Assembly (NCBI RefSeq): GCF_001427385.1
Contig: NZ_LMGJ01000033.1
Coordinates: 62,001-126,000, forward strand
Direction: 5' to 3'
Length of the DNA stretch: 64,000 nucleotides
Source of the DNA: Mesorhizobium sp. Root157
GTDB taxonomy: Bacteria > Pseudomonadota > Alphaproteobacteria > Rhizobiales > Rhizobiaceae
Shown piece after piece: positions 1 to 64,000 of this stretch (its first letter is position 1; each line of letters starts with the position of its first letter). Under the pieces are notes generated by a model. That model worked only from the letters and a program-made list of their open reading frames with translations, searched no databases and had not been told where the DNA came from. The translations under genes were made by a program, and so were the position numbers.

Positions 1-1788
<1,788 letters not shown>

Positions 1789-1909
1789 TGGTTCAATCTC
1801 TCCATCAAGCAGGCTATCAAGGACCCTGTCAGGCGTTCCAGCGACAGCCCCTGTTCACAGAAATTCCGCACTCGCCCGCAAAGTTGGCGCGGTCGGCACG
1901 GTTGTGCGG

Positions 1910-1941
1910 CGTATATAAGAACAGGCCACGCGGCGTGCAAG
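1910..1941 (-). promoter_or_regulatory. RpoH (sigma32)-type heat-shock promoter of dnaK
   Basis: On the minus strand CTTG (1938-1941) is followed after 18 bases by CTTATATACG (1910-1919). This fits the alphaproteobacterial RpoH consensus as I remember it (CTTG, 17-18 bases, CYTATNTNNG) at every fixed position. Transcription would begin near 1903, leaving a leader of about 115 nt before the dnaK ATG. The rest of the 1789-2118 gap shows no gene; the lysK promoter must lie in it but no clear hexamers are visible. Confidence 0.8.
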
Positions 1942-2118
1942 CGTTCTCCATGCCGCTGTGCAAAGCTCACAGGCACGGCATTGCTGTGGACGGCGTCGGT
2001 GTCTGGGTATCACGACCGCAGTTGCAGCCAAAATGGCCGAAATGTTTGACCTTGCGGCGTTGCCCGCATAGAGCAGGCGCGCCGGCAGCTTGGCCGGCGA
2101 TCCAAGCAGGACCTCGAT

Positions 2119-3768
2119 ATGGCCGGACCAGGCATTCTCGATCTCAACCCGGAACTTCTTGCCGCTGCCGCGGAAAGCAAAGCCTGGCCGTTCGAGGAAG
2201 CCAAAAAGATCATCACCCGCTATGCCAAAAGCGGCTTGCCGGATACGGTGCTGTTCGAGACAGGCTACGGCCCTTCGGGCCTGCCGCATATCGGCACTTT
2301 CGGCGAAGTCGCGCGCACCACCATGGTCCGCCATGCCTTCCGTGTGCTGACCAAGGACAAGGTGAAGACACGGCTTTTATGCTTCTCCGACGATATGGAC
2401 GGCATGCGCAAGATTCCGGACAACGTACCGGACAAGGCGTTTCTGGAGCCCTATCTTCACCGGCCACTGACTGCGGTGCCCAATCCGTTCGGAGGCAACT
2501 ACGAGAGCTTCGGGCACCACAACAACGCCATGCTGCGCCGCTTCCTCGATACGTTCGGGTTTGACTACGAATTTGCCAGCGCCACCGACTACTACAAATC
2601 GGGCCGCTTCGATGAAGTGCTGCTGCGCGCGGCGGAACGCTACGACGACATCATGAAGGTGATGCTGCCGACGCTGGGCGCCGAACGCCAGGCAACCTAC
2701 AGCCCCTTCCTGCCGATCTCACCGAAGAGTGGCCGCGTGCTCTACGTGCCGATGAAGCACGTCGACGCCAAGGCAGGCACCGTCACCTTCGATGACGAGG
2801 GAACCGAAACTACGCTTGCGGTGACCGGCGGCGCGGTGAAGATGCAATGGAAGCCCGATTTCGGCATGCGCTGGGCAGCGCTCGGCGTCGACTTCGAGAT
2901 GTTCGGCAAGGATCACCAGACCAATGCGCCGATCTACGACCGTATCTGCGAAATTCTCGGCGGTCGTGCACCGGAGCATTTCGTCTACGAACTGTTCCTT
3001 GACGAGGGCGGCCAGAAAATCTCGAAATCCAAGGGTAACGGGCTGACCATCGACGAGTGGCTGACCTACGCACCGACAGAAAGCCTCGGCCTTTACATGT
3101 ACCAGAAGCCAAGGGTGGCGAAGAAGCTCTACTTCGACGTGATCCCGCGCGCGGTCGAGGAGTACTACACCTTCCTTTCGGCCTATCCGCACCAGGACTG
3201 GAAGAACCGCCTCGGCAATCCGGTATGGCATATGCACAACGGCAATCCGCCGGCCATCGATCTTGCCGTGCCGTTCTCGCTGTTACTCAACCTGGTCAGT
3301 GCCTCCAATGCCCAGAACAAGGACGTTCTTTGGGGCTTCATCTCTCGTTATGCGCCCGGCGCAACACCTGAGAAGAACCCGGAACTCGATCGCCTGACCG
3401 GTTATGCGATCCGCTACTTCGAAGATTTCGTAAAGCCGTCGAAGGTCTACCGCGCTCCCGACGACGTCGAGCGCGACGCGCTGGCGAAACTGTCGGAGGC
3501 ACTGGCTGGCTTGCAGTCCGGCGCCAGCGGCGAAGCGATACAGACCGCTACGCTCAACGTGGCCCGCAAGATCGAGCGCTATCAGGATCACGCCAAGCAA
3601 AGCCCCGAGGGCGGTCCGGGCGTCTCTGTCGCCTTCTTCCAGATGATTTATCAGGTGCTGATCGGCCAGGAGCGCGGCCCGCGCTTCGGCTCGTTCGCTG
3701 CACTTTACGGCATTGCCGAAACGCGCGCGCTTATCGAGCAGGCTCTGGCGGGACAATTGGCGGCGTAA
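2119..3768 (+). CDS. lysK: Lysyl-tRNA synthetase, class I
   Basis: Charges tRNA-Lys with lysine in the cytoplasm. This is the class I (Rossmann-fold) enzyme, not the class II LysS used by most bacteria; class I LysRS is typical of archaea and of alphaproteobacteria. The HIGH motif appears as HIGT at residues 57-60 and the KMSKS motif as KISKSK at residues 300-305. The length of 549 residues fits the family. The ATG at 2119 gives an N-terminus ([13 protein letters not shown]) that leads straight into the conserved fold. The 3' end overlaps the convergent nuclease-fold gene by 38 bases. Confidence 0.96.
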
Positions 3769-4555
3769 GCTGCTCTCCCGACAGATCGACGATATTGTCC
3801 GATGGTTGCGGCGCTATGTTGGCGCCGCCGGTAACTGGCGCAATGTCTGCACCATCCGGTGGCGAGCCGAAGATGCCCTTGCGGAGGCTGCGCGCCATCT
3901 CTCCTGCCTCCTCGTAGGGACTGCCCTTGGCAGCACGCGCCCAGCCGTTTTCCACCAGCCACTCACCGACGTCTTTCTTGCCCGACCGGCAGCGTACATT
4001 GAATTCGCCCCGGTCCTTGTCGGGCGGAATGGCGCACACAACGGCCAAGCCGCGTAAAAAGGCCCTGAACGCGCCAAGCGCATGCGCACCGCATGCCCAC
4101 GTCTTGCCATTGTCGAGACACGTCTCGTCGCTGCGCACGACGTCGATGCCGGCAATGGTGACCGAATAACGTTGCGCGGCAACCATACCAGCCGATGAGG
4201 CAAAGGGACGGAATAGGGTCATGCCCTTCCAATCGACGGAGAACTTGGGCTTGGGCGGTTCGGCCAATGAAAGATCGCTCAACGGTCGGCGCGGGGCGAT
4301 GCGTTCCAGTTCCGCGCCGTCGAGCGGTGGCGGCGCAACGACAAGCGGCTCGACCGACCTGGATATCGGCGCTGGCGGACCGGGTCCCTTCAAAGACGCA
4401 CCGGCCGGCGGTTCCGAGGCGGGTGTGAAAACGTCGATCGCACCTGGGGACGTTTGCTCGACCGATGGGGGTAAAAGCGCCCGCCCGCCGGCAAGAACCA
4501 GCGTTCCCATCGTAAGGACGCCGAGGGCCGCAAAGCTGGCGTGCAGCGGCCGCAT
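3731..4555 (-). CDS. Membrane-anchored staphylococcal-nuclease-fold protein, probably catalytically inactive
   Basis: A 274-residue protein with an N-terminal hydrophobic segment (about residues 5-27, anchor or signal), a proline-rich linker, and a C-terminal thermonuclease-like domain recognised by the IAGID strand and the [14 protein letters not shown] helix. By-eye alignment to staphylococcal nuclease places Thr where Arg35 should be, Val-Val where Pro-Glu43 should be, and Glu in the Arg87 region, so hydrolysis is unlikely. Several cysteines (DETC, TWAC, VRCRS) may form disulfides. It starts 9 bases after the upstream S24 repressor gene and is probably co-transcribed with it. An alternative ATG at 4597 would add 14 residues overlapping the repressor gene. 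The 3' end overlaps lysK. Confidence 0.8.
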
Positions 4556-4563
4556 ATCCGGCG

Positions 4564-5202
4564 CTACTGGCTTGCCCAGACGATCCGCGCCACCCATTCG
4601 ATGTCATGGGCGGGAATATCGCGGTTCGGATGATCGGGATTGAGTGAGAACAGTGCTATGGATTTCTCGGTCTGGCGGCTCAGCACCTTGGCCATCACCT
4701 CGCCCGCTGTCGTCTTGACGACCACGCGGTCGCCCTTGTGCACGCGCGCGCCCGGCTCGACGATCAGAACATCGCCATTGCGATAAAGCGGCAACATGGA
4801 ATCGCCTTGCACCTTGAGTGCGTATGAGGCGGCCGTCGACTGCGACGGCAATTCGACGAGATCCCAGCCATGGCCGACCGGGAAGCCGGCGTCGTCGAAA
4901 AAGCCCCCTGCGCCCGCTTGCGCGAAGCCGACCAGCGGCACGGTGGAACGCTGCGCCGGCAGCGTATCAGACCGACTTCCAAGCAACGTCATGAACTCGT
5001 CGAGCGAAGCGCCTGTCGCCTCAATGATCTTGGCAAGCGACTCGGTCGACGGCCAGCGTGGACGCCCGTCGGAGGACAGCCGCTTCGACTTGTTGAAGGC
5101 TGTCGAATCCAGTCCCGCGCGCCGGGCAAGACCCGATGCCGACAGTGAATAGCGCTCCGCGAGCGCGTCTATGGCAGCCCATACACGGTCATGCGAGAGC
5201 AT
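4564..5202 (-). CDS. S24 (LexA-like) repressor with N-terminal helix-turn-helix
   Basis: A 212-residue phage-repressor-type regulator. The N-terminus (about residues 1-75) looks like a DNA-binding HTH (SLSASGLARRAGLDSTAFNK). The C-terminus is a peptidase S24 domain with the catalytic serine in VQGDSMLPLYRNGD and the lysine in DRVVVKTTAGEVMAK. An Ala-Gly pair in the linker (FAQAGAGG) resembles a LexA self-cleavage site. Such proteins repress genes and are inactivated by RecA-stimulated autocleavage; whether this one responds to DNA damage is not shown. No other phage genes are nearby, so it looks like a resident chromosomal regulator. It precedes the nuclease-fold gene in the same operon. Confidence 0.9.
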   Translation of the reverse strand: MLSHDRVWAAIDALAERYSLSASGLARRAGLDSTAFNKSKRLSSDGRPRWPSTESLAKIIEATGASLDEFMTLLGSRSDTLPAQRSTVPLVGFAQAGAGGFFDDAGFPVGHGWDLVELPSQSTAASYALKVQGDSMLPLYRNGDVLIVEPGARVHKGDRVVVKTTAGEVMAKVLSRQTEKSIALFSLNPDHPNRDIPAHDIEWVARIVWASQ

Positions 5203-5296
5203 GCGGCTCTCCCTCGACAGGAAAAAATACCTTGGATTTCGTTCTAGCTCCCAAAGGGCTGATTGTCCACCTTCGCCAAAGGCAGCGCTGCATGTA

Positions 5297-5848
5297 TCAG
5301 CCGGGAGGTGCGGTTTTCGTGGCAGTCCGCAAAGTTTGGTGTGACTTCAAGAACGCCTGTTCGATGTCATTCAGTGGACGCGGCGTGGCGGGTTGGCCAA
5401 GCGCGGCGACAACGTCGTCAATTGGTATGAATTGTCTACCGTCGCGATCGTAGACCCCGGCAGTCGTCATCACCGTTGCAGCAATATCGCCACTTGCCAG
5501 AATGAACCGGTGCCTGCCTATGACCTGTGTTCCCACCCAAGTTTCGATTGATGAAAAAACCTCGAAACGCTGCCAAAGCCTGATCTCGCGCGCATAGACG
5601 ACCTGAAGGCCGCCCAGCATCGGCGCCCATTTGCGCTTGCGCGCCAAGCCTAGCAGGCCGGCGCGCACGAAAATGTCGATACGACCGAGGTCGGCCAACA
5701 TCATGTAGCGCGCATTGTTCAGATGCAGATTGGAATCGATATCGCTCGGCAGACATCGGAAAGCCAGCCGGCTCTCCTCGCCAGGAAAATAGGAGTCACG
5801 GCTTCGTGCCGTGGCCACAACACGTGCCAGTCGCGCCCAGACATACAT
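5297..5848 (-). CDS. Hotdog-fold acyl-CoA thioesterase family protein
   Basis: A 183-residue protein with the hotdog motif DIDSNLHLNNARYMMLADLGR (first 20 residues: DIDSNLHLNNARYMMLADLG). This Asp-x-Asn-x-His-x-Asn-Asn signature belongs to 4HBT-type thioesterases that release free acids from acyl-CoA, and the protein most resembles the THEM6-like branch. ATG 5848 was chosen over longer frames because the upstream residues are arginine-rich out-of-frame noise overlapping the FadJ gene. It starts 10 bases after that gene's stop and is last in the beta-oxidation operon, so it probably sets free CoA or removes dead-end acyl-CoAs. The substrate is unknown. Confidence 0.85.
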   Translation of the reverse strand: MYVWARLARVVATARSRDSYFPGEESRLAFRCLPSDIDSNLHLNNARYMMLADLGRIDIFVRAGLLGLARKRKWAPMLGGLQVVYAREIRLWQRFEVFSSIETWVGTQVIGRHRFILASGDIAATVMTTAGVYDRDGRQFIPIDDVVAALGQPATPRPLNDIEQAFLKSHQTLRTATKTAPPG

Positions 5849-5858
5849 CGCTGGCTGG

Positions 5859-8078
5859 TCAGGCCGCCTTCTTCGCTTCCGCCCTGTCATAAGGGTTGAA
5901 GCGCTGGTAGAAGGTCTCGCCCTTTTCGGCCATATCGAGAAGCAGCTTCGGCGCCTTGAATTCCGCGCCGTATTTCTTCTGCAGCCGCTTGGCGATCTGT
6001 ACGAACTCCTTCGCGCCGATGCCGTCGATGTAGGACAGCGCGCCGCCTGTATACGGCGCGAAGCCGAACGCCAGGATCGAGCCGACATCTGCCTCGCGAG
6101 GATCGGTGACGATCTTTTCTTCCATGACGCGAGTAGCCTCCAGCGCGATCGTTACAAGAAGGCGCTGCTTCAACTTCTCGAAATCGACTTCCTCGGCCTT
6201 CTTTTGCGGATAAAGGTCCTTGAGGCCGGACCATAGCTTTTTCTTCGCGGGCTTTTGCGGATAATCGTAAAAACCCTTGCCATTCTTGCGGCCGAAGCGC
6301 TGGTGCGTATCGACCAGCGTATCGATGAGCTTCATCTGCTCCGGATCGACGGCTTTGTCGCCGAGGTCACGAAGCGTCTGCCTCATGATTTTCTGGGCCA
6401 GATCGACCGCCGTTTCATCGGTCAAAGCCAACGGCCCGACCGGCATGCCGGCAGCGCGCGCGGCATTTTCGATCATCGGCGCGGGCACGCCCTCGATCAG
6501 CATCTTGTAGGCTTCCGACATGTAGCGCAGGACGCAGCGGTTGACGTAAAAGCCGCGCGTGTCGTTGACGACAATCGGCGTCTTCTTGATGGCGCGGACG
6601 AAATCGATTGCCGTCGCCAGCGCCTTGTCGCCGGTCTTCTTGCCCAGAATGATCTCGACCAGCATCATCTTGTCGACCGGCGAGAAGAAATGAATGCCTA
6701 CAAAATTCTTCGGACGTGTCGAATTTTTTGCCAGCGAGGTAATCGGGATCGTCGATGTGTTGGAGGCAAAGATCGCCGACGCCTTCAGGACCGCTTCAGC
6801 TTGTTCGGTTGCGCTCTTTTTCACCTCTGAATCTTCGAATACTGCCTCCACCACGAGATCGCAGCCGGCCAGATCGGCATAGTCGGCGGTCGGCATGATC
6901 AGTGAAAGCAGCTTGTCCTTGTCTTCAGGCTTGGCCCGCCCCTTCTTGATCAGGCCATCCATAAGTTCCGCCGAATGAGCTTTGCCCTTCTCTGCAGACG
7001 CCGTGTCGCGGTCGAGCAGAACCACAGGAATGCCGGCCTTGGCCGTCACATGGGCAATGCCCGCGCCCATGAACCCGGCACCAAGAACGGCTATCTTCTT
7101 GAACTGGGTGTCCGGCACGCCTTCCGGCCGGCGCGCGCCCTTGTTCAGTTCCTGCAGAGAGACAAACAGCGAGCGGATCATAGCTGCCGCTTCCTTTGTC
7201 TGCAGGATCTCGGTGAAATAACGCTGTTCGACGCGCAGCGCGGTGTCAAACGGCACCAGCAGGCCTTCATAGACGCATTTCAGGATGGCGGTTGCCGCCG
7301 GATAGTTGCCGTAGGTTTCACGGCGCAAGATGGCGATGGCCGGCGGCCACAGGTTGGCACCTGCAATCGAATAGACCGGCCCGCCCGGAATCTTGAAACC
7401 CTTCTGGTCCCAAGGTGCCACGGCAGACAGGCCGTTCCTGATCATCGCCTTGGCGGTTTCCACCAGCTTGGCCGGCTCGGCGACCTCATGGACAAGCCCC
7501 ATGCCCTTGGCCTTCTGCGGCGTAAGCGTCTGGCCGGATGTCAACATCTGCAAGGCGGCCTGCGTGTCGGCAAGGCGTGGCACCCGCTGGGTACCGCCGG
7601 CGCCCGGGAAGATGCCGATCTTCACTTCCGGCAACGCCATCTTGACCTTGTCGCTGTTGGCCGCAACGCGGCCATGGCAAGCAAGCGACAGTTCGAACGC
7701 ACCGCCCATGCAGGTGCCGTTGATGGCCGAGACCCATGGCTTGCCGCAGGTTTCGAGCTTGCGAAACAGGCCAGTCATATAGCCAGCCGTCTCGAACAGC
7801 TTCTGCGTTGCCTTCTCGACGTTGCCAGCCTTTTCCTTGGCGAAGGTCTTCAGCATCGTCTGCAGCATGGTGATGTCGGCGCCACCGGAGAAAGTGTCCT
7901 TACCGGAGGTGATCACCGCGCCCTTGATGGCGGCCTCGCCGGTCACCCGGTCGACGATCGTGTTCAATTCGCGCATCACCTCTTCGGTGAACACGTTCAT
8001 CGACTTCTCGGGCATGTCCCAGGTGATCAGCGCAATGCCATCGGAGTCGGTTTCGAGCGTAAAGTTCTTATAGGTCAT
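5859..8078 (-). CDS. fadJ: Bifunctional enoyl-CoA hydratase / 3-hydroxyacyl-CoA dehydrogenase (FadJ/FadB type)
   Basis: A 739-residue fusion that performs the second and third steps of beta-oxidation. The N-terminal crotonase domain (about residues 1-300) has both expected glutamates, in [20 protein letters not shown] and [18 protein letters not shown]. The C-terminal dehydrogenase begins near residue 335 with the NAD-binding loop [14 protein letters not shown] and continues with the substrate half ([18 protein letters not shown]). ATG 8078 is preceded by a good ribosome site (GGAGG in GGAGGCGGAACA). The thiolase gene lies 14 bases upstream. Whether it acts aerobically like FadB or as a FadJ cannot be told from sequence. 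Confidence 0.95.
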
Positions 8079-8092
8079 TGTTCCGCCTCCGA

Positions 8093-9301
8093 TCAGACGC
8101 GTTCTATGATGGTGGCGGTGCCCATGCCGGCACCGATGCACAACGTCACCAGGGCGGTGTTCAGGTCACGCCGCTCGAGTTCGTCCAGTACCGTGCCCAG
8201 GATCATCGCACCGGTAGCGCCCAGCGGATGACCCATGGCGATCGCACCGCCGTTGACATTGATCTTGTCGTGCGAGACGTCAAAGGCCTGCATGTAGCGC
8301 AGCACCACAGCCGCGAATGCCTCGTTCAGCTCGAACAGGTCGATGTCGGACAGCTTCATCTTGGCGCGCTTCAAGAGCTTTTCGGTCACGTCGACCGGGC
8401 CGGTCAGCATCAGCACCGGCTCTGAGCCGATATTGGCGAAGCTGCGGATACGCGCGCGCGGCTTCAGGCCCATCGCCTTGCCGGCCTTCTTGGAGCCAAG
8501 CAGCACTGCTGCGGCGCCATCGACGATGCCGGAGGAATTGCCGGCGTGGTGGACGTGGTTCACCTCCTCGATCTCCGGGTGCTTCTGCACGGCGACCGCG
8601 TCGAAGCCGCCCATTTCGCCGGGCATCACGAAGGACGGGTTCAGGGCCGCCAGCGACTGCATGTCGGTGGACGGCCGCATGTGTTCGTCGTAGTCGAGGA
8701 TGGTCAGCCCGTTCTGATCCTTGATCGGAATGACCGAATTCTTGAACCAGCCATTTTCCCAGGCGTGCGCGGCGCGCTTCTGGCTTTCCACCGCATAGGC
8801 GTCGACGTCGTCGCGCGAAAAGCCGTATTTGGTGGCAATGAGGTCGGCCGAAATGCCCTGCGGCACGAACCAGCCGGGAAAGCCGACCGAGGGGTCCATG
8901 TACCAGGCACCGCCCGAGGCGCCCATGCCGACGCGGCTCATGGATTCTACGCCGCCGGCGATGATAATCTCGTCGGCGCCCTGTGCGATCTTGGCGGCGC
9001 CGAAATTGATGGCGTCGAGACCCGAGGCGCAGAAGCGCGAAATCTGCATGCCGGGCGCCTTGTCGTCATATCCCGCCTCGAAGGCAGCCGAGCGCGGAAT
9101 GACTGCACCCGCTTCACCGACTGGATCGACGCAGCCGAAGATGATGTCGTCGACCGTTCCGGTGTCCAGTCCGTTGCGGTCGCGGATGGCTTCCAGCGTC
9201 TTCGCCGCCAGGCGCACTGCCGGCACTTCGTGCAGCGCTCCGTCCTTCTTGCCGCGTCCGCGCGGCGTGCGCACTGCGTCATAGACATAAGCTTCGGCCA
9301 T
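8093..9301 (-). CDS. fadA: Acetyl-CoA C-acyltransferase (thiolase)
   Basis: A 402-residue thiolase that cleaves 3-ketoacyl-CoA with CoA to give acetyl-CoA. The acyl-accepting cysteine is in [18 protein letters not shown], the active-site histidine in [15 protein letters not shown], and the second cysteine in CIGAGMGTA. The length fits the family. It sits between the acyl-CoA dehydrogenase and FadJ-like genes, so degradative (FadA) use is more likely than acetoacetyl-CoA synthesis. The symbol reflects this context. Confidence 0.94.
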
Positions 9302-9332
9302 TTTTCAGCTCCTTACCTGTCGACCCGGCAGT

Positions 9333-10502
9333 TCACAGCGAACGCCCGATCAAAAGCTTCATGATTTCATTGGTGCCGCCATAGATGCGCTGCACGCGGG
9401 CGTCGCGCCACATGCGCGCGATCGGATACTCGTTCATGTAACCATAGCCGCCATGAAGTTGCAGGCACTCGTCGACCACCTTGCCTTGCAGGTCGGAGAG
9501 CCAGTACTTGGCCATCGAAGCGGTTATGGGATCCAGACCGCCTGCGATGTGGCGCCTGACGCAATCATTGTAGAAGACCCGGCCAATGGTGATTTCGGTC
9601 TTGAGTTCGGCCAGCTTGAACTGGGTGTTCTGGAAGTCGATGACCTTCTGGCCGAAGGCCTTGCGTTCCTTGACATAGTCGATGGTGAGCGCCAATGCCC
9701 GCTCAGCCATGGCGATCGCAGTCGTACCGATCATCAGGCGTTCCTGCGGCAACTGCTGCATCAGTTGGATGAAGCCCTGGCCCTCTTCGCTTCCCAGCAG
9801 ATTAGCGGTCGGCACGCGCACTTCGTTGAAGAACAGCTCCGACGTGTCGTTGGCCTTCAGCCCGATCTTGTCGAGGTTGCGGCCGCGCTCGAAGCCTTCG
9901 ACCTCGTCGGTCTCGACAACGATCAGCGAAGTACCCTTGGCTCCCTTGGCCGGGTCGGTCTTGGTAACGACGATGATGAGGTTGGCCAGCTGGCCGTTGG
10001 TGATGAACGTTTTCGAGCCGCTGATGCGGTACTGGTTGCCGTCCCGCTCCGCGCGCGTCTTCACGCCTTGCAGATCCGAACCCGCGCCCGGCTCCGTCAT
10101 CGCAATCGCGCCGATCAGTTCGCCGCTTGCCAGGCGCGGCAGCCATCTCTCCTTCTGCTCCTCCGATCCGTAGTGGAGAATATAGGGGGCGACGATGGCG
10201 TTGTGCAGGCCGATGCCGAAGCCATCGACGCCGACATGGCCGATCGCTTCGATGATCGCGCTCTCATGGGCGAAGCTGCCGCCGGCACCACCGTATTGCT
10301 CCGGCATAGAGGCGCACAGAAGCCCGGCCGCGCCGGCCTTCTTCCAGGCGGAGCGATCGACCACCTCGTTCTTCTCGTAGGTGTCGTAGTGCGGCGCAAT
10401 CTCGTCCGCCATGAAGCGGTTCGCCATGTCATAGAGCATGCCGACGTCTTCGCTTACCCAGTCAGGCTTCGGCAGGGACAGGATTTCCGACGGATTGGCC
10501 AA
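9333..10502 (-). CDS. Acyl-CoA dehydrogenase (long-chain/isovaleryl-type)
   Basis: A 389-residue FAD flavoprotein that oxidises acyl-CoA to trans-2-enoyl-CoA and passes electrons to ETF. Seen motifs are IAMTEPGAGSD (FAD/substrate), FITNGQLANL, and the C-terminal QLHGGYGYMNEY followed by RIYGGTNEIMK. Gly replaces Glu in IYGGT, so this is not the MCAD arrangement. The catalytic base is then expected on the earlier helix, as in isovaleryl- and long-chain enzymes, and the Glu in LPQERLMIG is a candidate. Chain length is unknown. It sits 30 bases downstream of a second dehydrogenase gene in the same operon. Confidence 0.93.
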   Translation of the reverse strand: MANPSEILSLPKPDWVSEDVGMLYDMANRFMADEIAPHYDTYEKNEVVDRSAWKKAGAAGLLCASMPEQYGGAGGSFAHESAIIEAIGHVGVDGFGIGLHNAIVAPYILHYGSEEQKERWLPRLASGELIGAIAMTEPGAGSDLQGVKTRAERDGNQYRISGSKTFITNGQLANLIIVVTKTDPAKGAKGTSLIVVETDEVEGFERGRNLDKIGLKANDTSELFFNEVRVPTANLLGSEEGQGFIQLMQQLPQERLMIGTTAIAMAERALALTIDYVKERKAFGQKVIDFQNTQFKLAELKTEITIGRVFYNDCVRRHIAGGLDPITASMAKYWLSDLQGKVVDECLQLHGGYGYMNEYPIARMWRDARVQRIYGGTNEIMKLLIGRSL

Positions 10503-10532
10503 GGCAAGCTGCTCCTAAAAATATCGACCCGA

Positions 10533-12329
10533 TCAAAACGCCTCTGCCGGCAAAGCCATCATGGTGTCCGCACCGGAAGAAATGCGGGCGAGATGCGCCG
10601 CCGTTTCCGGCATGACGCGCTCCATGAAGTAGCGGCCGGTGACAATCTTGTTCTCATGGAAGGATGCCACGCCATCGGCGGTTTCGCCAAGCTTGGACTG
10701 CGAGACCTTGACCATGCGGCCCCACATGTAGCCCAGCGCTACCAGGCCAAAGAGATGCAGGTAGTCGGTCGAGGCGGCACCTGCATTGTCCGGCTTCTGC
10801 ATCGCGTTCTGCATCAGCCACATCGTTGCCGTCTGAAGATCGTTGAGGGCCTTCTTGAGCGCCTTGGTGAACGGGGCTAGCTTTTCGTCGCCGCGATTTT
10901 CCTTGCAGAAGTCGCCGACCTCCCTGAAGAAGGCCTGCACGGCGCGGCCGCCGTTCTGCGCCAGCTTGCGGCCGACCAGATCGAGCGCCTGGATGCCGTT
11001 GGCCCCTTCGTAGATCATGGCGATGCGGGCATCGCGCACGAACTGGCTCATGCCGTGTTCCTCGATATAGCCGTGGCCGCCTAAGACCTGCTGCGCCATC
11101 ACCGCATGGTCGAAGCCCTTGTCGGTCAGGACACCCTTCACGATCGGCGTCATCAGGCTCAACTGATCGTCCGCAGCCTGGCGGTCCCTGTCATCGGCGG
11201 AGCGGTGAGCGATGTCGGAATTCAGCGCCGTCCACAGCAACAGCGCCCGGCCAGCTTCGTTGAAAGCCTTCATCGTCATCAGGTTGCGGCGGATATCGGG
11301 ATGAACGATGATCGGGTCGGCCTTGCCGTCCTTGTTCTTCGGGCCGGTCAGCGCGCGGCCCTGCAGGCGTTCCTTCGCATAGGCAACGGCGTTCTGGTAG
11401 GCGACCTCGGACAATGACAATCCCTGGAGGCCGACGCCGAGGCGCGCCTCGTTCATCATCACGAACATGGCCTTCAGGCCACCATTCTCCTCGCCCAGCA
11501 GCGTTCCCTCGGCCTCGTCATAGTTCATGACGCAGGTGGCGTTGCCGTGGATGCCCATCTTCTCCTCGATCGAGCCGCAAGACACGGCGTTGCGCTCGCC
11601 GGGATTGCCTTTGCCATCCAGCTTGAACTTGGGCACGACGAACAGCGAAATGCCCTTGACGCCCTCGGGAGCGCCTTCGATACGAGCCAACACCAGATGC
11701 ACGATGTTGTCCGCCATGTCGTGTTCGCCGGCGGAGATGAAGATCTTCTGGCCGGAAATCCTGTAGGTGCCGTCGCCGTTAGGAACGGCCTTGGTGCGCA
11801 GCAAACCGAGATCGGTGCCGCAATGCGGCTCGGTAAGATTCATAGTACCAGTCCAGGCGCCCTCGATCATCTTCGGCAGCCAGGTCTGCTTCTGGTCATC
11901 GGTGCCGTGGACAACAATGGCGGCAATCGCGCCCTGCGTCAGGCCCGGATACATCATCAGCGCCATGTTGGCCGACGATAGAAATTCGCCTACGGCGGTA
12001 TGCACCGTATAGGGCAGGCCTTGGCCGCCGAATTCGGCAGGTGCGGCGAGGCCCATCCAGCCGCCTTCGCGGTACTGATCGAAAGCTTCCTTGAAGCCCT
12101 GCGGTGTGGTCACCGACGCATCGTCATGACGCATGCAACCTTCCATGTCGCCGACGCGGTTGACCGGTTGCATAACGTTTTCAGCCAGCTTTGCACCTTC
12201 GGAAAGTATCGCTTCGAGCACGTCGGGCGATGCATCGGAAAAGCCGGGCAGGTTCGAATAGCGCCCGTAGCCCAGCACGTCGTTCAGCAGGTAGAGCGTG
12301 TCTTGAACCGGTGCATGATAGATCGGCAT
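10533..12329 (-). CDS. Acyl-CoA dehydrogenase, large FadE5/DmdC-like type
   Basis: A 598-residue acyl-CoA dehydrogenase with the extra N-terminal segment ([17 protein letters not shown]) and extended C-terminal domain of the ~600-residue subfamily. It shows [19 protein letters not shown] for FAD binding and [18 protein letters not shown], with the catalytic glutamate in the IYEG position. Related enzymes act on broad-range or unusual acyl-CoAs (FadE5, or DmdC on methylmercaptopropionyl-CoA), so the substrate cannot be assigned. It is the first gene of the five-gene operon, with a large palindromic operator 74 bases upstream of its start. Confidence 0.93.
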
Positions 12330-12402
12330 TTCGTCTTCCTCTCGCCCGTATGCTGCACGCTCTTGACCGTGTCAGATCGCGCCCAGCCCGACAATGTGTC
12401 TG

Positions 12403-12448
12403 CTTTATCAAAAATTGACGTTTGCGTAAACGTCAATTTTCGATAAAG
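12403..12448. promoter_or_regulatory. 46-bp operator palindrome of the beta-oxidation operon
   Basis: Two 21-base arms (12403-12423 and 12428-12448) separated by GCGT match at 20 of 21 positions; the inner 13 bases (AAAATTGACGTTT) are perfect. It lies between the MerR-family gene and the first dehydrogenase gene. On the minus strand TTGACG inside the palindrome could serve as a -35 hexamer. It shares ACGTTTACG(T/C)AA with the smaller palindrome at 13172-13187 and resembles, from memory, LiuR sites of proteobacteria. The rest of 12330-12591 shows no gene. Confidence 0.8.
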
Positions 12449-12591
12449 ATAGATTTCAACCGATCCGGGCCAATTTGCGGAAACGTATCGAAATGCCTGC
12501 AGGTGTTGCCCAACCCAAAGAGTCAGGCAGCGCCGGTACGCCATCGCAGTCAGGCCATGATTATCTGTTGTGCCGGGCGGAAGACCCGACC

Positions 12592-13056
12592 TTAGTTGGC
12601 GACGCTCGACGGTACGGACGAACGCTCCGCCAGGGTACGGCGAATGTCAGCCATCGAATGGCTCAGCACATTGATGGCTTCATCAAGCAGTGCGCGCTGG
12701 TTTTGCAGACGGGCAAGTTGTTTGTCGGATTTGTCCAACGCCACCTTGAGTTGCTTGATGTTGGTGCCAGACGGATCGTAGAGGTCCATCAACAGCTTGA
12801 CGTCGCGTAGCGAGAACCCGACCTTGCGGCCGAGCAAGATGAGCTTGAGGCGCGCCTTGTCGCGATGCGTATAAAGGCGGGTCGCCCCTTCACGCAGCGG
12901 ACTGATCAGGCCCTTGTCCTCGTAGAAGCGCAAGGTGCGCAACGTCACGCCGAATTGCTTTGCCATCTCGCCGATGCGCGCCAACTCGCCGGCTGAATCA
13001 CTCAGAATATCATTTTGAAAGGCCGCGCTGTCTACGGCCGGCATCAATTTCATCAT
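12592..13056 (-). CDS. MerR-family transcriptional regulator (LiuR-like)
   Basis: A 154-residue MerR protein: winged HTH at about residues 26-95 (ARIGEMAKQFGVTLRTLRFY, then EDKGLISPLREGATRLYTHR) followed by a leucine-rich coiled coil (IKQLKVALDKSDKQLARLQ) for dimerisation. There is no metal-binding cysteine pair at the C-terminus, so metal sensing is unlikely. Members of this branch (LiuR) control branched-chain and fatty acyl-CoA catabolism. Its position just upstream of the beta-oxidation operon, with related palindromes in front of both, supports that role and autoregulation. The ligand is not known. A leader AGGA precedes the tandem ATG codons. Confidence 0.9.
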   Translation of the reverse strand: MMKLMPAVDSAAFQNDILSDSAGELARIGEMAKQFGVTLRTLRFYEDKGLISPLREGATRLYTHRDKARLKLILLGRKVGFSLRDVKLLMDLYDPSGTNIKQLKVALDKSDKQLARLQNQRALLDEAINVLSHSMADIRRTLAERSSVPSSVAN

Positions 13057-13171
13057 CGGTTTTTCCTAAGATTGCGGCACGGCCTTTGAAGGGCCTGCGG
13101 CGCATGCGGAAGAGCACTTTGACTTCCGGTTGTGGTTTCGATCGTCACTGCAAACGGGGTTTGGAGTTCCG

Positions 13172-13187
13172 CTTACGTTTACGTAAG
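13172..13187. promoter_or_regulatory. Probable autoregulatory operator of the MerR-family gene
   Basis: CTTACGTTTACGTAAG is two perfect 7-base arms around TT, 116 bases upstream of the MerR start codon. Its core matches the large palindrome at 12403-12448, which suggests the same protein binds both. Confidence 0.65.
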
Positions 13188-13502
13188 GGTATATCGATAG
13201 CGACGGCGAAATTCAAGGGGGGCGCGGTGGGCATCAGGTTCCTTGCCGTGCGGCATGCCGGGTCGAAGTGTTTTCTCAATAAAGGTTAAGCTTCTTAAGT
13301 TTGATTAACATCTTGTTTACCACGTTGGGCGAATTGTGCGCATGTCGGTTCCCCGTGGTTATCCTGTAGCGAAGTTTTCACGGTTCTCGGAGCGTGGGCC
13401 TGCCCTTCTGCCGCATGGCAATGGTGCGGCCGCGTTCGCTGCCGACGGAATTTTTGAGAGGAACCTGGCTCGGTGCCAGCCACTCCAGAAACAGGCGTCG
13501 CG
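13188..13502. other. Intergenic promoter region of the PodJ-like gene
   Basis: No gene is seen. The stretch holds an AT-rich block with three TTAA tetramers (13286, 13295, 13305) spaced by 5 and 6 bases, and it must carry the promoter of the gene starting at 13503. A GAGAGGA ribosome site lies at about 13455-13462, rather far from the ATG. Confidence 0.4.
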
Positions 13503-16500
13503 ATGAGCAACAAACGGTCCTATCTCGAAGCACTTAACGCCAGCCGGCAGCGCAAGCCTCATACGACGCTGGAGCAGCTCAACCATTCGCTTGCCGCGCT
13601 GGAAGCGCGGCTGGAGCGATCGAGGCATGAAACCGACAGCCGCGAGGCACCTGGCCAGGGCGAGCCGCGCTACGGCAATCCCTCTTCGCGTGGCCCATTC
13701 TTTTCGGCAGAGCCTGTCGAGCCCCCGGCGGCTTCGTCCTTCGGGCCGAACTACCAGACGATCGCACGCGACATCGACCGCGTCCGCGGACAGGAAGACA
13801 GCCTCACCGCCGTAGGCAAGATCGCGGGGGAACTACGTGGCCTGCGCGAGGAACTGCGCCACCAGATGACGGCCGGGCTGCACCAGGAATTCGAGGCGCT
13901 GCGCCGCGACATCGAACTTGCGCGCCAGCCCGACGAGGCCGCCGGGGATAGCGTCCAGCTCAGTCTTGAGCTGGAACGGCTGTCGGGCACCATCCAGGCG
14001 CTAGCCGACAAGAGCGATGACAGAAGCATCAGCATGCTGCGGCTCGAACTGGAACAGGTAAAAGCGGCGATCGATACCTTGGCCCGCGACGAGAGCGTAC
14101 GCGCCGCCGACAATCGCTGGGACGATTTCGATCGCCGTTGGTCAGCTTTTGAAGAGCGTTTCGACGCTGGCCAGCAGGCACCCGACGACAATGCAGGCAT
14201 TGCCATGTTGAACGAACGGCTCGAGCAGATCAGCCGCGCCGTCGACAACCTCCCCGAATCGTTGTCACTGCGCTCGCTCGAAGAAAAGGTTCGCACACTG
14301 GCCGGCGCCCTCGAACATTTTGCCAGCCAACAAAACGGGCCTGCAGGCGACACCGTCAGCCTGATCGACGAGCGGCTCGACGAAATTTCGCGGGCGATCG
14401 TCGCTTCAACTGTTACGGCGCAGGCAAATGCATTCGATCCGGCCGCCTTCGAGCGTATCGAGCAGCGCATCGCAGCGCTTGCCGCTCAGATTGAGGAGGT
14501 TTCCGAAGAAAGGCCATCAGGCGAAGTCATAGAACGGCTCAACACCCTGTCGCGACGCGTCGATGACCTCGCCGCGCAGAATCGTCTGCCGGAACAAGTG
14601 ATAGAACGGCTTGCCGCCCAGATCGCAATCATCGCAGACAGAATCGATCACGCGCCGGCCATGCCCGATGCCGACCGTATCGTTCAGGGATTGGAACAAC
14701 GCTTTGACGTACTGGCGGGCATGCTGGAACGGCGACAGGGCGATGCTATCGAGCAAGGCAACATCCTGTTCCGCGAGTTGGAACGCAGACTTGATGAAGT
14801 GGCGGACCGGCTGGGCCACCTCGCACCGCAGCCTGGCATGGACAGCACCGGAGTCATCGAAGCTATCAGCGCGCATTTCAATGTTCTGACCGAGGGGCTT
14901 GAAGCACGCGCCAATGATCCGGCCAACCAGAAAGCCATTCGCGGTTTGGAAACCCGGCTTACAGAAATATCGGACCGTCTGGACAGTTCGACCGCCCAGT
15001 TCGCCGGGCTCGACCCCGATCTCATCCGTAGCCTCGAAGCACAAGTGGCGGGCCTGTCGGCGCACCTGTCGCAGCCCGGAACCCCACTACCGGATTTCGA
15101 CGATATCAGCCCGCGGCTTAGCCAGATCGAGCAGTCGATCGCCGGTACGCGGGAATCCATCCTGGACGCAGCCAGAGAGGCGGCCGAAAGCGCGGTCCGC
15201 TCGATGAGCGGTTCCAACGCAGAAAATGCCGCGGTGGCCGGTCTGGCACAAGACTTGAAGACGCTTGAAGCGCTGACGCGACGTTCGGACGATCGCAACG
15301 CCAAGACATTCGAAGCTATTCACGACACGCTTCTGAAGATCGTCGAGCGCTTGGGCTCGCTGGAAACGCCAAGCATCGAAGAAGATGCGCCAGTCGAGAC
15401 CACGGCCAAGATCACGGTGCACGAGGCACCTACGCTTGATCTGGACGAACCACTGCCCTTGTCGGAAGCAGCCGGTGAACATGAAGATCTCGTCGCCGCC
15501 GTCATGCGCGGCGAAGCGCCTGTTCGCACACCTGCCGAGGCAGCGGCTGAAGCTGCGAGGGCGGCGACGGGCGAGGACACAGCCGTCCAAACCGAGACGG
15601 GTCGCAAGAAATCGCTCTTTGGTGGGATCGCCCGGGCATTCAAGGGCCGTAAGGCTCCAGACCTGCCGACTCTCGCCGGATCGGCCCCCGCGGCGGAAGC
15701 TCCGGCCGTCGATCCAGACGAACCGCTTGAACCAGCCTTCATCAATCGTCCGCTGGAACCTGGCTCGGGCGCTCCCGACCTCAGCGCGATCATGAAGCGG
15801 GTCCGTGACGAGCGCGGTCAACCGGCCAAGCGGAATGAAGCCGACGCCGCCAGGTCCGACTTCATCGCCGCTGCACGCCGAGCGGCGCAGGCGGCCGCGG
15901 CGGAAGCGGAGACGCTGAAGCGGCAGTCGAGCATTGGCGGTCCGGTCAAGGCGCTGCGCATAGGCGATTTGCTCAAGGCGCGCCGCAAGCCGATCCTGAT
16001 GGCGGCCGGCGCCATCATGCTGGCCCTGGCTGGTCTCCAGCTTGGCAAGGCGTTCCTGTCCGATCCGGTGCAGGTAGCGCAAAAGACCACGACCCCGGCT
16101 GTCGTGCAAAAGGTTGCACAAACCGCGCCGGCAAAAATCAAGACCACGCCTGTTTCCGCCTCCAGGTCCATCGGCACCACTGCCGATGCTGCCGGGCCGA
16201 AGCCAAGCGAACCAGAGGCAAAGGCCATCGTCGTGGCGGCAACCCCCAAGGCGAGCAGCGCCGCCGCCATGCTGGTGCAGCCGCCGGAAAAGGCACCTGT
16301 CGCCATGACCGCGCCTCCTATTGCTGCGCCGGTTAAGATAGAGACCTCAGCGCCGGTTGCCCCCCTTGCCGGTAACGAAGAAGGCAAGCCGGCCGTTGCG
16401 CCGGAAGCCAGGATGGATATCCCGGACGATATCGGCACACCCGCGATGCGCGCCGCCGCCGCCGGCGGCGATGCCAGGGCGCTGTTCGAGATCGGCTCGC

Positions 16501-17264
16501 GCTATGCCGAGGCGCGTGGCGTCAAGGAAGATCTGGCGGTTGCGGCCAAATGGTACGAAAAGGCGGCTGAGCAAGGGCTTGCGCCGGCGCAATACCGCAT
16601 CGGCAATTTCTACGAAAAGGGCATCGGCGTCGCACGGGACATCGACAAGGCCAAGACCTGGTACCAGCTTGCCGCGCAGCAGGGCAATGCCAGCGCCATG
16701 CACAATTTGGCGGTGCTTTTGGCCATGGGTGCCGATGGCGTGAACGACAATGACGCGGCGGCGCGCTGGTTTCACGCGGCGGCGGATCTTGGCGTGAAGG
16801 ACAGCCAGTTCAACCTCGGCATCCTGTCGGCGAAAGGCGTCGGCATGAAGCAGGATCTTGAAGAATCCTACAAATGGTTCGCACTCGTTGCCAAGACTGG
16901 TGACAAGGATGCTGCGGCCAAGCGCGACGAGATCGCCAAGACGCTGCGGCCCGAGCAGTTGGAAAAGGCTCGTGCAACGACCGAGCTCTGGGCAGCTAAG
17001 CCGCTCGATCCTGCAGCCAATATGGTCGACCTGCCTGAAGGCTGGCAGGATACGCCTACCACCACGGCAAGCATCGACATGAAGAAGGCCGTGCAGAACA
17101 TCCAGTTGATCCTCAACAAGAACGGCTATCCGGCAGGCACTGCCGACGGAGTCATGGGTGGCAAGACCAAGGACGCCATCATGGCCTTCCAGGCCGACCA
17201 CGACATGGCCCAGACCGGCCAGGTGGATGAAAAACTGGTGAATGCGCTGCTTGCGCGCAAATAA
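13503..17264 (+). CDS. PodJ-like polarity protein: coiled coils, one membrane segment, Sel1 repeats, peptidoglycan-binding domain
   Basis: A 1253-residue bitopic membrane protein. Residues 1 to ~650 are rich in heptads of Leu/Ile/Glu/Arg and likely form cytoplasmic coiled coils. An acidic, Ala/Pro-rich linker follows. A single membrane helix lies near residue 830 (PILMAAGAIMLALAGLQLGK). The periplasmic part has four Sel1/TPR-like repeats at about 985-1150 (for example AAKWYEKAAEQGLAPAQYRI) and a C-terminal peptidoglycan-binding domain (about 1190-1253). This order matches PodJ, which organises a cell pole in Caulobacter, and its rhizobial relatives involved in polar growth. ATG 13503 was preferred to GTG 13473. 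It stands alone, without an evident operon. Confidence 0.88.
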   Translation: MSNKRSYLEALNASRQRKPHTTLEQLNHSLAALEARLERSRHETDSREAPGQGEPRYGNPSSRGPFFSAEPVEPPAASSFGPNYQTIARDIDRVRGQEDSLTAVGKIAGELRGLREELRHQMTAGLHQEFEALRRDIELARQPDEAAGDSVQLSLELERLSGTIQALADKSDDRSISMLRLELEQVKAAIDTLARDESVRAADNRWDDFDRRWSAFEERFDAGQQAPDDNAGIAMLNERLEQISRAVDNLPESLSLRSLEEKVRTLAGALEHFASQQNGPAGDTVSLIDERLDEISRAIVASTVTAQANAFDPAAFERIEQRIAALAAQIEEVSEERPSGEVIERLNTLSRRVDDLAAQNRLPEQVIERLAAQIAIIADRIDHAPAMPDADRIVQGLEQRFDVLAGMLERRQGDAIEQGNILFRELERRLDEVADRLGHLAPQPGMDSTGVIEAISAHFNVLTEGLEARANDPANQKAIRGLETRLTEISDRLDSSTAQFAGLDPDLIRSLEAQVAGLSAHLSQPGTPLPDFDDISPRLSQIEQSIAGTRESILDAAREAAESAVRSMSGSNAENAAVAGLAQDLKTLEALTRRSDDRNAKTFEAIHDTLLKIVERLGSLETPSIEEDAPVETTAKITVHEAPTLDLDEPLPLSEAAGEHEDLVAAVMRGEAPVRTPAEAAAEAARAATGEDTAVQTETGRKKSLFGGIARAFKGRKAPDLPTLAGSAPAAEAPAVDPDEPLEPAFINRPLEPGSGAPDLSAIMKRVRDERGQPAKRNEADAARSDFIAAARRAAQAAAAEAETLKRQSSIGGPVKALRIGDLLKARRKPILMAAGAIMLALAGLQLGKAFLSDPVQVAQKTTTPAVVQKVAQTAPAKIKTTPVSASRSIGTTADAAGPKPSEPEAKAIVVAATPKASSAAAMLVQPPEKAPVAMTAPPIAAPVKIETSAPVAPLAGNEEGKPAVAPEARMDIPDDIGTPAMRAAAAGGDARALFEIGSRYAEARGVKEDLAVAAKWYEKAAEQGLAPAQYRIGNFYEKGIGVARDIDKAKTWYQLAAQQGNASAMHNLAVLLAMGADGVNDNDAAARWFHAAADLGVKDSQFNLGILSAKGVGMKQDLEESYKWFALVAKTGDKDAAAKRDEIAKTLRPEQLEKARATTELWAAKPLDPAANMVDLPEGWQDTPTTTASIDMKKAVQNIQLILNKNGYPAGTADGVMGGKTKDAIMAFQADHDMAQTGQVDEKLVNALLARK

Positions 17265-17272
17265 GTACAGGT

Positions 17273-17292
17273 GGCGTCGCTTCTGCGACGCC
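17273..17292 (+). terminator. Stem-loop after the PodJ-like gene
   Basis: GGCGTCGC and GCGACGCC form a perfect 8-bp stem around TTCT, starting 8 bases after the stop codon. No U-tract follows, so it may protect the mRNA 3' end rather than act as a classical terminator. Confidence 0.55.
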
Positions 17293-17442
17293 CTCGCCAC
17301 ACATTTGCCTGTAACTGATTGACATGTTTCTTTTTTCAGCATCGCGGCGGATAAATTCCCTGCTGCGGCGGTCGTGCAAGAACAGATTAGCTTTTTGGCG
17401 GTATGCTTTTGCCGAGGGGCGACAAGTAATCGAGACGGACGG

Positions 17443-18366
17443 GTGGGCATCTATCTCCCGATTGCGGAAATTTCCGTCAACGTGTTCGTGCTGCTGGCCA
17501 TGGGCGCAGTGGTCGGTTTCCTGTCGGGCCTTTTCGGAGTCGGCGGCGGCTTCCTCATTACCCCCCTCCTGATCTTCTACAACATACCACCGGCGATCGC
17601 TGTCGCGACCGGCGCCAATCAGGTCATCGCCTCCTCCTTCTCCGGCGCGCTGTCGCACATGAAGCGAGGTACGCTCGATTTCAAGCTGGGGTTTGTGCTT
17701 TTGGCCGGTGGCATCGTCGGCTCGACGGCCGGCGTCTATGTGTTTTCCGTGTTGCGCAGCCTTGGCCAGCTCGACCTGTTCATTTCGCTACTCTACGTCG
17801 CGCTGCTGGGCAGCGTTGGCGGGCTGATGCTGGTCGAAAGCGTCAACGCGCTACGCGCCACCCGCAGCGGCGCAGCGCCTGCCTTGAAAAAATCGGGCCA
17901 GCACAACTGGATCCACCGCCTGCCGCTGAAGGTGCGCTTTCGTACATCCAAGCTGTTCGTCAGTGTCATTCCGGTGGTCGCCCTCGGTGCGGCTATCGGC
18001 TTCCTGTCCTCGATCATGGGTGTCGGCGGCGGCTTCATCATGGTGCCGGCATTGATCTACCTGTTACGTGTACCAACCAATGTCGTCGTCGGTACGTCGT
18101 TGTTCCAGATCATCTTCACCTCCGGCTATACGACGCTGATCCACGCCTCGACGAACTACACGGTCGACATCATGCTGGCCCTGCTGCTCATGATCGGCGG
18201 GGTTGCCGGTGCCCAGTATGGTGCCAAGGCCGGCCAGAAGCTGCGCGGCGAGCAACTGCGTGCGCTGTTGGCGCTGCTGGTGCTGGCGGTCGCCTTGCGC
18301 CTCGCGGTCGACCTTTTCATAACGCCGCCCAACCTTTACTCGCTCGCCAGCCCGGGGTTGAGCTGA
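17443..18366 (+). CDS. TauE/SafE family sulfite/organosulfur exporter
   Basis: An inner-membrane protein of 307 residues with two homologous halves, each opening with the family signature: GFLSGLFGVGGGFLITPLLI and GFLSSIMGVGGGFIMVPALI. About eight membrane helices are evident. The family moves sulfite, sulfoacetate or related anions; the substrate here is unknown. GTG 17443 was chosen because it yields the usual short N-terminus (GIYLPIAEISVNVF); GTG 17374 would add 23 unlikely residues. The stop overlaps the start of the next gene by one base, so the two are translationally coupled. Confidence 0.9.
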   Translation: MGIYLPIAEISVNVFVLLAMGAVVGFLSGLFGVGGGFLITPLLIFYNIPPAIAVATGANQVIASSFSGALSHMKRGTLDFKLGFVLLAGGIVGSTAGVYVFSVLRSLGQLDLFISLLYVALLGSVGGLMLVESVNALRATRSGAAPALKKSGQHNWIHRLPLKVRFRTSKLFVSVIPVVALGAAIGFLSSIMGVGGGFIMVPALIYLLRVPTNVVVGTSLFQIIFTSGYTTLIHASTNYTVDIMLALLLMIGGVAGAQYGAKAGQKLRGEQLRALLALLVLAVALRLAVDLFITPPNLYSLASPGLS

Positions 18367-19142
18367 TGGCGCGCATCTGGGTGCTGATTGCTGCTTTCCT
18401 GGCTTCATTTCCTGCGTCCGCGCAATCGCCGCACCAGGAAAGCATCCAGATCGGTCTCTCAACCGACAGCGTCGCGATCACCGCAGGTTTCGCCGGCGCC
18501 GACCTCACCATTTTCGGCTCGCTAGAGGACGCCGATCCGCAAGTCTCCCGCCAGGGGCGCTACGATGTGATCGTTGTGTTGGAAGGACCCGCGCGTCCAG
18601 TGGTTGTACGGCGCAAGGACCGGGTGCTGGGCGTGTGGATGAACCTCGAATCGGAGCAGTTCGAGAACGTGCCCGTTTCCTATTCCCTAGCCACGACCAG
18701 GGCATTTCAGGACATCACCGACCCGAACAACTACAAGCAGCTCTCGCTTGGCGCCAACAACATCTACATGCAGCCCGCCGACCGAAGCCAGAACCCCTTC
18801 ACCCTTGCCGAGTTCACCAAGGCTTTGCGTGAACGCAAAACCGCCATAGGGCTCTACAGCGAAAACGTGGGAGGCGTGCGCTTCCTGTCGCAGAACCTGT
18901 TTCGCGCGACCGTGCGGCTTGCCCCTGATGTGCCGGTCGGAACGCACAAGGCCCGCGCCTTCCTCTTCAAGAACGGCATCTTCGTGAAGGAGAGCTCCGC
19001 GCAGCTTGAAATCCGCAAGTCGGGCTTCGAGCAGGCCGTATTCCGCCTCGCGCACAATCACGGCTTCGTCTACGGCCTGATGTCGATAGGCCTGGCCATG
19101 GTGACGGGCTGGCTGGGGCGAATCATCTTCCGCAAGGACTAG
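18366..19142 (+). CDS. TIGR02186 family membrane-anchored periplasmic protein
   Basis: A 258-residue protein with a signal peptide (MARIWVLIAAFLASFPASAQ, cleavage after SAQ), a beta-rich periplasmic body (QIGLSTDSVAITAGFAGADL) and a C-terminal membrane helix (FVYGLMSIGLAMVTGWLGRI) ending in a short cytoplasmic RKD tail. The family occurs in alphaproteobacteria next to TauE/SafE exporters, as here. A role as accessory subunit of the exporter is inferred from this pairing. No enzymatic motif is seen. Confidence 0.87.
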   Translation: MARIWVLIAAFLASFPASAQSPHQESIQIGLSTDSVAITAGFAGADLTIFGSLEDADPQVSRQGRYDVIVVLEGPARPVVVRRKDRVLGVWMNLESEQFENVPVSYSLATTRAFQDITDPNNYKQLSLGANNIYMQPADRSQNPFTLAEFTKALRERKTAIGLYSENVGGVRFLSQNLFRATVRLAPDVPVGTHKARAFLFKNGIFVKESSAQLEIRKSGFEQAVFRLAHNHGFVYGLMSIGLAMVTGWLGRIIFRKD

Positions 19143-19180
19143 AGCGGTTCCGAGTTCAGCGGAAACGGCGGAACCGCTCT
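19141..19180 (+). terminator. Terminator-like 12-bp stem-loop
   Basis: AGAGCGGTTCCG and CGGAACCGCTCT pair perfectly around a 16-base loop, overlapping the TAG of the upstream gene and followed by AGTCTTTTGT. It could end transcription from both converging genes. The same hairpin sequence is, from memory, dispersed in Mesorhizobium. Confidence 0.65.
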
Positions 19181-19196
19181 AGTCTTTTGTCTAGGC

Positions 19197-19239
19197 GCAT
19201 TTCCGAACGCAAAACCGCTGCACACTTTTGCTGGAATGC
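19197..19239 (-). repeat. Dispersed palindromic repeat abutting the pdeM stop codon
   Basis: Ends GCATTTCC and GGAATGC are near-inverted, and the core reads AAAAGTGTGCAGCGGTTTTG on the minus strand. Related copies are at 22677-22720, 27439-27596 and 39404-39452. It begins one base after the pdeM stop on the minus strand, so it would be part of that mRNA's 3' UTR. Confidence 0.75.
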
Positions 19240-19240
19240 T

Positions 19241-19954
19241 CTAGCCGGGCCTGAGCATCGCGCCCGGAAGGGCGAAAATGCGATCCTTGCCCATCATGTA
19301 GGCGATGAGGCTGTCGCGCCGGAACAGGCCAGCATAGGCGCGGTCGAGCACATTGAGCGAGCCCGTATAGGCGCCGAAGGCCGGCATGATCATGCGCAAG
19401 CCATCGCCGGCAAAACAGCGGCGGCGCACCGAGCGGCCACGCTGGACGATGCGGGCGCATGGATGAAGATGCCCGGCAACCTCGCCGGCTACTTGCCCCT
19501 TCGACGGCTCGTGCCGGAACACCAGCGAGGCGACCGCCAGTTCCATGACCGTCTCGCCGGGCAGGTCGGCCGGCGCGTCCGGATCATGATTGCCGGCGAC
19601 CCAGAACCAGTCGCGGCCCGCCATCAGCGTTTCCAACCGCTCGCGGAAATCGTCGTGCAGGCGGCTGGCGCCTTCGCCATCGTGAAAACTGTCGCCAAGG
19701 CTGATGACGATGCGCGGCGCATAGTCGGCCATGACCAGTTGCAGCTTGCCAAGCGTCGCGGCCGTGTCATAAGGCGGGATCAGCGTGCCGCGCCTCGCCA
19801 GCGACGAGCCCTTTTCCAGATGCAGGTCGGAGACGGCGAGCAGGGAAAGCTCGGGAAAATAGAGCACGCCGCGCGGATCGCAGACCGCGTGTTCGCCTGC
19901 TATAGCGACGAGATCGGCAGACGCGGCTGCCGTTGTATCAATCGCCAGATTCAT
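19241..19954 (-). CDS. pdeM: Ligase-associated DNA damage response endonuclease PdeM
   Basis: A 237-residue metallophosphoesterase with the full metal-ligand set: SDLHLEKGSS, SLGDSFHDGE, VAGNHDPDA and GHLHPCARI. PdeM-type proteins are Mn-dependent DNA endonucleases that occur in the Lhr/Exo/Lig bacterial repair cluster, and all partners lie in this window. Its start overlaps the helicase stop by 4 bases, so it is translated from the helicase message. The 3' end abuts a dispersed palindromic repeat. Confidence 0.93.
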   Translation of the reverse strand: MNLAIDTTAAASADLVAIAGEHAVCDPRGVLYFPELSLLAVSDLHLEKGSSLARRGTLIPPYDTAATLGKLQLVMADYAPRIVISLGDSFHDGEGASRLHDDFRERLETLMAGRDWFWVAGNHDPDAPADLPGETVMELAVASLVFRHEPSKGQVAGEVAGHLHPCARIVQRGRSVRRRCFAGDGLRMIMPAFGAYTGSLNVLDRAYAGLFRRDSLIAYMMGKDRIFALPGAMLRPG

Positions 19955-22548
19955 CGCAAACCACCCGCCAACCCTGCTCCCATCGCTTCCTCGACGAGAT
20001 CGGCCGCCTCCATTAGCAGCGTCTCGTTGGCTTCGCCGTTGACCGATTCCTTGCCGATCTCCAGCATGATCGGTACGGCGAGCGGCGAAATCTGTTCAAG
20101 GTCCTTATGCACGATTCGTCCCCGGATACGCGAGAGCATGTCGGCAAGCCTGCTGACATCGAGCAGGCCGGCGGCAGCATCCGCCCGCGTCGCTTGCAAC
20201 AGGATGTGGTCGGGCTCGTGGCTGCGCAGCACATCGTAGATGAGATCGGCTGACACGGTCACCTGCCGCCCGGTTTTCTCCTGGCCCGGAAACCGCTTCT
20301 CGATCAGGCCGGCAATGACGGCGCAGGTGCGGAACATGCGCTTCAGCATCCAGCTGTCGTTCAGCCAGGCTTCGAGATCGTCACCCAACATGTCCTCATC
20401 GAACAGGCTGTCCAGCGAAGGCCTGCCTGCCGCAAACAGCGCGCCCATGTCGTCCAGACCCCACACCGCCAGCGAATAGTCGGTAGCGACGAAACCGAGC
20501 GGGCGCGCATTGGCCCGCTCCAGCCGACGCGTGAGCAACATACCGAGCGTCTGGTGCGCCAACCGGCCTTCGAAGGGATAGGCAACCATGTAGTGGCGGT
20601 CGGCACGGGGAAATGTCTCGACAAGCAGGTCGCCGCGCTTCGGCAGAACCGACTTTTCCTTTTGCAGCCGAAGCCAGTCCTCGACCTGTTCGGGAAGCGC
20701 GTGCCAGCTTTCGGGATCGGCCAGCATGCCGCGCACCTGATCGGCGAGGTAGGTGGACAGCGGAAACTTGCCGCCGGCGTATGAAGGTACGATGATCTGC
20801 GTCTTGCCGCCGCCATTGGAGACGACGCATTCGTTTTCGCGGATGCCTTCGAAGCGCAGCACCTTGCCGGCAAACAGGAAGTTGTCGCCGGGCCTGAGCG
20901 TCTCGGCAAAATATTCCTCAACCTTGCCAAGCACGCGCCCGCCATAACCCGCCACCGTGCCCTGCCGCACATAGCGCACGTTCAGTTCGGGCATTTCGAC
21001 GATGGTGCCGATGTTCAGCCGGTATTGCTGGGCGATGCGCGGATGGGGGACCCGCCACAACCCTTCGTTGGTCCTGCGGATGCGGGCATAGCGCTCGTAG
21101 CTTTTCAGGGCGTAGCCGCCGGTGGCAACGAAACCGACCACCCGGTCGAAGGTATGCCGGTCCAACCCGGCATAGGGTGCGGCGCTCGTCACTTCCTCAT
21201 AAAGCACGTCGGCATCGAAAGGTGCGGCGCAAGCGGTACCGAGGATATGCTGGGCCAGCACGTCGAGCGCGCCGCCGAGCAAGGGCGGCGTGTCCTGCGC
21301 GCCGATATAATTGGCATCGAGCGCGGCGCGGCATTCCAGCACCTCGAAGCGGTTGGCCGGAATGAGGATCGCCTTCGAAGGCTCGTCCATGCGGTGATTG
21401 GCGCGGCCTATGCGCTGCGCCAGCCGGCTGGCGCCCTTCGGCGCGCCGACGTGGACGACTAGATCGACATCGCCCCAGTCGATGCCGAGGTCGAGCGTTG
21501 ATGTAGCGACGATGGCTCTCAGCGCATTGTCGGCCATTGCCTTTTCGACGCGCCGGCGCTGGCCGACATCGAGCGAGCCGTGGTGCAGCGCGATCTGCAA
21601 GGCGTCCTCGTTTGCTCGCCACAACTCCTGAAACAACATCTCGGCCTGGCTGCGGGTGTTGACGAACAAAAGCGTCATCTTGTGCCTGCGGATCGCCTCA
21701 TAGATCTCGGGTATGGCATAGCGCGCCGAATGGCCGGCCCAAGGCACGCGCTCCCGCGATTCCAGAATGGAGATTTCCGGCTTGGCGCCGCCAGCAACGG
21801 TGATGAGCCCGGCCATTGGCTGGCTGGGTTGGCTTGATGTGAAACCTGCCGGCCCCTCCACTGTGTTCTCGTGGGCCTGGTGAGACGGTTTCTGAGAAAC
21901 AAGCCAGCGGCGCAATTCGTCGGGTTCGGCCACGGTTGCCGAAAGGCCGATGGCACGAAGATCGGGCACGTAGGTCCGCAGCCGCGCCAGCCCCAACGCC
22001 AGAAGGTGGCCGCGCTTGGAGGTGACCAGCGAATGCAGTTCGTCGAAGATGACGTAGCGCAAATCCTCAAAGAAGCGCCGGGCGTCCGTTGCGGCAATCA
22101 GCAGTGCCAGTTGCTCGGGCGTGGTGAGCAGGATGTCTGGCGGCGCCAGTTTCTGGCGCTGGCGCTTGTGGGCCGGCGTGTCGCCGGTGCGCGTCTCGAT
22201 GGTGACCGGCAGGCCGATCTCGGCAACCGGCTTGCCAAGATTGCGCTCGATGTCCACTGCCAGCGCCTTGAGCGGCGAGATGTAGAGCGTGTGGATGCCG
22301 CGCCTCGCCTGTCCCGGCTTGCGTTTTGGCCGCTCGGCCAGTTCCGTCAGCGTCGGCAGGAAGCCGGCGAGCGTCTTGCCAGCCCCGGTCGGCGCGATCA
22401 GCAGCACCGACTTCCCGGCCTGCGCACGGGCCAGCAACTCCATCTGATGGGCGCGCGGGGTCCAGCCCTTCTCGGCGAACCATCGGACGAACGGCCCGGG
22501 CAGGTGGATGGCGGCATTGTCTTCGGAGAGGTGCGGCTCGGCGGTCAC
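19951..22548 (-). CDS. Ligase-associated DNA damage response DEXH-box helicase (Lhr-like)
   Basis: An 865-residue superfamily 2 DNA helicase related to Lhr-Core: Walker A APTGAGKTLAGFLP, DEXH box FDELHSL, motif III LSATV, motif VI QRIGRANHR, then a winged-helix and an Lhr-specific C-terminal domain. Lhr-Core translocates 3' to 5' on single-stranded DNA and unwinds RNA:DNA hybrids. GTG 22548 was chosen; the frame is open up to TTG 22680, but those 44 residues look non-coding and family members start just before the MxLPxxFxxWFxxxGW-like segment. It is coupled to pdeM and separated by about 2.1 kb from the exonuclease and ligase genes on the other strand. Confidence 0.93.
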   Translation of the reverse strand: MTAEPHLSEDNAAIHLPGPFVRWFAEKGWTPRAHQMELLARAQAGKSVLLIAPTGAGKTLAGFLPTLTELAERPKRKPGQARRGIHTLYISPLKALAVDIERNLGKPVAEIGLPVTIETRTGDTPAHKRQRQKLAPPDILLTTPEQLALLIAATDARRFFEDLRYVIFDELHSLVTSKRGHLLALGLARLRTYVPDLRAIGLSATVAEPDELRRWLVSQKPSHQAHENTVEGPAGFTSSQPSQPMAGLITVAGGAKPEISILESRERVPWAGHSARYAIPEIYEAIRRHKMTLLFVNTRSQAEMLFQELWRANEDALQIALHHGSLDVGQRRRVEKAMADNALRAIVATSTLDLGIDWGDVDLVVHVGAPKGASRLAQRIGRANHRMDEPSKAILIPANRFEVLECRAALDANYIGAQDTPPLLGGALDVLAQHILGTACAAPFDADVLYEEVTSAAPYAGLDRHTFDRVVGFVATGGYALKSYERYARIRRTNEGLWRVPHPRIAQQYRLNIGTIVEMPELNVRYVRQGTVAGYGGRVLGKVEEYFAETLRPGDNFLFAGKVLRFEGIRENECVVSNGGGKTQIIVPSYAGGKFPLSTYLADQVRGMLADPESWHALPEQVEDWLRLQKEKSVLPKRGDLLVETFPRADRHYMVAYPFEGRLAHQTLGMLLTRRLERANARPLGFVATDYSLAVWGLDDMGALFAAGRPSLDSLFDEDMLGDDLEAWLNDSWMLKRMFRTCAVIAGLIEKRFPGQEKTGRQVTVSADLIYDVLRSHEPDHILLQATRADAAAGLLDVSRLADMLSRIRGRIVHKDLEQISPLAVPIMLEIGKESVNGEANETLLMEAADLVEEAMGAGLAGGLR

Positions 22549-22676
22549 CCGCCAGAGGTAGCGCGGCGGCGGACGAAGGCCAAGAGAAAATTGGAACAAA
22601 AAGTGATCATGCCTTGTCCTTGCCACGCCCGGCATTTGCCGTCTGGTGATCTTTGCCCCGCTGGTTCCCTGGTTTC

Positions 22677-22720
22677 GCAATTCCGAACGGAAAACCGGCT
22701 TCCACTTTTACTGGAATTGC
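22677..22720 (-). repeat. Dispersed palindromic repeat
   Basis: GCAATTCC (22677-22684) and GGAATTGC (22713-22720) are perfect 8-base inverted ends. The core on the minus strand, AAAAGTGGAAGCCGGTTTTC, matches the family at 19197, 27439 and 39404. This copy lies upstream of the helicase gene rather than at a 3' end. Confidence 0.7.
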
Positions 22721-22809
22721 TCTTAAGCCCGCTCGCTGCGCTCGCCGCTGGCGGGGTACGTCCTGTGCCCTTTCCCTTTGGCGGCAGAAGGGAAGCGCGC
22801 GCCTCTCGA

Positions 22810-22874
22810 CTTCGTCATCCTCGGACAAGCCTGAGCGCAGCGAAAGGCGCGACCCGAGGATCCATGCCGTAACG
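22810..22874 (+). repeat. Intergenic repeat, copy A of an inverted pair
   Basis: Runs from CTTCGTCATCCTCGG to GAGGATCCATGCCGTAAC. Copy B at 22936-22999 has the same ends in opposite orientation with a different middle. The two could form a large cruciform or RNA hairpin. Confidence 0.65.
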
Positions 22875-22935
22875 CTTGGGAGTTGTACGGCGGAACAGAA
22901 CGAGGACCTTGTGCGCAGTATCGCGCTGCCGCTTG

Positions 22936-22999
22936 GTCACGGCATGGATCCAGGGTCTGCGCGACGGCCTTCGGCCTGCTCCGCCCTAGGATGACGAAG
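22936..22999 (-). repeat. Intergenic repeat, copy B of an inverted pair
   Basis: Reads on the minus strand from CTTCGTCATCCTAGG to GGATCCATGCCGTGAC, mirroring copy A at 22810-22874 across a 61-base gap. The middle parts differ, so only the ends are under constraint. Confidence 0.65.
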
Positions 23000-23207
23000 A
23001 GATGGTTGCACTTCTTCATTGCCACGCTGCCTTTTCGGCCCTGGGAGTCTTCTGCCCCGCCTTTAAGCTCGCTCGCTACGCTCGCCGCTGGCGGGGACCC
23101 CGACGAATGGCCGGACGGCTATCGGAGTTCGTGCTGTATGGTTGCCACGCCCAGCATTTGCCGTCTGGCCATTGTCAAAGAACTGACCTCGATTGAGAGA
23201 TCGGGAA

Positions 23208-23266
23208 GACGGGCGGCCGTTCGGACGCTCGTTTAAGTAAGTAATGCGACCTTGCGGCCGCCCGTC
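23208..23266. repeat. 12-bp perfect inverted repeat
   Basis: GACGGGCGGCCG (23208-23219) and CGGCCGCCCGTC (23255-23266) enclose 35 bases that include the AT-rich TTTAAGTAAGTAATG. No T-run follows, so it is not a standard terminator. The function is unknown. Confidence 0.5.
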
Positions 23267-23641
23267 CGGTGGCTTCCCTCAACCGGCACACCGGCCATGC
23301 GGTTGCCCAGCCGCACACCGTCATGCGACCAATCCGGCACCGACGCTTCCCCTCGATACCCGGTGCGCACCAGGTCTCCCGCAAGGGCGATGGGGGGGAT
23401 TATGGGTGAGGTTGGAAGGGTGTGGAAAGGAATGTCGGCGGCTTCTGCTCGAAGCGAGCGGGATCAACCAGTTGGCGGAGTGAGGGGGTTGGTTTGATCC
23501 ACGATCTTTCCTGCGCCGCACGGCTTCACAGCAGCTAAATACCCGTCATGACGCGAGATCATACGCCACGCATCCCGAACGCGAGCCGACCGCAGTGAAG
23601 GCGAAGCTGTCCGGGATGATTAAGTTGAGGAGCGAGAGCGG

Positions 23642-24556
23642 TCAGTGAGGGCGGTGCCCGGCCACCACGATCAGGCCCATCACCGGCTCGCGCCTGTCCT
23701 GCCGGATGATTTTTTCCTCCAGTGACAGGACAGCGAGGCCGTTGTCGCCAAGCACCTTGCGCACATAGTCTTGCGCGTGCGCGTAGCGGCGCGACACTTG
23801 CAGGGCGAGATCTCCGGGTGTCTCCAGTTTCTCCACGGAGAAGGCGAGCAGGCCGTTTTCGGCCAGCATCCCGGAAACCTTGGCCGTGATGATCTCCAGC
23901 CCGCCAAGATAAATGAACACGTCGGCGGCGGTGATCAGGTCGGCCCGGGGGCCGGCATAGGAAAAATCTTGCAGGTCAGCCTTGGCGAGATAGTCATAAA
24001 GGTGCTTGGCTTCGGCCTTCTTCAGCATGCTGGCCGAAATGTCGTAGCCTTCCAGCCGCTTGACGAAGGGCCGCAGCATCTCGCCCATCAGCCCGGTGCC
24101 GCAGCCGAGGTCGAGCGCGAGGCCGAACATGCGTCCGCCCTGCATCTGGACCGCCTCGGAAAGCAGGGCCGGCACGCGATAGGCAAGTTTTTCCACCAGG
24201 GAAGTCTCGAACGTGTCGGCATATTGATCGAACAGCGTCTCGACAAAGGCGCTGGGATGTGCGGCGGGTGGCCGCGCCTTGCCGATGAGCGCCAGACGCA
24301 ACGTCGCGCCCAGCCGGTCGGCGGGTTCGAGCGCCAGCACCTTGTTCCAGGCCAGCGCCGCCTGGTCGAGGCGGCCAGCGGCCTCCTGCATTTCACCGAG
24401 CAGAAGCCAGCCCGCCACCCAACCGGGCGCCAGCACCAGCGCATCCGCCATGAGTTCGGCAGCCGGCGCATGATCGCCAGCGGCATGCAGCATTTCCGCA
24501 AAGTCGGCGCGGCGGTCGGCGATGAGATCGCCGGACGAGGCCTGGAGCGGTTTCAT
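23642..24556 (-). CDS. TPR-containing class I SAM-dependent methyltransferase
   Basis: A 304-residue protein. The N-terminal third has tetratricopeptide-like helices (residues ~15-95; PGWVAGWLLLGEMQEAAGRL, AALAWNKVLALEP). The remainder is a Rossmann methyltransferase with motif I LALDLGCGTGLMGEMLRPF, then GYDISASMLKKA for ribose binding and LITAADVFIYLGG for motif IV. The substrate cannot be read from sequence; similar TPR-methyltransferases are annotated as putative methyltransferases near this repair cluster. It is the last gene before the exonuclease, which is divergent. ATG 24556 with GGCGGAA upstream was preferred to TTG 24577. Confidence 0.85.
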   Translation of the reverse strand: MKPLQASSGDLIADRRADFAEMLHAAGDHAPAAELMADALVLAPGWVAGWLLLGEMQEAAGRLDQAALAWNKVLALEPADRLGATLRLALIGKARPPAAHPSAFVETLFDQYADTFETSLVEKLAYRVPALLSEAVQMQGGRMFGLALDLGCGTGLMGEMLRPFVKRLEGYDISASMLKKAEAKHLYDYLAKADLQDFSYAGPRADLITAADVFIYLGGLEIITAKVSGMLAENGLLAFSVEKLETPGDLALQVSRRYAHAQDYVRKVLGDNGLAVLSLEEKIIRQDRREPVMGLIVVAGHRPH

Positions 24557-24686
24557 TGGTATGGGTTCCGCCGGCAAGAATTGCCGGGAGCGCTGCTATG
24601 CTTCAGGATTGGGCGGATTTCAAGATGGTGTCAGCAGGCTGGCGAAGCGGCCTTCCCGCGCGCCGTAAATCGCCTATCTTTCAGCC

Positions 24687-25697
24687 ATGCGCGCCAGCGA
24701 CCTGCTTCATCCCCGCCCGGAAGGGCTTTATTGCCCGCCCGGCGATTTCTTCATCGACCCGGTGCGGCCGGTCGAGCGCGCCCTGATCACCCACGGCCAT
24801 TCCGACCATGCGCGTCCCGGCCACCGCTCGGTGCTGGCGACACGCGAAACGCTCGATATCATGGCGCTGCGCTACGGCGAGGACTTTGCCGGGACAACGC
24901 AGGCGGCAAGGCTTGGCGAGCGCATGATGCTGAACGGGGTTGCCGTGACCTTCCACGCGGCTGGCCATGTGCTCGGCTCGGCGCAGATCGCCGTCGAGCA
25001 TCAGGCGATGCGCATCGTCGCTTCAGGCGACTACAAGCGCCAGCCGGACGCCACTTGCGCGCCGTTTATCGTGGTGCCGTGCGATGTCTTCATCACCGAG
25101 GCGACATTCGGCCTGCCGGTGTTCCGCCATCCGCCGGACCACCACGAGATCGGCCTGTTGCTGAAATCGGTGGCGCAGTTTCCTGAACGCTCGCATCTGG
25201 TCGGGGCCTATGCGCTGGGCAAGGCGCAACGGGTGATGAAGCTGTTGCGGCAGGCAGGCTACGATCGGCCGATCCATATTCACGGCGCGCTGGCCAAGAT
25301 CAGCGCCTATTATCAGTCGACGGGGATCGACCTTGGCGAGCTTTTGCCGGCCACCGTCGAAAGCGGCGGCAAGGCCGACTTTGCCGGAGCGGTGGTGATC
25401 GGCCCGCCGGCCGCCTTTTCCGACCGCTGGGCGCGGCGTTTTCCCGACCCGGTCGCGTGCTTTGCCTCCGGCTGGATGCGCATTCGCCAGCGCGCCAGGC
25501 AGCGCGGCGTGGAACTGCCTCTGATCATTTCCGACCACTGCGACTGGGACGAACTGACGGCGACCATCCGCGAGACGGGTGCATCACAAGTGTGGGTCAC
25601 GCATGGCCGCGAGGAGGCGCTGGTGCGCTGGTGCGAACTGCAAGGCATCGCGGCGCGCCCGCTGCATCTCGTCGGCTACGAAGACGAAGGGGACTGA
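24687..25697 (+). CDS. Ligase-associated DNA damage response exonuclease (metallo-beta-lactamase fold)
   Basis: A 336-residue member of the beta-lactamase/beta-CASP nuclease family. The zinc motif THGHSDHA (about residues 35-42) is followed by FHAAGHVLGSAQI and ASGDYKRQPD, and a C-terminal WVTHGREEALVRW completes the metal site. In the four-gene bacterial repair cluster this protein is the DNA exonuclease partner of the Lhr helicase, PdeM and the ligase. The ligase gene follows 136 bases downstream on the same strand, with a palindromic repeat between them. Confidence 0.92.
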   Translation: MRASDLLHPRPEGLYCPPGDFFIDPVRPVERALITHGHSDHARPGHRSVLATRETLDIMALRYGEDFAGTTQAARLGERMMLNGVAVTFHAAGHVLGSAQIAVEHQAMRIVASGDYKRQPDATCAPFIVVPCDVFITEATFGLPVFRHPPDHHEIGLLLKSVAQFPERSHLVGAYALGKAQRVMKLLRQAGYDRPIHIHGALAKISAYYQSTGIDLGELLPATVESGGKADFAGAVVIGPPAAFSDRWARRFPDPVACFASGWMRIRQRARQRGVELPLIISDHCDWDELTATIRETGASQVWVTHGREEALVRWCELQGIAARPLHLVGYEDEGD

Positions 25698-25738
25698 GGG
25701 CTATGGCTTTCGGTTCACCCCCCTCTGTCCTGCCGGAC

Positions 25739-25761
25739 ATCTCCCCCTCACGGGGGGAGAT
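25739..25761 (+). repeat. Palindromic intergenic element between exonuclease and ligase genes
   Basis: ATCTCCCCC and GGGGGGAGAT form a near-perfect hairpin in a flank beginning CTGTCCTGCCGGAC. It resembles, from memory, a common rhizobial intergenic repeat. It could partly terminate or stabilise the message between exonuclease and ligase. Confidence 0.6.
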
Positions 25762-25833
25762 CGGCGGCTTCAGCAGTCGAGATCACTTGGAAATATCGCA
25801 CATTTGCGAACGCGGCGGTGGCGGGCGATCGCC

Positions 25834-27429
25834 ATGAACCGCTTCGCCGAACTGCTCGACCGGCTGGTGCTGACGCCGTCGCGCAACGGCAAGCTGACCC
25901 TGCTGACCAGCTATTTCCGCACCGTGGAAGACCCGAACCGCGGTCTGGCGCTGGCGGCGATCACCGGCAATCTCGACATCGCCGCGGTCAAGCCGGCGAT
26001 GTTGCGCACGCTGGTCGGCGAGCGCATGGACCCGGTGCTGTTCGGCTATTCCTATGACTATGTCGGCGATCTTGCCGAAACGGTCTCGCTGGTGTGGCCG
26101 GTGCAAGGTTCGGAAACCGGCGACCACAAACTTACCCTTGCCGAGGTGGTGCGGCAGTTGCAGGCTGCCAGCCGTTCCGACGGGCCCAAAGTGCTGGCGA
26201 GGCTGCTCGACGAGGCGGAAGTCTCCGCCCGCTTCGCCATCATCAAGCTGGTGACCGGCGGCTTGCGCATCGGTGTTTCGGCCAGGCTGGCGAAGCAGGC
26301 GCTGGCCGATCTCGGCCAAGTCGATGTCGCCGAGATCGAGGAACTGTGGCACGGGCTCGCCCCGCCCTACGAGGCGCTGTTTGCCTGGCTGGAAGGACGT
26401 GCGCCGAAGCCCGAGACGGCGGCGCGGGCGCTGTTTCGGCCAGTGATGCTGGCCAATGCCGTCGGCGGCGACCTCGAAAAGCTCGATCCGGCCGACTATG
26501 CGGCCGAGTGGAAATGGGACGGCATCCGCGTGCAGGCGGTGCGCGAGGGCGGCGTGCAGCGGCTCTATTCGCGCACCGGCGACGACGTGTCGGGGGCATT
26601 TCCCGATCTGGCCGAGGCGATGGATTTTGTCGGCGCGCTCGACGGCGAACTGCTGGTCGGCACGCCATCCGCCACCGGCACCTTTTCCGTTTTGCAGCAG
26701 CGGCTGAACCGCAAGACGGTGTCGACGAAGATGCTCAGGGACTATCCTGCCTTCATGCGCTGCTACGACCTTTTGCAGGTCGAGGGCGAAGATCTGCGCG
26801 GCCTGCCGTTTCGCGAGCGCCGCGTCCGGCTGGAAGATTTCGCGGCGCGGCTCGACCCGGCGCGCTTCGACCTGTCGCCGCTGGTCGGGTTCGCGAATTG
26901 GCGCGAGCTTGAGGCAGCGCGCGCCGCACCGCCGCACCCGATCATCGAAGGGGTAATGCTGAAGCGCTGGGATTCGCCCTATCTGGCGGGGCGGCCGAAG
27001 GGGCCGTGGTTCAAGTGGAAGCGCGATCCGCACACCGTCGATGCCGTCTTGATGTATGCCCAGCGCGGCCACGGCAAGCGTTCCTCCTTCTATTCGGACT
27101 ATACGTTCGGCGTCTGGTCCGGCCCGGAAGGCGGGGAGGAACTGGTGCCTGTCGGCAAGGCCTATTTCGGCTTCACCGACGAGGAACTGCGCCAAATCGA
27201 CAAATATGTGCGCGACAACACCATCGAGCGCTTCGGCCCGGTGCGTTCGGTCAGGGCCGACCGCAACAACGGCCTGGTGCTGGAGGTCGCCTTCGAAGGG
27301 CTCAACCGCTCCAGCCGGCACAAATCGGGCGTCGCCATGCGCTTTCCGCGCATCTCGCGGCTGCGCTGGGACAAGCCTGCCGGCGAAGCCGACCGCATCG
27401 AAACCTTGAAGGCGCTGCTCGACGGGTAA
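25834..27429 (+). CDS. ATP-dependent DNA ligase (repair cluster type)
   Basis: A 531-residue ATP-dependent ligase that seals nicks. The nucleotidyl-accepting lysine is K227 in AAEWKWDGIRVQAV. Other nucleotidyltransferase motifs are LYSRTGDDVSGAFPDL, DGELLVG, GVMLKRWDSPY and WFKWKRDP. An N-terminal alpha-helical DNA-binding domain (residues 1-~200) precedes it and an OB domain follows. There is no polymerase or Ku gene nearby, so it belongs to the Lhr/Exo/PdeM set rather than to LigD-type end joining. ATG 25834 was chosen; upstream in-frame codons belong to the repeat-containing spacer. Confidence 0.94.
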   Translation: MNRFAELLDRLVLTPSRNGKLTLLTSYFRTVEDPNRGLALAAITGNLDIAAVKPAMLRTLVGERMDPVLFGYSYDYVGDLAETVSLVWPVQGSETGDHKLTLAEVVRQLQAASRSDGPKVLARLLDEAEVSARFAIIKLVTGGLRIGVSARLAKQALADLGQVDVAEIEELWHGLAPPYEALFAWLEGRAPKPETAARALFRPVMLANAVGGDLEKLDPADYAAEWKWDGIRVQAVREGGVQRLYSRTGDDVSGAFPDLAEAMDFVGALDGELLVGTPSATGTFSVLQQRLNRKTVSTKMLRDYPAFMRCYDLLQVEGEDLRGLPFRERRVRLEDFAARLDPARFDLSPLVGFANWRELEAARAAPPHPIIEGVMLKRWDSPYLAGRPKGPWFKWKRDPHTVDAVLMYAQRGHGKRSSFYSDYTFGVWSGPEGGEELVPVGKAYFGFTDEELRQIDKYVRDNTIERFGPVRSVRADRNNGLVLEVAFEGLNRSSRHKSGVAMRFPRISRLRWDKPAGEADRIETLKALLDG

Positions 27430-27438
27430 GGTTCGAGG

Positions 27439-27596
27439 ATGGCCGTGCCGGAAAACCGCTACACACTTTTCGGCATCATGACATTTGGACCGGGCATGAT
27501 GGCACCCGAAAACCGCTACACACTTTTCGGCATCATGACATTTGGACGAGGCATGATGGCACCCGAAAACCGCTACACACTTTTCGGCATCATGCC
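27439..27596 (-). repeat. 57-bp tandem repeat array (about 2.6 copies)
   Basis: GAAAACCGCTACACACTTTT starts at 27451, 27508 and 27565, a period of exactly 57 bp (19 codons). Each unit is a palindrome with ends such as GCATGATG (27551-27558) and CATCATGC (27588-27595). The array fills the gap between the converging ligase gene and the unknown gene whose stop codon is at 27597. It belongs to the same repeat family as 19197, 22677 and 39404. The open frame across it encodes only a 19-residue repeat and is probably not a gene. Confidence 0.85.
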
Positions 27597-28877
27597 CTAT
27601 TGTTCCGCCGAAACGCGGATCTCGTAGATGTCGACCGACTTGCCCTGCTTGTCGAAATCCGAGTTGATGGCGATGGTGCCGGCGGCGCCCGGCCGCTTGT
27701 CGGGCAGTTGCACGTCGAACAGATATTCGTTGCGCTCATGGCCGACGGCGTAGCGCTTGCGGCCGCAATCGCCGAGTTCGCCGAAATTGCAATCGACCGA
27801 GACCTGCGTTTCCTGGCCTTCCTCGGCGCGCGCGCTGATGACGAACACCGCATGCTTGCCGGCCATCTGTTCGAGGATGCCCTGGCCGACGTCGAAACTG
27901 ACGGCGGAACCGGAGGCACCGGAACGCAAGCGCAGGAACGAGCCGGTGTCATCCTCCATCACCTCGGCCTTGGCGTCGGAAGGGGCACTGACCAGCGTCG
28001 GGTCCTTCGGCGTGAACACCGTGATCCAATCGCCGGAAATTTCGGCCTGTCCCGGCTTCTGCGGCGCGGTCGCCTCGCCTGCCGGCGTGAAATCCTCGTC
28101 CTCGACGGTCGCAGGCGGCACCGGCAGTTCGCCGCGTTCTTCCGGAGTCTTGAAAACGTCGGCCTGGAAAAGCCACCAGGCGCCGATGGCGATCAGGACA
28201 AGCAGCGTCAGCCCAAGGAACAGTGCGGGCACGCCGCGCCGCCTGCCTCGCGCCCGGCGCTCGTCACGGTCAGGCGCGACCTCGGCCGACGAACCCGTCG
28301 ACGGCGCCGAACCCGGCAAGGGCCGCTCGGGCATGATGTCGGGCACCACCGGCAGAACGCGCCCGCGCGGGGCATCGGCTGCGGCTGTCAGCGGCGGGTC
28401 GACGGTTTCATTGGCGGAGCCGGGTGCGGCTTCCCTCACCGCAGGGCCGACGGCCGGACCGTCGAAGGACGGCGCGCCGCCGGTCGCGCTTTCCCTGTCC
28501 GGCATGTCTATCGTCGGGACGGATGTTACGACCGGCTGGGCAGGGGCGGCTTCGGCCGCCGGCGGCAGCCTATCGCCCGGAGCGGGCTCACCGTCCACGG
28601 TGGCTTGCGGCGTGGCCTGCGGTGCAGTCTCCACTGCGGGCAGAAACTCCGACTCGATCTCGGCGATCTTGGCCTGCATGGCCTTGCGGCGGTTGATGGC
28701 CGTTTCGACTGTGACGCCGGGATTGGCCTGCAAGGCGCGATCCAGAGCCGCGAAGGCCGAGCGATACACCTTTTCGCGGAATGACCTGTCCTCGGCGTTG
28801 CCTTTCTCGAAGGCGTTGCGAATCGCTTTTTCGATCGCGTCCAAGCAGATGTCCTTTGCGAGCCGCCGTGTTTTCAT
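27597..28877 (-). CDS. Conserved-looking single-span membrane protein of unknown function
   Basis: A 426-residue protein. The cytoplasmic N-terminus (residues 1-80, MKTRRLAKDICLDAIEKAIR) is helical and charged. A Pro/Ala/Glu-rich linker (~80-200) leads to an Arg-rich stop-transfer (RGRRRG) and one membrane helix (ALFLGLTLLVLIAIGAWWLF). A periplasmic beta-rich domain of ~190 residues follows, with a cysteine pair (VDCNFGELGDCGRK) that could form a disulfide. The layout resembles a membrane-tethered binding or stress-sensing protein, but no family is recognised and no function is proposed. ATG 28877 was preferred because the nine upstream residues lack a ribosome site. The stop codon touches the tandem repeat. 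Confidence 0.8.
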   Translation of the reverse strand: MKTRRLAKDICLDAIEKAIRNAFEKGNAEDRSFREKVYRSAFAALDRALQANPGVTVETAINRRKAMQAKIAEIESEFLPAVETAPQATPQATVDGEPAPGDRLPPAAEAAPAQPVVTSVPTIDMPDRESATGGAPSFDGPAVGPAVREAAPGSANETVDPPLTAAADAPRGRVLPVVPDIMPERPLPGSAPSTGSSAEVAPDRDERRARGRRRGVPALFLGLTLLVLIAIGAWWLFQADVFKTPEERGELPVPPATVEDEDFTPAGEATAPQKPGQAEISGDWITVFTPKDPTLVSAPSDAKAEVMEDDTGSFLRLRSGASGSAVSFDVGQGILEQMAGKHAVFVISARAEEGQETQVSVDCNFGELGDCGRKRYAVGHERNEYLFDVQLPDKRPGAAGTIAINSDFDKQGKSVDIYEIRVSAEQ

Positions 28878-29065
28878 GATCGTTAAACGTTGAAAGACGA
28901 TCAATCAACGGGCCTCGGCAAAGCATTCACCGCCGGCAAAGGCGCATGCCGGCCATTTTGCATGGTATCTGCCGCATTCCGCCTCGTCGAATTGGCGACA
29001 ACGCATCTTGAATTTGTGCGGGCTTACGGTTATCAACCCGCCATTCTGGAGGCTTCGTCTCCCGT

Positions 29066-29141
29066 GCCGCTTTAGCTCAGTTGGTAGAGCACATCATTCG
29101 TAATGATGGGGTCAGGTGTTCGAGTCACCTAAGCGGCACCA
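29066..29141 (+). tRNA. tRNA-Thr (anticodon CGU)
   Basis: A 76-nt cloverleaf. The acceptor stem GCCGCTT pairs with AAGCGGC (29131-29137), with discriminator A and encoded CCA. The D loop is GCTCAGTTGGTAGAGC, the anticodon arm ATCATTCGTAATGAT with anticodon CGT, and the T arm AGGTGTTCGAGTCACCT. The encoded CCA and neighbouring atypical DNA make it a candidate integration site, but no repeat of its 3' end was found downstream. Confidence 0.96.
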
Positions 29142-29438
29142 ATGATTTCAATCACTTACCGGCGAACTTCCCAACAGTCCGTTTCACCTACTCACCAAAT
29201 ACTCACAGGTGAGGTGGTGAGTTCTACACCCCGCGCGCATGTCACAGAAGCGCCGCCAACACATATTCTCCGAGCATTGCACCGGCCAACACTATTGCGC
29301 CGTGCTGCCTGTGCGGGCAGCCGATTCACCAGCGCAACGGCGAATGGACGACAACATCCTACCCCAGCAAAAGCACCCGAAGCTGATCGTTGTCATCGCC
29401 TTCTACCGTGGCGAGGTGCCGCAAGGAACCACGATCTC
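29142..29438. other. Spacer between tRNA-Thr and the autotransporter 3' end
   Basis: No credible gene is seen in these ~300 bases. Base composition is lower in GC than the surroundings. A short imperfect inverted pair CACCTACTCACC / GGTGAGGTGGTGAG (about 29186-29221) is the only notable structure. It could be the remnant of a tRNA-targeted integration, but no integrase piece is recognisable. Confidence 0.4.
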
Positions 29439-32400
29439 TCACCATTTCACACTGAGGCCGATATTGGCGCCGAAGGCGTTGCTGTCACCGAAATCTCTGA
29501 GACTGGCGTTCGCGAACACTTCGCCATTGATGGCATAACGGCCGTCAGCCCAACTCAGCGATCCGCCTACACCCAGCCCGCCCCATAGAGCCTGATTCTC
29601 ACTGATCAGGCGAACACCAGAAACGTCGGTTTTCGACCCATCCAGGAAATCGTAATAGAGATTTGCGATGCCATAGATGTGGGTGCGGCTGACCTGTCCA
29701 GCCTTGTCCGCCCACTGATTTTCGTAGTCGGTGGAAATACCGAACCGGCCAACGAGACGATCAGCGTCAGCAAGTGACACGGATGCGCCATATGGATCGG
29801 TGAAAGTGTCGAAGCTGATTGAGGAATAGGCAAGCTGCACTTGTGGCGTCAGCGACCATTGGCCGGTCAGCGGAACCCTCTGCCCGCTCTCCAAACTCAA
29901 CGCGTAGCCAAAGCCCTTGTTGCCATCGACAAGCTTGTTGGCCAACGTCCAGGACGTCAGATCGCTCCTGTACCAGGTCGCCTGTGCCTGTGCATCAACA
30001 TAGAAGCCTCTGTTGCCGTACCAGGTAAGTGCGCCGCTTAACCCGTAGCCGGCGGCGTCGATCGCACCGTCGCCGAAGTGCGAAGACACGCGTGAGGAGA
30101 CAGTTCCATAGTGAAACGCGCCCCCGCCGGTCAGAACGCCCGTCTCATTCTCATGAAGCAGGGCGTCGACACCGGCCTGCAATCTCCAAGTAGCCGCGTC
30201 GTAGTTGGTGCTGGAGGTTGATGCTTGAGGCTTGAATTCCGCATGGGCAGCTTCGATACGTGCCCAGATGCCGCTTCCGTCGACCGGGCCCTGACCGGCA
30301 ACATCTGAACCCTGCGGCGTGGCACCGGCCCCCACGACCGGTTGCCGACACGCTGTTGGAGGGTGCCTAGTTCGTTGAAACGCTGCAGTACTCCCGCATA
30401 TGCTTCGTAAAGCGGTACGCCCGGTGCATAAAGCGGCTGGGGATCCGGAACGTCGGGATTGATATAGGATGAGCGCAGATACCAATCACCATCGGCCGGC
30501 GCCCCAAGCTCACCCTGATAGAGGCGGTAGGCATATGCGCCGCCCACCACTGCCTGATCGCCCTCGAATAGGTAGTCGCCGTTCAGAGAGAAAATGCCAT
30601 TCGACGCCCCTGCAACACTCACCACCTTGATGCCGTCATTTGTCTGGGCGCCAGCGCCACCAACATTCGCAATCGAAAGTGTGCTGTTTCCGAAGGTATC
30701 TCCGTCCACCACCAGCAGATCGGTGGTCGAGCCATCACCGCCCAACGCAGTGTTCAGGTGGACGGTGCCGCCGCTGCCGACGTAGTTCCCTGTGACGGTC
30801 AGCGCCGTGCCAGGCACGCTGCCGCCCAAGCGGACGACCCCGGCATTGTCGAGTGCACCAATCGTTTGGTCGAGGCCACCCAGATCGAGCGTGCCGCCGA
30901 CAAGCACGTTATGCGCCGATGCAGCGCTGAACGTATTCGCGGCTCCAGCCCGCAGGGTCCCACCCTCCACGGACGTTGTGCCGCTGTAGTTATTGGCGCC
31001 TGATAATGTCTCGGTACCGCCAAGGACCGTTAATCCGCCCGTGCCGGAGATGATGCCGGAGAACAAATCATTAGCGTTGGTCAGTGTCAGCGTCTTGTCA
31101 CCGAGATTGACTGCGCCACTGCCAGCGAGCCGCTGAACGTCCGCACCTGCTGCGGTTACCGCCGAGATGTCGAATGTGCCATTCGCCACCACGCGGCTGG
31201 AATTGCTCAGCGAACCAGTGCCGGCAAGCGCCAGCGCGCCAGCCTGGATCAGCGTCTCGCCATTGTAGGAGTTTGTGCCGGACAGCGTCAGCGTGGACGC
31301 ACCCGTCTTTGTCAAGGTGCCCGGGCCCGAGATCACACCCGTCAGCGTCAGCTCGGCGAGCGTCTCGATCATGCCGCCCGGGGCACCCAGCGTAATGTCG
31401 CGCACCGAACTGAACGCCGCCGTATTCCGCAAGGCACCGCCGTTGAACGTCAGCGAACCGGCCGCTGCGCCGAGATTATCGTCACTCGAAACCGACAGGG
31501 TGCCATCGAACAATGTCCATGGCGTGATCTCTGATGTTGCTCCGAGCAACGTCCAGGTGCTCGAACCGGTCTTCTCGTAAATGCCGAAGTTGCGATACTG
31601 CGCCGCAGTGCCGATCTTCGAGACGTCGAAATCCTCATCCAAATCGCCGCCCAGCCTCAGCGTGTCGGCCGCACTGAAGGCAACGACATTGCCGGTGATC
31701 ACCGAGCCCGCTTGAAGTTCCAGCGTATTGACGCCGCCCAGGAAGGTGACGGCATTGGCCGACACCGCTGCCGGTGCGCCCACGCCTTGACTGGCCCCGC
31801 CCATCGCGCCCGAAATGCTGCCCGCATTGATCAAGGTGATGTCGCTTCCCTTGACACCTTCACCGCCCAGTCCGCCGCGGCTGCCGGTCACACTACTATA
31901 TCGTCCCGCGCCACCTATGCCGCCGGTGATCGATCCACCCACCCCATTCACCACGGTGCCGCCACCGGTCACCCACACACCCGCCCCGCCATCACCGCCG
32001 CCGCCGAAAACAAGCACTCCGCCGCCTTTGCTGCCGCTCCCGCCTGTGATCTTTCCATTGTTGACTAGGCCACCGCCCGCCGCCAACACCATGCCCATGC
32101 CGCCGCCGCCACCGGCCTGCGTTGCGTTGTTGGCGCCACTCGTACCGCCGGTGATCTGGCCGCCGGCAGCCACCGCGACCAAAGCCGTCGAGAACACGCC
32201 CGCGCCGCTGCCGCCGGCGGCAACGCCTGAAGCCCCGGCTCCGCCACGGACACTGCCGGTCGACGTGATAGTGAGATCGACACTGGTACTGACGCCTACC
32301 CCGCCGCCGCCGCCGCCGCCGGCAGTGTTATTGACGCCAGTCACCTGCCCTGCGCCACCGGCCCCGCCGACGATGGCGGTGCTGATATCAGTCGCTGTCG

Positions 32401-32806
32401 TGACCACCAGCCCGGCCGCGCCCGTGGTTCCTGCCTGGCCCCGCGCTGGATGGGGGGTCACATTGCCCGCCCCCCGTGCGCCGCCGGGCGCGCCATTGCC
32501 GGTGGTGAGATCGACCGCGCCGCCTCCGCCAATGCCCCCGTCACTGGAGACGAGACTATCGCCGCCATCCTTGCCTGTCGCCTCGGCAAGATTGCCGTCA
32601 ACGCCAGCCTGCCCGTTTGGCGCGCCAGTGGCTCCTCCAATGCCGCCATCGGCCCATGCCGGAGCCCCGCTCAGGGCAAGCGCCCCGGCCAAGGCGACAA
32701 TGGAAGCGCCATTCCGCCATACGTGCTTTTTTGTGGTCTGCACCGCAAACGAGCCGCCGAGATCGATCGCCGAACGCGCGCAAAATTGATGCTGGACTAC
32801 AGGCAT
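29439..32806 (-). pseudogene. Autotransporter (type Va, AIDA-like) interrupted by a one-base frameshift
   Basis: The first frame (from ATG 32806, with GAGGGGG six bases upstream) encodes an extended signal region (NGASIVALAGALALSGAPAW), a Gly-rich passenger, and autotransporter beta-strand repeats such as GVISGPGTLTKTGASTLTLS and SGIISGTGGLTVLGGTETLS. The second frame encodes the outer-membrane beta-barrel (~295 residues) ending in ...GLSVKW, the usual terminal aromatic. The frames join at a C5 tract (30329-30333, G5 in the mRNA): one extra base would give a continuous 1122-residue protein reading GNRSWGAGATPQGSDVAG. Without it, the protein ends at 30131 with no barrel and cannot be exported. 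This may be a real lesion, a slippage-controlled switch, or a sequencing error. Confidence 0.85.
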
Positions 32807-33223
32807 GGATGCCCCCTCTAAAGCGGAAGCGGCCAACCCCCGACGATGTTTTCTAACATCTACGATGGCTGAAATATACTTCGGGGAAAAGATAAGTACA
32901 AAACAAATATAATAAGCAGCTGGCCGGCGGCTTTGACTGACGTACTTTCATCCTTCGTACGGCGACGTTGGTGGATTATGCGCCAGTACTGCCTCTGCCC
33001 TCTTCTCCGGGAGCCGGTAGGCACTGGTTGGTGGAAATTACTCCCAGCATTCGGTCCCGCTGGAGAGCCGTCGCCAACCTCATGTCGGACGAGGCTGACC
33101 CGGCGGATCGGCACTTCAAAGCTTCTCTACTTCGCCCATTCTATCTTCCTGATCGAAGGCAAGCGGGCTCTGGTCAGCGGCTATTTCGAGGTGTGGGCAG
33201 AACGGGTCGGTGCATCCCGCCGC
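32807..33223. other. AT-rich spacer upstream of the autotransporter
   Basis: No gene is supported in these ~420 bases. The part next to the autotransporter (32840-32930) is clearly more AT-rich than the window, with runs such as GTACAAAACAAATATAATAA, and probably holds its promoter on the minus strand. The compositional change suggests that the autotransporter and its promoter were acquired. The remainder, toward the nnrS stop codon, shows only short unsupported frames. Confidence 0.4.
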
Positions 33224-34438
33224 CTACTCGGCCTTCGAGACGACCGGCAGGGCGCGTAGCTTCGGCTTGACCAACATGGTGCCGAAGATTGCCGCATAGC
33301 CGAGGAACGCTGCCGCCCACAACCCTGCCGACATATCGATGAGCACGGTCATATCCGGCATGAAAGCCGCTGCAATGCGAACCAATGCGGCAAACGCGAC
33401 AAGCGCATAGATAGCGCAGTTGCCGTTGCTGGCGCGCAGTTCCCGCCCGGTATGTCCAAGCGTTGCGCGGGTCATCACGGCTAGTGTCATGGAGCCGACT
33501 GCACCGACGCCGAAGGCGTGCAACCCGGCAGCGGGAAGGAATGCGTCGGGCAAGAGCGCTTGAAGCCCAGCAAGCAGGAAGCCCGCCGGTATGAACAGAT
33601 AGGCCACATGCAGCACCACGACGAGCGGATCGCGCAAGGTGCGCTCACCCGCCCAGCGGGAAAGCCGCAAAAGATTGAGGCCCGCCGCTGCGATCATGAC
33701 CCAGCCAGTGGCCGGTAGTTCGGGCGCAAAGGTCCACGCCGCCAGCGCCAGCGCCGAGACGATGATGATTGCCGCATCCAGCCGGTTGAAGGGCACCGGC
33801 AAACGCCCCGGATTTTCGCGCACCAGCCAGTTGCGGGTGAAACTGGGGATGATGCGGCCACCTATGATGGTGATGAGCATGATGGCGGCACCGATGCCCA
33901 GCCGGCGCGACACATCGGAAATGCCCTGGAAATGGGCCTCCAGATGGAACGCCGCATTGGCGAGGAAAAGCACGCTGACAGGCACAACGACCTTGAGGTT
34001 GCGCCAATTGCGCCCGGCGACGATCTCGATTGCCGCTGCCAGGGCAACCGCAAGCAGGAAGGCGCAATCGATGACCGCCGCGCCCATCCATCCGATTTGC
34101 GCCGAGAAGGCGACGGCCACCCGGCCTGCAAACCAGAGCACGACAAGCCCCAGAAGCGGCAGGCCCTGCACCGGCAGGCGTCCCGTCCAGTTTGGAATGG
34201 CCGTCAACAGGAATCCGGTGACGATGGCGGCAAGATAGCCGAACAGCATCTCGTGGATGTGCCAATCGACGGGAGCGAACACACTGGCAGTTTCGACGGT
34301 CCCGTGGAACAGCGGCAACCAGAAGATGATCGAGGCGCCGGCATGGAGGGCTCCAAGCAGGAAGAACGGGCGGAACCCGTAGGAAAGGACCGCCGGGTAG
34401 TTGCCGGGCCTGGTGCGAGGAATTGCCATGTCGATCAT
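33224..34438 (-). CDS. nnrS: NnrS family heme/copper membrane protein
   Basis: A 404-residue polytopic inner-membrane protein with about 12 helices. NnrS hallmarks are YGFRPFFLLGALHAG near the N-terminus, HIHEMLFGYLAAIVTGFLLT with conserved histidines, and AFGVGAVGSMTLAVMTRATLG. NnrS proteins contain heme and copper and protect against nitrosative stress or support denitrification. It lies downstream of the pseudoazurin gene on the same strand (147-base gap) and next to an NnrR-type regulator. The start is either ATG 34438 or ATG 34429; neither has a strong ribosome site. Confidence 0.93.
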   Translation of the reverse strand: MIDMAIPRTRPGNYPAVLSYGFRPFFLLGALHAGASIIFWLPLFHGTVETASVFAPVDWHIHEMLFGYLAAIVTGFLLTAIPNWTGRLPVQGLPLLGLVVLWFAGRVAVAFSAQIGWMGAAVIDCAFLLAVALAAAIEIVAGRNWRNLKVVVPVSVLFLANAAFHLEAHFQGISDVSRRLGIGAAIMLITIIGGRIIPSFTRNWLVRENPGRLPVPFNRLDAAIIIVSALALAAWTFAPELPATGWVMIAAAGLNLLRLSRWAGERTLRDPLVVVLHVAYLFIPAGFLLAGLQALLPDAFLPAAGLHAFGVGAVGSMTLAVMTRATLGHTGRELRASNGNCAIYALVAFAALVRIAAAFMPDMTVLIDMSAGLWAAAFLGYAAIFGTMLVKPKLRALPVVSKAE

Positions 34439-34585
34439 TTCATTTGCACGGCAAGGCAAGTCCCCCCGGATCTTGCCTTGCCGGCGGAGCTGCCACAAAA
34501 CCGGCGTACGATCCGGGGCGCTCCATTACATTCCTGGAATGCGCGATCTGCCGATCGCGTGCCGGTTGTATCACCGGCCAGCGGT

Positions 34586-35026
34586 TCAGTTGGCCGGCAC
34601 TTCAGCCAAGAGGGCTTCGAACACCTTCTTGGCCTTGCCCATCTGCTTGACCGTCTTGGCCGCATCGAGATTGACCGGCTTGCCGACGACAACGAGGGCA
34701 ACCATGCCCATGCCGTAGTGCGGCGTGCACTTGACGCCGTACACGCCTTCCTTATCCAGAGTGACCGTGATCTGCTCGTTCATCTTGCCCTTGAACGGCT
34801 CGGCGCCGTCGGGGATCATTCCCTTGATGCTTTCGGCATCATGACCCTTGTCGGTCGGCACGAAAGTAATCGTATCGCCGGGCTGCGCCTGAATAAAATC
34901 GGGCTGGAAAACCATGGCACCCTTGTCGCCCTTGTTGAGCATCTGGACCTGATGGTCCGCAGCCTGGGCAGCGCCTGCCATCATCAGGGCGGCGATTGCA
35001 ACCGCCATTGCGATCTTGTTTCTCAT
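34586..35026 (-). CDS. Pseudoazurin (periplasmic type 1 copper protein)
   Basis: A 146-residue blue copper electron carrier with signal peptide ([20 protein letters not shown], cut near residue 23). All four copper ligands are present: H62 (TDKGHDAES), C100, H103 and M108 in [11 protein letters not shown]. It donates electrons to nitrite reductase in denitrifiers and can feed other periplasmic acceptors. No nirK is in the window, so the acceptor here is open; the cbb3 oxidase 9 kb away is one possibility. A FixK/NnrR-type box lies 64 bases upstream of the start. ATG 35026 is preceded by AAAGGCAAG. Confidence 0.95.
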
Positions 35027-35089
35027 GATCTTGCCTTTCATTTTGTGCGACGTTGAAATGGTGTCTAAGCCGCAGCAGAGTGATAAACG

Positions 35090-35103
35090 TTGCTGCAACG
35101 CAA
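35090..35103. promoter_or_regulatory. FNR/FixK/NnrR-type box upstream of pseudoazurin
   Basis: TTGCTGCAACGCAA fits TTG[AC]-N6-[GT]CAA. It sits 64 bases before the pseudoazurin ATG and 117 before the NnrR start, so it may serve both divergent genes. Confidence 0.65.
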
Positions 35104-35220
35104 ACAAAGCCGGGATCATCCGAAAAGATGGTACCGGTCGAGCCTTGCGGGCAAAGCAACCGTTTTGAACACCGTGGGACACGTGCACGCCCCGTCGACC
35201 GCAAAACAGGAAAGAGCGAC

Positions 35221-35922
35221 TTGAGCCGCCTCGACCGAACATTGATAGCCGACCTGGCACCCTTTCAGGGTATGCATGCTGCCGACCTCGACACCATGCT
35301 CGGACAGGCCAGATCCATGCGGATCGTCAAGGAAACCGCCATCTTCGAGCAGGAAGGCGAAGCGCATTCCTTTTTCCTTCTGCTCGACGGGCATGTCCGG
35401 GTGGTAAAGACCACACCGGACGGCCAGCAGGTCATCGTGCGCTATATCAGCCCCGGCGAACTTCTGGGCATAGCACGCGCGCTCGGCCGCACGACCTATC
35501 CGGCAAGCGCCATCGCCGCGGTGGATTGCGTGGCGCTGGCATGGCCAAGCCGGTTGTGGTCGGAATTCGCCGCCGCCTTTCCAAGCTTCGGCGCCAACAC
35601 CTACAAGGCCGTCGGCGCGCGACTGCAGGATGCGCATGCGCGCGTGATCGAGATGTCGACGGAACAAGTGGACCGGCGCGTTGCTCATGCACTGCTGAAA
35701 TTGATCCAGCAGACCGGCAGGAAGACCGAGGATGGGCTGCTGATCGATTTCCCACTCTCGCGCCAGGATATCGCCGACATGACTGGAACAACCTTACATA
35801 CGGTGAGCCGCCTGATGACGGTGTGGGAAGAAAGGGGCCTGGTGAAAAGCGGCAGGCAGAAGGTGACGGTCGTGCAGCCACACAAGCTGCTTCTGCTGGC
35901 CGAAGGGCACGTCGACAAGTAA
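35221..35922 (+). CDS. nnrR: Crp/Fnr family regulator, NnrR-type
   Basis: A 233-residue regulator: cyclic-nucleotide-binding-like beta roll (about 10-125, [20 protein letters not shown]), dimerisation helix, and a winged HTH ([20 protein letters not shown]). There is a single cysteine and no N-terminal cysteine cluster, so it is not an Fe-S FNR. The recognition helix with HTVSR resembles NnrR/DNR-like NO-responsive regulators as I recall them. The start TTG 35221 is preceded by GGAAAGAG; longer in-frame starts lack a ribosome site. Neighbouring pseudoazurin, nnrS and hemoglobin genes are plausible targets through boxes at 35090 and 38964. Confidence 0.85.
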
Positions 35923-35982
35923 GCAGCCGGGCGGCGGCCTCACATGAGGTCGACCAGATTCGTGCGTTCGCGCCGGCTTTTT

Positions 35983-36447
35983 CTACAAGCTGTCTTCGAA
36001 GATTGGCTGGATATCGACCGTGCTCTCGCCACGGCTGAAGGCCACTGCAAGCCGGAAGCTGTGGGCGATGCGCAGCGCACGGTCCATGAACAGGGCCGCA
36101 ACCTCCGGCGGGCAGAGGCGTTGGACGGTTGCGCGAAACAGGGTCAGCCAGCGCCGGAAATGCGCTTCCCCCAGGCCTGGAATGGCCAGATGCGGCGGTA
36201 GCGGCCGGCCGTCGTAGCGCGATGTTCTGAGCAGGACCGACGACCAGAAATCGCACATCTTGGCGAGATGGTGCGGCCACTCGTCCGGCGAAATGCGGCT
36301 GTTGAAGACCGGCGCAAGCAATTCGTCGCGACGGATCTGGTCATAGAAACCATGCACGACCGCGTGCACCATGTTCTCATCGAGGATTTCGGGCAAGGGC
36401 ACGCCGTCGACGACGATGGTCTTCCTGCTGGTGGTTTGTTCGTTCAT
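35983..36447 (-). CDS. Group III truncated hemoglobin
   Basis: A 154-residue 2-on-2 globin. Group III features are the VVHGFYDQIRRDELLAPVF helix, the DEWPHHLAKMCDFWSSVLL segment and the proximal heme ligand H96 in GEAHFRRWLTLF. Such globins bind O2 and NO and are tied to nitrosative stress or low-oxygen respiration. It is the last gene of an operon (membrane protein, DUF2249, DUF59, globin) starting near 38.9 kb. ATG 36447 with GGAAG upstream was chosen; a longer frame would overlap the DUF59 gene. Confidence 0.93.
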   Translation of the reverse strand: MNEQTTSRKTIVVDGVPLPEILDENMVHAVVHGFYDQIRRDELLAPVFNSRISPDEWPHHLAKMCDFWSSVLLRTSRYDGRPLPPHLAIPGLGEAHFRRWLTLFRATVQRLCPPEVAALFMDRALRIAHSFRLAVAFSRGESTVDIQPIFEDSL

Positions 36448-36460
36448 GCTTCCGCTTCCA

Positions 36461-36784
36461 TCAGGCGAGGCCAAGTCTCTGTCGTGCGCTGTCATTCATC
36501 ATTTCCGGCAACCAGGCCGGCTCGTATGTAAGGCGGACCTCGGCAAACTGCACCCCCGCTACCGACCATGCGGCATTTTCCACCGCCTCTTTCAGGTAGC
36601 CGGTGGCCGGGCAGCCCTTGGTCGTCGTCGTCATCTCGATCTGCGCGATGCCGCCCTCTGCGATGGCAACGTCGTAGATGAGGCCGAGATCGATGACATT
36701 CTCGCCGAGTTCCGGGTCGATCACCACCCGCAAGGCCTCGATCACGTCGGCGGCCAGCGGCATTGTTGGTTCACCGTCATTCAC
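36461..36784 (-). CDS. DUF59 iron-sulfur cluster assembly factor
   Basis: A 107-residue MIP18/SufT/PaaD-like protein. It shows VIEALRVVIDPELGENVIDL and TTTTKGCPATGYLKEAV with the conserved cysteine used in Fe-S handling. Related proteins help mature or repair Fe-S clusters, which are damaged by NO. This fits its place between the DUF2249 and hemoglobin genes. GTG 36784 was selected because GCAGAGG lies upstream and it begins 5 bases after the DUF2249 stop; ATG 36763 is an alternative that removes 7 residues. Confidence 0.9.
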   Translation of the reverse strand: MNDGEPTMPLAADVIEALRVVIDPELGENVIDLGLIYDVAIAEGGIAQIEMTTTTKGCPATGYLKEAVENAAWSVAGVQFAEVRLTYEPAWLPEMMNDSARQRLGLA

Positions 36785-36789
36785 AACGT

Positions 36790-37311
36790 CTACCTCTGCG
36801 GGTTGCCGGCGCGGATCACCACACGGAAATGCCCCTCCGGTTCCATCTGGCCGCGCCAACTGTGGCCGCGGGCTTCCAATTCCTCGAACAGGAACACCGG
36901 CTCCCGCGGCAACAGGGCGGCAATGGTCTGCCCGGGTTGAAGCGCTTCCACGCCTTCCAGCGTCTTCACCATCGGCTCCGGCGGCTCGAGATCGCGATTG
37001 TCGAGTTCATCGACGGGAGCCGGCCAGGCATCGCCAGACTGGTCGGCCATCGCGGTGCGTTGTTCCGCTTCGGCCGCAGCACCGCTCGGGGTGAAGATCA
37101 CTTCCCAGTCGCCATTGCCGATCTCGCGCGCCGATGCATCGAACCCACGCGCGCCAAGAACCTGGAACAAGGGCAGTGGCTTGAAAGTGGCGAAGAGACG
37201 CAGGCTTTGGCCAGGCGCCAACGCGGACACCGCCTGCATGATGAGGCTGAAGGGTTCGCCGCCATCGCGCAGAACCGGCCGAACGTCGAGGTCGTAATAG
37301 GGTTGCGTCAT
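36790..37311 (-). CDS. Protein with two DUF2249 domains
   Basis: A 173-residue cytoplasmic protein. Two homologous DUF2249 domains are seen, at about residues 5-75 (LDVRPVLRDGGEPFSLIMQA) and 95-170 (NRDLEPPEPMVKTLEGVEAL). Each has the fold's PLPLFQVLGARGFD / REPVFLFEELEARGHSW element, related to the TusA-like SirA fold but without the TusA cysteine. DUF2249 proteins commonly sit with hemerythrin, NnrS or denitrification genes; the biochemical function is unknown. ATG 37311 follows a strong GGAGG. It is 19 bases downstream of the polytopic membrane protein gene and 5 bases upstream of DUF59. Confidence 0.88.
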   Translation of the reverse strand: MTQPYYDLDVRPVLRDGGEPFSLIMQAVSALAPGQSLRLFATFKPLPLFQVLGARGFDASAREIGNGDWEVIFTPSGAAAEAEQRTAMADQSGDAWPAPVDELDNRDLEPPEPMVKTLEGVEALQPGQTIAALLPREPVFLFEELEARGHSWRGQMEPEGHFRVVIRAGNPQR

Positions 37312-37330
37312 CAAGAAACCTCCAGTCGGA

Positions 37331-38677
37331 TCATCGCGAGGATGAGAGGAAAAGCCGGGGCCTGGCCGTGCCTTCCGGTAGACGAGCGGCAATGGCGACG
37401 TTGAACAGGCGGCGCACCAGCACCATTTCCACCACCAGCGCCACGGTGGCGCAAAGCGTTGCGAGCGCCGCCAGACGGAACAGGTCCGGCATGCCGGCAA
37501 GCAGGGCTGCGGTACCGACGAGCACGCCGCAGAAATACAGTGCAAACCATGGCATGTCTCGCTTTTCCACGACTAGGTCCTGGACACGCGGCGTCGGCTT
37601 GCGCCCCATCACCGGACCATAGCATTCCAGCCAGGTCAGGAACGGAACGATCTTGTATAGCTGCGACAGCCCAAGGCCGCTCAGCCAACCGAAAGCGACG
37701 AGATAAACGAGCGCGGCGATGTTCTGGCCAAGGGTGCCGGTGGCCACCAACGCGACAAGCAAGGCGACCGAGAGATAAAGTGCGGCAAAGGCCCCGATGG
37801 CGGAGCGGCTGTTCAACTCGATGTTGCGCCGTTTGCGGTGGCGATAGAAAAAGACAAGGTCGACGCCATAGAGGACGACCGCGACAAGCATGGCCAGGCA
37901 TGCGGCATGCCATGCGGCACCCGGCCCGCCGAGCATCCTTTCCACCGGAACGGCGACCAGAACCAGGAAAAGAGCAGCACAGCTGCTCCACAGCACGGTC
38001 GTTCCTGTGGCGCGCTCCTTGTCCGGCGACAGCATGAACATCGGCAACAGCCGATAGCTGACCCCGATCGCGGTCAGTGTCAGCCAGCCGCCGAAGCCTG
38101 CGGTCACATGCAGCGGCAACGCTTCCCCGCGCCAGTCGACAGCATGACCTGCCGGCGCGAAACCCGACAGCAGCGAAGCAAACAGAACCCCGATCGAAGC
38201 CGTCGCGACCAGGCAAGCCAATCCCGCGGCAACGAACCGGGCCGGAAGCGGCAACGGCCGGCCACTCAACAGCGTGCGGCCAAGCACGACGACGACAAGC
38301 CCGAAGCCCATCGGCAGAAGAACTCCGGCGATCGGAAGGAAAGCGATACCGATCTCCAGATCGCCCGAAAGCTGCAGAAAGCCGGCGAGAAGCGAGGCCA
38401 GCCCCGCGACAAGGCATATCAACGCCGGCAGCACCAGTTGCGCGCCAATGAGCGGTTGCGCGACCAGCACCGGCACGAACTGGAACAACGCACCGCACAT
38501 CAGGAGGCTCAGCCAGCCGATGGTGACCATATGCACCAGCACAAGCGTCTGCGGGTCTTCCACCGCTGTGGACGGAAACCCGTAGCCCAGGACAATCATC
38601 GTCTGGGCACCGAGCAGGCAAACCAGCGCGGCGGCAAAAAAGGCCATCGTCCAGCGCGAAAGGGCCGCTCCCATCAT
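37331..38677 (-). CDS. Polytopic membrane protein with repeated H-x-T-x-G histidine motif
   Basis: A 448-residue inner-membrane protein with about 12 helices. Two helices carry similar patterns: H49 in VHMVTIGWLSLLMCGALFQF and H190 in LHVTAGFGGWLTLTAIGVSY, each followed by a proline-ended helix (VPVL, LLPMF). The His-x-x-x-Gly helices recall heme-ligating helices of heme-copper oxidase subunit I and NnrS-like proteins, but no copper-site or tyrosine motif was identified. It heads the operon with DUF2249, DUF59 and hemoglobin. A role in heme- or NO-related membrane chemistry is an inference. Confidence 0.8.
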   Translation of the reverse strand: MMGAALSRWTMAFFAAALVCLLGAQTMIVLGYGFPSTAVEDPQTLVLVHMVTIGWLSLLMCGALFQFVPVLVAQPLIGAQLVLPALICLVAGLASLLAGFLQLSGDLEIGIAFLPIAGVLLPMGFGLVVVVLGRTLLSGRPLPLPARFVAAGLACLVATASIGVLFASLLSGFAPAGHAVDWRGEALPLHVTAGFGGWLTLTAIGVSYRLLPMFMLSPDKERATGTTVLWSSCAALFLVLVAVPVERMLGGPGAAWHAACLAMLVAVVLYGVDLVFFYRHRKRRNIELNSRSAIGAFAALYLSVALLVALVATGTLGQNIAALVYLVAFGWLSGLGLSQLYKIVPFLTWLECYGPVMGRKPTPRVQDLVVEKRDMPWFALYFCGVLVGTAALLAGMPDLFRLAALATLCATVALVVEMVLVRRLFNVAIAARLPEGTARPRLFLSSSR

Positions 38678-38928
38678 GATCGCGCCGCCCTGACGACAGA
38701 ATCGCCGTCACCGTCAAGCCAAGGCTTCTGCGGATCGGTGCAGAGATGGTCGCAAAGCGCCAGTATTTCCGAACCGGCCGGCGCAAGCATGTTGCCGCCG
38801 CCCTGCCCGATCAGAACAGCCAGGCGATAGGCGGCGGTGTGCTCAACCTTCGGAGCGGCCTCTGCTGCTTGCCGCCCTGCCCATCCGCGCCCACGCAACG
38901 AAGGGCTTCCTGTCCACGCACTTCTCAT
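38674..38928 (-). CDS. Possible small protein preceding the membrane protein gene
   Basis: An 84-codon frame whose stop overlaps the next start by 4 bases, a sign of translational coupling. The C-terminal part (LAVLIGQGGGNMLAPAGSEI, LALCDHLCTDPQKPWLDGDG) looks more protein-like than the arginine-rich N-terminus. ATG 38928 is only 36 bases from the regulatory box, so the true start may be further inside, such as ATG 38790 (38 residues). No family is recognised. It could be a short coupled leader peptide. Confidence 0.45.
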   Translation of the reverse strand: MRSAWTGSPSLRGRGWAGRQAAEAAPKVEHTAAYRLAVLIGQGGGNMLAPAGSEILALCDHLCTDPQKPWLDGDGDSVVRAARS

Positions 38929-38963
38929 GCGTCATGTAAAACATATATCTAGAACCGATGTAT

Positions 38964-38977
38964 TTGCGAAAAGGCAA
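38964..38977. promoter_or_regulatory. FNR/FixK/NnrR-type box between divergent transcripts
   Basis: TTGCGAAAAGGCAA fits TTG[AC]-N6-[GT]CAA and lies between the hemoglobin operon (minus) and the DUF6522 gene (plus), so it can serve either or both. Confidence 0.7.
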
Positions 38978-39073
38978 ACTGCACCGGGAAGCGTCCGATA
39001 TTCTCGGCAACATGCCACAAGCGTATGGCGATCCTTGCACGGCAGTTGGACGACCCGGATCGGGAGGTCGAGC

Positions 39074-39352
39074 ATGAAACTGGAACGCGACGCGGACGGC
39101 GACTTCTTCGTCGATCCGGCTCTGCTGGCCGAAAGGCTTCGCCTCACCACCAGCGAACTGCAGAGAATGATGCGCCTTGGCCTGGTGACAAGTACGGTTG
39201 AAGCAGGCACCGGCCCCGACGAGGGGCAGCAACGGCTGACGGTGCGGCGTGGCAACTTCGTCTGGCGCGCGGTGATCAACGCCGAACAGCAGATCGTCAG
39301 CGAGGAAGCACTCGACCTGCTCGAACTGGCTTCAAAGCAGGACAGGCAATAG
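39074..39352 (+). CDS. DUF6522 family protein
   Basis: A 92-residue cytoplasmic protein. It opens KLERDADGDFFVDPALLAER and continues with a small helical pair (LRLTTSELQRMMRLGLVTST) that resembles a winged-helix. DUF6522 members, as I remember, sit near NnrS and denitrification genes; the function is unknown. The start ATG 39074 has GGGAGGTCG upstream. It is transcribed away from the hemoglobin operon, with a shared FNR-type box 97 bases upstream. Confidence 0.82.
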   Translation: MKLERDADGDFFVDPALLAERLRLTTSELQRMMRLGLVTSTVEAGTGPDEGQQRLTVRRGNFVWRAVINAEQQIVSEEALDLLELASKQDRQ

Positions 39353-39403
39353 GTCCCCGAGCGCCGTACATCTTACGGGCAGGCGCTCTAAGTATTTGTT
39401 TCC

Positions 39404-39452
39404 ATGCATGTCGTCATGCCGAAGCCGGTTCCCACTTTCGGGCGACAGGCAT
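39404..39452 (-). repeat. Dispersed palindromic repeat overlapping the ccoS stop codon
   Basis: Ends ATGCATGTCG and CGACAGGCAT are inverted at 9 of 10 positions; the minus-strand core is CGAAAGTGGGAACCGGCTTC. Its last base is the first base read of the ccoS stop codon on the minus strand. It belongs to the family seen at 19197, 22677 and 27439. Confidence 0.75.
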
Positions 39453-39604
39453 TAGTTCTCATCTTCCTCGTCATCGAGAAGAATGCGTGCGGCGGCTCCG
39501 TCGAGGTCGTCATACTGGCCGCTGCGCAGCGACCACAGGAAGCCGCCCAGCGCGGCCGCACCCAGCACAAGCGCCAGGGGGACAAGGAAGACGAGGCTGC
39601 TCAT
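39452..39604 (-). CDS. ccoS: cbb3 oxidase assembly protein CcoS/FixS
   Basis: A 50-residue protein with one N-terminal membrane helix (SLVFLVPLALVLGAAALGGF), the family-typical LWSLRSGQYDDLDGAAARIL and an acidic tail (DDEEDEN). CcoS is needed for heme and copper insertion into the CcoN subunit. Its ATG overlaps the ccoI stop by 4 bases. The gene was read directly from the minus strand because it is very short. Confidence 0.92.
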   Translation of the reverse strand: MSSLVFLVPLALVLGAAALGGFLWSLRSGQYDDLDGAAARILLDDEEDEN

Positions 39605-41856
39605 TCCGCCGCCGCCATCGCTTGCGGTCCCGACAGGTGTTCCGACTGTACGGCGCTTGCGGTCTTCGTGACCTTGCCTGCTTTCAGGCGCAGTGCATTG
39701 GCCACGACAAGCACCGACGAAAGCGACATTGCCAGTGCTGCGACCAGCGGCGTCACATAGCCGGCAATCGCAATCGGCAAGGCAATGGCGTTGTAGACAA
39801 CGGCCAGCGCGAAATTCTGCCTGACCAGCTTGCCTGCTTCACGGGCGACGGCTAGCGCGGTCGGCACTGCCGCCAAGCTCTCATGCAGAAACACGAAGTC
39901 GGCAGCGTTGCGGCCGATATCGGCGGCAGTGGCCGGGGCCATCGACACATGGGCGGCAGCCAGCGCCGGAGCGTCGTTCAACCCATCGCCAACCATCAGC
40001 ATGCGCTTGCCTTCTGCGGCCAGTTCGCCGAGACGGCTGACCTTGGCACCCGGCAACAGCGCACCTTCGAAATGTTCGACACCAAGCTGGCGGGCGGTCG
40101 CTGCAACCGTTGCCGGCTGGTCGCCTGACAGGATGGCCACGCCCAGCCCCTGCCCTTGCAATGCGGTGAGCGCGTCGGCAGTGCCGGGGCGAAGCGTGTC
40201 CTCAAACATAAAACCGGCGGCAAATTGCCCATTGCGCCCCAGCACCGTTCCCTGGCCGAGCTTGCCGTCGACCAGCGCCCACTCGGACCGGCCCAGCCGA
40301 TAGCTGTCGCCCCCGACGCGCGCTTCGATGCCGAGGCCCGGCTGTTCTATAATTTCCGTCAGAGCAATCGGCGTGCCGCTGTCGAGGCCCGATGCAATCG
40401 CCCGCGACAACGGGTGGCGCGAGCGCGCGGCGAGCGCTGCCGCAACAGCAAGCATCGCTTCGTCACTTGCCTCAACATCGACCAGCCGCGCCCTGCCAAG
40501 CGTCAGCGTCCCGGTCTTGTCGAAAACGGCGGTGTCGATCTGGGCCAACCGTTCGATGCCGGAGCCGTCCTTGACCATGATACCGTTCTCGAACAGGCGC
40601 CGCGCGGCAATCACCTGCACGATGGGCACCGCCAGCCCGAGCGCGCAGGGACAAGTGATGATGAGCACTGCAATGGCAATGCCGATCGCCCGATGCCAGT
40701 CGCCGGTTGCAGCCATCCAGCCGAGGAAAGTCAGAAACGCCGTTGCGTGGACCACCGGCGAATAAAGCTGCGCGGCGCGGTCGGCCAGCCGGCGGTAACG
40801 GGCGCGGCCGCCCTCGGCGGCCTCCATCAGCCGCACCATTTCGGCCAGGAACGAGGCCTGCGCCTTGGCGGTGGCCGCAAGCGTCAGGGGCCCGGTGAGG
40901 TTGAGCGTGCCGGCGCGCAACGCAGAACCTGGAACAACATGAAGCGGCGCGCTTTCGCCGGTGGCAATGGCGCAGTCGAGTTCCGACGCCCCTTCGACAA
41001 CCATGCCGTCGACAGGCACGCGGTCGCCGGCGGCAAGTAGGATGCGCATGCCCGGCTCGACCTCGCTGACGGGCAGATAGTCGTGGCTGCCATCGTCGCG
41101 CAGGATCGTCGCGCCGCGCGGGCTGAGCCGCACCAGGCCGCGAACGGCGGCGCGCGCCTTCTCGCGCATCACATGATCCAGCGTCCTCCCGATCAGCAGG
41201 AAGAACACCAGCGTGGTGGCGGCATCGAAATAAGCGTGCCTGCCATTGTGGAAGGTATCGTACAGGCTCAAGGAGAAAGCGAGCGTGATGCCGATCGAGA
41301 TCGGCACGTCCATGTTGGTGCGGCCCACCTTCAATGCGCTCCAGGCCGAGCGGAAGAACACCTGCCCCGAGTAGACGAGCGCGGGCAAAGCCAGAACCGC
41401 CGAAATCCAGTGGAACGCCTGCCGGGTCTCGGCATCGGCACCGGACCATACAGATACCGAAAGCAGCATGATGTTCATGGCGCAAAAGCCCGCGACGCCG
41501 ACCGCACGGATGAGGCGAGACAATTCCGGATCGCCCTTGTCCTGCTCGGCCTCGAACAGGTGCGCGGGATATCCGAACCCGGCCAGCGCCTGGATCATCG
41601 GCGGCGGCGCATCGCCCCGCCATTTGACGCCCACACGCTTGGTCGACAGGTTGACACGGGCGCTTTCAACGCCGGCCAACTTGCCAAGCCCGCGTTCGAC
41701 AGTGCGGATGCACGCCGCGCAATGCACGCCAGGCACCGACAGATCGGTCTGATAGAGGCCGTCGCCCAGATCACGGCTGGCCAGCTTGAGTTCTTCGGCT
41801 GAAGGATCGCGCCCGATTTCGGCCGCAGCCTCGACGCCGGGCGCGCAGCAACTCAT
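39601..41856 (-). CDS. ccoI: Copper-exporting P1B ATPase CcoI/FixI
   Basis: A 751-residue inner-membrane ATPase that supplies copper for the cbb3 oxidase binuclear centre. Domains in order are an N-terminal heavy-metal domain with CxxC (GVHCAACIRTVERGL), membrane helices, the CPC metal site (IITCPCALGLAVP), the phosphorylation motif DKTGTLTLG, HP in SRHPLSRAI and the hinge MVGDGLNDAPAL. The N-terminus also has MSCCAPG, a possible extra copper site. ATG 41856 overlaps the upstream DUF2189 gene by 4 bases; ccoS overlaps its end. Confidence 0.95.
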   Translation of the reverse strand: MSCCAPGVEAAAEIGRDPSAEELKLASRDLGDGLYQTDLSVPGVHCAACIRTVERGLGKLAGVESARVNLSTKRVGVKWRGDAPPPMIQALAGFGYPAHLFEAEQDKGDPELSRLIRAVGVAGFCAMNIMLLSVSVWSGADAETRQAFHWISAVLALPALVYSGQVFFRSAWSALKVGRTNMDVPISIGITLAFSLSLYDTFHNGRHAYFDAATTLVFFLLIGRTLDHVMREKARAAVRGLVRLSPRGATILRDDGSHDYLPVSEVEPGMRILLAAGDRVPVDGMVVEGASELDCAIATGESAPLHVVPGSALRAGTLNLTGPLTLAATAKAQASFLAEMVRLMEAAEGGRARYRRLADRAAQLYSPVVHATAFLTFLGWMAATGDWHRAIGIAIAVLIITCPCALGLAVPIVQVIAARRLFENGIMVKDGSGIERLAQIDTAVFDKTGTLTLGRARLVDVEASDEAMLAVAAALAARSRHPLSRAIASGLDSGTPIALTEIIEQPGLGIEARVGGDSYRLGRSEWALVDGKLGQGTVLGRNGQFAAGFMFEDTLRPGTADALTALQGQGLGVAILSGDQPATVAATARQLGVEHFEGALLPGAKVSRLGELAAEGKRMLMVGDGLNDAPALAAAHVSMAPATAADIGRNAADFVFLHESLAAVPTALAVAREAGKLVRQNFALAVVYNAIALPIAIAGYVTPLVAALAMSLSSVLVVANALRLKAGKVTKTASAVQSEHLSGPQAMAAAE

Positions 41857-42635
41857 CTGATCGCCTTGTAGGCATGCCATGTGGCATGGCCAAGCAGCGG
41901 GAAAATGACGATCAGCCCGATCAGGCCCGTCACCACGGCAAGCAGGAACAGGAAGAGCACGATCGCCCCCCACATCAGCATGACCGGCAGGTTGCGCCAG
42001 ACCATGGACATGCTGGTGCCCATGGCGGTGAAGGCGTCGAGCTTCTGGTCAAGCAGCATGGGGATCGCGAACACGCTGATGGCGAAGGAAAAAGCCGCGA
42101 ACAGGCCTCCGACGGCCGAACCGACCACCAGCATGCCCCAGCCTTCCGGCGTGGTGGCCAGCATTTCGGCGACGTGATCGAGACCGGGAAACGGCCTGAC
42201 GCCGAAGAACAGCGCATAGATGATGACGGCGGCGCGCATCCACACCAGCATCAAAAGACAAAGAATGGCGCCGGTGTAGAGCACCTGCGCACCCGACTTG
42301 GCGGCCACGAAGAGCATGCCCTCCAGCCTGATCGGCTCGCCGTCCTCCAGAGCGCGGCTCTTCTCGTAGAGCCCGATGGCGATCAGCGGTCCGACAACCA
42401 TGAACCCTGCCAGTGCCGGAAACAGGATGTAATCCAGTTCGAGCGCGAACAGGCACCACACCATCGCCACGGAAATCGCAAATACCACAACGCCATAGGC
42501 AAGGCTTGGGCCGGGTTGACGCCACAAGTCGCGCCAGCCCGCCCCTAGCCACCCGAAGGCGGCGCCGGCGGGGAGATTGCGGCGACGCTGCTCGGCCAGC
42601 GGGATGATGATCTCAGACTGTTCGGCGGAGGCCAT
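41853..42635 (-). CDS. DUF2189 membrane protein within the cbb3 cluster
   Basis: A 260-residue protein with six likely membrane helices (for example YGVVVFAISVAMVWCLFALE and NLPVMLMWGAIVLFLFLLAV) after a soluble N-terminus. DUF2189 members are annotated as putative integral membrane proteins; the function is unknown. Here it occupies the place usually held by ccoG/ccoH, between ccoP and ccoI, with overlapping junction to ccoI. A role in oxidase assembly or copper delivery is an inference from position. ATG 42635 was chosen; the upstream frame is arginine-rich noise. Confidence 0.86.
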   Translation of the reverse strand: MASAEQSEIIIPLAEQRRRNLPAGAAFGWLGAGWRDLWRQPGPSLAYGVVVFAISVAMVWCLFALELDYILFPALAGFMVVGPLIAIGLYEKSRALEDGEPIRLEGMLFVAAKSGAQVLYTGAILCLLMLVWMRAAVIIYALFFGVRPFPGLDHVAEMLATTPEGWGMLVVGSAVGGLFAAFSFAISVFAIPMLLDQKLDAFTAMGTSMSMVWRNLPVMLMWGAIVLFLFLLAVVTGLIGLIVIFPLLGHATWHAYKAIR

Positions 42636-42652
42636 GCCGTATCCTTTCAGCT

Positions 42653-42868
42653 TCAACAGGCGGAGCGCGCTGCCCGCAAGGGGGCGCCGTCGACACCGAC
42701 TTCCCTGGCGTGCGGAACGCAGTCGGGCTGCGAGGTCACCGCAACATAGACCAGATGCACATTGGCCGCGACGAGCAACAAAACGCCCGCAGCGATCAAC
42801 CCCCATAGAGCCAGTTTGCGCCCGGATCGCCCGGCGCGCGGCGGCTGCATTGCTGCGCCGGCCGACAT
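42653..42868 (-). CDS. Small single-span membrane protein in the cbb3 cluster
   Basis: A 71-residue protein with a basic N-terminus, one membrane helix (LALWGLIAAGVLLLVAANVH) and a short outside tail with two cysteines (SQPDCVPHAREVG and ...ARSAC). Its ATG overlaps the ccoP stop (TGATG), so it is translationally coupled to the oxidase. It resembles a truncated FixH-like N-terminus in layout, but the homology is not demonstrated. A small conserved protein of this kind is common, by memory, in rhizobial cbb3 operons. The tail Cys residues could bind a metal or form a disulfide. Confidence 0.8.
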   Translation of the reverse strand: MSAGAAMQPPRAGRSGRKLALWGLIAAGVLLLVAANVHLVYVAVTSQPDCVPHAREVGVDGAPLRAARSAC

Positions 42869-43740
42869 CAGTTCGGCGCTCCGTCGAGCGTGTGAACGTA
42901 AAGCGTCAACAGCTTGACTTGCAGCGGGCTGAGGCGCGTGTCCCAATGCGGCATATGTCCTTGCCGTCCGGAGTAGACGCTGGTGTAGACGGAGCTGGTG
43001 TCGCCGCCATAGATCCAGAAGTGATCGGTGAGGTCAGGCGCACCGACATCGTGGCTGCCCTTGGCGTCATCGCCATGGCAGGCCACGCAGTTGGCGGCAA
43101 ACACTTCCTTGCCGGCTTCCATCCTTGCGGCGTCGCCCTCGGCGCCCGACAGCGAGCGGACATAGGTAACGACGTCGGAAATTTGCGCGGCTGCAAGGAC
43201 ACCGTCGCGTCCGAACGCCATCATTTGCGAGACGCGGGTGTCGTCATTGGTGGAGTTGATGCCGACCTTGATCGTCTCCTCGATCGCTTCCGGCTCTCCA
43301 CCCCACAGCCACGATTTGGCGGTCAAGTTGGGGAAGCCCGGGCCGCCGGTGGCATTGACGCCGTGACAGGCAGCACAATTGTCGACGAACAGGGTGCGGC
43401 CGGCTTCCCTGACCGGCTCCATCAGCGCCGGATCGGCCTCGATCTCGGCATAGCTCATTGCCTCGACCTTGCCGGCCCAAGCCGCGGCCCGCTCGGCGTC
43501 GGCCCTGGCAACCTGCTCGGTCACCAGGTTGCGCTGGTCGAACCCGGTCAGCCCCTTGGTAAAGGTCGAGCCGAGCGGCCATGTCGGATACAGCACCCAG
43601 CAAATCACCGAGAACAGGATTGTCGCGCCGAGGAAATAGAACACCAGGCGCGGGATCGGCGTCTCGAGTTCCTCGATGCCGTTCCACTCATGGCCGGTGG
43701 TCATCCGGCCGGTCACCCGATCGCGCTTTTCAAGCTCCAT
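42868..43740 (-). CDS. ccoP: cbb3 cytochrome oxidase diheme subunit III CcoP/FixP
   Basis: A 290-residue membrane-anchored diheme cytochrome c. An N-terminal membrane helix (LVFYFLGATILFSVICWVLY) is followed by two periplasmic heme domains with CAACH and CVACH motifs and the methionine ligands expected after each. It passes electrons from soluble donors to CcoO and CcoN. The MELEKRDRVTGRMTTGHEWN N-terminus matches FixP. The 16-base gap to ccoQ and the one-base overlap with the next gene indicate one operon. Confidence 0.96.
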   Translation of the reverse strand: MELEKRDRVTGRMTTGHEWNGIEELETPIPRLVFYFLGATILFSVICWVLYPTWPLGSTFTKGLTGFDQRNLVTEQVARADAERAAAWAGKVEAMSYAEIEADPALMEPVREAGRTLFVDNCAACHGVNATGGPGFPNLTAKSWLWGGEPEAIEETIKVGINSTNDDTRVSQMMAFGRDGVLAAAQISDVVTYVRSLSGAEGDAARMEAGKEVFAANCVACHGDDAKGSHDVGAPDLTDHFWIYGGDTSSVYTSVYSGRQGHMPHWDTRLSPLQVKLLTLYVHTLDGAPN

Positions 43741-43756
43741 CGTATTTCTCTCCGGC

Positions 43757-43927
43757 CTATTCCAGCGGCTTGTCGTCGTTGTCGAGAATGCTCATCTTGG
43801 CGTGCGTGAAGCGCTTGCGGTTCGAAGGCCACAACGCATAGATCACCACCGCCGCCGAGAAGGCGATGAGGTAGAACAGGCCCCAGCTCTTCGAAAGCGC
43901 CACCAGCGTGTCGTGGTCGACGTCCAT
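43757..43927 (-). CDS. ccoQ: cbb3 oxidase small subunit CcoQ/FixQ
   Basis: A 56-residue protein with one membrane helix (SWGLFYLIAFSAAVVIYALW) and a basic segment PSNRKRF, the family signature. CcoQ stabilises the assembled oxidase. It overlaps the ccoO stop (TGATG) and precedes ccoP by 16 bases. It was read directly on the minus strand. Confidence 0.93.
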   Translation of the reverse strand: MDVDHDTLVALSKSWGLFYLIAFSAAVVIYALWPSNRKRFTHAKMSILDNDDKPLE

Positions 43928-44670
43928 CATTGCTCCTCCACCTCCACCGCCGCCGCCTGTTGGTTGGCCTTGTCGGTCAGCTTGCCCAATATCTGCAGAT
44001 AGGCAACCAGCGCATCCATTTCGGTGAGGCGCGACGGATCGCCGTCGAACGCCCTCACATGGGTGGCTTCGCCATAGCGCTCGGCCACTGCCGAAGCCGC
44101 GTCGGTGTCCGGTGCGGCCTGGCCGCGGGCATCCTGCACGGCATTGTCGACCATTTCGCTCGTATACGGAACGCCCACTGCCTGCTGGGCCACCAGATGC
44201 TCGCCAAGATCGTCGATCCTCAGTTCATTGCGCATCAGCCAGCCATATTTCGGCATCACCGATTCCGGCACCACGTCGCGCGGATTGATGAGATGCGCGA
44301 CGTGCCAGGCATCGGAATATTTCTCGCCGAGGCGGGCAAGGTCGGGACCGGTGCGCTTTGATCCCCACAGCATCGGATGATCATATTTGGATTCGACCGC
44401 CAGCGAATACGGGCCGTAGCGCTCGACCTCGTCGCGCAGGGTGCGGATCATCTGCGAGTGGCAGGCATAGCAGCCTTCGCGGATATAGATGTTGCGCCCG
44501 GCCAATTCGAGCGGCGTGTAGGTGCGCATGTCGGGCGCCTCCTCCACCGTCTCGTGAATGGTGAACAGCGGCGCGATCTCGATGAAGCCGCCGATCGAAG
44601 CGACGGCCACGATCGCCACGACGAAGCCGATGGCATTGCGCTCGATCTTGCGATGGAAGAACTCTTTCAT
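43927..44670 (-). CDS. ccoO: cbb3 cytochrome oxidase monoheme subunit II CcoO/FixO
   Basis: A 247-residue membrane-anchored cytochrome c. The N-terminal helix (AIGFVVAIVAVASIGGFIEI) anchors it and the heme motif REGCYACHSQMIR binds heme c; later SVMPKYGWLM supplies the methionine ligand region. It lies 6 bases downstream of ccoN and overlaps ccoQ. Length and order are canonical. Confidence 0.96.
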   Translation of the reverse strand: MKEFFHRKIERNAIGFVVAIVAVASIGGFIEIAPLFTIHETVEEAPDMRTYTPLELAGRNIYIREGCYACHSQMIRTLRDEVERYGPYSLAVESKYDHPMLWGSKRTGPDLARLGEKYSDAWHVAHLINPRDVVPESVMPKYGWLMRNELRIDDLGEHLVAQQAVGVPYTSEMVDNAVQDARGQAAPDTDAASAVAERYGEATHVRAFDGDPSRLTEMDALVAYLQILGKLTDKANQQAAAVEVEEQ

Positions 44671-44676
44671 GGTCGG

Positions 44677-46332
44677 TTATTCTCCGGCCTGGACAGCGTC
44701 GCGGGCAAACAGCGGGATATCGGCATCCTCCCCGGCATCGATGGCATCCATCCTGCTTTGGCGGATCGTCATCCAGACATTGTAGGCCGCCACCAGCGCA
44801 CCGAGCAGGAACAGCAGGCCGCCGAAGGCGCGCGCTATGTAGTAGGGATGCATGGCAACGAGCGAGTCGATGAAGGAATAGGTGAGCGAGCCGCTTTCGT
44901 TGTAGGTGCGCCACATCAGGCCCTGGATGATGCCCGAATTCCACATGGCGAAGACGTAGACGATGGTGCCTGCCAGAGCGAGCCAAAAGTGCACCTCGAT
45001 CAGCTTCGGCGAGTACATCGTTTCACGCTTCCACATCCACGGCACCAGCGCGTAGAACGAGCCGAACGTGATCATCGCCACCCAGCCGAGCGCGCCGGCA
45101 TGCACATGGCCGACGGTCCAGTCGGTGTAGTGCGACAGCGCGTTGACCGGGCGAATGGCCATGAACGAGCCTTCGAAGGTCGACAAGCCGTAGAAGACGG
45201 CGGCGACCATCATGAAGCGCAGCGTGGCGTCGTCGCGCACCTTGTGCCAGGCGCCGTTCAGCGTGGCGAGCGCGTTGCCCGCCGATGCCCAGGACGGCAC
45301 CAGAAGCACGATCGAGAAGGTCATGCCCAGCGTCTGCACCCACTGCGGCAGGGCCGTGTAGTGGAGATGATGCGAGCCGGCCCACATGTAGAGGAAGGTG
45401 ATGCCCCAGAAGCTGATGATGGAAAGCCGGTAGGAAAAGATCGGCCGGCCAGCCCGTTTGGGCAGGTAGTAGTACATCATGCCGAGGAAGCCGGCGGTGA
45501 GGAAGAACGCCACGGCGTTGTGGCCGTACCACCACTGCGTCATCGCATCCTGCACGCCCGAGAACAGCGAATAGCTCTTGGCCGCGTTCCATGCGATCGG
45601 CACCGCGAGGTTGTTGACGATGTGCAGCACAGCCACGACCAGGATGAAGGCCATGTAGTACCAGTTCGCCACGTAGATATGCGGTTCCTTGCGTCGCGCC
45701 AGCGTGCGCAGGTAGATGAGGAAATAGCTGACCCAGACGACCACCAGCCAGATGTCCGCATACCACTCGGGCTCGGCATACTCCTTCGACTGGGTGACGC
45801 CGATCAGATAGCCGCTCGCGGCGACGACGCAGAACAGATTGTAGCCAAGCAGCACGAACCACGGCGCGAACTGGCCGGGCATGCGGGCACGGGTGGTGCG
45901 CTGGAGGACGTGGAACGAGGTGGCAATCAGCGCATTGCCTCCGAAGCCGAAGATGACGCCGGACGTATGCACCGGGCGAAGGCGGCCGAAACTCGACCAA
46001 GCCTGGTCGAAGGTAAGATCTGGCCAGGCAAGCAAGGCCGCGACCCACACGCCGACGAACATTCCGACCACCGCCCAGGCGATGGAAAGGACGATGCCGA
46101 CCTTGGTCGGGTCGTCATAATAACGCGACAGGCGCGTCTTGTCGGGCTCCGGCGCGTAGTAGCCGGCCATCACCACGAAGGACAACCCAATGGCGAAGAT
46201 CAGGACGATGTAGCCGTGCACGGCGATCGGATCGCCGCGCCCCATCGCCGCCATCGCCAGGCCGCCAAGGCCGAGCAACAGAAGTGTGGCAAGCGCATAT
46301 TGCCGTTCGGATATCGTCAGTTGCGAGACCAT
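44677..46332 (-). CDS. ccoN: cbb3 cytochrome oxidase catalytic subunit I CcoN/FixN
   Basis: A 551-residue heme-copper oxidase subunit with 12 membrane helices and high-affinity O2 reduction. Conserved histidine segments are seen (IFGFGGNALIATSFHVLQRT; QWWYGHNAVAFFLTAGFLGM; WAGSHHLHYTALPQW; DWTVGHVHAGALGWV). These are the low-spin heme, copper B and heme b3 ligand regions. The start ATG 46332 (MVSQLTISERQYALATLLLL) is preceded by GGCGGAA. A FixK-type box lies 81 bases upstream, indicating induction at low oxygen. Confidence 0.96.
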   Translation of the reverse strand: MVSQLTISERQYALATLLLLGLGGLAMAAMGRGDPIAVHGYIVLIFAIGLSFVVMAGYYAPEPDKTRLSRYYDDPTKVGIVLSIAWAVVGMFVGVWVAALLAWPDLTFDQAWSSFGRLRPVHTSGVIFGFGGNALIATSFHVLQRTTRARMPGQFAPWFVLLGYNLFCVVAASGYLIGVTQSKEYAEPEWYADIWLVVVWVSYFLIYLRTLARRKEPHIYVANWYYMAFILVVAVLHIVNNLAVPIAWNAAKSYSLFSGVQDAMTQWWYGHNAVAFFLTAGFLGMMYYYLPKRAGRPIFSYRLSIISFWGITFLYMWAGSHHLHYTALPQWVQTLGMTFSIVLLVPSWASAGNALATLNGAWHKVRDDATLRFMMVAAVFYGLSTFEGSFMAIRPVNALSHYTDWTVGHVHAGALGWVAMITFGSFYALVPWMWKRETMYSPKLIEVHFWLALAGTIVYVFAMWNSGIIQGLMWRTYNESGSLTYSFIDSLVAMHPYYIARAFGGLLFLLGALVAAYNVWMTIRQSRMDAIDAGEDADIPLFARDAVQAGE

Positions 46333-46412
46333 GTCGTTCCGCCTGTGCGAGAAAAGCAATTACCTGCAAGGGAGTTACACGCCCTCGCTAGTCGATGATG
46401 ATTCCTTGGTCT

Positions 46413-46426
46413 TTGATCTGGCGCAA
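46413..46426. promoter_or_regulatory. FixK/FNR-type box upstream of ccoN
   Basis: On the minus strand TTGCGCCAGATCAA fits TTG[AC]-N6-[GT]CAA exactly, 81 bases before the ccoN ATG. A start site about 41 bases downstream of its centre would leave a leader of some 45 nt. The rest of 46333-46699 shows no gene. Confidence 0.75.
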
Positions 46427-46699
46427 GGAACAAAACGTAGCAGCCGCCACCGTATGCGACCTGCGGACGCTCGGTCGAGACACTTGGTCTCAGAACTTAG
46501 CACACCACGCAAGGTTGAGTTTGCCCTGGTTTTGCGCCGTGACGAGGTAAACTGTTGATAGCACTTGCCGTCCCTGTCCAGCGGTCAGTCGGGCGACATT
46601 GCGCCGCGCCTCATGTTGCGATGCACAAGGTGCAATGCTGCCATGCAAAATTGAGACTTTTACCAATCGGTCAACAGGACTAATTTCTGATCATCGAAT

Positions 46700-46818
46700 T
46701 CCGCCGAGCCATCCTCCTCCCAGGCTAAGGCGGATACGGTCAGCCTTCACCTCCTCCCGATCGCTGACCGACCCATACGACACCCGCCGGACCTCCTCCC
46801 CCGGCGGGTGTTGTTTTT
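46700..46818 (+). ncRNA. Three-hairpin small RNA with CCTCCTCCC loops (alpha-r14/NfeR1-like)
   Basis: Three successive stem-loops each expose the same anti-Shine-Dalgarno motif CCTCCTCCC. Hairpin 1 (46701-46733: CCGCC/GGCGG plus AGCC/GGCT) has it at 46713-46721. Hairpin 2 (46737-46770, CGGTCAGC/GCTGACCG) has it at 46750-46758. Hairpin 3 (46780-46811, an 11-bp stem ACACCCGCCGG/CCGGCGGGTGT) has it at 46792-46800 and ends in TGTTTTT, a Rho-independent terminator. This architecture matches, from memory, the rhizobial alpha-r14 family (Rfam suhB; NfeR1 of Sinorhizobium meliloti), trans-acting RNAs that pair with ribosome sites of transporter mRNAs. The 5' end is estimated. Confidence 0.82.
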
Positions 46819-46943
46819 CCGGCCCTTCCCCAAAAAGCAATTTCGATCCTGTTGCATGCGGCCATGCCCGAATGCGCACCCGTCAGTGCGGCAAGGAACG
46901 AGCTGGCATTCAAAAACGCCCCGAAATTGCGCGAAACGGCGAT

Positions 46944-46957
46944 TGAAATCGATTTCA
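46944..46957. promoter_or_regulatory. LacI-family operator of the sugar ABC operon
   Basis: TGAAATCGATTTCA is a perfect 14-bp palindrome with a central CG, typical of LacI/GalR operators, 49 bases before the binding-protein ATG. The natural ligand protein is the LacI regulator encoded at 51587-52606 in the same operon. Confidence 0.75.
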
Positions 46958-47005
46958 TTTCAATCTAAGCTTTCTCCACAGTTGAGCTTCCGGGAGGATA
47001 TCTAC

Positions 47006-48031
47006 ATGAAAAAGTCGCTTGTTCTGTCAGCCGTCGCCGCCACGGCGATCGCCTTCTCCGCACTCTCCGCTTACGCCAAGGACGTCAAGATCGGCCTGTC
47101 GAACGGCTGGGTCGGCTCCGAATGGCGCACGCAAATGATCGACGAGGCCAAGGCCGCCGCCGAGAAGTGGAAGGAAAAGGGCATCAACGTCACCGTCGAG
47201 GTGCAAAGCGCCAACGTCGACGTACCCGGCCAGATCGCCCATGTCCGCAACTTCATCAGCGAGGGCGTCGACGCCATCATCATCAATCCGAACAGCCCGA
47301 CCGCCTTCGATCCGGTGTTCGCACAGGCCAAGGAAGCCGGCATTCTCGTCATCGCCACCGACGCCGAAGTGTCGTCGCCCGACGCGCTTTATGTCGGTAT
47401 CGACCAGAAGGCGTGGGGCGCCGCCGGCGCCGAGTGGCTGGCCAAGACCTTGAACGGCAAGGGCAACGTCGTCGCCATCAATGGCGTCGCCGGCCATCCG
47501 GCCAACGAAATGCGCGTTGCCGGCTACAAGGAAGTGTTCGCCAAGCATCCCGACATCAAGCTGGTCAACGAAGTCAACGCCAATTGGGATCAGGCACAGG
47601 GTCAGCAGGCCATGCAGAACCTGCTCGCCACCTATCCCGACATCAACGGCGTGTGGGTTCAGGACGGCATGGCGGCAGGCGCCTGGAAGTCGATCATGGA
47701 CGCAGGCAAGACCGGTTCCATCGCGGCCACCGGCGAAATCCGCAAGGACTTCATCGACATCTGGACGAAGGACAAGCTGAACTCCGGCGCGTCGGTCAAC
47801 CCTCCCGGCGTGATGGCTTCCGCGCTCAACGTCGCGGTGCTGATGCTGCAGGGCAAGGAACTGAAGGAGCCGGCGACGGCTGGCCAGTACAAGAACGCCA
47901 TGTATCTGCCGATCCCCTTCATCGATGGTTCCAACCTGGCGGACGCGGCCAAGGCGCTTGAAGGCAAGCCGGGCTATTACTCCTACACCTCGTCCTTCTC
48001 GATCGAAGACGCCGAAAAGCTCTTCAAGTAG
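47006..48031 (+). CDS. Sugar ABC transporter periplasmic substrate-binding protein
   Basis: A 341-residue periplasmic binding protein of the ribose/galactose (type I) fold. The signal peptide is KKSLVLSAVAATAIAFSALS (cut after AYA). The body has VDAIIINPNSPTAFDPVFAQ and TYPDINGVWVQDGMAAGAWK, typical of the RbsB family. The substrate is not assignable. The start follows GGGAGGATAT. A hairpin after the stop codon may raise its amount relative to the other subunits, and a LacI operator controls the operon. Confidence 0.93.
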   Translation: MKKSLVLSAVAATAIAFSALSAYAKDVKIGLSNGWVGSEWRTQMIDEAKAAAEKWKEKGINVTVEVQSANVDVPGQIAHVRNFISEGVDAIIINPNSPTAFDPVFAQAKEAGILVIATDAEVSSPDALYVGIDQKAWGAAGAEWLAKTLNGKGNVVAINGVAGHPANEMRVAGYKEVFAKHPDIKLVNEVNANWDQAQGQQAMQNLLATYPDINGVWVQDGMAAGAWKSIMDAGKTGSIAATGEIRKDFIDIWTKDKLNSGASVNPPGVMASALNVAVLMLQGKELKEPATAGQYKNAMYLPIPFIDGSNLADAAKALEGKPGYYSYTSSFSIEDAEKLFK

Positions 48032-48050
48032 GCTCCCTCCCGGGACGGAC

Positions 48051-48075
48051 GCGCGGATCCCCGACTGATCCGCGC
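48051..48075 (+). terminator. Intercistronic stem-loop after the binding-protein gene
   Basis: GCGCGGATC and GATCCGCGC pair perfectly around 7 bases in the 72-base gap before the ATPase gene. There is no U-tract, so mRNA stabilisation or partial termination that favours the binding protein is likelier than full termination. Confidence 0.6.
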
Positions 48076-48103
48076 GCCCGACTGCCATTCACGGGACGCT
48101 CAA

Positions 48104-49606
48104 ATGATCAAGCTGAAACTCAACGGCGTCAGCAAGGCTTACGGCGCAACGAAGGCGCTTAGCCATGCCGATCTCGAGATCGAGGCTGGCGAGGTGCATG
48201 TGCTGCTCGGCTCGAACGGGTCCGGCAAGAGCACGCTCTCCAAGATCGTCGCCGGCAGCGTCAGGCCCGATGCCGGCGAAATCCTGCTCGACGGCAAACC
48301 GGTCACCATAACCGGGCCGCAATCGGCCAGGTCGCATGGCATCGCCATCTTTTATCAGGAACTTTCGCTTGCCGCGCACCGCACCGTGGCCGAGAACATA
48401 AGCCTTGCCAGCCTGCCCTCACGCGCCGGCATCTTCGTCGACGGCGATGCACTCGAAGAACGCGCGCAACGGTATATGGCGCTGTTCGACGGCGTGACCG
48501 GCGACGGCTTTTCACTGGATGCCGTCATCGAGGACCTGCGCGCCGACCAGCGCCAACTGGTCGAGATCATCAAAGCGCTCGCCATCGAGGCTTCGGTCAT
48601 CATCTTCGATGAAGCAACCTCGGCGCTGGACAGGGCGCAGGTGGAACGTTTCTTCGAAATCCTGCGCGCCCTCAAGCAGAAAGGGCGCAGCATCATCTTC
48701 ATCTCGCATCGCATGGACGAGATCTTCGCCATCGGCGACCGAGCCACCGTCATTCGCGACGGCCAGATCGTCGGCACCAAGCGCATTGCCGACACCAGCC
48801 CGTCCGAAATCATCACCATGATGGTCGGCGGCCATGACGAAACCGACGCAAAAGCCGTCGAGCATCATGCCCCCACCGGTGCCGCCGCGCTGGCGCTTTC
48901 GGTCAAAAACCTCGGAGGCCGAGGCTTTGGCGACGTCAGCTTCGATGTCCGCAAAGGCGAAATCCTCGGCTTCGGCGGTCTCCACGGACAAGGCCAGTCG
49001 GCGGTGCTGAAGGCGCTGTTCGGCGCAGCGCCTCCGACCTCCGGCAGCGTCGAACTCGACGGGAAGCCGCTCAACCCGGCAAACCCGCGCGCAATGATCC
49101 GGCAAGGGGTCGCCTATGTTTCCGGCGACCGCGCCAGGGAAGGCGTCGTCACCGGCCGGCCGATCCTCGAAAACGTCATGCCGATCCACTATCTGCGCGA
49201 CCGCATGATCCTTGCCCACCCACCCGCTTCCGCCCGCAAGGCGTTGCCCGCGCTGCAGGCGCTGCGCACCAAATTCGCCGGCCTGGGCTTTCCCATCAGT
49301 TCGCTTTCCGGCGGCAACCAGCAAAAGGTGGTGATCGCGCGCTGGCTGATCGACCGCCCTGCCGTGCTCCTGCTCGACGACCCGACCAAGGGCATCGACC
49401 TTTCGGCCAAGGCCGATCTTTTCGCGCTGATCCGCAAGCTGGCCGAGGAGGGCATGGGCATCGTGCTCTATGCGTCTGAAGATGCCGAGTTGCTCGACAA
49501 TGCCGACCGCATCCTGGTCTTCAACGGCGGAGCCGTCCGCCGCGAGCTGACCGGCACGGCGCGCACACGCTACAACCTCTACCAGGCCGCATACGAGGCC
49601 GCATGA
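48104..49606 (+). CDS. Sugar ABC transporter ATP-binding protein (double ABC, RbsA/XylG type)
   Basis: A 500-residue fused duplicate ATPase. The N-terminal half has Walker A GSNGSGKST and a Walker B region IIFDEATSALD. The C-terminal half has no proper Walker A (GLHGQGQSAVLKAL), which is typical of the second domain of RbsA-like proteins, but keeps the signature LSGGNQQKVVIARWL and Walker B LLLDDPTKGID. It powers import with the two permeases that follow. The 4-base overlap with the next gene shows translational coupling. Confidence 0.93.
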   Translation: MIKLKLNGVSKAYGATKALSHADLEIEAGEVHVLLGSNGSGKSTLSKIVAGSVRPDAGEILLDGKPVTITGPQSARSHGIAIFYQELSLAAHRTVAENISLASLPSRAGIFVDGDALEERAQRYMALFDGVTGDGFSLDAVIEDLRADQRQLVEIIKALAIEASVIIFDEATSALDRAQVERFFEILRALKQKGRSIIFISHRMDEIFAIGDRATVIRDGQIVGTKRIADTSPSEIITMMVGGHDETDAKAVEHHAPTGAAALALSVKNLGGRGFGDVSFDVRKGEILGFGGLHGQGQSAVLKALFGAAPPTSGSVELDGKPLNPANPRAMIRQGVAYVSGDRAREGVVTGRPILENVMPIHYLRDRMILAHPPASARKALPALQALRTKFAGLGFPISSLSGGNQQKVVIARWLIDRPAVLLLDDPTKGIDLSAKADLFALIRKLAEEGMGIVLYASEDAELLDNADRILVFNGGAVRRELTGTARTRYNLYQAAYEAA

Positions 49607-50598
49607 TGACGATGGCCTCCGCCCCTGCCCGCCCCCAAAGCCGCAGCGCCCTGAAACGGACGTTCGAGCGCTATCCGTTCCTGCCGGCGCTGATCATCCT
49701 GGTCGTGCTGATCGTTCTGAACGGCTGGTTCCAGCCGCGCAGCCTGTCGTTCGTCGGCATCACCGGCCTGATCAAGACCTATCTGGCACTGATGCTGCTG
49801 GCGGTCGCCCAGACTTACGTGATCTATGCAGGCGACATCGACCTGTCCGCCGGCGCCATCGTCTCCCTGGTCAATGTCGTTGTCGTCGGCTTCATGGCGC
49901 AATGGGGCGGCGACGGCCTGACAATCCTCGCCGCGCTGGGCCTCGGCCTTGCAACAGGCCTCGCCTGCGGTCTCGTCAACGGCATCGTGGTCGCGGCCCT
50001 GCGCCTGCAAGCCATCGTCGCCACCTTCGCCACCTCGATCTTCTTCACCGGCCTTGCCCTCTATATCCAGCCGGTGGCCGGCACGCCGGCGCCGACCCTG
50101 TTCTGGCGCACCTATGGCGGCCGCATCCTCGACATTCCGTTCGTCTTCTACGTAGTCGTCGCCTTTGCCATCCTGCTTGTTGTGCTGGTTCGCACGCGCC
50201 TGACGCTCAGGCTGCTTGCGGTCGGTGACGGCCAGCAGGAAGCCTTCCAGAGCGGCTTGCCGGTCACTGCCGTCCGCATCGGCGGCTATGCCTTGTGCGG
50301 CGTGTTCGCAGCGCTCGCCGCCTTCTGCATCACCGGCGATACGGCGAGCGGCGACCCGCTGGTTGGCGGCAAGATGACGCTGTTTTCCATCGCCGCGGTG
50401 GTGCTGGGCGGCAGCGCACTGGCCGGCGGCTACGGCACCGTGGTCGGATCGGTCATCGGCGCCCTCATCATCGGTTTCATCAACTCGCTGGTGTTCTTCG
50501 TCGGCACGCCGTCGGAATGGCAGAACCTCGTGCAAGGCCTGGCCATCCTGTTGGCACTGATGGCCGGCGTGCTGGTCGGGCGGGGGGCACGCGCATGA
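49603..50598 (+). CDS. Sugar ABC transporter permease (RbsC/XylH type)
   Basis: A 331-residue inner-membrane permease with 8-10 helices. Family marks are VIYAGDIDLSAGAIVSLVNV and VVLGGSALAGGYGTVVGSVI. It forms the channel together with the next, related permease. Overlaps of 4 bases on both sides tie it into the operon. Confidence 0.92.
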   Translation: MMTMASAPARPQSRSALKRTFERYPFLPALIILVVLIVLNGWFQPRSLSFVGITGLIKTYLALMLLAVAQTYVIYAGDIDLSAGAIVSLVNVVVVGFMAQWGGDGLTILAALGLGLATGLACGLVNGIVVAALRLQAIVATFATSIFFTGLALYIQPVAGTPAPTLFWRTYGGRILDIPFVFYVVVAFAILLVVLVRTRLTLRLLAVGDGQQEAFQSGLPVTAVRIGGYALCGVFAALAAFCITGDTASGDPLVGGKMTLFSIAAVVLGGSALAGGYGTVVGSVIGALIIGFINSLVFFVGTPSEWQNLVQGLAILLALMAGVLVGRGARA

Positions 50599-51590
50599 GC
50601 GACGCCGCCACGCCCTCTCACTCCCCCGCCGCTGCCGCGCGCATCGTCGAGTTCGCGAAGCAGCCGCTGGTGGTGGCGCTGATCCTGGTCGCCGCCCTGC
50701 TCTATCTGGGCGAAACGCTGTCGCCGGGCTTTGCCTCGGGTCAGCAGATCATGCGCCTGCTGATCGTGGCTGCCCTGCTGGGCATCGTCGCCGCCGGCCA
50801 GAACCTGGTCGTCCTCGGCGGCCGCGAAGGCATCGACCTCTCCGTCGGCGGCGTGGTGTCGCTGAGCGCCATCGTCGCCGGGAACCTGATGGCGGGCGAA
50901 AATGCCGGCATCCCGCTGGCGATCGTCGCCTGCATCGCCACGGGCGCCCTTTTCGGCCTGTTCAACGGCATCGGCGTGACGCTGCTGCGCATTCCGCCTC
51001 TGGTGATGACGCTCGGCATGCTCGGCGTTCTCCAGGGCCTGCTCGTCGTCATTCGCCAGGGCATCCCGTCGGGCCGCGCCGCACCCGGCCTCGCCGACTT
51101 CGTCTCGCAGCCATTCCTGTTCGGTGTGCCGGGTATTTTGTGGCTGTGGGTGGTCATCGGGCTTTTGATGGCTTTCCTGCTTGGCCGCACCGTGTTCGGC
51201 CACCGCATCTATGCCATCGGCTCCAACGAGCAGGCGGCCTACATGGCAGGCGTTCCGGTCAAGGCGGCGCGCATTGCGCTATTCGTGCTGTCCGGCGTCT
51301 TTGCGGCAATCGCCGGCATCTGCCTGCTCGGCTATTCGGGTTCCTCTTTCGCCAATGTCGGCGAGCAGTACATGCTGCCCTCCATCATCGCGGTGGTGTT
51401 CGGCGGCACGCCGCTCTCCGGCGGCAAGGGCGGCTACACCGGAACGATGGCGGGGGCGCTGCTGCTGGTCATCCTGCAAAGCATACTGGTCACCATCAAT
51501 ATCGATGAGTCGGGCCGCCAGATGGTGTTTGGCATCACGCTTCTTGTGCTGATGCTGTTCTACGGCCGCGGCCGCTCGATGCGCGCATGA
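50595..51590 (+). CDS. Sugar ABC transporter permease (second, RbsC type)
   Basis: A 331-residue permease paralogous to the preceding one: VVLGGREGIDLSVGGVVSLS and VVFGGTPLSGGKGGYTGTMA match the same signature sites. Two permease genes point to a heterodimeric channel rather than the RbsC homodimer. ATG 50595 was chosen: it overlaps the upstream stop by 4 bases and starts a plausible helical N-terminus, whereas longer frames run through the previous gene in another register. The LacI gene overlaps its end. Confidence 0.92.
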   Translation: MSDAATPSHSPAAAARIVEFAKQPLVVALILVAALLYLGETLSPGFASGQQIMRLLIVAALLGIVAAGQNLVVLGGREGIDLSVGGVVSLSAIVAGNLMAGENAGIPLAIVACIATGALFGLFNGIGVTLLRIPPLVMTLGMLGVLQGLLVVIRQGIPSGRAAPGLADFVSQPFLFGVPGILWLWVVIGLLMAFLLGRTVFGHRIYAIGSNEQAAYMAGVPVKAARIALFVLSGVFAAIAGICLLGYSGSSFANVGEQYMLPSIIAVVFGGTPLSGGKGGYTGTMAGALLLVILQSILVTINIDESGRQMVFGITLLVLMLFYGRGRSMRA

Positions 51591-52606
51591 CCGCCCGTCC
51601 GAAGATCAAGGATATCGCCGAGCGTCTCGGCGTTTCGCCCGCCACCGTATCGCGTGCGCTGGCCGATACCGGACTGGTGGCCGAGCCGACGCTGTCGCGC
51701 ATCCGCGAAGCTGCAAGCGCCCTCAACTACCGGCCCAATGTCAGCGCCCGCAATTTGCGCACCCGCCGCTCCATGGCCGTGCTTCTGGTGGTGCGCGATA
51801 TCGGCAACCCGTTCTACCTCGATATCCTGAAAGGCGTGGAGGCTGCGGCGCGCGCCGCCGGCTATTCCGTGCTGATGGGCAATGCCGAGAACGACCCCGC
51901 CCATGAGACGGAATATTTCGACATGCTGCGCGACGGTCATGCCGACGGCATGATTCTGATGACCGGCTCCCTGCCTCCGGGCCAGGCATCGCGCGACCGC
52001 CTACCGCCGGATCTGCCGGTGGTTGTCGCACTGGAAATGATAGAGGACGCGGGTTTTCCCCATGTGCAGATCGACAATGCCGCTGCCGCCCGACAGGCAG
52101 TCGAGCATCTGATCGGCCTCGGCCATCGCCGCATCGCCCACATTTCCGGCCCGGTGCCGGAAGTGATGAGCCTCAAGCGCAGGGAAGGCTACCGCATCGC
52201 CATGCGCGGGGCCGGGCTGGCGGTGCCGGAAGGCTACGAGCAGCGCGGCGACTATCTTTTGCAATCTGGGCGCGATGCCTGCCGCCGGCTGTTTTCGCTT
52301 GCCGAGCCGCCGACCGCGATTTTCCTCGCCAACGACGAAATGGCCTTCGGCGCCATCCACGAACTGCGCCGGATCGGGTGCGACGTGCCCGGCGACGTTT
52401 CCGTTGTCGGCTTCGACGACCTCTATCTCAGCGAAGCCTTCTTTCCGCCGCTGACCACCGTTGCCCAGCCGCGGACAGAAATCGGCAAGCGGGCGATGGG
52501 ATTGCTGCTCGACATGTTCGCTGGCGGCAGCGCGCCGAAACAGCCCCTGGTGCTGGAGACGACGCTCAAGATACGCGGCACCACAGCTGCGCCGAAACAA
52601 GACTGA
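51587..52606 (+). CDS. LacI family transcriptional regulator
   Basis: A 339-residue repressor: N-terminal HTH and hinge (IKDIAERLGVSPATVSRALA, YRPNVSARNLRTRRS) and a periplasmic-binding-fold effector domain (SMAVLLVVRDIGNPFYLDIL to ...GDVSVVGFDDLYLSEAFFPP). It is encoded within the operon it probably represses, through the palindrome at 46944-46957. The inducer is unknown but should be a metabolite of the transported sugar. Confidence 0.94.
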   Translation: MTARPKIKDIAERLGVSPATVSRALADTGLVAEPTLSRIREAASALNYRPNVSARNLRTRRSMAVLLVVRDIGNPFYLDILKGVEAAARAAGYSVLMGNAENDPAHETEYFDMLRDGHADGMILMTGSLPPGQASRDRLPPDLPVVVALEMIEDAGFPHVQIDNAAAARQAVEHLIGLGHRRIAHISGPVPEVMSLKRREGYRIAMRGAGLAVPEGYEQRGDYLLQSGRDACRRLFSLAEPPTAIFLANDEMAFGAIHELRRIGCDVPGDVSVVGFDDLYLSEAFFPPLTTVAQPRTEIGKRAMGLLLDMFAGGSAPKQPLVLETTLKIRGTTAAPKQD

Positions 52607-52619
52607 AAGGACGAGACGA

Positions 52620-53864
52620 ATGGCCGATCTGCCGAAAGCGCAATTGCGGGTAGGGTTCGTGGGCAGCGGCTTCATCGCCCATTTCCATCTCAAGGCGATG
52701 CTGAACGTGCGCAATGTCGAAGTCACCGGCGTCTATAGCCGCAGTGCCGACAAGCGCGCCCACTTCGTCGAGCAGGTCGCCGAACTCGGCCTTGGTCAAT
52801 GCCGCAGCCATGACAGCCTGGAATCTCTCCTGCGCGCCGACGATGTCGATGCGGTCTGGATCCTGTCGCCCAACTATACCCGCCTCGACACGATGCGCGT
52901 CATCCACGCCGAAGTGACGGCGGGGCGCAGCAAGGTCTTTGCCGTCGCTTGCGAAAAGCCGCTGGCGCGCACGGTTGCCGAAGCACGCGAAATGCTGCGG
53001 CTGGCCGAAGACGCCAGGCTCAATCACGGCTATCTGGAAAACCAGGTGTTCTGCACGCCGGTGCTGCGGGGCAAGGAAATCATCTGGCGGCGCGCGGCTT
53101 CGGCCACCGGACGACCCTATCTCGCCCGCGCCGCGGAAGAGCATTCCGGCCCGCACGAACCCTGGTTCTGGCAGGGCGACAAGCAGGGCGGCGGCGTGCT
53201 TTCCGACATGATGTGCCATTCGGTCGAAGTGGCCCGCTATTTGCTCACCGCGCCCGGCGCATCGCGCAATTCGCTGAAGATCAAGTCGGTGAACGGCACC
53301 GTCGCCAACCTCAAATGGACGCGGCCCAACTACGCCGACCAGTTGCGCGCGCGCTTCGGCGCGGAAGTGGATTACCGCAACCGGCCTTCGGAGGACTTCG
53401 CACGCGGCACCATCGCGCTGGAAGACGAGGACGGCAACGAACTGATGATCGAGGCGACGACCTCATGGGCCTATGTCGGGGCCGGTCTGCGCATCCAGCT
53501 CGAACTGCTGGGGCCAGAATATGCGATGGAGTTCAACTCGCTGGCCACCGGGCTCAAGGTGTTCATGTCGCGCGCCGTAACCGGATCGGAGGGCGAGGAC
53601 CTTGTCGAGAAGCAGAACGCCGAGCAGGGCCTGATGCCGGTGCTGGAGGACGAGCCCGGCATCTATGGCTATACCGACGAAAACCGCCACATGGTCGAAT
53701 GCTTCCGCAAAGGCGAAAAGCCGATAGAGACCTTCGAGGACGGGCTAGGTGTGGTCGAGATGCTGATGGGCCTCTATCGCTCGGCCGAGATTGGCGAGAC
53801 GGTCCGTTTCCCGGCGCCTGAACTGGAGCACTACGTGCCGGTTGTCGCCCGCAAGGGTTCGTAA
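52620..53864 (+). CDS. Gfo/Idh/MocA family sugar dehydrogenase
   Basis: A 414-residue NAD(P)-dependent oxidoreductase. The Rossmann motif VGFVGSGFIAHFHLKAML is near the N-terminus and the family EKP motif appears as VACEKPLARTVAEAREML. The alpha/beta C-terminal domain carries DKQGGGVLSDMMCHSVEVAR, with the histidine often involved in catalysis. It follows the transporter and regulator genes with 13 bases, so it most likely oxidises the imported sugar or cyclitol. The product is not assignable. AAAGGACGAG is the ribosome site. Confidence 0.9.
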   Translation: MADLPKAQLRVGFVGSGFIAHFHLKAMLNVRNVEVTGVYSRSADKRAHFVEQVAELGLGQCRSHDSLESLLRADDVDAVWILSPNYTRLDTMRVIHAEVTAGRSKVFAVACEKPLARTVAEAREMLRLAEDARLNHGYLENQVFCTPVLRGKEIIWRRAASATGRPYLARAAEEHSGPHEPWFWQGDKQGGGVLSDMMCHSVEVARYLLTAPGASRNSLKIKSVNGTVANLKWTRPNYADQLRARFGAEVDYRNRPSEDFARGTIALEDEDGNELMIEATTSWAYVGAGLRIQLELLGPEYAMEFNSLATGLKVFMSRAVTGSEGEDLVEKQNAEQGLMPVLEDEPGIYGYTDENRHMVECFRKGEKPIETFEDGLGVVEMLMGLYRSAEIGETVRFPAPELEHYVPVVARKGS

Positions 53865-53876
53865 GGAAAAGACCGG

Positions 53877-54185
53877 TCAGGCCGATCCTGCCGGCCTCAT
53901 CGCCCGCAAATCCTGAACCGGCTTGAAGCGGATCGCCGCCATCAGCGCCGTGCACAGGACATCGATGTCGGTCCGTTCGTTCGGAGACCAGTTGCAAGGG
54001 CAGGCGTTCGGGCCGGAGTGGGTTTCCGCAATCTCGCGATAGATCGAGCCGACCGCCTGTGCGGCAAGCCGCATGACCGCCATAGGCGGCAAGCCGCTGC
54101 GGCTCATGACATGGCAGAATTCGGTCATGATCGTCGCGCGAATATGGGCCTGGGCCTCTTCGTGGCGACGTTCGATCTCCATCAT
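53877..54185 (-). CDS. Small unknown protein, possibly Rhizobiales-specific
   Basis: A 102-residue cytoplasmic protein starting MMEIERRHEEAQAHIRATIM. It is largely helical with two cysteines close together (SGPNACPCNW) that could bind a metal. No family is recognised. It lies between the sugar dehydrogenase and a secreted protein gene and faces the former, so it is not in that operon. An upstream ATG at 54263 gives a cysteine-rich 26-residue extension without support. Confidence 0.55.
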   Translation of the reverse strand: MMEIERRHEEAQAHIRATIMTEFCHVMSRSGLPPMAVMRLAAQAVGSIYREIAETHSGPNACPCNWSPNERTDIDVLCTALMAAIRFKPVQDLRAMRPAGSA

Positions 54186-54306
54186 GTTCGACAAGGTTCG
54201 AAGGCTCCTACATCCGGCGATTGCGGGTTTGCAGAGCCTGCATATTAAAGTAGATAAAAACAATCAAGATTTAATTTCGAAGCTGCCCGCTGAAGCTTCA
54301 GGCGGG

Positions 54307-54774
54307 TTATCCTGCCTTGCAGGCCGCAAAGAACTCGAGGGCGGCTTCGCGGGCACCGTCGAGAGGATATTCCTCAGCACCGTCTTCGATGGTCATGACC
54401 AGCGGTCCAGCCGAGGTGATCAGATCCTGGAAACGAGGATCGAGCGAGGTTTCACCTTCGAGAATGAACAGGTCGTCCATTTCAAGCCGGGTGCCGGTCG
54501 TTGCAACCGGCACTTCGATATCGCCGGCCGAGAACAGAACCTCGACCCCCACCCCGTCTGCCGCGTTGACGGGTTCGTGCTCGACCGTCACCGCAAGCGT
54601 GTCGCCGTTCCCGTCGCAGCGAAACGATATCGGCGCGTAGCCGCTATCCGGCGTCCCATATGCCAGAGTGGCTCCCGGTCCCTCCGCCGGCAAAACGAAC
54701 CAGGACAGATCCTCGGCCGTGGCAGCGGAAGCGGCCATGAGCAATCCGGCGGTGAAAAGAACGGTCGATTTCAC
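54307..54774 (-). CDS. Secreted protein of unknown function
   Basis: A 155-residue protein with a signal peptide (KSTVLFTAGLLMAASAATAE) and an acidic, beta-rich mature part (LSWFVLPAEGPGATLAYGTP, PLVMTIEDGAEEYPLDGARE). Two cysteines (SFRCDGNG and FFAACKAG) may form a disulfide. The mature form is probably periplasmic. No family is recognised. It is flanked by a small unknown gene and a LysR gene on the same strand, both with gaps of 70 bases or more, so co-transcription is uncertain. Confidence 0.75.
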   Translation of the reverse strand: MKSTVLFTAGLLMAASAATAEDLSWFVLPAEGPGATLAYGTPDSGYAPISFRCDGNGDTLAVTVEHEPVNAADGVGVEVLFSAGDIEVPVATTGTRLEMDDLFILEGETSLDPRFQDLITSAGPLVMTIEDGAEEYPLDGAREAALEFFAACKAG

Positions 54775-54845
54775 GAAGTGCCTCCTCGAGTGAACTGCAA
54801 CTATTGCCGCGTCAGAGCGGAACTGCGAGCCCCAAGCGGCATCAA

Positions 54846-55739
54846 TTACAGGAACAAGGCCCGTTCCCGCTCGACGGCCTTGGTAATGAAGCTCGCCACC
54901 GTCTGCACCCGGCGCAACGGCCTGACCGTCTCGTGATAGACCAGCCAGTAGGCGCGGCGGATGGGCGCGATGATCTCGACCGGCACCAGTTCCGGCATCG
55001 AGCGGGCGACGAAAGTGTGCAAAATGCCGATGCCGGCGCCGGAGCGCACCGCTTCCGCCTGGCCGAGCGCCGACGAAATGGCGAAGGCCGAGCGCCAGTC
55101 GGCGCTGAATTCGGCCTCGTAGTCGAGCGAGGGGCTAACGATCAGGTCCGGCACATAGCCGATCAGCGTATGGCCCGAAAGTTCGGCTGCGGACTTGGGC
55201 AAGCCGTGCGCTTCGGCATAGGATCGCGAGGCGAACAGGCCGAGCGAGTAATCAACCAGCTTGCCGGCCACAAGCCGTCCTTCCGTCGGCCGCTCGACCG
55301 TAATCACGATATCGGCCTCGCGCCGCGACAGCGAAAACGAGCGTGGCACCGGCACGAGCTGGATCGTCAGTTCCCGATGCTGCGCGGTAAGTTCGCCAAG
55401 ATGCCTGGCAAGAAACGCAACGCCGAATCCATCCGGCGCGCCGATGCGCACCGTGCCGGAAATGTCGTCGCCCTCACCCGCCACGGCGGAGCGTGCGGCG
55501 ATCACGTCGGCTTCCATCCGCTCGGCGATTTCGAGGAAGCGCTGGCCGGCCGGCGTCAGTTCGCTGCCGGTGGTGAGGCGCCTGAACAGCTTCGCCCGCA
55601 GCGCTTCCTCCAGCGTCGCGATCCGGCGCGAAACAGTGGCGTGGTTGAGTTCCAGTCGCTTTGCCGCGCCGAGGATTTGCCCGGCACGGGCGACAGCCAG
55701 AAAAACGCGGACATCATCCCAATTCATATGCGCATCCAT
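54846..55739 (-). CDS. LysR family transcriptional regulator, divergent from mmsA
   Basis: A 297-residue LysR protein: N-terminal winged HTH (NWDDVRVFLAVARAGQILGA, LNHATVSRRIATLEEALRAK) and a substrate-binding domain (GTVRIGAPDGFGVAFLARHL onward). It is transcribed away from mmsA across a 124-base gap, the usual arrangement for a LysR regulator and its target. The coding start may be ATG 55739 or, four codons later, ATG 55727. The effector is unknown; an intermediate of valine catabolism is plausible. Confidence 0.9.
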   Translation of the reverse strand: MDAHMNWDDVRVFLAVARAGQILGAAKRLELNHATVSRRIATLEEALRAKLFRRLTTGSELTPAGQRFLEIAERMEADVIAARSAVAGEGDDISGTVRIGAPDGFGVAFLARHLGELTAQHRELTIQLVPVPRSFSLSRREADIVITVERPTEGRLVAGKLVDYSLGLFASRSYAEAHGLPKSAAELSGHTLIGYVPDLIVSPSLDYEAEFSADWRSAFAISSALGQAEAVRSGAGIGILHTFVARSMPELVPVEIIAPIRRAYWLVYHETVRPLRRVQTVASFITKAVERERALFL

Positions 55740-55863
55740 ATGCAGAAAATAATGTTCAATGCAAGAATGCTCTACACTTCATGCACAACGGTTGCGTTTC
55801 CGCTCACGTTGCCATCAGCGCCGCGAAAGCCGACAATGCAGCATCGAGATTTCAGGGAGCGAT

Positions 55864-57363
55864 ATGATGGATCACTACGGTCACTTTATCGGCGGCAAGA
55901 ACGTCAAGAGCACCTCCGGGCGCGAGCAGGACGTCTTCCAGCCGCTCGACGGCACGGTGCGCGCCAAGGTGGCGCTCGGCTCGAAGGCCGAACTCGACGC
56001 CGCCGTCGCCAACGCCAAGGCAGCACAGCCGGCCTGGGCGGCAACCAACCCGCAGCGCCGGGCGCGCATATTCATGAAGTTCCTCGAACTGGTGGCGCGC
56101 GACAATGACGCGCTTGCCGAGTTGCTGGCCCGCGAGCATGGCAAGACCATTCCCGACGCCAAGGGCGACATCCTGCGCGGCGTCGAAGTCGTCGAGTTCG
56201 CGCTTGGCATTCCGCACCTGATGAAGGGCGAATACACGGAAGGCGCCGGCCCCGGCATCGACCTCTATTCGATCCGCCAGCCGCTCGGCGTGGTCGCCGG
56301 CATCACGCCATTCAACTTCCCCGCCATGATCCCGATGTGGAAGTTCGCACCGGCCATCGCCTGCGGCAACGCCTTCATCCTCAAGCCCTCGGAACGCGAT
56401 CCGGGCGTACCGATGAAGCTTGCCGAACTGATGCTGGAGGCCGGATTGCCGGCAGGCATCCTCAACGTCGTCAATGGCGACAAGGAAGTGGTCGACGCCA
56501 TCCTCGACCATGAGGATATTTCGGCCATCGGCTTCGTCGGCTCCTCCTCCATCGCGCAGTACATCTATTCGCGCGGCTGCGCCAACGGCAAGCGCGTGCA
56601 GTGCTTCGGCGGCGCCAAGAACCACATGATCATCATGCCCGACGCCGACCTCGACCAGACGGTCGATGCGCTGATCGGCGCAGGTTATGGCGCAGCAGGC
56701 GAGCGTTGCATGGCGGTTTCGGTTGCCGTTCCCGTCGGCCAGGCAACCGCCGACAGGTTGATGGAAAAGCTGATCCCGCGTGTCGAGAACCTGAAGATCG
56801 GCCCTTCGACCGATCCGGCAGCCGATTTCGGCCCGCTGGTCACCAAGGCAGCGCTTGAGCGCGTGAAGAACTATGTCGAGATCGGCGTCAAGGAAGGCGC
56901 CAAGCTTGCCGTCGACGGGCGCGGCTTCAAGATGCAGGGCTATGAAGACGGCTTCTACATGGGCGGCTGCCTATTCGACAACGTGACGTCGGACATGCGC
57001 ATCTACAAGGAAGAAATCTTCGGCCCGGTGCTCTCGGTCGTTCGCGCGCACGATTTCGAAGAAGCGGTGCGGCTGCCATCCGAGCATGAATACGGCAATG
57101 GCGTCGCCATCTTCACCCGCGACGGCGATGCTGCGCGTGAATTTGCAGCCCGCGTCCAGGTCGGCATGGTCGGCATCAACGTGCCGATCCCGGTGCCGGT
57201 TTCCTACTACACCTTCGGCGGCTGGAAGAAGTCTGGCTTCGGCGACCTCAACCAGTACGGCCCGGATTCGGTGCGCTTCTACACCAAGACCAAGACGGTG
57301 ACCTCGCGTTGGCCGTCAGGGGTGAAAGAGGGTGCCGAATTCGCCATGCCGACGATGAAGTGA
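55864..57363 (+). CDS. mmsA: Methylmalonate-semialdehyde dehydrogenase (CoA-acylating)
   Basis: A 499-residue aldehyde dehydrogenase that converts methylmalonate semialdehyde to propionyl-CoA in valine and thymine catabolism (or malonate semialdehyde to acetyl-CoA in inositol catabolism, as IolA). The catalytic cysteine is C282 in AAGERCMAVSVAV. The family signature FVGSSSIAQYIYSRGCANGK and the GITPFNFPAMIPMWKFAPAI segment are typical of MmsA. ATG 55864 follows AGGGAGC. No inositol genes are nearby, so MmsA use is favoured; the divergent LysR gene is its probable regulator. Confidence 0.93.
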   Translation: MMDHYGHFIGGKNVKSTSGREQDVFQPLDGTVRAKVALGSKAELDAAVANAKAAQPAWAATNPQRRARIFMKFLELVARDNDALAELLAREHGKTIPDAKGDILRGVEVVEFALGIPHLMKGEYTEGAGPGIDLYSIRQPLGVVAGITPFNFPAMIPMWKFAPAIACGNAFILKPSERDPGVPMKLAELMLEAGLPAGILNVVNGDKEVVDAILDHEDISAIGFVGSSSIAQYIYSRGCANGKRVQCFGGAKNHMIIMPDADLDQTVDALIGAGYGAAGERCMAVSVAVPVGQATADRLMEKLIPRVENLKIGPSTDPAADFGPLVTKAALERVKNYVEIGVKEGAKLAVDGRGFKMQGYEDGFYMGGCLFDNVTSDMRIYKEEIFGPVLSVVRAHDFEEAVRLPSEHEYGNGVAIFTRDGDAAREFAARVQVGMVGINVPIPVPVSYYTFGGWKKSGFGDLNQYGPDSVRFYTKTKTVTSRWPSGVKEGAEFAMPTMK

Positions 57364-57463
57364 CACCTGACGTCTTTTCGCTTGCGGATCCTCGCCTTCG
57401 GCTGCGGGCGCGCGGGCCAATGATGAAGTGACACTCAAGATCACTCCGCACTAGATTCGCATC

Positions 57464-57499
57464 AAAGCGGGATGGCTATGGCCGTCCCGCTTTTCTTTT
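57464..57499 (+). terminator. Rho-independent terminator between convergent mmsA and gntR genes
   Basis: AAAGCGGGA and TCCCGCTTT form a 9-bp stem around 12 bases, followed by TCTTTT on the plus strand and preceded by A residues on the other, so it can work in both directions. Confidence 0.85.
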
Positions 57500-57526
57500 G
57501 GGCAGCCGCAGCACCATACCGCCTTT

Positions 57527-58186
57527 TCAACGTGTCGCCGCGGACTCCGCCAGAGAGCGCAGCAGGCTCATGAGCCGGTCCGCATTTGCCGAAGCGGCCT
57601 CCTCATCTGCGTCCAGTATCGACTGGATCAGCGCGACATGATGCGCGGCCGAATCCGCCAGCCCGGTATCTGCCCGGAAGCGATACCAGAAGCGGCGGCT
57701 GTGCGATTGCAAGGGAGCGGCGACGCGTGCGGCAAAGACGTTGTCGGCGGCCAGCGCCAGCGCCTCGTCCATCGCCTTGTCGGCGGCCAGGAATGCCAGA
57801 ACGTCGCCGGTAATTACGGCCTTCTGCATGGACAGTGCTGCGGCATGGAACCGATCCGCCGCCTCTCGTGTGACAAAGCGGGCGGCAGAGCGGGCAAGAA
57901 CGATCTCGACGCCGCGGCGCGCATCGATGACGCGCAGCCAGTCACCGGCATGAAGGGCGGCGATGGCGATACCGGCGCGAGGCCTGACCTCAAGCAAGCC
58001 CTCCCAGGCCAGCCGCTGGATCGCCTCGCGCACCGGAGTGCGCCCCAGCCCGAGTTTCTCGATGATCGACCCTTCGGTGACGAAACTGCCGGGTGACAAT
58101 TCCAGGGTGACGATCATCCGCTCAAGGGCATGATAGGCCTTTGAGGCCGCCGGTTCGGAACCGGTGCTTTCTTCCGTCGTAGTCAC
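57527..58186 (-). CDS. GntR family (FCD-type) regulator of hydroxyproline catabolism
   Basis: A 219-residue GntR/FadR-type repressor: N-terminal winged HTH (GSIIEKLGLGRTPVREAIQR, LAWEGLLEVRPRAGIAIAAL) and an all-helical FCD effector domain with metal-type histidine (SAAHHVALIQSILD). GTG 58186 was chosen because AAGGAGA lies just upstream; ATG 58219 would place the start inside the operator. The gene is divergent from the DapA-family deaminase and next to two matching operators, which fits the HypR-like regulators of hydroxyproline genes. The inducer is inferred, not shown. Confidence 0.88.
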   Translation of the reverse strand: MTTTEESTGSEPAASKAYHALERMIVTLELSPGSFVTEGSIIEKLGLGRTPVREAIQRLAWEGLLEVRPRAGIAIAALHAGDWLRVIDARRGVEIVLARSAARFVTREAADRFHAAALSMQKAVITGDVLAFLAADKAMDEALALAADNVFAARVAAPLQSHSRRFWYRFRADTGLADSAAHHVALIQSILDADEEAASANADRLMSLLRSLAESAATR

Positions 58187-58198
58187 ATATTTCTCCTT

Positions 58199-58218
58199 GA
58201 TATGCTTATGATATATCA
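58199..58218. promoter_or_regulatory. GntR operator copy 1
   Basis: GATATGCTTATGATATATCA, with the 10-base palindrome TGATATATCA at 58209-58218. It lies just upstream of the GTG start of the regulator, so binding would block its own transcription. A second copy is 55 bases away. Confidence 0.75.
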
Positions 58219-58253
58219 CACTCAGATTTGGATTGACAGCCTCGTTTGCTCAA

Positions 58254-58273
58254 GATATGCATGTGATATATCA
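58254..58273. promoter_or_regulatory. GntR operator copy 2, overlapping the deaminase promoter
   Basis: GATATGCATGTGATATATCA matches copy 1 at 18 of 20 positions and contains TGATATATCA at 58264-58273. A TTGACA (58233-58238) with TATGCA 17 bases on suggests that the -10 region of the deaminase promoter lies inside this operator. Confidence 0.75.
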
Positions 58274-58287
58274 GATGGAGCGAGCAA

Positions 58288-59181
58288 ATGTGGTCTGGAA
58301 TATTCCCCGCCGTCACAACCAAGTTCACCGAGGATGACCGCCTCGACCACGCCGAGATGGAACGCTGCTTCGGGCTCCAGATGGATGCAGGCTGCGACGG
58401 TATCGTCGCTTGCGGCTCGCTTGGCGAAGGTCCGATGCTTTCTGTCGACGAACAGTTCGAAGTGCTGGGCCTCGCCCGCAAGGTCGCCGGCAAGAAGCCG
58501 GTCCTGCTGACCATCAACACCGCCGGCACCCGCGAGGCGGCCAGCATAGCCAAGCGTGCCGCCAAGGAAGGGGCCGATGGCCTGATGGTGGTGCCAAGCC
58601 CGATCTACCACACCAATCCCAAGGAGACGGTGGATGCGCTGAAGGCTGTCGCCGCTGCAGGCGACCTGCCGGTGATGATCTATTCGAACAGGGTTGCCTA
58701 CCGTGTCGATGTCAGTGTCGACGACATGGAAGAACTGGCCAAGGACAAGCGCTTCGTCGCCATCAAGGAATCGTCCGACGACATTCGCCGCTCGACGGAA
58801 ATCATCAACCGCTTCGGCGACCGCTTCGACCTGTTCACCGGCGTCGACAATCTCGCCTTCGAGGCGCTGTCGGTGGGAGCCATCGGCTGGGTTGCCGGAC
58901 TGGTCGTGGCATTCCCGCGCGAAACGGTTGCGATCTACCAGTTGATGAAGCAGGGCCGCCGGGACGAGGCGCTGGCCATCTATCGCTGGTTCCGCCCGTT
59001 GCTCGACCTCGACGTGTCGACCTATCTGGTCCAGAATATCAAACTTGTGGAGGTCCATGCGATCGGTACGAACGACCGCGTGCGCATGCCGCGCCAGCCG
59101 CTGTCGGGCGAGCGCCGCAAGGCGGCGGAAAAGATCGTCAAGGATGCTCTGGCCGCGCGCCCTGCGCTGCCGAAATTCTGA
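58288..59181 (+). CDS. DapA-family pyrroline-4-hydroxy-2-carboxylate deaminase (HypD-like)
   Basis: A 297-residue class I aldolase of the dihydrodipicolinate synthase family. The Schiff-base lysine is K160 (AIKESSDDIRR) and the catalytic tyrosine Y132 (VMIYSNRVAY). In hydroxyproline degradation this type converts delta1-pyrroline-4-hydroxy-2-carboxylate to 2-oxoglutarate semialdehyde and ammonia. Family membership is secure; the specific reaction is inferred from the adjacent FAD dehydrogenase and 4-hydroxyproline epimerase genes. TGGAGCGAG precedes the ATG. Confidence 0.88.
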   Translation: MWSGIFPAVTTKFTEDDRLDHAEMERCFGLQMDAGCDGIVACGSLGEGPMLSVDEQFEVLGLARKVAGKKPVLLTINTAGTREAASIAKRAAKEGADGLMVVPSPIYHTNPKETVDALKAVAAAGDLPVMIYSNRVAYRVDVSVDDMEELAKDKRFVAIKESSDDIRRSTEIINRFGDRFDLFTGVDNLAFEALSVGAIGWVAGLVVAFPRETVAIYQLMKQGRRDEALAIYRWFRPLLDLDVSTYLVQNIKLVEVHAIGTNDRVRMPRQPLSGERRKAAEKIVKDALAARPALPKF

Positions 59182-59239
59182 GGCATTCGGTTTGAGGTAA
59201 TTCCTTCATGCCCCTCACATCTTTCGGTGAGTGCGATCG

Positions 59240-60502
59240 ATGAATGGCGGTCTGGGTGACGACATCACCTCGGAAATCGCCATCGTCGGTGGCGGCATCA
59301 TCGGCATTTGTGCGGCGGCCTGTCTGGCGGAGACCGGCCGCCCGGTCACCCTCTTCGACCGGACCGGCATCTGCGAGGAGACGAGTTCCGGCAACGCCGC
59401 CGCCTTCGCCTTTTCCGACGTGTTGCCGTTGGCCCAGAAGGGCATGATGCGCAATTTACCAAAATGGGTGGCCGATCCGCTGGGACCGCTCTCCATCCCG
59501 CCAGCATACCTGCCGAAGCTGGCGCCATGGCTATGGCGTTTCTGGCGTGCCGGCGCCCCGGACAAATATGAGACAGCCCTCGCCGCCCAGGCAAGCATGA
59601 TGAAACTTGCCGAGACCGAGTGGTCCGGCCTGATGCAGCGTTCCGGCACACGCCACATGTTGCATGAGGATGGCTCGCTCGAACTCTACGAGAGTGAGGC
59701 CGAATTCCACGCCTCTCTACCCGGCTGGGCCGCGCGCGACCGTTTCGGCATCGGCTACCGGCATGTCGAAGGAACGCATCTGGCCGAGTTGCAACCGGGG
59801 CTGTCGCCGCGCTTCACCAAGGGCACCTTCGTGCCGGGGTGGAAAACGGTGAGCGATCCGAAACAGCTTGGCAAGGCGCTATGGGCTTATGCTGCAGGAC
59901 TTGGCGCACGCTTTGAGCAGGCTGGAGTCGACAGCATCGAGGCAAGCGCCGATGGCACAAGCCTCAAACTTGCCGACGGCAGCCGCAGGATGGCGACACA
60001 AATCATTATTGCCGCCGGCGCATGGTCGCATCTGCTGGCGAAGACGATCGGTGACCGTTTCCCGCTAGAAACCGAACGCGGCTACAACACGACGCTTCCG
60101 TCCTCAGCTTTCGATGTGAAGCGCCAGCTTATTTTCTCCGGCCATGGTTTCGTCATCACGCCACTTTCGACAGGCTTGCGCATCGGTGGTGCTGTTGAAC
60201 TTGGCGGCATCGAGCGGCCGCCCAACTACGCGCGTTCGAAAGCACTGCTTGCCAAGGCCGGGCGGTTCCTGCCCGGTCTCGATGCCAGCGACGGCCGCGA
60301 ATGGATGGGCTACCGCCCGTCCCTGCCCGACTCGCTGCCAGCCATCGGCAAGGCGCCCGGCGCGCAGGGTATCGTCTACGCTTTCGGGCATGGCCATCTC
60401 GGCCTTACCCAGGCCGCCGCAACCGGAGGGCTTGTGCGCGACCTCATCCTGGGGAAGGCTCCGGCCATCGACCTTTCCCCTTTCTCTCCAAACCGCTTCT
60501 GA
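59240..60502 (+). CDS. FAD-dependent D-amino-acid/D-hydroxyproline dehydrogenase (DadA-like)
   Basis: A 420-residue flavoprotein of the DAO family. The dinucleotide fold IAIVGGGIIGICAAACLAET is at the N-terminus and the C-terminal RPSLPDSLPAIGKAPGAQGI with GHGHLGLTQA completes FAD binding. It probably oxidises cis-4-hydroxy-D-proline, made by the downstream epimerase, to the pyrroline acted on by the deaminase; this step assignment rests on gene order. ATG 59240 was preferred to GTG 59231; GGTGAG lies 10 bases upstream. Confidence 0.88.
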   Translation: MNGGLGDDITSEIAIVGGGIIGICAAACLAETGRPVTLFDRTGICEETSSGNAAAFAFSDVLPLAQKGMMRNLPKWVADPLGPLSIPPAYLPKLAPWLWRFWRAGAPDKYETALAAQASMMKLAETEWSGLMQRSGTRHMLHEDGSLELYESEAEFHASLPGWAARDRFGIGYRHVEGTHLAELQPGLSPRFTKGTFVPGWKTVSDPKQLGKALWAYAAGLGARFEQAGVDSIEASADGTSLKLADGSRRMATQIIIAAGAWSHLLAKTIGDRFPLETERGYNTTLPSSAFDVKRQLIFSGHGFVITPLSTGLRIGGAVELGGIERPPNYARSKALLAKAGRFLPGLDASDGREWMGYRPSLPDSLPAIGKAPGAQGIVYAFGHGHLGLTQAAATGGLVRDLILGKAPAIDLSPFSPNRF

Positions 60503-60515
60503 CAAGGACAGGACT

Positions 60516-61517
60516 ATGGCGCGTCACTCCTTCTTCTGTATCGACGGCCATACCTGCGGCAATCCGGTTCGCCTCGTCGCCGGCGGCGGTCCGCGCCTTC
60601 AGGGCTCCACTATGATGGAGCGGCGTGCGCATTTCCTCGCCGAATACGACTGGATCCGCACCGGGCTGATGTTCGAACCGCGTGGCCACGACATGATGTC
60701 GGGCTCCATCCTCTACCCGCCGACACGCGACGACTGCGACATCGCCATCCTGTTCATAGAGACGTCGGGTTGCCTGCCCATGTGCGGCCACGGCACCATC
60801 GGCACGGTGACGATGGGCATCGAACACGGCCTGATCAAGCCGAAGACGCCGGGCATGCTGCGCCTCGACACGCCGGCCGGCCTGGTGACGGCCGAATACA
60901 GGCAGGTGGGCGAGCATGTCGAGGAAGTACGCATTACCAATGTGCCATCCTTCCTCTATGCCGAGGGGCTGACGGTCGAGTGCCCGGTGCTGGGAGAGAT
61001 CAAGGTCGACGTGGCCTATGGCGGCAATTTCTACGCCATCGTCGATCCGCAGAAGAATTTCCGCGACATGGCCGACCATACAGCCGGCGATCTCGTTGCC
61101 TGGAGCCCGGTGGTGCGCCAGCGCCTCAACGAGAAATACACCTTCGTTCATCCAGAAAATCCCGGCATCGACCGGCTCACGCACATGCTTTGGACAGGCG
61201 CGCCGACCCACCCGGAAGCGCATGCCCGCAACGCCGTCTTCTATGGCGACAAAGCCATCGACCGCTCACCGTGCGGCACTGGCACTTCGGCGCGCATGGC
61301 CCAGTTGCACGCCAAGGGCAAATTGAAGGAAGGCGACGATTTCATCCATGAATCGATCATCGGCTCCCTGTTCAAGGGCAGGGTCGAAAAGAAGGTTGAG
61401 GTAGCCGGCAAGCCGGCGATCATCCCCTCGATCGGCGGCTGGGCCCGCATGACCGGGTTGAACACGATATTCATTGATGACCGCGATCCGTTCGCTCACG
61501 GCTTCAGCGTCAAATAA
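60516..61517 (+). CDS. 4-hydroxyproline 2-epimerase
   Basis: A 333-residue proline-racemase-family enzyme that interconverts trans-4-hydroxy-L-proline and cis-4-hydroxy-D-proline. Both catalytic cysteines are present: C90 in LPMCGHGTIG and C253 in SPCGTGTSARMAQLH. The trans-3-hydroxyproline dehydratases of this family have Thr at the second site, so this one is an epimerase. Start ATG 60516 follows AAGGACAGG, 13 bases after the dehydrogenase stop. A 2-oxoglutarate semialdehyde dehydrogenase and a hydroxyproline transporter are not in the window. Confidence 0.93.
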   Translation: MARHSFFCIDGHTCGNPVRLVAGGGPRLQGSTMMERRAHFLAEYDWIRTGLMFEPRGHDMMSGSILYPPTRDDCDIAILFIETSGCLPMCGHGTIGTVTMGIEHGLIKPKTPGMLRLDTPAGLVTAEYRQVGEHVEEVRITNVPSFLYAEGLTVECPVLGEIKVDVAYGGNFYAIVDPQKNFRDMADHTAGDLVAWSPVVRQRLNEKYTFVHPENPGIDRLTHMLWTGAPTHPEAHARNAVFYGDKAIDRSPCGTGTSARMAQLHAKGKLKEGDDFIHESIIGSLFKGRVEKKVEVAGKPAIIPSIGGWARMTGLNTIFIDDRDPFAHGFSVK

Positions 61518-61862
61518 TCCATCCGATGCAAGGAAACGGCCATGCAGGCGGCAAAAACGACTAATCTTGATTATCCACACTTGTGCAAAAATCCATCAAG
61601 TTGCGATCGACATCCGGAGTTTCCTTCGAAAGAGAGCCGGTAAACGTTCGGAATCATCAATGACATTGCGTTGTGCCAATGATAGGTTCCGCCGCAGTCC
61701 AGCAACCAGTTGCACCTCGCGATGGATGCCCGGAAGCACCTTCGAAGTCGCACGCGTGACATGAAATTTGGAGTTGCAATCCGAGCTTGAAACTTTAGGA
61801 CTAGGGGAAATAAGAGAAGGAATGCGCTGTCAAAGGCGACATTCCAGGGGAGCCGCTTAGAC
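61518..61862. other. Intergenic promoter region of the liv genes
   Basis: No gene is supported in these 345 bases. A small inverted pair GGAATG (61819-61824) and CATTCC (61840-61845) lies just ahead of the ribosome site AGGGGAG of livH. The region probably holds the liv promoter. Confidence 0.45.
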
Positions 61863-62765
61863 ATGCAATATTTCATCCAGCAGCTTATTAATGGGCTGAC
61901 GCTGGGGTCTATCTATGGCCTGATCGCGATCGGCTATACGATGGTCTACGGCATCATCGGCATGATCAATTTCGCCCATGGCGACATCTTCATGGTCGGT
62001 GCTTTTGTGGCGCTGATCGTGTTTTTGATCCTTGGAGCGCTCTTTTATTCAGTGCCTGTGGTCATCGCCCTTTTGATCATGATGGTCGTATCCATGCTGC
62101 TGGTGAGCCTTTACAACTGGGTCATCGAGAAGGCCGCCTACCGGCCGCTGCGCGGCTCGTTCCGGCTGGCGCCCCTGATCACCGCTATCGGCATGTCGAT
62201 CGCCTTGTCGAACTTCGTGCAGGTCACCCAGGGTCCGCGCAACAAGCCGATCCCGCCGATGATCAGCAAAGTCTACGACGTCTACGGCATCAGCATTTCC
62301 CTGAAGCAGATCGTCATCGTTCTGGTCACCGCAATTCTGCTGGCGATCTTCTGGTACGTGGTCAACAAGACGGCACTCGGCCGCGCCCAGCGGGCCTGCG
62401 AGCAGGACCAGAAGATGGCGGCGCTGCTCGGCGTCAACGTGGACCGCACCATCTCCATCACCTTCATCATCGGCGCGTCGCTTGCTGCCGTCGCCGGTAC
62501 GCTCTTTCTCATGTACTATGGCGTCGTGGTCTTCTCGGACGGCTTCGTGCCGGGCGTGAAAGCCTTCACCGCGGCCGTGCTGGGCGGCATCGGCTCGATC
62601 CCCGGCGCCGTCATCGGCGGGCTTGCCATCGGCTTCATCGAGAGCATCTGGTCCGCCTACTTCTCCATCGACTACAAGGACGTGGCGGCCTTCTCGATCC
62701 TCGCCATCGTGCTGATTTTCCTGCCATCCGGCATCCTTGGCCGGCCAGAAGTCGAAAAGGTCTGA
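61863..62765 (+). CDS. livH: Branched-chain amino acid ABC transporter permease LivH
   Basis: A 300-residue inner-membrane permease with about 8 helices: [20 protein letters not shown] and [20 protein letters not shown] are the LivH signature, and [20 protein letters not shown] carries the permease loop. It imports leucine, isoleucine and valine or related amino acids with LivM, LivG, LivF and a binding protein. The 4-base gap to livM shows an operon. The binding protein gene is not in the window. Confidence 0.94.
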
Positions 62766-62769
62766 TCCG

Positions 62770-64000
62770 ATGGCTCTGGCTGAATCAAGCAAAGTCGCCG
62801 GCGGCGAAAACAACATCGCGAAGGGTCTTCGGGAAGCGTTCTACGCGAGCCTTATCGCCTTTTTCATGTTCGTTCTTCTGATCGGGCTGAAGACCGACCA
62901 GAATATCCACAACGAACTCATTCTCGTGCCGCGCTGGGGCTTGCTCGCCGCCGTGGTGGCGCTGACGGCGATCGGCCGCTTCGTTCATGTGATCTATATC
63001 GCACCGTTCCTGGCCGAGCAAAAAGTCGTCGACGCGAAGTCGGGCCTGCTGCCCACCACCATCGCAAAGCGTTTCTTCAGCAAGCGCAACCTTATTATCG
63101 GCGCAGTCACGGCGGCGGTTCTTCTCGCCGTCGGCAATGACATTCAGGCCGCTGTCGGACCGTATTGGGGCGTCTATGTCGGCATGGTGCGCGGCTTTGC
63201 CATCGTCTATGTCATCGCCTGGGCCATCTTCTACTACCGCCGCTTCATCGGCGCGCATTCCTATTCGATCGGCTTCACCCTCCTGGTCATCTACCCGGTC
63301 GCCATGGTCGCGTTGTTCGGCTTCCAGGGCTCGTTGAAGTGGGTCGACAATTTCGGCATCCAGATCCTCATCTACGTGATGCTGGCCTGGGGCCTGAACA
63401 TCGTCGTCGGCCTGGCCGGGCTCCTCGATCTCGGCTACGTCGCCTTCTACGCAGTCGGCGCCTATTCCTACGCCCTGCTCGGCACGCATTTCGGCTGGTC
63501 GTTCTGGATCCTGCTGCCTGCCGCCGGCGCCATGGCGGCGTTGTGGGGCGTCATCCTTGGTTTTCCGGTGCTGCGCCTGCGCGGCGACTATCTCGCCATT
63601 GTCACGCTTGCATTCGGCGAGATCATCCGTCTTGTGCTGATCAACTGGCGCGAAGTCACCAATGGCGCCGCCGGCATCTCGGGCGTGCCCAAGATCAGCT
63701 TCTTCGGGTTGATCTCCTTCAACGTGTCCGATCCCAACTACGTCGCCAAGGTGTTCGGCATCGCCCAGTCGGGCGCCTACTACAAGATATTCCTCTACTA
63801 CCTCATTCTGGCGCTGTGCGTGCTGACAGCCTTCGTCACCGTCAGGCTGCGCTCGATGCCGGTGGGCCGTGCCTGGGAAGCGCTGCGCGAGGACGAGATC
63901 GCCTGCCGCTCGCTCGGCATCAATACGACAACGACCAAGCTTACCGCCTTTGCGACGGGCGCCATGTTCGGCGGCTTCGCCGGCTCGTTCTTTGCCGCGC
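62770..64000 (+). CDS. livM: Branched-chain amino acid ABC transporter permease LivM (3' end outside window)
   Basis: 410 complete codons are present of a protein usually about 460-500 residues, so the C-terminus is cut by the window edge. It has an N-terminal extension of several helices typical of rhizobial LivM, then the conserved [20 protein letters not shown] and [20 protein letters not shown]. It pairs with LivH in the same operon. Confidence 0.94.

What the first reader, a model, noticed from the sequence alone, without database searches (positions are those of the whole stretch)
46700..46818. Small RNA with three identical CCTCCTCCC loops next to a sugar ABC operon
Seen: three consecutive hairpins (46701-46733, 46737-46770, 46780-46811) each exposing the exact 9-mer CCTCCTCCC, the last being a terminator with T-run. 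Known (from memory): alpha-r14/suhB RNAs such as NfeR1 of S. meliloti have three such loops and pair with ribosome sites of transporter and other mRNAs. Inference: this RNA would repress translation of mRNAs with GGGAGGAGG-like sites. It sits 188 nt upstream of the binding-protein gene, whose ribosome site GGGAGGAT is a candidate target.
Basis: partly seen in the sequence, partly recalled or inferred. Interest (0 to 1): 0.75.

Follow-up and report, generated by a model that had tools for sequence, protein, structure and literature searches.

The report
Known ar14 small RNA, LsrB-type promoter
The sequence encodes a real member of a known family of bacterial small RNAs that block ribosome-binding sites; its promoter carries a box like that of a redox/nitrogen regulator and perhaps one of a carbon-storage regulator, as do many related copies, which suggests a shared, testable wiring.

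Summary
Window 46695-46816 (+) is an ar14 small RNA (Rfam RF02344, 84.8 bits, cut-off 58.8), the family of S. meliloti NfeR1 and the "cuckoo" RNAs. It has three hairpins with exposed CCUCCUCCC loops, the last a terminator. It is not suhB. The host is a Mesorhizobium-type bacterium whose genome holds four ar14 copies over the cut-off.

New here is the promoter. A box at 46633-46647 matches the published LsrB/VtlR motif at 14 of 15 positions, the best match in the window. Four bases upstream lies an exact match to the published PhaR consensus (46617-46628), which is less specific. A box model trained on other stand-alone copies finds the LsrB-type box upstream of 21 of 22 DUF1127-linked loci and 0 of 15 phasin-linked ones. 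LsrB and PhaR genes are present.

The adjacent sugar-ABC operon is a plausible trans target (GGGAGGA ribosome site in 49 of 54 orthologues). Adjacency is weak evidence: a full ar14 RNA lies beside it in 3 of 80 fetched loci.

Expression, LsrB/PhaR binding and repression are inferred, not shown. It is a new member of a known kind.

The parts
46695..46816 (+). ar14 small RNA gene (NfeR1/cuckoo type)
   Evidence: Rfam RF02344, 84.8 bits, model 1-123 of 123; fold z -8.57; loops conserved in a 22-sequence alignment
46700..46734 (+). hairpin 1 with CCUCCUCCC loop (46713-46721)
   Evidence: not in the consensus fold of the alignment
46737..46770 (+). hairpin 2 with CCUCCUCCC loop (46750-46758)
   Evidence: covarying stem
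46777..46818 (+). hairpin 3 with CCUCCUCCC loop (46792-46800) and T-run: intrinsic terminator
   Evidence: covarying stem; the simple terminator scan allows loops of 3-8 only and does not list it (loop 10)
46633..46647 (+). LsrB/VtlR-type box CAATGCTGCCATGCA
   Evidence: 14 of 15 identical to the VtlR motif quoted in PMC12595884; best of all window positions on both strands, next best 2 mismatches at 22519; held-out box model 27.4 bits against 14.05 for the next independent site
46617..46628 (+). PhaR-type box TGCGATGCACAA
   Evidence: exact match to TGCRNYGCASMA (PMC6201568); not rare by itself: 4 matches in the window, 1.61 expected; fixed spacing to the LsrB box in many relatives
46657..46685 (+). 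putative core promoter CTTTTAC-N16-CTAATT
   Evidence: sequence; weak, no hit in the E. coli-type scan
47006..48031 (+). sugar-ABC substrate-binding protein, candidate trans target; ribosome site 46992-46998
   Evidence: Pfam Peripla_BP_4; closest NCBIfam is YtfQ, far below its cut-off; pairing -16.9 kcal/mol
46944..46957 (.). LacI-type operator TGAAATCGATTTCA of the ABC operon (independent control)
   Evidence: a match within two substitutions in 54 of 54 examined orthologue loci

Best explanation
This is a stand-alone ar14 (NfeR1/cuckoo family) trans-acting small RNA. Its three identical anti-Shine-Dalgarno loops pair with G-rich ribosome sites, mostly of transporter mRNAs, and block translation. 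It is transcribed from its own promoter, activated by the redox/nitrogen-linked LysR regulator LsrB (VtlR). Shown here by sequence: family membership, loop exposure, stem covariation, the box, and the presence of an LsrB orthologue. Inferred: transcription, LsrB binding, and repression of targets including the neighbouring sugar-binding-protein mRNA.
For: Rfam match over the cut-off. Three exposed loops. 13 of 21 consensus pairs show compensatory change in 22 aligned relatives while loop letters stay nearly fixed. Box 14/15 to the published VtlR motif at -62 to -48; in passages of the literature the LsrB site of PabcR1 is at -61 to -49 and that of NfeR1 at -72 to -57. Held-out box model. In the 4.19-Mb genome TGCANNGCNGCNATGCA occurs at two places, both in front of ar14 loci; the backward control pattern at none. 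LsrB orthologue beside trxB, 458 bits over all 298 residues to 9HH1, the A. tumefaciens LsrB structure. VtlR motif with up to 3 mismatches on either strand: 20 of 22 DUF1127-type and 21 of 49 other ar14 loci, against 3 of 71 SBP-upstream controls.
Against: No expression data. The core promoter is weak. The NtrC motif reported at -116 to -101 in S. meliloti is not found there. The ntrB start of this genome has no GGGAGGAG-like site; pairing is -13.2 to -14.4 kcal/mol with bulges. Of 49 'rest' copies, 14 lack a box of 15 bits or more, and 17 carry the published motif with up to 3 mismatches on the plus strand. Hairpin 1 is not in the alignment consensus fold. With one mismatch a related box pattern occurs at five genome places, three of them not at ar14 loci. 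The literature disagrees on LsrB and AbcR1 in S. meliloti (no effect in PMC7486931; strong effect in PMC8844928).
Confidence: 0.78

Rival explanations
1. The RNA is a dedicated local regulator of the adjacent sugar-ABC operon, kept beside it because it controls it.
For: 8-bp pairing of loop 2 with the ribosome site, -16.9 kcal/mol, rank 5 of 51; the top-ranked gene (-20.4) is the second permease of the same operon, though its leader is simply G-rich. Adjacency is kept in three further genomes (two MAGs and strain Root552: L039, L041, L040).
Against: A full ar14 RNA lies beside the operon in 3 of 80 fetched loci (a few loci hold little upstream DNA, and L097 has one lone motif at -85), yet GGGAGGA is kept in 49 of 54 orthologues. 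All 25 named genomes searched carry ar14 somewhere. The operon has its own LacI-type operator, and a terminator separates the units.
Confidence: 0.08
2. The upstream PhaR-like box is simply the second half of one extended LsrB (LysR tetramer) site, and PhaR plays no part.
For: Start-to-start spacing to the LsrB box is 16 nt in 25 of 31 loci with both, as a single tetramer would require. PMC8844928 reports tandem T-N11-A motifs in PabcR1. The two motifs are partly alike: several PhaR hits in Sinorhizobium copies are the LsrB box read backwards. The consensus is not rare in the window (4 found, 1.61 expected), and the phaR locus itself has none.
Against: The 13-mer TTGCNNTGCACAA is found upstream of 11 of 15 phasin-linked copies (14 of 15 in a relaxed form), where no LsrB-type box reaches 15 bits; phasin genes are PhaR-controlled in Bradyrhizobium. 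In this genome the 13-mer also precedes a 3-hydroxybutyryl-CoA dehydrogenase gene.
Confidence: 0.5
3. The hairpins are only a strong terminator region or a silent ar14 copy; in S. meliloti only one of six copies is detectably transcribed (PMC7143759 passage).
For: Multi-copy family; no RNA data here; weak core promoter.
Against: All three loops and stems are intact. The promoter-box region is kept in L039 and L041 and is similar to that of the DUF1127-ar14 operon (alignment score 59, maximum 31 in 300 shuffles). The RNA is 95% identical in L039 and 84% in L041.
Confidence: 0.1

Closest known systems
NfeR1 of Sinorhizobium meliloti (alpha-r14, RF02344)
   Same: Three hairpins with identical CCUCCUCCC loops; about 120 nt; own promoter with an LsrB-type box at about the same distance
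   Different: No NtrC motif at -116 to -101; ntrB pairing site not clearly kept in this genome. The NfeR1 locus itself was not identified with certainty among the Sinorhizobium copies, so orthology is not claimed
CcsR/cuckoo RNAs downstream of DUF1127 genes (CIN1 locus, Rhodobacter CcsR1-4 with CcaF1)
   Same: Same loop module; present in this genome as a tandem pair after two DUF1127 genes (C6), with a similar promoter-box region
   Different: The window copy is single and has no DUF1127 gene; the Rhodobacter operon is described with an RpoHI/RpoHII promoter (PMC10253847 passage)
AbcR1/AbcR2 (alpha-r15, RF02345)
   Same: LsrB/VtlR-controlled in some species; anti-SD motifs aimed at ABC-transporter mRNAs (passages)
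   Different: Different Rfam family; interacts with Hfq according to PMC8844928; a separate ar15 copy lies beside lsrB in this genome (L235:3641-3755)

Membership tests
ar14 (RF02344) | covariance-model score over the curated cut-off | tested here: met
   84.8 against 58.8 bits, full length
ar14 (RF02344) | three hairpins, each with unpaired CCUCCUCCC | tested here: met
ar14 (RF02344) | variable but covarying stems, fixed loops | tested here: met
   13 of 21 pairs with double changes, in hairpins 2 and 3; hairpin 1 inconclusive on that alignment
NfeR1-type regulation | LsrB box upstream of the core promoter | tested here: met
   by sequence only; LsrB gene present
NfeR1-type regulation | NtrC motif TGC-N11-GCA at -116 to -101 | tested here: not met
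   only match within 150 nt upstream is at -64; the paper itself suggests the motif is restricted to plant symbionts
NfeR1-type regulation | sigma-70 core CTTAGAC-N17-CTATAT | tested here: inconclusive
   CTTTTAC-N16-CTAATT; no hit in the E. coli-type scan
NfeR1-type regulation | pairing with the ntrB start region | tested here: inconclusive
   -13.2 to -14.4 kcal/mol with bulges
NfeR1-type regulation | stress- and symbiosis-induced, Hfq-independent transcript | not testable with these tools
   needs RNA
CIN1/CcsR operon (DUF1127-linked) | DUF1127 gene directly upstream | tested here: not met
   no DUF1127 within 900 nt upstream of the window copy; met by the C6 copies
   only ar14 and one tRNA in the window

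The most novel reading that the evidence does not exclude
In Rhizobiales the anti-Shine-Dalgarno ar14 RNAs are the common output of two inputs: the carbon-storage regulator PhaR (AniA) and the redox/nitrogen-linked regulator LsrB (VtlR). Many stand-alone copies and most DUF1127-ar14 operons share a composite PhaR-LsrB promoter, while other copies ride in the 3' end of the PhaR-controlled phasin mRNA. When carbon stores are full the RNAs rise and shut down sugar-transporter translation. On this view the small-protein (DUF1127) targets assigned to VtlR are mixed protein-sRNA operons, and the RNAs are the overlooked effectors.
Probability: 0.35. Interest if true: 0.75.

Novelty: new member of a known kind. 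Interest (0 to 1): 0.45.

Why it matters
The RNA itself is a known type. Its promoter ties together three separately published threads: LsrB driving NfeR1, VtlR driving DUF1127 genes, and DUF1127 genes sitting in front of cuckoo RNAs. It adds a possible fourth, the polyhydroxybutyrate regulator PhaR. The abstract of PMC12595884 reports that overexpressing AbcR2 and the three DUF1127 targets did not make up for the loss of vtlR in Brucella. If such DUF1127 transcripts carry ar14 RNAs, those RNAs are an untested candidate for the missing effector. Here that arrangement, with the box, was seen in an Ochrobactrum (L202, L204); Brucella itself was not examined. Ten full-text searches listed no paper that I recognised as joining these threads; I saw passages or the abstract of ten papers in all. 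The 2015 cuckoo-RNA paper and the 2012 alpha-r14 paper were not held, and the 2017 NfeR1 paper was not looked up, so priority is not established.

Tried and rejected
Cis-control of the sugar operon was considered and rejected as an inference from adjacency. A FixK/microaerobic input was rejected: the box at 46413 is beside ccoN. The TGCA-N6-GCA[AT] form of the LsrB motif was tried first and is less discriminating (1 of 22, 0 of 15 and 15 of 49 loci); the 15-mer and the trained model replaced it. The pattern GCAW-N3-TG-N3-T (from PMC8844928, relaxed) was found within 110 nt of the start in 19 of 49 'rest' loci. My first 24-sequence alignment was wrong, because loci from whole genomes are not turned to the match; it was redone. 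Conservation of the ntrB target was tested and not clearly found. Two papers were not held.

Limits of the counts: the 86 ar14 loci are 80 stretches chosen by me plus 6 others. 71 of the 80 come; there one hit over the cut-off at a contig end (G071 C2) and nearly all hits under the cut-off were left out (L220, 52.1 bits, was kept). 9 come from the long, capped list, whose other hits were left out. Tandem copies were merged and closely related species are not independent. In some searches the box model was trained on 45 of the 49 'rest' loci, so only the window, L039, L040, L041 and the A and B classes are independent tests, and the training set still holds other Mesorhizobium-type copies. Class A includes L167 and L219, where the DUF1127 gene is not directly adjacent; class B includes L181, where the phasin gene ends 193 nt away. 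The target ranking uses a home-made gene caller, duplex energy only, no accessibility, and for each gene the best of several possible starts. Model R1 was built from an alignment that already holds L039 and L041.

Full report
WHAT IS THERE. The three CCTCCTCCC copies are at 46713, 46750 and 46792 and nowhere else in the window. They sit unpaired in three hairpins; the last is a terminator. Rfam calls the stretch ar14, RF02344, at 84.8 bits against a cut-off of 58.8. In 22 aligned relatives loops 1 and 3 are invariant and loop 2 nearly so, while 13 of 21 consensus pairs show changes on both sides that keep the pair (these are hairpins 2 and 3, hairpin 1 is not in the consensus fold). So the RNA is real as a conserved structure. 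Expression was not testable.

WHERE IT IS. The window's binding protein is identical over its length to that of Mesorhizobium sp. 61-13; ccoN is 94% identical there, so the window is from a close relative. On the left are ccoN, ccoO and ccoP on the minus strand. On the right is a sugar-ABC operon of unassigned substrate (all NCBIfam equivalogs below their cut-offs for the three transport proteins scanned), with a LacI-family regulator gene at 51587. Two further genomes keep ccoN, the RNA and the binding-protein gene together (L039, a MAG; L040, strain Root552). One MAG keeps only the RNA and the binding-protein gene in the stretch held (L041; G012 has the same place).

THE FAMILY IN THIS AND OTHER GENOMES. 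The own genome has four copies over the cut-off: a tandem pair on C6 after two DUF1127 genes, one on C37 after a phasin gene, and the window copy. Of 61 genomes, own included, 37 have a copy over the cut-off, as do 25 of 25 genomes reached through named loci (26 asked for, one not held). I oriented 86 chosen loci and sorted them: 22 have a DUF1127 gene upstream (A), 15 a phasin gene (B), 49 neither (rest). Class A is the published CIN1 arrangement (PMC10253847 passages). I saw no description of class B in the papers listed or read (searches 37 and 50 asked for phasin).

THE LsrB/VtlR BOX. A 24-nt box model was trained on 45 'rest' loci, with the window and its three closest relatives held out. 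Over both strands of the window its best site is 46628-46651, 27.4 bits; the next independent site has 14.05. The published VtlR motif CAATGCAGCCATGCA (quoted in PMC12595884) matches 46633-46647 with one mismatch, the best place in the window; the next has two. The model scores 15 bits or more within 900 nt upstream in 21 of 22 class A loci (mostly in front of the DUF1127 genes), in 0 of 15 class B and in 35 of 49 rest. None of 980 shuffled upstream stretches reaches 15 bits. The 15-mer with up to 3 mismatches, both strands, is found in 20 of 22, 1 of 15 and 21 of 49, against 3 of 71 upstream regions of the binding-protein orthologues; reversed, in 0 of 157. In the whole genome TGCANNGCNGCNATGCA occurs at two places, both ar14 promoters; a related pattern with one mismatch allowed at five, three of them elsewhere. 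The two promoters align over 57 nt (score 59; best of 300 shuffles 31). An LsrB orthologue lies directly after trxB, the arrangement described for LsrB, with an ar15 (AbcR-family) RNA behind it. Against: the literature disagrees on whether LsrB drives AbcR1 in S. meliloti, and 14 of 49 rest loci lack the box.

A POSSIBLE PhaR BOX. The PhaR consensus TGCRNYGCASMA (PMC6201568 abstract and passages) matches 46617-46628 exactly. On either strand it occurs upstream in 20 of 22 A, 15 of 15 B and 27 of 49 rest (23 within 120 nt), against 76 of 2000 random stretches of the window and 2 of 71 promoter controls; the reversed consensus occurs in 0 of 86 loci and 1 of 71 controls. On the plus strand alone the rest count is 20 of 49, 16 within 120 nt, because part of the two-strand count is the LsrB box read backwards. 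Both boxes at a start-to-start spacing of 15-17 nt: 18 of 22 A, 10 of 49 rest, 0 of 15 B. Against a PhaR reading: within the window alone the consensus is not rare (4 found, 1.61 expected); the fixed spacing (16 nt in 25 of 31 loci with both) would also fit one long LsrB site; the phaR locus itself has no such box. For it: the box stands without an LsrB-type box at phasin genes, and TTGCNNTGCACAA occurs at eight places in the genome, three of them the three ar14 loci and one before a 3-hydroxybutyryl-CoA dehydrogenase gene; the backward control pattern occurs at two. A PhaR gene is present (149.5 bits, cut-off 109.45). The review PMC7143759 (passage) says AniA represses another sRNA, mmgR, so an AniA-sRNA link has precedent; that AniA is the rhizobial PhaR is recalled.

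HOW IT PROBABLY WORKS. NfeR1 represses two substrate-binding-protein mRNAs and ntrB in S. meliloti (PMC8844928, PMC10746234 passages). By analogy this RNA should cover G-rich ribosome sites. The binding-protein start here can form 8 pairs with loop 2, -16.9 kcal/mol, rank 5 of 51 called window genes; the second permease of the same operon ranks first (-20.4), in a G-rich leader. GGGAGGA is kept in 49 of 54 orthologues (those of 80 fetched whose start aligned), whereas a full ar14 RNA is beside the operon in 3 of 80 (weaker model hits elsewhere in L078, L097, L099 and L100 lie more than 2 kb away, and L097 has one lone motif at -85). The target is therefore plausible in trans, and adjacency is probably accidental. 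A LacI-type operator is found within two substitutions in 54 of 54.

VERDICT. It is a new member of a known family; the shared promoter logic is the part worth testing.

Noticed in passing
G000 C37:52230-52343 (L004:1501-1614); 15 class B loci: An ar14 RNA with two or three anti-SD motifs follows a phasin gene, 3'-UTR style, across several genera; I saw no description of this in the papers listed or read.
   Followed up: partly
G000 C6:95745-96465 (L238): Two DUF1127 genes followed by two ar14 RNAs, with a promoter-box region similar to that of the window RNA.
   Followed up: yes
window 46413-46426: FixK/FNR-like box TTGATCTGGCGCAA in front of ccoN, perhaps its microaerobic control site.
   Followed up: no
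window 46944-46957: Perfect LacI-type palindrome in front of the sugar-ABC operon, kept within two substitutions in 54 of 54 orthologue loci examined; a LacI-family gene is at 51587-52606.
   Followed up: partly
L235:3641-3755: An ar15 (AbcR-family) RNA directly behind the lsrB orthologue, as described for S. meliloti and Agrobacterium.
   Followed up: no
L054:2945-3114: Rfam match to the Brucella sRNA CI27 family in Mesorhizobium sp. L-8-3.
   Followed up: no
L078:2294-2402: Weak ar14-like match (30.5 bits with model R1) about 2.6 kb upstream of the binding-protein gene in Sinorhizobium fredii USDA 205.
   Followed up: no
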